Shown here one piece after another: positions 1 to 25,277 of a DNA stretch of 25,277 bases. The DNA is from Sarcodiotheca gaudichaudii (taxonomy: Eukaryota; Rhodophyta; Florideophyceae; Gigartinales; Solieriaceae). Each line of letters opens with the position of its first letter. Position 1 is the first letter of the stretch. The stretch spans positions 1-25,277 of the forward strand of contig JAUKVZ010000023.1 of the NCBI GenBank assembly GCA_032355985.1, read 5' to 3'. The translations under genes and the position numbers were made by a program. Below the pieces are notes generated by a model that saw only the letters and a list, made by a program, of their open reading frames with translations, was not told the origin of the DNA and searched no databases.

Positions 1-326
1 GTGAAGATCTGACCCGCACGGACATTCCGCTCAATCTGCCGGCAGGGTGGGAATTCGATAAAGTCTTTGGTGAGCCTGAAGCCGCACCGGTTATGCAGCG
101 CGCGAATGCCGGGGCCATGCGCACCATGCTGGCGATGGCGCCTGCCCCCACAATGGCAGCGGACGCCGCAACACCAGGTCTGGTTCTGCCGCAAACCGCA
201 ACAAATGCGCCGGTCCTGATTGCGCAGGGGCTTCTGACATTGTTCCTTGCTCTTTCCCTGCTCCTGATCTGGGTTTTCTGGACCCGCAGCGGCGCGGCAG
301 ATCTTTCCATCAAGCGGAGGGGATGA
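1..326 (+). CDS. C-terminal end of marine proteobacterial sortase target protein (partial)
   Basis: The open frame enters from the left edge and ends at 326, so only the last 107 residues are visible. They contain an LPAGW segment, then an LPQTAT sorting motif, a hydrophobic stretch of about 20 residues (LLTLFLALSLLLIWVFW) and a basic tail ending KRRG. This is the layout of a sortase substrate: motif, membrane anchor, positive tail. Known members of the marine proteobacterial sortase-target family carry N-terminal VIT and von Willebrand A domains, which would lie outside the window. The stop overlaps the next start by four bases (ATGA), as expected for the dedicated substrate-sortase pair. 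The substrate would be cut and attached at the cell envelope by the class GN sortase encoded next, if that enzyme is still made. Confidence 0.85.
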   Translation, partial: EDLTRTDIPLNLPAGWEFDKVFGEPEAAPVMQRANAGAMRTMLAMAPAPTMAADAATPGLVLPQTATNAPVLIAQGLLTLFLALSLLLIWVFWTRSGAADLSIKRRG

Positions 327-910
327 TGCGTATCACACGTCACCTCCTGCTGGCCGCCGCCTTGGGTCTCACGGCCCTTGGCGGTTGGCAGGCCAGCCAG
401 GGCCTGTACATGAACGCCAAAGCGACACTTGCACAGCATCTGCTGGAAGACGCCTGGGCAACGACAAAGCAGACCGGCCACGCGGTTAAGGCATGGCAAT
501 GGGCAGATACCTGGCCTGTTGCCCGCGTCACCGCACCCCGCGTCAACGGAGATGCGATCGTGCTTGCCGGCGCAAGCGGGGAAGCATTGGCTTTTGGCCC
601 GGGGCACATGTCAAACACCGCAAGGCCAGGCACCAATGGCATGGCGGTTATAGCGGCCCACCGCGACACCCATTTTGAATTTCTGAAAGACGTGGAGATC
701 GGGGATGCGTTGCAGCTGGAAGCAATGGATGGCAGCCAGCACACTTAGATAGTGGATGCCCTGAAAGTGGTTGAGGCCAACGCGTCAGGCATCAACCCCA
801 ATGAGCCCGGCAAAAGGCTGGCGCTTGTCACCTGTTTTCCATTCGAAGCGACCGAACAAGGCACATTGCGCTATGTCGTTTTTGCGACCGCCGAAGAGGA
901 CATGATCTGA
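323..910 (+). pseudogene. Class GN sortase with one in-frame TAG stop
   Basis: Sortases are membrane-anchored cysteine transpeptidases that cleave LPxTG-like signals. The frame from 323 shows an N-terminal hydrophobic segment (residues 5-20), the FGPGHM and TARPG motifs typical of class GN sortases, and the catalytic-histidine segment AAHRDTHF (His113). A TAG codon follows residue 141 (746-748). The same frame then continues without further breaks to a TGA at 908-910 and encodes the catalytic cysteine (LVTCFPF, Cys171) and the catalytic arginine (TLRYVV, Arg183). The full frame of about 195 codons is the usual family length. The stop sits where homologues have a Tyr- or His-like residue (HRYRV region), so one base change from a tyrosine codon would explain it. 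It may be a young pseudogene, a read-through case or a sequence error. It is coupled to the substrate gene by a 4-bp overlap. Confidence 0.85.
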
Positions 911-1329
911 GCCCGTCGATCTGACAGCGCGTAAATATCGGCCCGGATGCCATAATTAATCAGATTTGCCGCCCCCAACCTGCCCTCTCAGGGACGCCAT
1001 GCATTTCGCTCAAGTGCCGCGCCACAGGCGTCCCTTTCCGCCCGAGCCCCTTAATTCACAGATGTCTTAATTAAAAAAAAATTGTGGGAAAAAGCCCAAA
1101 AATTCACCACAATGCCGAGAAAATAAGCACACCATTTTCCATTTTTTGATTTCATACTGAAATCATCAAATCCCCAAAAAACAATTCATGCTGCCGATTA
1201 GTATTACTGAAAAAAACAAGCTTTTTTTCTTGCAACTACACATTCGGTATGGGAAATATGTGGTACAAAAATGGGGCAAACGAGAAACCGAGCGTTTGCA
1301 TAGAGTAATTTTTAGGTAGGAGACATGAC
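911..1329. other. AT-rich intergenic spacer without a gene
   Basis: About 420 bp without a convincing reading frame. From about 1050 to 1320 it is strikingly A+T rich compared with the GC-rich surroundings. It contains several perfect inverted repeats: TGATTTCA/TGAAATCA around a 3-bp centre (1147-1165), GAAAAAAA/TTTTTTTC around CAAGC (1209-1229), and GCAAACG/CGTTTGC (1276-1299, listed separately). No hairpin here has the stem-then-T-run order of an intrinsic terminator. It probably holds the promoter and control region of the TetR gene that follows. Confidence 0.6.
1276..1299. promoter_or_regulatory. Inverted repeat, candidate TetR operator
   Basis: GCAAACG (1276-1282) and CGTTTGC (1293-1299) form a perfect 7-bp inverted repeat around a 10-bp spacer, 30 bp upstream of the TetR start. 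TetR dimers bind palindromes of about this size, and many repress their own gene. The location suggests autoregulation; this is inference. Confidence 0.5.
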
Positions 1330-1944
1330 GTGGGACTGGAAAGTTATCGTCGAAAAGTAAGCGAATCGAAACGTCGGTCAATCATGCAGGCCGCGCGCGC
1401 CGAATTCCAGGATAATGGGTTTACCCATGCCGCGATGGCGGAAATCGCCCGCAAAGCCGATGTATCAACAGCAACGTTATACAAGCATTTCGGGTCAAAA
1501 GAGGAATTGTTCGCCGCCGTTGTGGAAGAATCCTACTCAATGATCGGCATTGATCAGGAGCCCGCTGACCAATCCAAAACCGCCAAAGAAGCGCTGAAAT
1601 CTGCAACCGATGACTATCTGAATCTCCAGTTTGGCGCTGGTTTGAACGACCTGATGCGCGCTGTTATTTCAGAATCGGCAGGCGACCCGAAAGTCGGCCG
1701 CGAATTTCTGGAACGGGGCTATGGGCGCCGGGTTGAGGATCTGAAGACCTTCATCGACCGCCTGGTGGCACGCAACCTGCTGAAACAGCATGATACAGAC
1801 GTTTCAGCAAGTCAGGTCGCAGGCATGATCAAGGAAAACTTCATCTGGCCTGCCATGTTTGACCCGGATTTCAAGATCCCCTCAAACAAGGACAAGATTG
1901 TTTCCGAGGCTCTCGACACGTTCCTGGCGCGATACGGCGCCTGA
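1330..1944 (+). CDS. TetR/AcrR family transcriptional regulator
   Basis: A 204-residue protein of normal TetR length. The N-terminal helix-turn-helix is clear at about residues 16-62 (AEIARKADVSTATLYKHFGSKEELF), followed by an all-helical ligand/dimerisation domain without a recognisable ligand signature. The start is GTG at 1330, chosen because AGGAGA (1318-1323) lies 6 bp upstream; the ATG at 1325 is in another frame and stops soon. The likely target is its own promoter and possibly the neighbours, since a 7-bp inverted repeat lies just upstream. It ends before a strong terminator and stands alone on its strand, so the regulated pathway cannot be read from context. Confidence 0.9.
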   Translation: MGLESYRRKVSESKRRSIMQAARAEFQDNGFTHAAMAEIARKADVSTATLYKHFGSKEELFAAVVEESYSMIGIDQEPADQSKTAKEALKSATDDYLNLQFGAGLNDLMRAVISESAGDPKVGREFLERGYGRRVEDLKTFIDRLVARNLLKQHDTDVSASQVAGMIKENFIWPAMFDPDFKIPSNKDKIVSEALDTFLARYGA

Positions 1945-1978
1945 GCGACAGACTTTGCTTCAGGATAAACCTGACAGA

Positions 1979-2011
1979 AGCCCTCCTGGTCCTGCGCCCG
2001 GAGGGCTTTTT
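1979..2011 (+). terminator. Rho-independent terminator after the TetR gene
   Basis: AGCCCTCC (1979-1986) pairs with GGAGGGCT (2000-2007) around a 13-nt loop, and the stem is followed by a run of five T (2007-2011). It lies 35 bp after the TetR stop and abuts the end of the convergent methyltransferase gene. Confidence 0.85.
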
Positions 2012-2802
2012 CATTTGGTGGCAGAAAACAAATACCGGTTCACGCTGAAAAAGAAATCACCACGTTCCGCTAGCCTCAATTGATCATCGTACCAACGCTG
2101 TATCTCTTCACTCTCAAGCCCATGAGCTTTCCCGGTTTTGCGCACAAATGACACGATTGCTTTCATGATCCCCGCCGCATATGAATGCGGTTGATAACCA
2201 ACACTCATCAGCGGAATGGCATCAACTTTCTGCACTTGAAAACCGGTCCGCTGCAGCAGCGGCGAAAGCCTGGATGGCAAATGCGGGTCTTCCAGATGCG
2301 CATCCCAACAGGACAGAACCCGCCGCATCAATTGGGGATCACTGCTATGCCAGACAATCGAATCCCAATCTGTATCCATAATCACAACCCGACCGCCCGG
2401 CCGGCAGACTCGGTACAGCTCTTTCAGCGCGCCGGACACATCTTCCACATATTCCAGAACCTGTGTGGAGACCACCGCATCAAAACTGCCCGCTGGCAGC
2501 GTTGATCGACCTGCATCCGCAACCAGAAACGAGGCTTGAGGCAAGGCCGCACATCGTGTCCGCGCCATCGTGACCATCGCGTCGCTGACATCAATACCTG
2601 TCACCTGTCCGTGCTCGCCAACCATTTTGGCCGCATCTTCTGCCAAAAGACCCGGGCCGACGCCAACATCCAGAAGGCGCTCGCCGGGCATCAGGTTAAG
2701 GGCTGACAAGACCGCAACCCGCTGCCCGACAACATCCGGCGTCAGATACATGGCTTCGGTCGCCTTCGCAGCGCGCGCATCAAACTCGATTTTTGCGGTC
2801 AT
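2011..2802 (-). CDS. Class I SAM-dependent methyltransferase
   Basis: A 263-residue protein with a Rossmann-type methyltransferase fold. Motif I is LLDVGVGPG (residues 43-51), the acidic ribose-binding position is in GIDVS (69-73), and the region around STQVLEYVEDV and CRPGGRVVI (about 110-142) matches motifs IV-VI of UbiE/Methyltransf_11-type enzymes. It would transfer a methyl group from S-adenosylmethionine to an unknown small-molecule acceptor in the cytoplasm. Its ATG overlaps the TGA of the upstream PH-domain gene by four bases (2799-2802), so the two genes are translationally coupled. The substrate cannot be told from sequence; the C-terminal third is the part likely to define it. Confidence 0.9.
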   Translation of the reverse strand: MTAKIEFDARAAKATEAMYLTPDVVGQRVAVLSALNLMPGERLLDVGVGPGLLAEDAAKMVGEHGQVTGIDVSDAMVTMARTRCAALPQASFLVADAGRSTLPAGSFDAVVSTQVLEYVEDVSGALKELYRVCRPGGRVVIMDTDWDSIVWHSSDPQLMRRVLSCWDAHLEDPHLPSRLSPLLQRTGFQVQKVDAIPLMSVGYQPHSYAAGIMKAIVSFVRKTGKAHGLESEEIQRWYDDQLRLAERGDFFFSVNRYLFSATK

Positions 2803-3245
2803 GCCTTCTGATCACTTTTTTCTCTACCCCTGGCCTGTTCGATCGCCGCGGAAATCGCATGCGGTTTGCTCATATCATCCAGGACAAGACGCCGCCCTCC
2901 GGCAAGGTGGATTTCCACCCGACCAGCGCCAACCAGCTTTTGCAATGCAGACTGCGCCACGCGCACATTTTCGACAAATCTGAGATCGGCCCCGATCTTT
3001 TCAGGGCGCCGTCCACCGGTCGAAACAAACAGGCTTTCTCCGCTCAGCCGCACTTCCGAGCGACGCCCGCGAAAAAACGCCCATGCAAACAGCGCCGGGA
3101 CAATAATCGCTTCAACCACCAGAGCAAAAAACCTCAGCGTCACCAGAGGCGGCTCATGTCGGTCAGACCAGAACAGAACCCCTGCCCATAAAAATGAGAT
3201 AAGGAGCGCCGGCAGATAAATCGACCAGTGCCTTTCAGATCGCAT
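2799..3245 (-). CDS. Small membrane protein with bacterial PH-like domain
   Basis: A 148-residue protein. Two hydrophobic segments (about residues 9-26 and 36-55) form an N-terminal hairpin. A beta-rich domain follows (VRLSGESLFVSTGG ... EIHLAGGRRLVL ... AAIEQA), resembling bacterial PH domains of the bPH_2/YdbS kind. The open frame extends further upstream, but the ATG at 3245 is preferred because AGAGGA precedes it by 5 nt and the residues before it look random. It is the first gene of a two-gene leftward operon with the methyltransferase. Function is unknown; the PH-like domain suggests an interaction platform on the inner face of the membrane. Confidence 0.7.
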   Translation of the reverse strand: MRSERHWSIYLPALLISFLWAGVLFWSDRHEPPLVTLRFFALVVEAIIVPALFAWAFFRGRRSEVRLSGESLFVSTGGRRPEKIGADLRFVENVRVAQSALQKLVGAGRVEIHLAGGRRLVLDDMSKPHAISAAIEQARGREKSDQKA

Positions 3246-3383
3246 CACATTCCTCTGATTTTCCAAACCGTGTGAACGATAGAATGTCACAGAACGAAAC
3301 GGAATTGTGAAGTATTGCGGCCCGCCTGAACGCGGTCCGCGCGCCACATTGTGATGCGCCTGTCTTTGAGGTACACCCGGCTC

Positions 3384-4250
3384 ATGACAGGATTGCGCGC
3401 AGACTTTTTGTTGCTGTTTACAGCGCTCGTTTGGGGCGCGGCTTTTGTCGGTCAGGCAACCGCGATGGCGCACATGGGGCCGTTCTTTTTCACAGGCCTC
3501 CGGTTTTTTCTCGCCATGCTGGCCGTGCTGCCCTTTGCATACCTGGAAAGCAGGCGCGAAGCGCCGCTATTGAAAGCCCATCTGGGGCCGATGGTTGTGC
3601 TGGGCATCGTCTTCTTTCTGGCCGGCGTCATACAACAGATCGGGCTCACCGTCACAAGTGTGACGAATGCAGGCTTCCTGACCGCACTCTATGTTGTGCT
3701 GGTCCCCGCCGTTGCCTTTATTGCACTGAGAGCCAAGCTCCCGCGTATCGTCTTGCCCGCCGCCGCACTCTCGCTGTCCGGCACCTGGGCGCTCGGCGGG
3801 GGATTGCAGGGCCTGAACTGGGGCGACGGCATCATGCTGATCAGCGCGCTTTTCTGGGCCATTCAAATGCTGCTGATCGGCTCCCTTGCCGTGAGGTCCG
3901 GTCGCCCTGTTACCATGGCTGCCATTCAGTTTGGCGTAACAGCCTTCCTCGGCCTGCTTGCCGGCTTCCTGTTTGAAACCCCGAGCCTGACTGGTGCCCT
4001 TGCCGCCTGGAAAGAGCTTGCCTTTACCGGCTTCATTTCCGGCGGTCTGGCTTTCACCCTGCAAATGGTGGCGCAGCGCTACACACCGCCTTCGGATGCG
4101 GCGATCATCATGTCCGGCGAAGCCCTGTTTGCAGCGCTCTTTGGTGCCCTGCTATTGGGCGAACGCCTTGCGCCACTTGGCTGGCTTGGCTGCGCCCTTA
4201 TTCTCATCGCCGTGATAATGGTTCAGCTTGCACCGATCTGGCGCCGATAA
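3384..4250 (+). CDS. DMT-superfamily transporter with two EamA domains
   Basis: About 288 residues, the standard length for the 10-TM drug/metabolite transporter superfamily. Ten hydrophobic segments in two tandem EamA halves are visible. The first begins FLLLFTALVWGAAFV and the second begins near GDGIMLISALFWAIQMLLIG, each with the conserved W/A-rich helix. The glycine-rich C-terminal part (GEALFAALFGALLLGERL) is diagnostic. It exports or imports a small metabolite across the inner membrane; the substrate is not deducible. The frame is open from GTG 3351 and ATG 3354, but ATG 3384 (MTGLRADF) puts the first helix at the usual place. No start has a perfect ribosome-binding site. It diverges from the PH/methyltransferase operon. 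Confidence 0.9.
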   Translation: MTGLRADFLLLFTALVWGAAFVGQATAMAHMGPFFFTGLRFFLAMLAVLPFAYLESRREAPLLKAHLGPMVVLGIVFFLAGVIQQIGLTVTSVTNAGFLTALYVVLVPAVAFIALRAKLPRIVLPAAALSLSGTWALGGGLQGLNWGDGIMLISALFWAIQMLLIGSLAVRSGRPVTMAAIQFGVTAFLGLLAGFLFETPSLTGALAAWKELAFTGFISGGLAFTLQMVAQRYTPPSDAAIIMSGEALFAALFGALLLGERLAPLGWLGCALILIAVIMVQLAPIWRR

Positions 4251-4408
4251 CCTATCAGGGATATTCGAGCTGCAAGGCTACGAAATCCGCACGGGGCTCG
4301 CCCTTCTTACCGTTGCAAACGGATCAATAGGGCCTGCAGACCAGTTTGCATTCTTCTGGCTGTAATGACACGATACAGGCATTTTCTGCCAAATTCAGCG
4401 AGACGCCA

Positions 4409-5404
4409 ATGCCCAGATCCCAGAAAACACGCAACATCCTCCTGTTCACCTATGAGGGCGGCATGATGCTGGACGTTGTCGGCCCGGCAGATGTCTTTGG
4501 CGCGGCTTGCCAAATCGTCACAGCACAAACCGTTGCCACGGTGCCACCTTACAAACTGTCAGTGATCTCCCGCAAAGCCGGACCAGTTTCCATGTCAAAC
4601 GGCCTGCAACTTGTCGCAGCCCACGCGTACGCAGACGTGAAAGGTCCCATCAACACGCTTCTGATTTGCGGCGGCACTGAAAAAGGCATGCGCGCGGTGG
4701 AACAGGATGCAAAATTTTCAAGCTGGATGAAACGCAAGTCGGAAAAAGTCGATCGTCTCGGTTCGGTATGTTCCGGTGCATTCTTTCTGGCCCGCGCCGG
4801 ATTGCTCAACGGTCACCGGGCCACCACGCACTGGAGCGCTTGCGCCCGCCTGGCAAAAGAGCATCCCAACGTCGAGGTTGTCGAAGATGCCATTTTCATC
4901 AAGAGCGACCGTACCTACACCTCTGCCGGCGTCTCAGCGGGCATTGATCTGGCATTAGCGTTGGTGGAGGAAGACCTTGGCCGCGACATCGCCATGAAAG
5001 TAGCACGGCACCTTGTCCTGTTTCTTCGACGGCCCGGCGGGCAATCCCAGTTCAGTGCCCAGCTTGCGGCCCAAAGCGCCAGGACCGACAGGTTCGACAC
5101 GTTGATTGACTACATCAATGAAAACCCCACCGCGGATCTGAGCGTCCCCACTCTGGCGGATCGCATCGCCATGAGCCCGCGTAACTTCGCCCGCCTCTTT
5201 CGGGAAGGCATCGGGGAAACACCGGCAAAATATGTGGAGCGGGTGCGCCTTGATCTGGCGCGACGCAAGCTGGAGGAAGACCGGGACAGGGTTGATGCCG
5301 TGGCGGCAGCAACAGGCTTCGGCACCGCCGAAACCCTCCGCCGCACCATGAAGCGCCACATGGCCACCACGCCGGAGGCCTACCGCGCGACATTTGGTGG
5401 CTGA
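4409..5404 (+). CDS. GlxA-type transcriptional regulator: DJ-1/PfpI domain plus AraC helix-turn-helix
   Basis: About 331 residues. The N-terminal domain (about 8-185) is a class I glutamine-amidotransferase-like DJ-1/PfpI fold, with LLFTYEGGMMLDVVGPADVF near the start and the nucleophile-elbow cysteine in SVCSGAFFLARAG. The C-terminal domain (about 235-328) is a pair of AraC helix-turn-helices (DLSVPTLADRIAMSPRNFARLFREG and DAVAAATGFGTAETLRRTMKRHM). The family comprises activators of catabolic genes that sense small metabolites; the effector here is unknown. The frame is open to a TTG at 4346, but the ATG at 4409 places the fold start as in the family. It is followed closely and convergently by the DAPG-hydrolase-like gene, so its target may lie elsewhere. 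Confidence 0.92.
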   Translation: MPRSQKTRNILLFTYEGGMMLDVVGPADVFGAACQIVTAQTVATVPPYKLSVISRKAGPVSMSNGLQLVAAHAYADVKGPINTLLICGGTEKGMRAVEQDAKFSSWMKRKSEKVDRLGSVCSGAFFLARAGLLNGHRATTHWSACARLAKEHPNVEVVEDAIFIKSDRTYTSAGVSAGIDLALALVEEDLGRDIAMKVARHLVLFLRRPGGQSQFSAQLAAQSARTDRFDTLIDYINENPTADLSVPTLADRIAMSPRNFARLFREGIGETPAKYVERVRLDLARRKLEEDRDRVDAVAAATGFGTAETLRRTMKRHMATTPEAYRATFGG

Positions 5405-5425
5405 CAAGACAGCCCCCCGTCCTCC

Positions 5426-6175
5426 CTAACGCAAATCGCCATTGCGCTGCTCTCGTTCATAAAGCGACGGTAGTAAATTGCTCAAATATCCCATCTCTTC
5501 AATGGCATGCTTTAGGAGCCCTTCAGCATTTTCTTCCGTCACAGTAAAATGGCGAACCAATGCCAGATTGCCGATCAGACCCATAAGCGAACTGACTTCC
5601 TCGTCTCCGTCGCGCAAAGAGATATGCCCCATCCAGAACCGGCTGCGCATCTCAGCGCCCAAGGGCGTGTTGCGCACAATGTGGCACATCCGCGCGACAT
5701 AAAGCGGCTCTTCAAGAAGACCGGCGCGTGCACAAACCGCGACCGTATCCCCGTCATTGGGATCAATGCCGAAAAACACAGCCGGATCGACAAACTGAAT
5801 GCGCAGCTTGCCCATCTCGCCGCCGATATATTCGTGCACCAGATGGCTTGCACCGACAATTTCGCCCGGAACTTTGTTCTCCCAATCCATCCAGACATGG
5901 TCCTGCGGATGCCACAACTTGTACTGTTCCGTGGTCTGCAGAAAGTCGGCGAACCACCAGCGGACCATCTCCGCTTTGACGTTCGGCATCCTGGTTAACG
6001 CCGCAACCTCCATCGTCCCGTTTGGAAGACGGCGAAATCCCGTTTCAAAATCAGTGTACCCCTCCGCAAGCAGGTGCCGCGTATCGTTCTCCACAGCAAA
6101 CGGTCGGCTCCCGACGGTCGCCAGCATCACCGCCAGGGAGAGCAGAATGCCGCCGATCACCCATAATAATTTCAT
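5426..6175 (-). CDS. DAPG (2,4-diacetylphloroglucinol) hydrolase-family protein with N-terminal membrane segment
   Basis: About 249 residues, starting at the second of two close ATGs; AGGAG lies 9 nt before the ATG at 6175 and only 3 nt before the ATG at 6181. Residues 3-19 are hydrophobic and form a signal peptide or anchor. The rest resembles the PhlG/DAPG hydrolase family, which cleaves a C-C bond in acylated phloroglucinols using a His/Glu-bound zinc. Candidate ligands are in WHPQDHVW (His89, His93), HLVHEYIGGE (Glu115 or Glu120), MCHIVR (His165) and VRHFTV (His209). A membrane anchor is unlike the cytoplasmic enzyme and suggests periplasmic action on an unknown substrate. It is divergent from a TetR/MBL operon and shares its palindromic control region. 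Confidence 0.75.
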   Translation of the reverse strand: MKLLWVIGGILLSLAVMLATVGSRPFAVENDTRHLLAEGYTDFETGFRRLPNGTMEVAALTRMPNVKAEMVRWWFADFLQTTEQYKLWHPQDHVWMDWENKVPGEIVGASHLVHEYIGGEMGKLRIQFVDPAVFFGIDPNDGDTVAVCARAGLLEEPLYVARMCHIVRNTPLGAEMRSRFWMGHISLRDGDEEVSSLMGLIGNLALVRHFTVTEENAEGLLKHAIEEMGYLSNLLPSLYEREQRNGDLR

Positions 6176-6198
6176 TCTCATGCTCTCCTGTTGACTAT

Positions 6199-6245
6199 TT
6201 CTATGATCATAGAATATATTCAGTTTAAATTCAACGATCATGGAA
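6199..6245. promoter_or_regulatory. Two 16-bp palindromes, candidate operators between divergent genes
   Basis: Site 1 (6199-6214) is a perfect 16-bp palindrome, TTCTATGATCATAGAA. Site 2 (6230-6245) is TTCAACGATCATGGAA, identical to site 1 at 13 of 16 positions and partly palindromic itself. Their centres are 31 bp apart, about three helical turns, so two dimers would sit on the same face. They lie between the DAPG-hydrolase-like gene (leftward) and the TetR gene at 6258. Control of both units by that TetR protein is inferred. Confidence 0.7.
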
Positions 6246-6257
6246 ATTTAACCTCGC

Positions 6258-6926
6258 ATGCCCACCCGCCAAATGGTGAATGCCGCAAAACAGACAACGG
6301 ACCGCAAGCAGGGTCGTCCGTCGGAAAAAAGCGCCCATCCCGACCTGGAGGAAAAGCTGATCCGGGCGGCGTTGAAAGTGTTTGGCGCAAAAGGCTTCGA
6401 CGGCGCCTCTCTCAGTCAGATCGCGAGGCTTGCACAGACCGATATTGCCTTGATCCGCTATTATTTCGGATCCAAACACGGCCTTTGGCAAATGGCGCTC
6501 TCGCGACTAGGCGAAGAGCTGAGCCACGAAGGAATGCGCGTGCTTGCGGAGACGGCAAACCAAAGTGCAGCTCAGCGCCTGAAAGCGGCTATTGCCTGGT
6601 TTCTCACCATGTCGGCGCATCGGCCATATGTGAGCCGTATCATTGTCAGCGAAGGCAATGACACGGGCGCCCGTGGTCGCTTCATTGCGAAAGAGTTTGT
6701 GGGGCCCTTCTACAAGATAATGGCAGACCTGATTGACGAGGCGAAACAGGAAGGAACCGTTCCTGATGTTGCAACACGCACCATCTTTTTCATGATCACC
6801 CATGGCGGTTCCTTCCCCATGGCGATGCCAACCCTCACCAACGCATTTCCCGGCGGCAAGATCGAAAACAACAAAGCACTCGCCGCCCATATCAACGCAA
6901 TCACATCGCTGATCATCCAAGAATAA
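6258..6926 (+). CDS. TetR/AcrR family transcriptional regulator
   Basis: A 222-residue protein. A basic, polar lead (residues 1-28) precedes the TetR helix-turn-helix (about 33-80: LIRAALKVFGAKGFDGASL, then IARLAQTDIALIRYYFGSKHGLW). The helical C-terminal domain lacks a recognised ligand motif. ATG 6258 is used; an ATG at 6273 is possible, and neither has a strong ribosome-binding site. It is 10 bp upstream of the MBL-fold gene and divergent from the DAPG-hydrolase-like gene, with two palindromes between. It is therefore the likely repressor of this small hydrolase module, with the module's substrate as the probable inducer (inference). Confidence 0.9.
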   Translation: MPTRQMVNAAKQTTDRKQGRPSEKSAHPDLEEKLIRAALKVFGAKGFDGASLSQIARLAQTDIALIRYYFGSKHGLWQMALSRLGEELSHEGMRVLAETANQSAAQRLKAAIAWFLTMSAHRPYVSRIIVSEGNDTGARGRFIAKEFVGPFYKIMADLIDEAKQEGTVPDVATRTIFFMITHGGSFPMAMPTLTNAFPGGKIENNKALAAHINAITSLIIQE

Positions 6927-6936
6927 CGAGGTTCCA

Positions 6937-7980
6937 ATGGCCAGATACGGAAAAATTGTCGCTCTTCTTGCTGTTGTTTGCATCGGCGTCTTGTTTGCGC
7001 TGTTTCCGTCCATCCAGAAACTTTTGATCGACTGGCAAATCGGCCAGTCAATTGAAGGATCACTGGCGGCACAGAATATTTCTGATACACGTTTTGAAAT
7101 CCTCTTCTGCGGAACGGGCTCACCACAATTTAGTCCCGACAGAGGTCAGCCATGCCTCGGCATCATCGCCGGCGGAAAATTCTTCCTATTCGATACAGGA
7201 CAAGGCGCTGCCCAGCGTTTGAATCAGGTCGAGGCACCTATTCGACATCTCGACACCATCTTCCTGACGCATCTGCATTCAGATCACATGTCGGGCCTTG
7301 GCGAGACCTTGCACAATGGCTGGCTCTATGGACGCCAACACCTCGTCGAAGTCATGGGCCCACCCGGCACCGAAAAGCTACTCGCTGGTTTCCAGCGCTC
7401 ATATGAAGATGACATCGAAGAACGCCAGCGGGTCGTGGGCGAAGAATACCTGGACACCCGATCCGGCATGGGCAACGCGACCGATATTTGGGTTGATGGA
7501 GACGAGCTAAAGGCAGTCTACAACAAAGATGGCGTCGAGATCTTCGCATTCCACGTAGACCATCCAGACTGGCCACATGCATATGGCTACCGTATTGAGT
7601 TTCAGGGAAAGAGCGTCGTAATCAGCGGCGACACAAAATACTCTGAAAACCTGGTAAAACACGCGTCAGGTGCGGACTACCTCATACACGAAGTCCTGAA
7701 TGCGTCAATGATGGACATGGTCGCCAACCATTTGGAGCGTTTCCGTGCCAACATTAATCGCGAGCGACTAGATCGCATCGCAGCCGCACACACATCAACA
7801 TTTGAAGTCGCGGAAGCGGCAAAACAGGCCAATGTTCAAAAATTGATTGTGACACATCTCATCCCGCCGGTTCCCGCCAATGCTCTCGCGGAGAGCGCCT
7901 TTATTGAGGGCATGGACGGCGTTTTTTCCGGTGAGATCATTGTTGCGCGGGACAATATGCGGCTGATCCTGATTGAGTAG
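6937..7980 (+). CDS. Membrane-anchored metallo-beta-lactamase-fold hydrolase
   Basis: A 347-residue protein. Residues 6-23 form a hydrophobic N-terminal anchor or uncleaved signal, so the enzyme probably faces the periplasm. The MBL fold follows, with CGTGSP (58-63), LFDTGQG (84-90) and the zinc signature THLHSDH (111-117). Further zinc-binding candidates are VDHPDWPH, SGDTKYSENL and VTHLIPP. The order and spacing resemble the RNase Z/arylsulfatase-like branch of the superfamily, which includes ribonucleases, phosphodiesterases and sulfatases, so activity cannot be fixed. It is in an operon with the preceding TetR gene (10-bp gap) and divergent from a second predicted envelope hydrolase, which suggests shared use on one extracytoplasmic compound. 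It ends convergently with the next TetR gene. Confidence 0.9.
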   Translation: MARYGKIVALLAVVCIGVLFALFPSIQKLLIDWQIGQSIEGSLAAQNISDTRFEILFCGTGSPQFSPDRGQPCLGIIAGGKFFLFDTGQGAAQRLNQVEAPIRHLDTIFLTHLHSDHMSGLGETLHNGWLYGRQHLVEVMGPPGTEKLLAGFQRSYEDDIEERQRVVGEEYLDTRSGMGNATDIWVDGDELKAVYNKDGVEIFAFHVDHPDWPHAYGYRIEFQGKSVVISGDTKYSENLVKHASGADYLIHEVLNASMMDMVANHLERFRANINRERLDRIAAAHTSTFEVAEAAKQANVQKLIVTHLIPPVPANALAESAFIEGMDGVFSGEIIVARDNMRLILIE

Positions 7981-7997
7981 GATCGACGGCCCTTGAC

Positions 7998-8630
7998 TCA
8001 ATCCATCCGCAAGGCGCCACGCAATGTCGCGACAACACTCTTGCGCACCCGGTCAATATCCGTGCTCGGGTTAACAATGGTCTGGATCGTCATACCCAGC
8101 AAAAGCGCGCCAACGCTCAATGCCGTCGCGTCCGCGTCCAGATCGCGGGGCATGCTGCCCTGCGCCTGCGCCGCCTCAATGAAACAACGCAACCGGTCGC
8201 GCACAGTGTCATGGGCCCTGGCAAACAAGGGACGTAACGTGGGCTGCGCACCGATGGATTCCGCCAGCAACACATGATAGGCACTTTCGCTCGGCCGCTG
8301 CCACAGCGCAGAAAAATAAAGATCAACAAAGGCGATCAGCGCTTCTTGTGGCGGCAACTCTTCCAGCCCGCTGTTTGATACATCATGCTCAAACTGCTCT
8401 GTAAGGTCGTTGACCAGCGCTGAGATCAGCCCGTCCTTCGACCCAAACCGCTGACTGACGAGGCCCCGACTACACGCCGCCCGCTCGCCCACCTTCTCAA
8501 ACGTCGTTGCCGCGATCCCGTTTTCCGCGACCAATTCCGCAGCGGCATCCAGCAATCGCCGCTCCGACGCCGCACGGCGTTCAGACTGGGTCATGCGAAA
8601 GACAGGACGATCTTCGGTCTTTTGTTTCAT
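7998..8630 (-). CDS. TetR/AcrR family transcriptional regulator, likely repressor of the P450 unit
   Basis: A 210-residue protein with a typical TetR DNA-binding domain (about 18-65: LLDAAAELVAENGIAATTF, then VGERAACSRGLVSQRFGSKDGL) and a helical C-terminal domain of the kind with a conserved LLAESIG segment. It is divergently transcribed from the cytochrome P450 gene, with a 20-bp palindrome in the 91-bp spacer. This layout is typical of a local repressor that releases the promoter when the P450 substrate or a related compound is present. The ligand is unknown. Confidence 0.9.
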   Translation of the reverse strand: MKQKTEDRPVFRMTQSERRAASERRLLDAAAELVAENGIAATTFEKVGERAACSRGLVSQRFGSKDGLISALVNDLTEQFEHDVSNSGLEELPPQEALIAFVDLYFSALWQRPSESAYHVLLAESIGAQPTLRPLFARAHDTVRDRLRCFIEAAQAQGSMPRDLDADATALSVGALLLGMTIQTIVNPSTDIDRVRKSVVATLRGALRMD

Positions 8631-8659
8631 GTCCTGACTGTCGCATCATTTTATTTGTT

Positions 8660-8679
8660 AGACAACCAACAAGTTGTCT
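8660..8679. promoter_or_regulatory. Palindromic operator candidate between TetR and P450 genes
   Basis: AGACAAC (8660-8666) and GTTGTCT (8673-8679) form a perfect 7-bp inverted repeat around 6 bp. The right arm overlaps a possible -35 (TTGTCT, 8674-8679), which is 17 bp from a possible -10 (GATATT, 8697-8702) for the P450 gene. Binding there would block that promoter. The promoter call is weak; the palindrome is exact. Confidence 0.6.
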
Positions 8680-8721
8680 GGAAAGATACCGGCAAAGATA
8701 TTCCCCGGGAGGAAAACAAAG

Positions 8722-9996
8722 ATGCGCATATCGCAGGACATTGCCGAAACCATTGTCGACCCCAAGGCCTATGCGGCCGGAACGCCCATTGATGACGCCT
8801 TCAAGATTTTGCGGCGCGACGCCCCCTTCGCCATCGCCGAACCCAAAGGAATTGATCCTTTCTGGGTGGTGACAAAGTTCGACGACATCCAGTTCATCGA
8901 AAGACAGAATGAGCTATTCCACAATGGTGATCGCTCAGCTGTGCTCACCACCATCGAAGCTGACAAGATGGTCCGCGACATGATGGGGGGCTCGCCTCAC
9001 CTCGTGCGTTCCCTTGTACAGATGGACAATCCCGATCACATGGCTTACCGGCGACTGACGCAAGCCTGGTTCCTGCCGCAAAACATCAAGAAGCTTGAAC
9101 CACGCATTCGCGAGATCGCCCGCTCCTTCATCGACCGCATGGCGTCTTTCGGAAACGAGTGCGACTTTGCCCGCGACGTCGCCTTCCTTTATCCCCTGCA
9201 TGTCATCATGGAAATTCTTGGGGTGCCGGAAAGCGATGAACCAAAAATGCTGAAGCTCACGCAGGAACTGTTTGGCGCTGCCGATCCGGAACTCAGCCGC
9301 AGCGGCAAGGCAGAACAGGGCACGGAGGAAGGTGTCAACTCCGTCGCGGAAACCGTCGGCGAATTCATCGAATATTTTAACGCCATCACGGAAGACCGTC
9401 GCGCCCATCCGCGTGACGATGTATCCAGCGTTATCGCCAACGGTCAGATTAATGGCGAACCGCTCGATCATTTCGCCGCCATGTCCTATTACATCATCGC
9501 CGCAACCGCCGGCCACGACACCACCTCAAACACCACTGCCGAAGGCCTGTGGGCGCTCTGCGATGCACCGGACCAGTTCGCCAGGCTGAAAGCCGACAGC
9601 TCTCTCATCGACGGCCATATTGAAGAATCGATCCGCTGGACAACGGCAGTGAAACACTTCATGCGCACCGCGACCGAAGATACCGAAGTCGCGGGCAACA
9701 AGATCGCCAAGGGCGACTGGCTGATGCTGTGTTACCAGTCCGGCAATCGCGACGAAGATCATTTCGACGATCCGTTCGCCTACAAGGTTGACCGCACGCC
9801 CACCAAGCACGTGGCCTTCGGCTATGGTGCTCATGTCTGCTTAGGCCAGCATCTGGCGCGCATGGAAATGCGCGTCCTGTGGGAAGAATTGCTGCCGCGC
9901 CTGCAGAGCATTGAACTGAACGGCACACCGAAGCGGATGGAATCCTCTTTTGTCTGCGGGCCGAAATCAGTGCCTGTCCGCTTCAAGATGAATTGA
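8722..9996 (+). CDS. Cytochrome P450
   Basis: A 424-residue soluble bacterial P450 of normal length. The I-helix oxygen-activation motif is AGHDTT (263-268), the K-helix ExxR is Glu302-Arg305, and the heme loop is FGYGAHVCLG (366-375) with Cys373 as axial thiolate. The ATG at 8722 is preceded by GGGAGG about 7 nt upstream; the longer frame from 8674 begins inside the palindrome and is unlikely. It would hydroxylate an organic substrate with electrons from a small iron-sulfur protein. The C-terminal sequence resembles terpene- and lipid-hydroxylating bacterial families such as CYP108/CYP111, but the subfamily cannot be fixed by eye. A rubredoxin gene follows after 12 bp, and a divergent TetR gene is the probable regulator. 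Confidence 0.97.
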   Translation: MRISQDIAETIVDPKAYAAGTPIDDAFKILRRDAPFAIAEPKGIDPFWVVTKFDDIQFIERQNELFHNGDRSAVLTTIEADKMVRDMMGGSPHLVRSLVQMDNPDHMAYRRLTQAWFLPQNIKKLEPRIREIARSFIDRMASFGNECDFARDVAFLYPLHVIMEILGVPESDEPKMLKLTQELFGAADPELSRSGKAEQGTEEGVNSVAETVGEFIEYFNAITEDRRAHPRDDVSSVIANGQINGEPLDHFAAMSYYIIAATAGHDTTSNTTAEGLWALCDAPDQFARLKADSSLIDGHIEESIRWTTAVKHFMRTATEDTEVAGNKIAKGDWLMLCYQSGNRDEDHFDDPFAYKVDRTPTKHVAFGYGAHVCLGQHLARMEMRVLWEELLPRLQSIELNGTPKRMESSFVCGPKSVPVRFKMN

Positions 9997-10008
9997 GGCG
10001 GCACACCG

Positions 10009-10188
10009 ATGGCTAAGACCGACTTCAAAACCTGGCAGTGTCGCACCTGCGGTTATATCTACGATGAAGCGGAAGGCGACCCGATGGAAGGGCTCAAACC
10101 CGGCACCCGCTGGGCCGACATGGCCGACGATTGGGTCTGCCCGCTCTGCGGCACGCCCAAATCCGACTTCGACATGATCGAGCTCTGA
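10009..10188 (+). CDS. Rubredoxin
   Basis: A 59-residue protein, the usual rubredoxin size. It carries the two iron-binding knuckles CRTCGYIYD (Cys11, Cys14) and CPLCG (Cys44, Cys47), with the conserved GTRWADMADDWVCP between. The four cysteines bind a single iron for one-electron transfer. It begins 12 bp after the P450 stop and is almost certainly cotranscribed. Rubredoxins classically serve AlkB-type alkane hydroxylases, and bacterial P450s mostly use [2Fe-2S] ferredoxins. The pairing suggests either an unusual P450 redox partner or a shared role in hydrocarbon oxidation. No reductase is seen in the window. Confidence 0.97.
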   Translation: MAKTDFKTWQCRTCGYIYDEAEGDPMEGLKPGTRWADMADDWVCPLCGTPKSDFDMIEL

Positions 10189-10207
10189 CACCTCCCTATC
10201 CAGGTTG

Positions 10208-10243
10208 ACTCTTCAGTGAAGCAATAGTTTCATTATGAAGAGT
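10208..10243. promoter_or_regulatory. Inverted repeat upstream of the membrane-protein pair
   Basis: ACTCTTCA (10208-10215) and TGAAGAGT (10236-10243) form a perfect 8-bp inverted repeat around 20 bp, immediately before the ribosome-binding site (GGGAGGG, 10251-10257) of the next gene. The left arm overlaps TTGACT, a good -35 hexamer (10205-10210). It could be an operator or a leader hairpin. Confidence 0.4.
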
Positions 10244-10258
10244 TGATTACGGGAGGGA

Positions 10259-11167
10259 ATGATGAGTGAGACAGAGATGCTGCGTCGCCTGAGACTCAGC
10301 TCAAATTTGGCATACTTTTTTTCCGTTATCTTCGTCGCAGCCGGTATTGGCATATTCTGGCTAAGTCAGAATTCGGCGTCGCCCGTGACCCTGAGTTATT
10401 TTGAAATTGTTTCCGGCGCACTGTTCTGGGCCGCCATTGGATTTGGCATACGGCGGAAATCCCGGGTGGCGGCAGTGTTAGCGCTGGCGAATGTCGGCGC
10501 TGGCATTGGTCTGGCATTTTATCTCCAGGCGACAGCCGCGGACCCAATAAATCCGGCGACCCTGCTTATAGCCTTGCTCGCGATCATGCTGCTTGTGAGC
10601 TTATGGAACGCGACACGCGCCGCATTCGCTTACCATCGGCTGAAGAAAAAGGACGACCCCACTTACCGTGCCACCAAAACCTGGCATCTGGCCACAGCCG
10701 TCCCAGCCCTTCTGCTTGTCACTTTAATCAGCGGCTATATTGGCGGCGAGGCAACGGGCTTCTTTGACCACTCCCGCGTCATCACGGGCAATGAACTGAC
10801 TGGCGAACTCATTGACGAACTTGTTCGCAGTGAAGCCATCGCGCCAAATGAACCTATTCACCTGGTTTATGCGCCCGTTCCGTTTTCAGTATTTGATGAA
10901 GGTTATCTCGTCACCAATAAACAGTTTGTTGCTTACGAAGCAGGCGGTCCTTTCGGATCGCTCTATATTTTCCAGATCCCCCTAAGCGACGTGGCGTCTG
11001 TATCCATCGTCAGCCGTGGCGGTTTATTTGCCAATACGCTGGCTGATATCGTCCTCGCAGACGGATCTGAGTTCCAGATCGGTCTGCCCGTCGCAAATGG
11101 CGGCGATACAGCCTTTCTCGACCAACTCGCATCACAATCGTCAGCCGTTGGGAGCAGAAGCTTTTGA
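10259..11167 (+). CDS. Membrane protein with C-terminal PH-like domain
   Basis: A 302-residue protein of unknown function. About five hydrophobic helices occupy residues 14-170 (LAYFFSVIFVAAGIGIFWL is the first). They end in the segment AFAYHR...P.Y...KTWHLA, followed by another helix. The soluble C-terminal domain (about 185-300) has the strand pattern of a bacterial PH domain (GYLVTNKQFVAYE, IPLSDVASVSIV, DIVLADGSEFQIGLP). ATG 10259 or 10262 serves as the start behind GGGAGGG. The gene overlaps the next by four bases. The next protein repeats the membrane part, so the pair looks like a duplication in which only the first copy has the soluble domain. Probably a membrane scaffold or sensor; this is inference. 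Confidence 0.75.
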   Translation: MMSETEMLRRLRLSSNLAYFFSVIFVAAGIGIFWLSQNSASPVTLSYFEIVSGALFWAAIGFGIRRKSRVAAVLALANVGAGIGLAFYLQATAADPINPATLLIALLAIMLLVSLWNATRAAFAYHRLKKKDDPTYRATKTWHLATAVPALLLVTLISGYIGGEATGFFDHSRVITGNELTGELIDELVRSEAIAPNEPIHLVYAPVPFSVFDEGYLVTNKQFVAYEAGGPFGSLYIFQIPLSDVASVSIVSRGGLFANTLADIVLADGSEFQIGLPVANGGDTAFLDQLASQSSAVGSRSF

Positions 11168-11670
11168 CGAAAAAAGAAAAAGCGCTTTACAACATCTATT
11201 CAGGGCAGGCGACCTTCATCTTTCTGATCGTGTTTGGCTATGGGGCGGCGATTTTCTTCTGGTCATTTTCTACACCACCCGATCCGCTTGCGCTATTAGC
11301 GACCGACCCCGTCATCTATCTGTTCGGCCCCGCCTACCTGCTAATCGGATACGGCATGGGTCGCGCCTCTCGTGGCATGGCGCTCCTTGCGCTCATCTAC
11401 GTCCTTCTAACATTTACGACTATTTTGACAACAAGGAGGGGCCCTGCCCCGGACACAATTTTGTTCATGTTGTTGATTTCCTTTTTTCTTGTCCGCGCTG
11501 CATATAGCGCATTCGCTTACCACCGGATCATGAAGACGAAAAACCCGGCCTACAAACCGGAAAAAACCTGGCACCTGGCCATGGGCGTCATCACCATTGT
11601 GCTAGTTGCCAGCATCAGCGGGGCCATCATCGCCGAAGAAACAGCCAGTACGGAATTGATTGCGCGTTAA
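11164..11670 (+). CDS. Membrane protein related to the membrane half of the preceding gene
   Basis: A 168-residue protein with four to five hydrophobic helices. Its last third, AFAYHRIMKTKNPAY then KTWHLAMG and a helix with ISG, lines up closely with the segment AFAYHRLKKKDDPTY ... KTWHLATA ... ISG of the gene before. It lacks the PH-like domain. The start is TTG at 11164, overlapping the previous stop (TTGA), so translation is coupled. Function is unknown; the two products may form a membrane complex. Confidence 0.7.
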   Translation: MTKKEKALYNIYSGQATFIFLIVFGYGAAIFFWSFSTPPDPLALLATDPVIYLFGPAYLLIGYGMGRASRGMALLALIYVLLTFTTILTTRRGPAPDTILFMLLISFFLVRAAYSAFAYHRIMKTKNPAYKPEKTWHLAMGVITIVLVASISGAIIAEETASTELIAR

Positions 11671-11704
11671 CGCATACCAATTCGGTCAGGTCGGACCACC
11701 CCTC

Positions 11705-11721
11705 CTGACAGCAACTGTCAG
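11705..11721 (+). terminator. Short perfect hairpin between membrane-protein operon and uvrB
   Basis: CTGACAG (11705-11711) and CTGTCAG (11715-11721) form a 7-bp stem with a CAA loop, 35 bp after the stop at 11670. It is followed by TTAAT rather than a T run, so it is at best a weak terminator; it may instead be a protein-binding palindrome in the uvrB promoter region. Confidence 0.35.
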
Positions 11722-11774
11722 TTAATCCCCGCCGCCCCCTTTGAAACCGTGGCGATCCGGGCCATATTGAGCCC

Positions 11775-13283
11775 ATGAGTGACGAGAGCAGCAAGACCGA
11801 TCAGCCGGGTTTCGCGGAAGCACCGGGAGCAAATTTTGTTCCCGAAAACCCTGTTGCACGTGCGCCAAACGGCGATCCGCTGGAACCCTTCACGCCACAC
11901 CGACCGGAACGCCCGGAAAAATCCGAAGGCGGCGTCGCCTTCAAGCTGGTCTCGGAATTTGAGCCGAAGGGCGACCAGCCCACCGCCATCGCCGAACTGG
12001 TGGAACAGGTAAACGCGGGCGAGCGCGACCAGGTGCTGCTCGGCGTCACCGGCTCGGGCAAGACTTTCACCATGGCCAAGGTGATCGAGGCAACCCAGCG
12101 CCCGGCCATCATCCTCGCGCCGAACAAAACGCTGGCCGCCCAGCTCTATGGCGAGTTCAAGAAGTTCTTCCCCGACAATGCGGTGGAATATTTCGTCTCC
12201 TACTATGATTATTACCAGCCGGAAGCCTATGTGGCGCGCACCGACACCTATATCGAGAAGGAAAGCTCGATCAACGAGCAGATCGACCGCATGCGCCACG
12301 CCGCCACCCGCTCGCTGTTGGAACGGGACGATGTCATCATCGTCGCCTCGGTCTCGTGCATCTATGGCATCGGCTCGGTGGAAACCTATTCCGAAATGAC
12401 CTTCACCGTGAAAGCGGGCGACAAGCTGAACCGCAACGGGCTGATCGCCGATCTGGTGGCGCTGCAATACAAGCGCAACGATCAGGCGTTCCAGCGCGGC
12501 ACCTTTCGCGTGCGCGGCGACACGGTGGAAGTCTTCCCCGTCCACCTGGAAGACCGCGCCTGGCGCATCAACATGTTTGGCGACGAGGTGGAGGAGATCG
12601 TCGAGTTCGACCCGCTCACCGGCCACAAGACGGGCAAGCTGCCCCACGTCAAGATCTACGCCAACTCCCACTATGTGACGCCGGGCCCGACGCTCGCCCA
12701 GGCCGCCAGCCAGATCAAGATCGACCTCGACGCGCGCCTGAAGGAACTGAACAGCCAGAACAAGCTGCTGGAAGCCCAGCGCCTGGAACAGCGCTGCACC
12801 TTTGACATTGAGATGATGCTCGCCACCGGCAGCTGCGCCGGCATTGAGAATTATTCCCGCTACCTCACCGCGCGCAAACCGGGCGAGCCGCCGCCCACGC
12901 TGTTTGAATATATCCCCGACAATGCCCTCATCTTTGCCGACGAAAGCCATGTCAGCGTGCCCCAGATCGGCGGCATGTATCGCGGCGACTACAAGCGCAA
13001 ATCCACGCTGGCCGAGTTCGGCTTCCGCCTGCCCAGCTGCATCGACAACCGGCCGCTGAAGTTTGAGGAATGGAACGCCATGCGGCCGCAGACCGTCTAT
13101 GTCTCCGCCCCGCCGGGGCCGTGGGAGATGGAGCAGACCGGCGGTGTGTTTGTGGAACAGGTGATCCGCCCCACCGGCCTCATCGACCCGGTCACCATCA
13201 TCCGCCCTGTGGAGACCCAGGTGGACGACCTGATTGACGAGTGCAAACAGATGGCAGCGAAAGGCCAGCGCGTGCTCGTCACC

Positions 13284-13315
<32 letters not shown>

Positions 13316-14057
13316 GGAATATATGCACGAACAGGGCATTCGCGTGCGCTACATGCATTCCGACATTGAGACGCTGGAGCGCATTGAGATCATTCGCGAC
13401 CTGCGCCTCGGCGCCTTTGACGTGCTGATCGGCATCAACCTGCTGCGCGAGGGCCTGGACATTCCCGAATGCGCCCTGGTGGCTATTCTGGATGCGGACA
13501 AGGAGGGCTTTCTGCGCTCCGAAACCTCGCTGGTGCAGACCATTGGCCGCGCCGCGCGCAACGTGGATGGCCGGGTTATTCTCTATGCGGATCGTATCAC
13601 CGGCTCCATGGAGCGCGCCCTGGCGGAGACGGAACGCCGGCGGGAAAAACAGCAGGCCTATAACAAGGCGCACGGCATCACGCCGGAAAGCGTGCGCTCC
13701 AACATTGGCGACATTCTGGAAAGCGTTTACGAGCAGGACCATGTGCGCGTGGACACCGGCGACACGGTGGAGCTGGTGGGCCACAATCTGCGCGCCCACA
13801 TTCAGGACCTGGAAAAGAAGATGAAGGACGCCGCCAGCGACCTGGAGTTCGAGGAAGCCGCCCGCCTGCGCGACGAAATCCACCGGCTGGAACAGACGGA
13901 ACTCACCATCGCCGACGACCCGTTCGCGCGCCAAAGCGCCGTCGCCGCCGCAGGAGAAAAAGACAGACCTACGGCCCGCTCAACATCAGGCCGCGCCGGC
14001 ACCCGCACGTTCAAGAAATCCGGCCAGACCAAGCCACGAGGTCGTAAGGGGCCTTAG
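11775..14057 (+). CDS. uvrB: Excinuclease ABC subunit B (UvrB)
   Basis: A 760-residue protein. UvrB is the damage-verifying helicase-like subunit of nucleotide excision repair; it receives DNA from UvrA and recruits UvrC. Walker A is GVTGSGKT (90-97), the beta-hairpin that clamps DNA is around [11 protein letters not shown], the DEAD-like box is ADESH, and the helicase C-terminal motif is in QTIGRAARN. The UvrC-binding UVR motif ([21 protein letters not shown]) is near residue 680. It is longer than E. coli UvrB (673) because of a Pro/Glu-rich lead of about 50 residues and a basic Ser/Arg/Lys-rich tail, both common in alphaproteobacterial UvrB. No GTTC-type LexA box was seen upstream. It is convergent with the low-GC SIR2 gene, 40 bp away. 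Confidence 0.99.
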
Positions 14058-14097
14058 AGGTCTAACTCAGAAGAACTAATGGCAAGGTAGAATTTCA

Positions 14098-17000
14098 CTA
14101 GACAATCACTACATCCCTCGCAACTGGTCCTAAAAAGTTGAAGAATATCGACGCACGAACTCTCGATCCCTCCTTCAATACTGTCGCGGTATCGCCCAAA
14201 TCAAAAAACACGGGATAGTCATATCCATCAAAGCGAATTGAGCCTCGACCTGAACGACAATGTTCCACAGACCCGTACAGCATATCTACCTTGCCATCGC
14301 CAGACTTCATCGGATCTCTTAACTGATGACGTGTTTGGTAGTTCATCTGCACCCGTTTCAATACATCAAAAGCCTCGCGTGCAAGTTCATTTTCACCACA
14401 AACGAATAGTTGGCGCGCATGCAACAACTTTCGGTTGTGTTTACCATCTTCATCTCTGTAGGAGCGCCCCAAGTGATGCAGTATAATGTGGTCCACTTCT
14501 TTCTGATCCACATCTTGCTGGTTGCCGTCCATAAGCCACAGCCGAGCCAATTGAAAATGGATGCCATGGTTCGACGGATTTGACTTAAGTGCTTCAGTCA
14601 AAACACTTCTGGCTTTTCCAAACTCGTTTCTCGCTTGATGAATCCTCGCAAGCCTTCGCGCTACTGACGCATCGTGCGGAGAGTGATCAAATGCCTTCTC
14701 CATAGCAACCAATGCTGCATCGGAATTACCCAGAATTTCATTTAGTTCTGAATCTTCGGACAACAATCGATGATCATTTGGAAAACGGTCGAGACCATCC
14801 TCTATTATAGTTTCGACTTTACGAATTAAATCACCGAGAGACTCTCCAAATTGTTGAGTTGGGTTAGCATCAAAACGACGTTTTTCATCACGCAATTCGT
14901 CAAGTCTTACCTTTGCGATTGTATCCCAAGAATGCGCAGTTTTCGCGGTTCTTAACAATCCTGTACATATCTTAACGGCAGCCTCACGCAGCGCAGCCTT
15001 TTCCGCGTCATTTCTCGACACCTTTGCTCTTCTATAAAGTAGCTCAGCTCTTGAATGCGATATTGCTTTGTTGTGAGGATCAATCTTCGCTGCCTGTTCC
15101 AGAAAGACTTCAGCTTGATCAAGATACTCCAAAGCCTGCGCCGACCCCCAGCCCGTCTCCGCGTAAAGCCAATAGAGTCCACGTTGCTGATACAAAAAGG
15201 CACGGTCACCTAGGGACTCGATCGCACACGAATAAACTTCGTCACCTAACAATGTTTCTGGTATCGCCTTCCGAAGGTTATGAGCCCGAGTAAGATGCTT
15301 TATTACCGTCTCGTCGTAGCTGAACCCAGGATTCAGACGGGACAAAAGCCGTTTCATATTTTCGAGACGCTCAGCGTTATCTACTGCACTTCCTTCGTAG
15401 ACCATCTCAGCAATTTGTCGATGCCTAGCGGTGTAAACAAAATCACCAATTTTTCGATCATACCTACTGCGAACCACGCCTTCCAATGGGGCAAAAAATC
15501 GATCTCGGAAGTCTTCGAAATTGAGCCCATGGACCCTTGCGATCAAACCTGCTCGTACTGGGACACCCAAACGGTGCATTGAACAAATATCGAGATAAAA
15601 CAACCTTGCTTCCATCGGAAGAATGTTGGTGTATTCATCGTTTACAATCTGGAGAAACTCACGTCCGCGAAGTGTTTCATACAAAGACACAAGAAGCTGT
15701 CCATCGTAACGTTTCTGAAAGCGCTCCATACGATCTGCCTTCGACACAAAGGTGAGATCTCCCAAAAGACTATGTTGCTCGAGTTTATCCAACAGTCGTT
15801 GAATAGCTGTTGGAGTTAGTTTTTCAATCAAATACTCCTGATCGACATAGTCAGTTACGCTTTCTTCATTGCCGATGTTAATTTCGTTGACGCGACCAGA
15901 AAGAATGAGAAATAGGCTCCAATGTTCATTGCGAGCAATCGAAATCAAATCACTCAACTCGTCCACGTGTCGCTGAAAGTCGTCTACAAAGAGGTAAATC
16001 GGCTTGTTTGTGAGACTGACCATCTCCCTAATTCGGTTTACATCGACAGAACCATCACGCCCAACAAACACGGTGGGGCCGCCTACGGTTTCCTCTGTTG
16101 TATATGCAAGCCGTTTGAGAAAGACTGTCCGTCCAGCACCAGCATATGACTTAACCAAGATCACACGCGGCAAGGCTCCCTGAGCAACCACCAGTTCCTC
16201 TTCTAGTATTGTTCTTTGCAGTGAGCGAACAACATCCAACTCGTCTACAAGAAACTTCCAGCCATCACTGACCCCCTCGTAGAATGATCGTGGAGTCTCG
16301 TCGTCATCAAATTCGATATCCGCCAGGTAAGTCGCGGATGAGCGGAAGTAGTGAACAAGATCTTCGCTTTCTCGAGCATTTACAGAAATATGCTTATGAA
16401 AGCCGGTCTTCATCTCCTCAGAAACAAAGCTTGATACCCTACGTGTACTTATGGGTATCTCACCGTCCAGTTTTTTGAGAAGGTCAGAAAAAGTTCCCTG
16501 CAACGGCAAGATTTTCTTAGAAGACCAGTAGAGCACCTCCTCTTCTTCAAGGTCAGGGGAAACAATGAAGTGAGGAGGCCTATTATCCCCATCTCTGATA
16601 AACTCATTTAGCACATGTAAGATGTTGGCGTCTGAAAATCCATGCCCGCAAAAAACGATGTTTTTTGTCTTAGACGCTTCCATCAAGAGATCGAATTGTC
16701 CAACTCGGCCTTCGCGGAAGTTCACAATCTGATCTGTGCTCGCAATCAGGGGAGGCCTTTCCTCCTGATAGTCTGTCAAACAACCATGAAGTTTCACATA
16801 GGCGACATTTTTGTGTCCGTCGGGCTCATGGAATTCCTTTTTGTCATTCGAAAGCACAACAAGATCTTGAAGTGGTTCGTCAACTTTTTGATAAGCCCTT
16901 TCAATCACCAAGTCATAATTTGTCGAGAAGATCGACGACCAGACGAAGGTCGGTATGAGCAAATGGTGATCTGCAGGCTGAAAAGGTTGGAGTCTGTCAT

Positions 17001-17265
17001 GAACAAATTTCTGTACATTGCGAACGCCTTGGGCAGAAACTGCGAGGTCATAAATGTAACGAAATTCTCGATCCTTAAATTTACCCTTCAAAAACGCATC
17101 AGACAATTCCGCACCAAGGCCTCGACCGTCAGGAATCGATTGCTTTTTTCCATCCACTGCTCCACGGGAGGCACCAGCCCCTAGAAATAGGACAGCCCGC
17201 CTATTTTTGACAGCGTCAATGAGTAGGTGGTCGTTAGCCAAATCCGAAACCTTTTCCACCTGCAT
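14098..17265 (-). CDS. SIR2 - STAND-like NTPase - TPR - OB-fold protein, candidate anti-phage defence
   Basis: A 1055-residue protein with four regions. (1) SIR2 NAD-binding domain, about 1-270: FLGAGAS (27-33), STNYD (114-118), KLHG with the putative catalytic His160, and CGHGFSD (206-212). (2) P-loop NTPase, about 335-600: Walker-A-like SYAGAGRT (373-380) with arginine in place of the usual lysine, Walker B PIYLFVDD (422-429). (3) Helical TPR-type repeats, about 690-960. (4) A C-terminal OB/cold-shock-like domain, about 997-1055. Known SIR2-STAND proteins such as Avs5, and SIR2-TPR proteins such as DSR-type, sense phage proteins through the repeats and then destroy NAD; that role is inferred here. 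ATG 17265 fits AGGTGG at 9 nt; a TTG at 17271 is the alternative. The gene is solitary and visibly lower in GC than its neighbours (for example 23/60 G+C at 14761-14820 against 37/60 at 12721-12780 in uvrB), a sign of transfer. Confidence 0.88.
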   Translation of the reverse strand: MQVEKVSDLANDHLLIDAVKNRRAVLFLGAGASRGAVDGKKQSIPDGRGLGAELSDAFLKGKFKDREFRYIYDLAVSAQGVRNVQKFVHDRLQPFQPADHHLLIPTFVWSSIFSTNYDLVIERAYQKVDEPLQDLVVLSNDKKEFHEPDGHKNVAYVKLHGCLTDYQEERPPLIASTDQIVNFREGRVGQFDLLMEASKTKNIVFCGHGFSDANILHVLNEFIRDGDNRPPHFIVSPDLEEEEVLYWSSKKILPLQGTFSDLLKKLDGEIPISTRRVSSFVSEEMKTGFHKHISVNARESEDLVHYFRSSATYLADIEFDDDETPRSFYEGVSDGWKFLVDELDVVRSLQRTILEEELVVAQGALPRVILVKSYAGAGRTVFLKRLAYTTEETVGGPTVFVGRDGSVDVNRIREMVSLTNKPIYLFVDDFQRHVDELSDLISIARNEHWSLFLILSGRVNEINIGNEESVTDYVDQEYLIEKLTPTAIQRLLDKLEQHSLLGDLTFVSKADRMERFQKRYDGQLLVSLYETLRGREFLQIVNDEYTNILPMEARLFYLDICSMHRLGVPVRAGLIARVHGLNFEDFRDRFFAPLEGVVRSRYDRKIGDFVYTARHRQIAEMVYEGSAVDNAERLENMKRLLSRLNPGFSYDETVIKHLTRAHNLRKAIPETLLGDEVYSCAIESLGDRAFLYQQRGLYWLYAETGWGSAQALEYLDQAEVFLEQAAKIDPHNKAISHSRAELLYRRAKVSRNDAEKAALREAAVKICTGLLRTAKTAHSWDTIAKVRLDELRDEKRRFDANPTQQFGESLGDLIRKVETIIEDGLDRFPNDHRLLSEDSELNEILGNSDAALVAMEKAFDHSPHDASVARRLARIHQARNEFGKARSVLTEALKSNPSNHGIHFQLARLWLMDGNQQDVDQKEVDHIILHHLGRSYRDEDGKHNRKLLHARQLFVCGENELAREAFDVLKRVQMNYQTRHQLRDPMKSGDGKVDMLYGSVEHCRSGRGSIRFDGYDYPVFFDLGDTATVLKEGSRVRASIFFNFLGPVARDVVIV

Positions 17266-17320
17266 ACTCAAGATCCACCTTATGTGTTCATGCTGAATAA
17301 GAAATTCTTCTATTTAGGAT

Positions 17321-17348
17321 AGAATAGCGAAAGCCTCCCCCTAAACAA
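17321..17348 (-). promoter_or_regulatory. Probable promoter of the SIR2-NTPase gene
   Basis: On the minus strand, TTGTTT (17348-17343) and TATTCT (17326-17321) are spaced by 16 bp, a fair sigma-70-type promoter about 55 bp upstream of the chosen ATG. An AAGAA-A-TTCTT palindrome at 17299-17309 lies just downstream and could be a control site. Confidence 0.45.
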
Positions 17349-17369
17349 ATGATTCTGCTATGCTGAGCA

Positions 17370-17584
17370 CGCGGTGGGCAAATTCCCGCCGTGGGGCTTA
17401 AGAACCCCGTCCCAGGACATGCGGTTACGCGTCTTTAGGTTTTACCTAAGCAGACATATGTGGCCGGGTGACGGCTACGTATGTCCAGGGTTTCGACCTA
17501 AAGGTACCGTGCCCTTCGTCTTGGGAGGGTTCTTAACATCCGGCTTCTGACGCCGGAGAACCCCTTGCACGCAAAACGAGGGGT
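17370..17584 (+). ncRNA. Structured leader RNA with mutually exclusive stems, riboswitch candidate
   Basis: Read on the + strand, the region folds extensively. Hairpin A is 17370-17378 with 17385-17393 (9 bp, two G-U). Closing stem P1 is 17398-17407 with 17527-17536 (10 perfect pairs). Inside it, P2 is 17411-17420 with 17481-17490 (9 pairs around one A-A mismatch), enclosing two hairpins (17431-17455 and 17460-17478). After P1, GGGTTCT (17527-17533) can instead pair with AGAACCC (17557-17563), extended by CCGGC/GCCGG (17540-17556). Finally ACCCCT (17560-17565) can pair with AGGGGT (17579-17584), which covers the ribosome-binding site of the gene at 17589. These pairings compete in the way expected of a translational on/off switch. 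No T run follows, so control at translation fits better than termination. It matches no riboswitch class I recognise. A trans-acting RNA or an RNA read from the other strand is possible. Confidence 0.55.
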
Positions 17585-17588
17585 AGAC

Positions 17589-17885
17589 ATGACCCACGAT
17601 GACAATGAGACCGGGGACGACAAGACCGGGGACGACAAGACCGGAAGCGGCGCACCGGCGGACTTTGCCCTGCACTATCTGAAACGCACCAATGGCACGG
17701 ACGTGGAAGCGCTGGACGCGGTGGCGAACCTCGACCCGGAAAAGGCGGCGACCTATCTCGCCCATGTGCACGGCCCCCGCGCGGGCGAGGAGGCACTGCT
17801 GCGCTCGCTCATCTGCGAACGGCAATTGCACCGGGTCGGCGCGCGCTTCTGGCTCGGAATTTATCAGCGCATTGCGGCGGGGTGA
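17589..17885 (+). CDS. Small protein of unknown function, downstream of the structured leader
   Basis: A 98-residue protein. The N-terminus is acidic and low-complexity, with a repeated GDDKT unit encoded by a near-exact 15-bp tandem repeat (about 17612-17646). The rest (residues 25-98) is predicted helical, with LDPEKAATYLAHVHG and EALLRSLICERQLHRVG. There is no signal peptide or membrane segment, and I recognise no family. The start is ATG 17589 behind GAGGGG (17578-17583), 5 nt away; the in-frame TTG at 17565 lies inside the leader stem. The ribosome-binding site can be hidden in a hairpin of the upstream RNA. The stop codon lies inside the first copy of a 70-bp repeat, so the repeat may have been inserted at the 3' end of the gene. 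Confidence 0.65.
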   Translation: MTHDDNETGDDKTGDDKTGSGAPADFALHYLKRTNGTDVEALDAVANLDPEKAATYLAHVHGPRAGEEALLRSLICERQLHRVGARFWLGIYQRIAAG

Positions 17886-17951
17886 CACGGCGTCCTGCGC
17901 TTGCCGCCCCTGGATTGCCGGAACAAGTCCGGCAATGACGGTTCTTTGAGG
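17882..17951 (+). repeat. 70-bp intergenic direct repeat, copy 1
   Basis: This 70-bp segment recurs at 18068-18137 with only two differences. It contains ATTGCCGGA (17914-17922), a 5-nt centre and TCCGGCAAT (17928-17936), a 9-bp REP-like palindrome of the type scattered in alphaproteobacterial intergenic regions. Confidence 0.9.
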
Positions 17952-17994
17952 ATGAAGGTCACCGCCCTCCCAACACGCCCGTCAAGGGCGAGAC

Positions 17995-18012
17995 GGACAC
18001 GGACACGGACAC
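17995..18012 (+). repeat. Short tandem repeat GGACAC x3
   Basis: Three perfect consecutive copies of GGACAC (17995-18000, 18001-18006, 18007-18012), flanked by partial copies, between the two 70-bp repeats. It is non-coding; slippage-prone DNA of no evident function. Confidence 0.85.
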
Positions 18013-18021
18013 GCATACGTC

Positions 18022-18044
18022 ATGCCCGGATTCATTCCGGGCAT
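18022..18044. repeat. REP-like palindrome, second type
   Basis: ATGCCCGGA (18022-18030), a 5-nt centre and TCCGGGCAT (18036-18044) form a perfect 9-bp stem. It has the same stem and loop sizes as the palindromes of the 70-bp repeats, but a different sequence, so it is a related repeat type. Confidence 0.75.
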
Positions 18045-18067
18045 CCAGAGCTGTGGATCGCTGGCGC

Positions 18068-18137
18068 GTGACACGACGTCCTGCGCCTGCCGCCCCTGGA
18101 TTGCCGGAACAAGTCCGGCAATGACGGTTCTTTGAGG
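18068..18137 (+). repeat. 70-bp intergenic direct repeat, copy 2
   Basis: Second copy of the repeat at 17882-17951, with 68 of 70 positions identical, including the 9-bp palindrome (18100-18108 with 18114-18122). The two copies are 186 bp apart, start to start. Confidence 0.9.
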
Positions 18138-18565
18138 CAAAGGGCACAATGGCAGCTAAACCACAAATACTTATCCTCCCCCGCCTGCCCGCCCCCATAT
18201 GTGACTCAACTCCCGCCCATGTGAGGGGCGTGTCGACCGTCCGGCAGGCGGGCGGGAGGCGCGGCTGCCGTTGAGTTGGGGGGTAACGGCCTCACGATGC
18301 GGCGCAACTGCACGGAGGCCGGAAGCCAGACTTCTGGGGCTTACCTTCTAAGCCTTGTGCCCTGCTCTCTGGCGAAAGCCAGGGCGCGGTTCACAAGAAA
18401 CAGAAGCAAGCTAGGGAAATGGAGGCAGTATAAAAAGCAACCGCCGCACGCGGAGTGCCGCAAGGCCTCGTACACATTTTTTCAAGGGGTCTTGCGGTGC
18501 TCCGCGTCCCTCACAATTGATGCACGCCTGCTGCGGCGTCACAGCGGGCGCATCTGCCTGTGCCG
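18138..18565 (+). ncRNA. Structured non-coding stretch, possible RNA or complex repeat
   Basis: About 430 bp without a credible gene but dense in stems. CCTCCC+CCGCCTGCC (18175-18189) pairs with GGCAGGCGG+GGGAGG (18243-18259) with a 2-nt bulge. ACTCAAC (18204-18210) pairs with GTTGAGT (18270-18276), which crosses the first stem. CGGCCTC (18287-18293) pairs with GAGGCCG (18315-18321). GGCTTA (18338-18343) pairs with TAAGCC (18349-18354). CTGGC-GAAA-GCCAG (18369-18382) is a GNRA-capped hairpin, and a long stem ends the stretch (18449-18506). The strand is not certain; it was chosen for the GAAA tetraloop. It resembles no RNA family I can name. A frame at 18276-18683 covers part of it but is probably spurious. 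Confidence 0.35.
18449..18506. other. Long imperfect hairpin beyond the lipoprotein gene
   Basis: CGCGGAG-TG-CCGCAAG-GCC (18449-18467) pairs with GGT-CTTGCGG-TG-CTCCGCG (18488-18506): 17 pairs around one symmetric 2-nt internal loop, with T6 in the loop. On the minus strand a T5 run follows 13 nt after the stem, so it may help end transcription of the lipoprotein gene, though it is not a canonical terminator. Confidence 0.6.
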
Positions 18566-19150
18566 TTACGAACAGCCTTCAATCCACTGCACCTGCTCGT
18601 GGGCGCCAAGGCGAAAGCTTTCCACCACCCCGTCATACAGCACAAACACAATGCCCACCTCATCGCTCAGCGAAACGCGGTAGGTCAGCACCTCATCCTT
18701 GACCCGCTCGACAAGACGCGCGCCATAAACCGCCCGCACCGCCGCCGCCGAACTGCCAAGCCCCAGGCCATTGCCCAGCGACTGACTGCGGCCGCCGGCA
18801 GACGGTTCAACGTCAATGCGCGCAAGCCGCCCGTCGATCAGCATCAGCATGAGGGGACCGCTTTCCGCCCCCAGCCGCGCATAGGCGCAGCCATGGCGTA
18901 CCTCGCCCATCCGCTCAAGCCGAGGGTGGGACAGGTCCACCGGCGCACCAAAACGAAGCTCGCCAAAGCCGGTCTCGTCCAAACGCGGCGCAGGCGCCGC
19001 CACCAGTGGCGGTGGCAGTGTGATCTCATCTGCGCCCTCTGGTGTGCCCCCCATCTCCGGCGTAAACGTGCAGCCCGCCAAAAGCGCCAGCGCAAGCGTG
19101 ACGCCACCACCGACAAATCGTTTTCGCATTCCCACACCCATCGCCGCCAT
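18566..19150 (-). CDS. Putative lipoprotein of unknown function
   Basis: About 194 residues. A basic start and hydrophobic stretch (MRKRFVGGGVTLALALLAGC) end in the lipobox LLAGC, so the mature protein should begin with a lipidated cysteine, anchored to an envelope membrane. The mature part has a Pro/Ala linker and then a mixed domain (FGELRFGAPVDLSHPRL ... GLGLGSSAAAVRAVYGARL ... VFVLYDGVVESFRLG). This domain resembles small periplasmic proteins with a GxSxxxVxxxYG repeat unit. The frame is open further upstream; ATG 19150 has a GGGG-type site before it, and ATG 19129 would give a more typical signal peptide. It is divergent from the PAS-domain gene. Function unknown. Confidence 0.75.
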   Translation of the reverse strand: MAAMGVGMRKRFVGGGVTLALALLAGCTFTPEMGGTPEGADEITLPPPLVAAPAPRLDETGFGELRFGAPVDLSHPRLERMGEVRHGCAYARLGAESGPLMLMLIDGRLARIDVEPSAGGRSQSLGNGLGLGSSAAAVRAVYGARLVERVKDEVLTYRVSLSDEVGIVFVLYDGVVESFRLGAHEQVQWIEGCS

Positions 19151-19306
19151 CCTATCCCCGCCCTCATTGCCTGCCGCATAATGGCGCAAGCCGGTGGATT
19201 TGGGCAAATACAGGGTTTCTTTAACCATGCCTGCTTGCATTCTGTTAAGGCGCACCCCCTATACCAAAGCATAGGTCGTTTCTTTCAGGAGGTCCCCAAA
19301 GGGAGT

Positions 19307-19903
19307 ATGCAACCGCCCGCGCTTCAGTCTCCGCAATCCGTCGCTTTTCCTGATATCTGGTATCAAACGAGAGAACTCGGCGCTGCGCCTTTGCCCGCCA
19401 AGACCGAGCTGCCGCTCCGCGCCCTTGCCCCCCTCATGCCCAATATCGCCATGATTGAACACACAAGCGATGGCCGCGCCCGCTACGTTTTGTTTGGCAC
19501 CGGGCTGGTCAGTTTTTTCGCCCGCGATCTTACAGGCGATTATGTGGAAGGCCCCATGACCGATGAGGCACGGACCAAACTGGAAGCAAGCCGCGCCGCC
19601 TTTGCACACGAGCATGGGCCGGATGCTGTTTTCGCCCGCTGGACCATTGGTCAGGCCCGCACCAGTTCCGGCCGCATGGTGGAATTTGACAACCTGACCT
19701 TCCCCTACATCGAACCAACGAATAACAGCGTACGCTTTATGAGTTTTGTGCAAGGCCTCGCCACACTGGAATATGGCGAAGGGGTGGAGCAGCGTTTCCC
19801 CGACCGCGAGGTGAAAATGTTCAATGCCCTGGGCGCGCGGCCCGACTGGATGCACCAGGACCCCGCCTCCGTCTGCCTGCTCGACGATCCTATCGTCGCC
19901 TGA
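19307..19903 (+). CDS. PAS-domain protein (PAS_5 type)
   Basis: A 198-residue protein that is essentially a single PAS-like domain of the PF07310/PAS_5 kind common in alphaproteobacteria. It shows PDIWYQTRELGAAPLPAK near the N-terminus, ARYVLFGTGLVSFFARDLTGDY in the core and a VRFMSFVQGL strand near the end. PAS domains bind small ligands and sense signals; no output domain is attached, so partners are unknown. The start is ATG 19307, with AGGAGG 15 nt and GGGAG 2 nt upstream. The frame is open far upstream on paper, but that part overlaps the divergent lipoprotein gene in antisense and is not coding. Confidence 0.8.
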   Translation: MQPPALQSPQSVAFPDIWYQTRELGAAPLPAKTELPLRALAPLMPNIAMIEHTSDGRARYVLFGTGLVSFFARDLTGDYVEGPMTDEARTKLEASRAAFAHEHGPDAVFARWTIGQARTSSGRMVEFDNLTFPYIEPTNNSVRFMSFVQGLATLEYGEGVEQRFPDREVKMFNALGARPDWMHQDPASVCLLDDPIVA

Positions 19904-19966
19904 TCGCGACGTCGCGCCCGCGACTTCCCTCTGGCACAGGCGGGCGGAACCGCCTACAAATAGGGT

Positions 19967-20506
19967 ATGGCAGACCACGCACTTCTCATCGGCATGACCG
20001 GCATGCTGGCCCCGGCGGCGCGCGAAATTGTCGGCGAAAGCCAGCACGTCACGCTGTGCGCCCGCGGCGCGGCAAAATTCTCCTTCGGCGAAAAATTTCT
20101 CGACGACAAGCTGATGCGCCTCGGCCTCGATTATCAGGACGAAAAGCATTTCCTGGACACGCTCGCCATTCGCGGGCCCGTCGACCTGGCGGTCACCTGG
20201 CTGCATCCCAAAGCGCCGGACCTGCGCGACCGGATTGCCGAGCGCGTTATTCCCGGTGGCAAGATCGTCGAGATTTTAGGCTCCGCGACGGGACAGCCCG
20301 GCGGCTTTGCCGACGAACGGCTTCAGGCCATGGAGAACCAGTTTGGCAAAACCTATCGTCAGGTCATCCTCGGCTTCCAGCTGGAAGGCGATGGGTCCCG
20401 CTGGCTCACCCATGAGGAAATTTGCGACGGCGTGCTGCGCGCCTATCGCGGCTTTGAAAACCGCACCCTGATCGGCACATTGGAACCCTGGGAGAAACGT
20501 CCATGA
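19967..20506 (+). CDS. Small Rossmann-fold (SDR-like) protein
   Basis: A 179-residue protein. The N-terminal strand-turn-helix (HALLIGMTGMLAPAAREI, residues 4-21) is a nucleotide-binding Rossmann start like those of short-chain dehydrogenases, with the glycines shifted. VDLAVTWLH and IVEILGSATG continue the alternating pattern. There is no canonical YxxxK catalytic pair, so enzymatic activity is doubtful. Its stop overlaps the start of the next gene (ATGA, 20503-20506), so it is coupled to a secreted DUF1176-like protein. Role unknown. Confidence 0.7.
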   Translation: MADHALLIGMTGMLAPAAREIVGESQHVTLCARGAAKFSFGEKFLDDKLMRLGLDYQDEKHFLDTLAIRGPVDLAVTWLHPKAPDLRDRIAERVIPGGKIVEILGSATGQPGGFADERLQAMENQFGKTYRQVILGFQLEGDGSRWLTHEEICDGVLRAYRGFENRTLIGTLEPWEKRP

Positions 20507-21558
20507 AACAGCTATTGGCGGCCCTGATCGCCTTATTCGCCACCCCCGCCCTTGCTGATTTCACCTCAAGCGACATGCTGCCCCCGCCCCAGGCAGAGCT
20601 GGACAGGGTATTGGCGGACCCGGATTGCGAACTTTTCAACGACACCGCCCTCACCGATATGTGGGAGGGCACCACTCTTAACGGCAACACCCGTGTGCAC
20701 ATCGTGCCCTGTTTCATGGGCGCTTATAACGTTATGTCAAAAGTGCTGCTGGAACGTCGTGACGATGAAAGCGACACCTCCACATTTGATACGCTGAGCT
20801 TTGCCGACTATCGCAGTGATCTGGGCTGGATCGGCACTGACATACTGACCAACGCTTTTTTCAACCCTGAGACCGGCCACCTCGCCCACTTCCATAAGGG
20901 CCGCGGGCTTGGCGACTGTGGCGCCACCGGATCCTGGAAATGGACTGGCTACGTTTTCGCCATGGTTGAATATTACGTTGAGGAAGACTGCAACGGCCGC
21001 CTGCCCGACCAGTGGCCACAGGTTTTTGTCAATCCTGCCTTCGCCGCCGCACCGGCAGCAATGGCTGTCGCTGAAGATTGTTCTGTCGCGCCTTATTGTG
21101 AAGACCGACGCTATTTCAAGGATTTTCTCGTTTCCTGTCGAGCGCCAGAGGCAGATGGCGCGCGTTTTTGCTCCGCCAATGCCTATGTTCACAACGCAAA
21201 TGCCCCCGCCGGTTTTGACTATCAGTTGCGCATCAGCCGTGAACGGCGGGACGCACCTTTGCGGGTCTCCCTGATTGCCGTTGATGAATTCCTCAATCGC
21301 TCAAAGCCACTGCAAATCAACGTCGATGGCGAACAGGTCGCCTTTTTGAACCCGGACGAAATCGAGACCTATCAGGCTATCAATGACTATTTCATCGGCC
21401 CGCAGGCGGTGACCGATCATGTTGTAGAGGCGATGAAAGCCGGATCGCAGGTTGAGTTTGCCTATACCGGTGAAAGCGGCAAACCGCTCAACATATCCTT
21501 TTCTCTTTCCGGCTTGACCGCTTCCCTGCTTTGGATGCAGGAAAACGCGCGCAACTGA
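20503..21558 (+). CDS. Secreted DUF1176-like protein with apparently swapped halves
   Basis: A 351-residue protein with a Sec signal peptide (MKQLLAALIALFATPALA, residues 1-18), so it is periplasmic. Residues about 35-180 match the C-terminal half of DUF1176 proteins: PCFMGAYN (69-76), then KGRGLGDCG (132-140) and a tryptophan-rich strand. Residues about 205-348 look like the N-terminal half of DUF1176 or the related IalB fold: FKDFLVSC, a second cysteine, LQINVDGEQ and the closing LSGLTASLLWM. In the usual family order these halves are reversed. Cysteines are abundant and probably form disulfides. Family function is unknown (DUF1176) or linked to host-cell association (IalB); neither should be assumed here. 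It is coupled to the preceding gene by a 4-bp overlap. Confidence 0.75.
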   Translation: MKQLLAALIALFATPALADFTSSDMLPPPQAELDRVLADPDCELFNDTALTDMWEGTTLNGNTRVHIVPCFMGAYNVMSKVLLERRDDESDTSTFDTLSFADYRSDLGWIGTDILTNAFFNPETGHLAHFHKGRGLGDCGATGSWKWTGYVFAMVEYYVEEDCNGRLPDQWPQVFVNPAFAAAPAAMAVAEDCSVAPYCEDRRYFKDFLVSCRAPEADGARFCSANAYVHNANAPAGFDYQLRISRERRDAPLRVSLIAVDEFLNRSKPLQINVDGEQVAFLNPDEIETYQAINDYFIGPQAVTDHVVEAMKAGSQVEFAYTGESGKPLNISFSLSGLTASLLWMQENARN

Positions 21559-21560
21559 AA

Positions 21561-21968
21561 TCAGCCCACCAGATAGGCACCAACATCTTTCACATCAAAG
21601 ATAAGCGACACCCAAAGCGTCGTAAGCGCAGCCACGTACCAGACACCATAGAGGCTTTTCATTTCAATCTGCGAAAACCGCCTCGTCATGTAGATTGCCG
21701 CTGGTCCCCAGAAAACGATATGCGTGAGCCCCCAAAGACCGTTCCAGCCAACATATACCCCCATGACCATCGTCGCAGGGATGGTCAGCAGGACAGCCAG
21801 CACCAGCCAGCGCGCCTCAACTTTGAATATCGCCGCTACCAGCGCTGCTGGCCCCAGAATGATCCACATCCAATTCATCCAGAGCTGCACCCATTGTGGC
21901 AACGCCGCAATATACGCTTCCTGTTCGACCTGAGCGATCGCCCAGGCATCCATAAATTCCGCAAACAT
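21561..21968 (-). CDS. Small integral membrane protein
   Basis: A 135-residue protein with four hydrophobic helices (MWIILGPAALVAAIF, WLVLAVLLTIPATMVMGVYV, GLTHIVFWGPAAIYM, YVAALTTLWVSLIFDV). The polar N-terminus (about 1-25) is rich in Gln/Glu. The ATG at 21968 follows a GGGGGG-type ribosome-binding site. It is convergent with the DUF1176-like gene, with only 2 bp between stops. I recognise no named family. Confidence 0.75.
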   Translation of the reverse strand: MFAEFMDAWAIAQVEQEAYIAALPQWVQLWMNWMWIILGPAALVAAIFKVEARWLVLAVLLTIPATMVMGVYVGWNGLWGLTHIVFWGPAAIYMTRRFSQIEMKSLYGVWYVAALTTLWVSLIFDVKDVGAYLVG

Positions 21969-22010
21969 GGACCCCCCTTACAACCTTGATTGGCTCTTGT
22001 TGTTCGGTCC

Positions 22011-22056
22011 ATTGTGAGAGCTAACGTCCACCTCTGCACCTCACAATTGCGTTAGC
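22011..22056. promoter_or_regulatory. Two interleaved inverted repeats upstream of the GFA-like gene
   Basis: ATTGTGAG (22011-22018) pairs with CTCACAAT (22040-22047), and GCTAACG (22020-22026) pairs with CGTTAGC (22050-22056), both perfectly. The order is A-B-A'-B', so the two stems cross. As DNA they could be two overlapping operators; as RNA, a pseudoknot-like leader. They sit between a leftward membrane-protein gene and the rightward GFA-like gene. Confidence 0.6.
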
Positions 22057-22084
22057 GATGCGACCAAGTCCGCAAGAAGAAGCC

Positions 22085-22576
22085 ATGGAAAAAAAATCAC
22101 TGCTAACACACAGCGACTGGGTCAGGGGATCGTGCGGTTGCGGCCTCGTTGAGTTCGAGATCAAATATCCGGCGAGATGGGCTTATCATGACCATTCACA
22201 CGCCACCCGCCGCGCATTGGGAGGTGCAATCACGACTTATGTGGGTTCCTGGCGGAAACGTTTCCGTATAACAGCAGGTGAAGCGCAGCTCTCAGAATAT
22301 CGCGACGACGAAAACGGCCTCACCCGCCGTTTCTGCATCGAATGCGGTTCTCCGATCACCTATGAACGGGACGCCTCACCACATATGGTCAATATTCCCC
22401 GTGGTCTGTTTAGCGAAGGTGTCGGTCGGGAACCACGCTACCACACGCGCATGGGAGAAACGCCGGACTGGGCTTACACCGGCGAAAAGGTCAGCCCCCT
22501 GAAAAACTTTCCAACGGTTCAATACGAGCGTCCGCGCAAGCCAAAGAACAAGCTGCCCGATGAAGGTATGTTTTAA
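22085..22576 (+). CDS. GFA/CENP-V-fold protein without the catalytic cysteine triad
   Basis: About 163 residues. GFA proteins bind two zincs: a structural one (two CxC cysteines plus a later CxxC) and a catalytic one (CHCSxC). Here the structural set is intact: GSCGCG (Cys17, Cys19) and FCIECGSPI (Cys84, Cys87). In the catalytic segment the three cysteines are replaced by Asp36, Ser38 and Thr41 (DHSHATRRALGG), while the following RR-A-x-G pattern is kept. Formaldehyde-glutathione chemistry is therefore unlikely; a binding or new catalytic role is possible. ATG 22085 is preferred, with AAGAAG upstream; ATG 22058 would add nine residues. It ends 2 bp before the convergent CPA2 gene. Confidence 0.8.
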   Translation: MEKKSLLTHSDWVRGSCGCGLVEFEIKYPARWAYHDHSHATRRALGGAITTYVGSWRKRFRITAGEAQLSEYRDDENGLTRRFCIECGSPITYERDASPHMVNIPRGLFSEGVGREPRYHTRMGETPDWAYTGEKVSPLKNFPTVQYERPRKPKNKLPDEGMF

Positions 22577-22578
22577 CT

Positions 22579-24339
22579 TCAGGTGCTCGGCGGATCAGGA
22601 TTGACCCGTTCATATCCTTCCTCCCGCATTGTATCCATGAGCGGAATAAGCGCTTCTTGCGGAAAACCCAATGAATGAAGGACATCACCAGAAAGCTTTA
22701 ATGACACTTCAAGTGTCTCCGGGACAATCACCGTCGCCCCGAGTTCCGCCAGTTCTTGCGAATGCGTCAGATCATGCGCGCGCACAAACAAAGGTAGTTT
22801 AGGCCATTTTTGACGAATGGCCTTCACCGCTCGTGTTGTCGCCGTGTAATCATTCAGCGTCACGACAATCCCGGCAGCGCGTTCGGCACCCGCTCGCTCC
22901 AGAACATCATGCCGCGCGGCGTCCCCGTAAAAAACCGGCTCGCCTTTCTTTCTTGAGGTGTGAGCACGTGCTGCACTCAGGTCCAGCGCAACAAACGGGA
23001 CCATCTGGTCAGAGAGCAGACGCGCAACGGTACGACCTACACGCCCGTACCCTGCAATGATAATATGGCCATTCAGGTCATCATCCAGATCGCCCACCTC
23101 AATCTCAGGAACAACGTCATACTGGCGCGCGATCATTGCTGAAACAAGATTGCCAATAATCATCAAAAACGGTGTCAGCGCGAGGGATAAGCCGGCAACG
23201 ATCAACATGTACTGGGCAACATCTCGTTCAATGACGCCACCCACCAGCGCACCACCGATAACGACGAACGCGAACTCGCCGCCTGCACCGAGCAATAGAC
23301 CGGTCCGCACAGCCTGACTGCCGGTCACCCCGAACGGCACGGACAGAGCCGCAATCAGAGTGCTTTTCACAAGGATGAGCCCAAGCACGCCGATCAGAAC
23401 TTCAACAGGCTTGCCTTCAATAACGGAAAAATCGAGCCCCATGCCGACGCTGATAAAGAACAAACCAAGCAAAAGCCCTTTGAAGGGTTGAATGTCAATT
23501 TCCACTTGCGGGCGAAACTCTGTTTCCGAAAGCACAAGGCCGGCAAGAAAGGCACCAAGCGCCATGGAAAGGCCGGATTGCCCCGTGGCCCAAGCCGTAC
23601 TCAGGACCGCCAACAGCGTCAACGCCATAAAAAGCTCTGGTGACCTTGTCCACGTCACCATCCGGAACAGATACCGCAATGCATATCGTCCGACGATAAG
23701 GATAACCAGAATTGCGCCGATCGCCTGCGCCATGGCAACGCCAACAAGACGAGCCAGCGTCCAGGGGTCTTCGCCACCCCCGCCATTTGAGAGAATGGAG
23801 ACCAGCATGATAAGCGGTACGACAGCCAGGTCCTGAAACAACAATATGGAAAACGCTCGTCTTCCCAAGGGCGTCGCAAACTCACCACGCTCAATCAGAA
23901 CCTGAGTAACGATTGCCGTCGAGGAAAGCGCGAGCGAGAACCCGATAATGACCGACGCTTCGATCATATTGCCATAGCTATAAGCGAAAAAGGCAATCAC
24001 AACGCCGACAATCAGAACCTGCAGTCCGCCTAGCCCGAATATCAGACGCCGCATCGCGAGAAGGCGTTCATATGACAGTTCCAGGCCGATCGTGAACAGC
24101 AGGAATACCACGCCCAGTTCAGCCAGACGGGCAACACCATCCACGTCATCAATAACTGCCAGACCGAAAGGACCGATGAGTGTCCCGACCGCCAGATAGC
24201 CGAGCACCGGGCTCGCCCGCATCCACTGAAATAGGGGGACAACCAGGACCGACGCGACGAGAAAGACCACAATCTCCCTCAAATACGGCACCGCTTCTGC
24301 GTGCCCTGCGCTTTCTTCTAACAGTTTTTCCTCCCACAC
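22579..24339 (-). CDS. CPA2-family monovalent cation:proton antiporter with RCK domain (Kef type)
   Basis: 586 residues. Residues about 20-390 are a Na+/H+-exchanger domain with roughly 12 helices (SPVLGYLAVGTLIGPFGL, ALSSTAIVTQVL, ALGAFLAGLVLSETEF are diagnostic). Residues about 420-540 are a TrkA-N/RCK nucleotide-binding domain (HIIIAGYGRVGRTVARLL), and a short tail follows. It should export K+ or Na+ in exchange for protons under nucleotide control, as in KefB/KefC (about 600-620 residues). No KefF/KefG partner is nearby. The GTG at 24339 opens the frame; GGGAGG lies inside the coding sequence just after it (about 24337-24332), 5 nt before an in-frame CTG at 24324, so the true start is uncertain. 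It is divergent from a second cation antiporter. Confidence 0.95.
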   Translation of the reverse strand: MWEEKLLEESAGHAEAVPYLREIVVFLVASVLVVPLFQWMRASPVLGYLAVGTLIGPFGLAVIDDVDGVARLAELGVVFLLFTIGLELSYERLLAMRRLIFGLGGLQVLIVGVVIAFFAYSYGNMIEASVIIGFSLALSSTAIVTQVLIERGEFATPLGRRAFSILLFQDLAVVPLIMLVSILSNGGGGEDPWTLARLVGVAMAQAIGAILVILIVGRYALRYLFRMVTWTRSPELFMALTLLAVLSTAWATGQSGLSMALGAFLAGLVLSETEFRPQVEIDIQPFKGLLLGLFFISVGMGLDFSVIEGKPVEVLIGVLGLILVKSTLIAALSVPFGVTGSQAVRTGLLLGAGGEFAFVVIGGALVGGVIERDVAQYMLIVAGLSLALTPFLMIIGNLVSAMIARQYDVVPEIEVGDLDDDLNGHIIIAGYGRVGRTVARLLSDQMVPFVALDLSAARAHTSRKKGEPVFYGDAARHDVLERAGAERAAGIVVTLNDYTATTRAVKAIRQKWPKLPLFVRAHDLTHSQELAELGATVIVPETLEVSLKLSGDVLHSLGFPQEALIPLMDTMREEGYERVNPDPPST

Positions 24340-24558
24340 CGATCCCGCTCGGCCCTGCTAATTACTCAATCGTTACCAATTTGTGCTGTTTTACTTCTAC
24401 ACAAACGCCCCTATATATTCGGGACCACTGTTTTACAGGATACGGGATCGTGTCTAAGAAAGAAAATAAATGACTGCCGAAGCGCGTATTGCGAAAACGG
24501 AAAATGAGATCCCGGGCTATTTCATGAAAGACCCTATACGCGACAGGACAATTCGACC
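24340..24558 (+). other. Divergent promoter region between two antiporter genes
   Basis: A fairly AT-rich spacer of about 220 bp. A possible rightward promoter is TTTACT, 18 bp, then TATATT near 24391-24420. It contains two tiny frames in series that overlap stop-to-start: a GTG-started 7-codon frame ending in TGA at the next ATG (24470), and a 30-codon frame listed separately. No palindrome was noted. Confidence 0.4.
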
Positions 24559-24562
24559 ATGA
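24470..24562 (+). CDS. Possible 30-residue leader peptide
   Basis: ATG 24470 opens a 30-codon frame whose TGA (24560-24562) overlaps the ATG at 24559 of the calcium/sodium antiporter gene. The peptide is charged (MTAEARIAKTENEIPGYF...). It is preceded by an A-rich, G-poor leader without a good ribosome-binding site. Translational coupling is possible, but a chance frame is equally plausible. Confidence 0.25.
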   Translation: MTAEARIAKTENEIPGYFMKDPIRDRTIRP

Positions 24563-25277
24563 TGTACCTGTCCATTGTTAGCGGTTTCGTGATCTTGCTA
24601 TTCTGTGGTGACCTTTTGGTCAGAGGCGCTGTTTCTCTTGCTCTGAAACTCGGTATCCCCTCAATCCTGATCGGCCTCACCGTGGTGGCTTTCGGGACCT
24701 CAGCGCCAGAGCTTGTCGTATCGATCCGGGCAGCCCTTTCCAACGCCAGTGGCATTGCGATCGGCAATGTCGTTGGCTCCAATATCGCAAACGTTCTATT
24801 TGTGCTTGGCCTGCCGGCAATGATCTATCCGACCGTTTGCGATCAGATGTCCGTACGACGCAATACTATTTTCATGGTGGGCGCTACCGTCATCTTCATA
24901 GCCCTATGTCTCTTTGGCACGCTGGCTTTCTGGCAGGGCCTCACTTTGTTTCTCATGGTTCTGTTGTTTCTGGGGTATGTGGCAACCCATGCCGCCAGTT
25001 CAGCCAATGGTGCCGGCATGGAATCGATTGAAAGTGAATTTGAGCTGCCCGATGGAGATAGTGGGCTACCACCAAACGGCTGGATGATTGCGCTGTTCCT
25101 GATTGTCGGAATTTTCGGCCTGCCGCTGGGCGCACATTTTGTCGTCGACGGCGGGACGGAGATCGCAAAGACCTTTGGCGTATCCAACAGTGCCATAGGT
25201 CTTTCACTAATTGCTTTTGGCACTTCTCTGCCAGAGCTGGCCACCACCATGATTGCAGCGTTTCGCAAGCATCCAGA
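24559..25277 (+). CDS. Calcium/sodium antiporter, CaCA family (partial, cut at right edge)
   Basis: The first 239 residues are visible. The CaCA alpha-1 repeat is GLTVVAFGTSAPELVVSI near residue 38, followed by GIAIGNVVGSNIANVLFVLGLPA. The second repeat begins at GLSLIAFGTSLPELATTM just before the window ends. Two inverted halves of about five helices each are expected; a loop rich in Glu/Asp (ESIESEFELPDGD) separates them. The family (YrbG/CaxA-like) exchanges Ca2+ for Na+ or H+ at the inner membrane. The start is ATG 24559 or 24562. It is divergent from the CPA2 antiporter, making a local ion-homeostasis cluster. Confidence 0.95.
   Translation, partial: MMYLSIVSGFVILLFCGDLLVRGAVSLALKLGIPSILIGLTVVAFGTSAPELVVSIRAALSNASGIAIGNVVGSNIANVLFVLGLPAMIYPTVCDQMSVRRNTIFMVGATVIFIALCLFGTLAFWQGLTLFLMVLLFLGYVATHAASSANGAGMESIESEFELPDGDSGLPPNGWMIALFLIVGIFGLPLGAHFVVDGGTEIAKTFGVSNSAIGLSLIAFGTSLPELATTMIAAFRKHP

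Follow-up and report, generated by a model that had tools for sequence, protein, structure and literature searches.

According to PMC12931631, EfAvs5 is a SIR2-STAND protein whose Pseudomonas homologues hydrolyze NAD+ on phage sensing, exchange of the P-loop Lys for Ala abolishes the immunity conferred by PaAvs5-1, and Avs5 (AVAST type 5) is described with an nSTAND3 module (PF20720). PaAvs5 also has a published fold match to SAMD9. The core of the animal proteins SAMD9 and SAMD9L is given in PMC5445408 as AlbA, SIR2-like domain, STAND NTPase, TPR, and cold-shock-like OB domain; the same paper states that the SAMD9 P-loop has Gly in place of Lys (GGT/S), that AlbA_2 is lost in some members, and that bacterial relatives exist, many with a kinase domain. 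As for other SIR2 proteins, DSR2 is an NADase according to published abstracts, and the depositors of the structures describe ThsA as an NAD hydrolase and KomC as an NADase.

The gene analyzed here reads without interruption from an ATG at 17265 to a stop at 14098 (ORF list and translation) in the window, the whole stretch of 25,277 nucleotides under analysis (Table 1). The preliminary description had noted the SIR2 motifs GAGAS, TNYD, and KLHG, a STAND-like P-loop NTPase, and TPR-like repeats, and these assignments held. All three motifs are present in the translation, and Pfam SIR2_2 matched at 9.8e-18 (65 bits against a cut-off of 24.5). The NTPase belongs to the nSTAND5 family (nSTAND_NTPase5, PF25199; 7.6e-19, 68.4 bits against a cut-off of 34), and TPR_19 (2.7e-10) and TPR_14 both exceeded their curated cut-offs, with corresponding helices in an AF2 model of the whole protein (mean pLDDT, 86.4; pTM, 0.63). 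The proposed order of effector, switch, and sensor in one protein was thereby recovered from Pfam, the model, and its fold match, and it agrees with the general SIR2-STAND NLR-like plan of an NAD-type effector, a STAND NTPase, and a C-terminal repeat sensor.

Table 1. Features of the SIR2-nSTAND5-TPR-cold-shock gene and its site, in window coordinates
Feature	Position	Strand	Evidence
SIR2-nSTAND5-TPR-cold-shock protein gene, intact, 1055 aa	14098..17265	-	ORF, translation, Pfam, AF2 model
SIR2 effector domain, residues ~12-272, catalytic-type Asn116 and His160	16450..17232	-	
nSTAND_NTPase5 module, residues ~326-540	15646..16290	-	PF25199, 68.4 bits, residues 326-463; matches 46/46 members scanned
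Walker A stretch SYAGAGRT, residues 373-380, Arg379 at Lys position	16126..16149	-	Translation; alignment
Family-specific region between NTPase and TPR, residues 541-690	15196..15645	-	Inside alignment A5; residues 541-700 as query gave 59 proteins
TPR-like helical arm, residues ~691-970	14356..15195	-	Pfam TPR matches; successive helices in AF2 model
C-terminal cold-shock domain (OB fold), residues ~990-1055	14101..14298	-	Family profile, tail model
uvrB, left hotspot anchor	11775..14057	+	ORF; similarity ends at uvrB stop in five relatives
Variable hotspot interval, uvrB to conserved element	14058..17340	.	Five relatives: uvrB kept, unrelated DNA here
Conserved ~200 bp element, predicted structure, right anchor	17341..17557	+	DNA identity in relatives

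The gene stands alone, with uvrB on one side and a small ORF (17565-17885) on the other, and it takes up 3168 bases of the 3283-base interval that separates uvrB from the conserved element, which leaves no room there for a partner or a second effector gene. It had been described as solitary, opposite in strand to uvrB, and low in GC, which was borne out: its GC of 0.460 and GC3 of 0.438 compare with 0.622 and 0.811 for uvrB and lie below all values obtained for eight other genes of the window (GC, 0.536 to 0.648; GC3, 0.555 to 0.811). The composition is foreign, and normal codon use, which had been named beforehand as counting against a defense role, was not seen as far as GC3 shows it.

To describe the family, the window protein was aligned with 62 further full-length sequences, giving 63 rows (52 core and 11 distant). 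Rows were chosen from ORFs with a score of at least 350 and a length of 950 to 1110 aa, less three identical sequences; owing to this filter, the alignment does not include members that are short, broken, or more distant, such as L010 and L038. A second set comprised the 46 proteins of at least 1000 aa among the 59 found with the family-specific query, and it may overlap the first. The SIR2 residues Asn116, Asp118, and His160 were identical in 63/63 rows, and both the Asn and the His were present in 46/46 proteins of the second set, so that the loss of active-site residues, named beforehand as an observation that would count against a defense role, was not seen. In the Pfam scan of family members, SIR2_2 (PF13289) matched 46/46.

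The Walker A arginine and an OB-like C terminus had together been taken to define the domain set, and this needed correction on both points. Lys occupies the position of Arg379 in 51/52 core rows, with Arg only in the window copy, and in the second set the position is Lys in 43 proteins, Thr in 2, Val in 1, and Arg in none; the arginine is thus private to the window copy and was rejected as a family trait. All 11 distant rows have Thr, Ile, Val, or Met there and keep the SIR2 residues, suggesting that some members of the family can do without the Walker A Lys. For the C terminus, the OB fold stood, and its identity was refined to a cold-shock domain (CSD) on the strength of a family profile and a predicted fold. 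A profile of 44 family tails matched UNR (1e-11) and CspA (1e-9), and the predicted structure of the tail in the window protein (pLDDT, 90.3) superposed on CspA with TM scores of 0.71 to 0.77; Pfam CSD was found in 19/46 members scanned, and the window protein's own sequence did not reach that model. Of the 63 rows, 46 went into alignment A4, among them four of the 11 distant ones, and 44 of these 46 went into A6, from which L018 and L031 were omitted for their long tails. Two CSD aromatics, kept in 45/53 and 50/53 core rows, are R and S in the window copy.

The replacements in the NTPase and the CSD raise the question of whether the family is defensive while the window copy is decaying into a receptor that no longer switches. 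Arg379 has no counterpart in either set, both CSD aromatics are altered, and a Lys-to-Ala change at the same P-loop position kills PaAvs5-1 immunity according to PMC12931631. The 1055-aa frame is nevertheless intact, the SIR2 residues are kept, and the distant rows retain these residues without the Lys, so that decay is considered rather unlikely. The Walker A Arg and the altered CSD may make the window copy ill-suited as the first to be tested functionally; the Walker A Lys and the CSD aromatics are both retained in most relatives.

The SIR2-nSTAND5-TPR-CSD family is widespread and patchily distributed. Among 40 genomes of the order, three have a full-length member (G007, G025, and G053), and G034 has a C-terminal fragment. 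By tblastn, 15 plasmid records contained a match, 14 of them aligned over 80% or more of the query, at 22 to 30% identity. Nine of the 15 were from Klebsiella, eight of these being near-identical and split in annotation; 9/15 records were conjugative and 3/15 mobilizable. The same type of search with the window protein gave no match in phage records. Virus-classed contigs yielded nothing with the window protein alone but 16 loci, 8 near full length, with the family alignment, and a scan of genome contigs retained 80 loci out of 247 confirmed relatives. In a quick tree of 65 rows (SH-aLRT support only), the record titles of the 49 labeled rows point to 12 phyla, and the window protein joins the G025 copy with 100% SH-aLRT; the placement of G053 is unsafe because its row was shortened to 731 aa by the chosen start codon. 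The family is apparently undescribed, as no description was found in the literature searched, which takes in a minority of subscription papers and no bioRxiv preprints.

UvrB places the window genome near the order of Parvibaculum, and 5/40 genomes have a UvrB that is 90 to 91% identical. In these five relatives, the main uvrB block has 84.5 to 86.1% DNA identity, and similarity does not extend past the end of the uvrB reading frame. It resumes in four of them at the ∼200 bp element (81 to 84% identity in three and 70% in one); the element was not found in G024, in which similarity restarts further on and the end point of the interval was chosen by hand. The element has a consensus fold with little covariation and contains, at 17358-17412, a sub-threshold match resembling a C4 antisense RNA target (Rfam RF03163, 27.2 bits against a gathering score of 46.7); no Rfam family reached its gathering score within the window.

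The intervals of the six genomes measure 2.7 to 3.5 kb with a GC of 0.46 to 0.50, compared with ∼0.62 for uvrB, and none of the 15 pairs among them shared DNA at E 1e-3. All five relatives carry low-GC cargo. G025 has a SIR2-STAND relative, 37% identical and on the same strand as the window gene. G021 has an OLD/GajA-like ATPase-TOPRIM protein (5.4e-53) with an ORF of no family match; G024 has a PD-Lambda-2_B-like gene (3.8e-33), a thymidylate synthase, and an aGPT-PPlase3-like gene; G023 has a TIR-like gene by a weak match (1.5e-7) with two ORFs without a match; and G027 has an HD-CE and HSP90-like ATPase protein with a PADLOC match of only 4.2e-6. The comparison of sister genomes at uvrB, which the preliminary description had suggested, thus found another gene family in place of the SIR2-STAND gene in 4/5. 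With different low-GC, defense-like cargo following uvrB in relatives, the site looks like a defense hotspot. At 20 further uvrB-side places in the order (UvrB, ∼75 to 82% identical, except one G025 repeat), gene order after uvrB differs; the hotspot claim is restricted to the window and its five nearest genomes because the cargo analysis covered these alone. The conserved housekeeping context that would have spoken against defense was not observed, given the 3/40 full-length copies, the mobile carriers, and the exchanged cargo, and a housekeeping role was rejected on the first of these counts.

Elsewhere, copies were located on plasmids, in an ICE-like region, and on virus-classed contigs. 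The plasmid copies adjoin IS elements and resolvases, the L007 copy adjoins a type I RM system, and the L004 copy, in the ICE-like region, has VapBC beside it and an Abi gene ∼6 kb away. For a broader view, up to two ORFs per side (110 to 1499 aa, within 3.5 kb) were collected, giving 164 ORFs from 48 loci after removal of 15 loci that were near-duplicates, doubled records, or broken copies. Searched with PADLOC at 1e-15, one half of these ORFs matched 106 models and the other half 31. Among the models listed (25 of the 106 and 25 of the 31) are those for restriction enzymes of types I, II, and IIG, along with AbiD, AbiE, DISARM-like, MADS-like, and PDC-S31 models. For the control, 130 ORFs drawn from 225 were searched and matched 19 models (methyltransferases and AriA-, NsnB-, MADS-2-, PDC-S31-, PDC-M55A-, and HEC-03B-like), with no restriction endonuclease or Abi among them; MADS-2 and PDC-S31 models occur in both sets. 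An enrichment of defense genes is only suggested by this comparison, in which the controls come from other taxa, the counts are of models rather than distinct proteins, and at least two of the neighbor ORFs (L044:6076-6936 and L038:13508-14323) are in fact fragments of SIR2-STAND genes or SIR2 genes in their own right.

Taken with the domain content, the patchy family, the hotspot, and the mobile contexts support the earlier proposal of a candidate single-gene defense system, with a predicted anti-phage role. The gene probably encodes, as a single-gene system, an NLR-like receptor made up of SIR2, an nSTAND5 NTPase, TPR, and CSD, situated in a uvrB-side hotspot of variable defense-like cargo and likely to act against phages by NAD depletion. 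By analogy with Avs5, for which NAD+ hydrolysis by SIR2 and a need for the P-loop Lys are described in PMC12931631, the TPR-CSD arm would recognize a protein or a nucleic acid produced by the phage; next, the nSTAND module would change state and assemble the receptor; the clustered SIR2 domains would hydrolyze NAD+; and infected cells would stop before phage release.

Two other functions were weighed against NAD depletion by a phage receptor. Cold-shock domains usually bind RNA or ssDNA, and this, together with the profile match to the UNR CSDs, would also suit an RNA-stress or toxin-antitoxin-like regulator whose CSD senses cellular RNA and not phage. Such a regulator is quite improbable, since the patchiness, the mobile carriers, and the swap with defense-like cargo fit defense better, and the interval has no room for a partner. 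Some NAD-using defense proteins make signals, and the SIR2 domain might similarly make or process an NAD-derived signal instead of destroying NAD. This was judged very improbable: a second effector gene has no space in the interval, and the SIR2 part of the model superposes best, among the matches listed, on DSR2, ThsA, and KomC, making the closest solved SIR2 domains by fold NADases.

The SIR2-STAND family described here may have a nucleic-acid-sensing tail, it offers a bacterial system in which the SAMD9 domain plan can be tested, and the remaining cargo of the uvrB-side hotspot could be mined for new defense systems.

Among known systems, the best whole-model fold match was EfAvs5 (Foldseek with the AF2 model; E 7.9e-23; TM, 0.36/0.44). 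Simple membership of Avs5 is the least probable account and was rejected: the two share the SIR2-STAND-repeat plan and EfAvs5 was hit by both the family profile (2.5e-27) and the NTPase-region profile (1.5e-10), but nSTAND5 matched 46/46 members scanned against 3/46 for nSTAND3 (best, 2.2e-6), and the PADLOC Avs5 model matched 2/46 (best, 2.7e-5). Neither nSTAND3 nor the PADLOC Avs5 model had any match to the window protein at E values of 1 or less. For DSR2 and ThsA models, the match to the window protein is confined to the SIR2 part, residues 20-242; membership of DSR2 was rejected at 30.4 bits for Dsr2 against an NCBIfam cut-off of 1400, and that of ThsA on the restriction of the match to this part. 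PADLOC ThsA and PDC-S25 models match most of the 46 members scanned. For PDC-S25, a PADLOC candidate for which no naming paper was found in the literature searched, the models match 44/46 and 39/46 members (best, 5.9e-17), whereas in the window protein the match covers only residues 112-224 at E 0.022.

SAMD9 structures ranked 2 to 7 in Foldseek (E 1.9e-20 to 2.5e-18), with low TM scores of 0.26 to 0.32. The NTPase-region profile matched a SAMD9 chain weakly (E 0.068), and SAMD9 was not among the 60 of 352 matches listed for the whole-length profile or the 50 listed in the VIA-align comparison. The order SIR2, STAND, TPR, and cold-shock-type OB is that of the SAMD9 core. Unlike SAMD9, the window family has no SAM and no AlbA (no match in the window protein, whose SIR2 fold already aligns from model residue 5), keeps the SIR2 catalytic residues, and has Lys in most core rows where SAMD9 has Gly, with Arg in the window copy and Thr, Ile, Val, or Met in the distant rows. 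It is conceivable, although distinctly unlikely, that this widespread bacterial antiviral receptor family has the whole animal SAMD9 core, with a live NADase and a terminal CSD sensing phage RNA or ssDNA, and that the SAMD9 core descended from such a receptor, its SIR2 and P-loop degenerating later. With Avs5, the family shares an N-terminal SIR2 domain, a central STAND NTPase, C-terminal helical repeats, and a single gene; it differs in its nSTAND5 module in place of nSTAND3, in its added CSD, and in length, the EfAvs5 chain having 869 residues against 1055 in the window protein (∼190 longer). Judged by these sequence features, the family resembles Avs5 and is best read as a variant, with nSTAND5 and a CSD, on the SIR2-STAND receptor theme.

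In the alignment of the family of SIR2-nSTAND5 NTPase-TPR-cold-shock domain proteins, the Walker A lysine was absent from all 11 rows of the distant clade (L060, L061, L064, L065, L068, L069, L071, L072, L074, L075, and L077), with the SIR2 catalytic residues being retained. At six loci (L006, L009, L057, L053, L044, and L023), the family copy was divided among several ORFs; some of these split copies are carried on Klebsiella and Acinetobacter plasmids, and all six were left unaltered in the analysis. Near the family member at L038, another ORF, on the opposite strand, also matched the family profile. In genome G034, the open frame L139 covered just the C-terminal part of the profile and is possibly a remnant or a stand-alone sensor tail.

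A SIR2-STAND gene was common to two stretches, L031 (1 to 8162) and L032 (5015 to 13176), that were 99.9% identical over 8.2 kb, the organisms being Rhodopseudomonas sp. AAP120 (a contig) and Parvibaculum indicum. This near identity may reflect either recent transfer or assembly contamination.

The conserved element to the right of the hotspot (17341 to 17557) was present in four copies in G027, two in G023, and one each in G021 and G025, while the same search did not find it in G024, G053, or G007. A sub-threshold match to a C4 antisense RNA target was observed inside the element, and one of four extra copies fetched also matched this target (E 0.0046).

Among the close relatives, other cargo was observed at the hotspot. 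The gene set in G024, including the pyrophosphorylase-like match (5.7e-109), may indicate DNA-base hypermodification within a chromosomal hotspot. The main cargo of G027 is a candidate defence gene.

Coordinates of hotspot, element, and family features
Feature	Coordinates	Strand	Remark
Thymidylate synthase, alpha-glutamyl/putrescinyl thymine pyrophosphorylase-like protein, and PD-Lambda-2_B-like gene	L132:4448-6396 and 6407-7814		G024 hotspot
HD-CE + HSP90-like ATPase protein, 879 aa	L135:4538-7177	-	G027 hotspot
Sub-threshold match to the a1b1 target of C4 antisense RNA	17358-17412	+	27.2 bits (gathering threshold, 46.7)
Second family-profile ORF	L038:13511-14323	-	46 bits
Open frame L139, 164 aa	G034:C9:92669-93067		Profile positions 901-1034 only, E 2.2e-33
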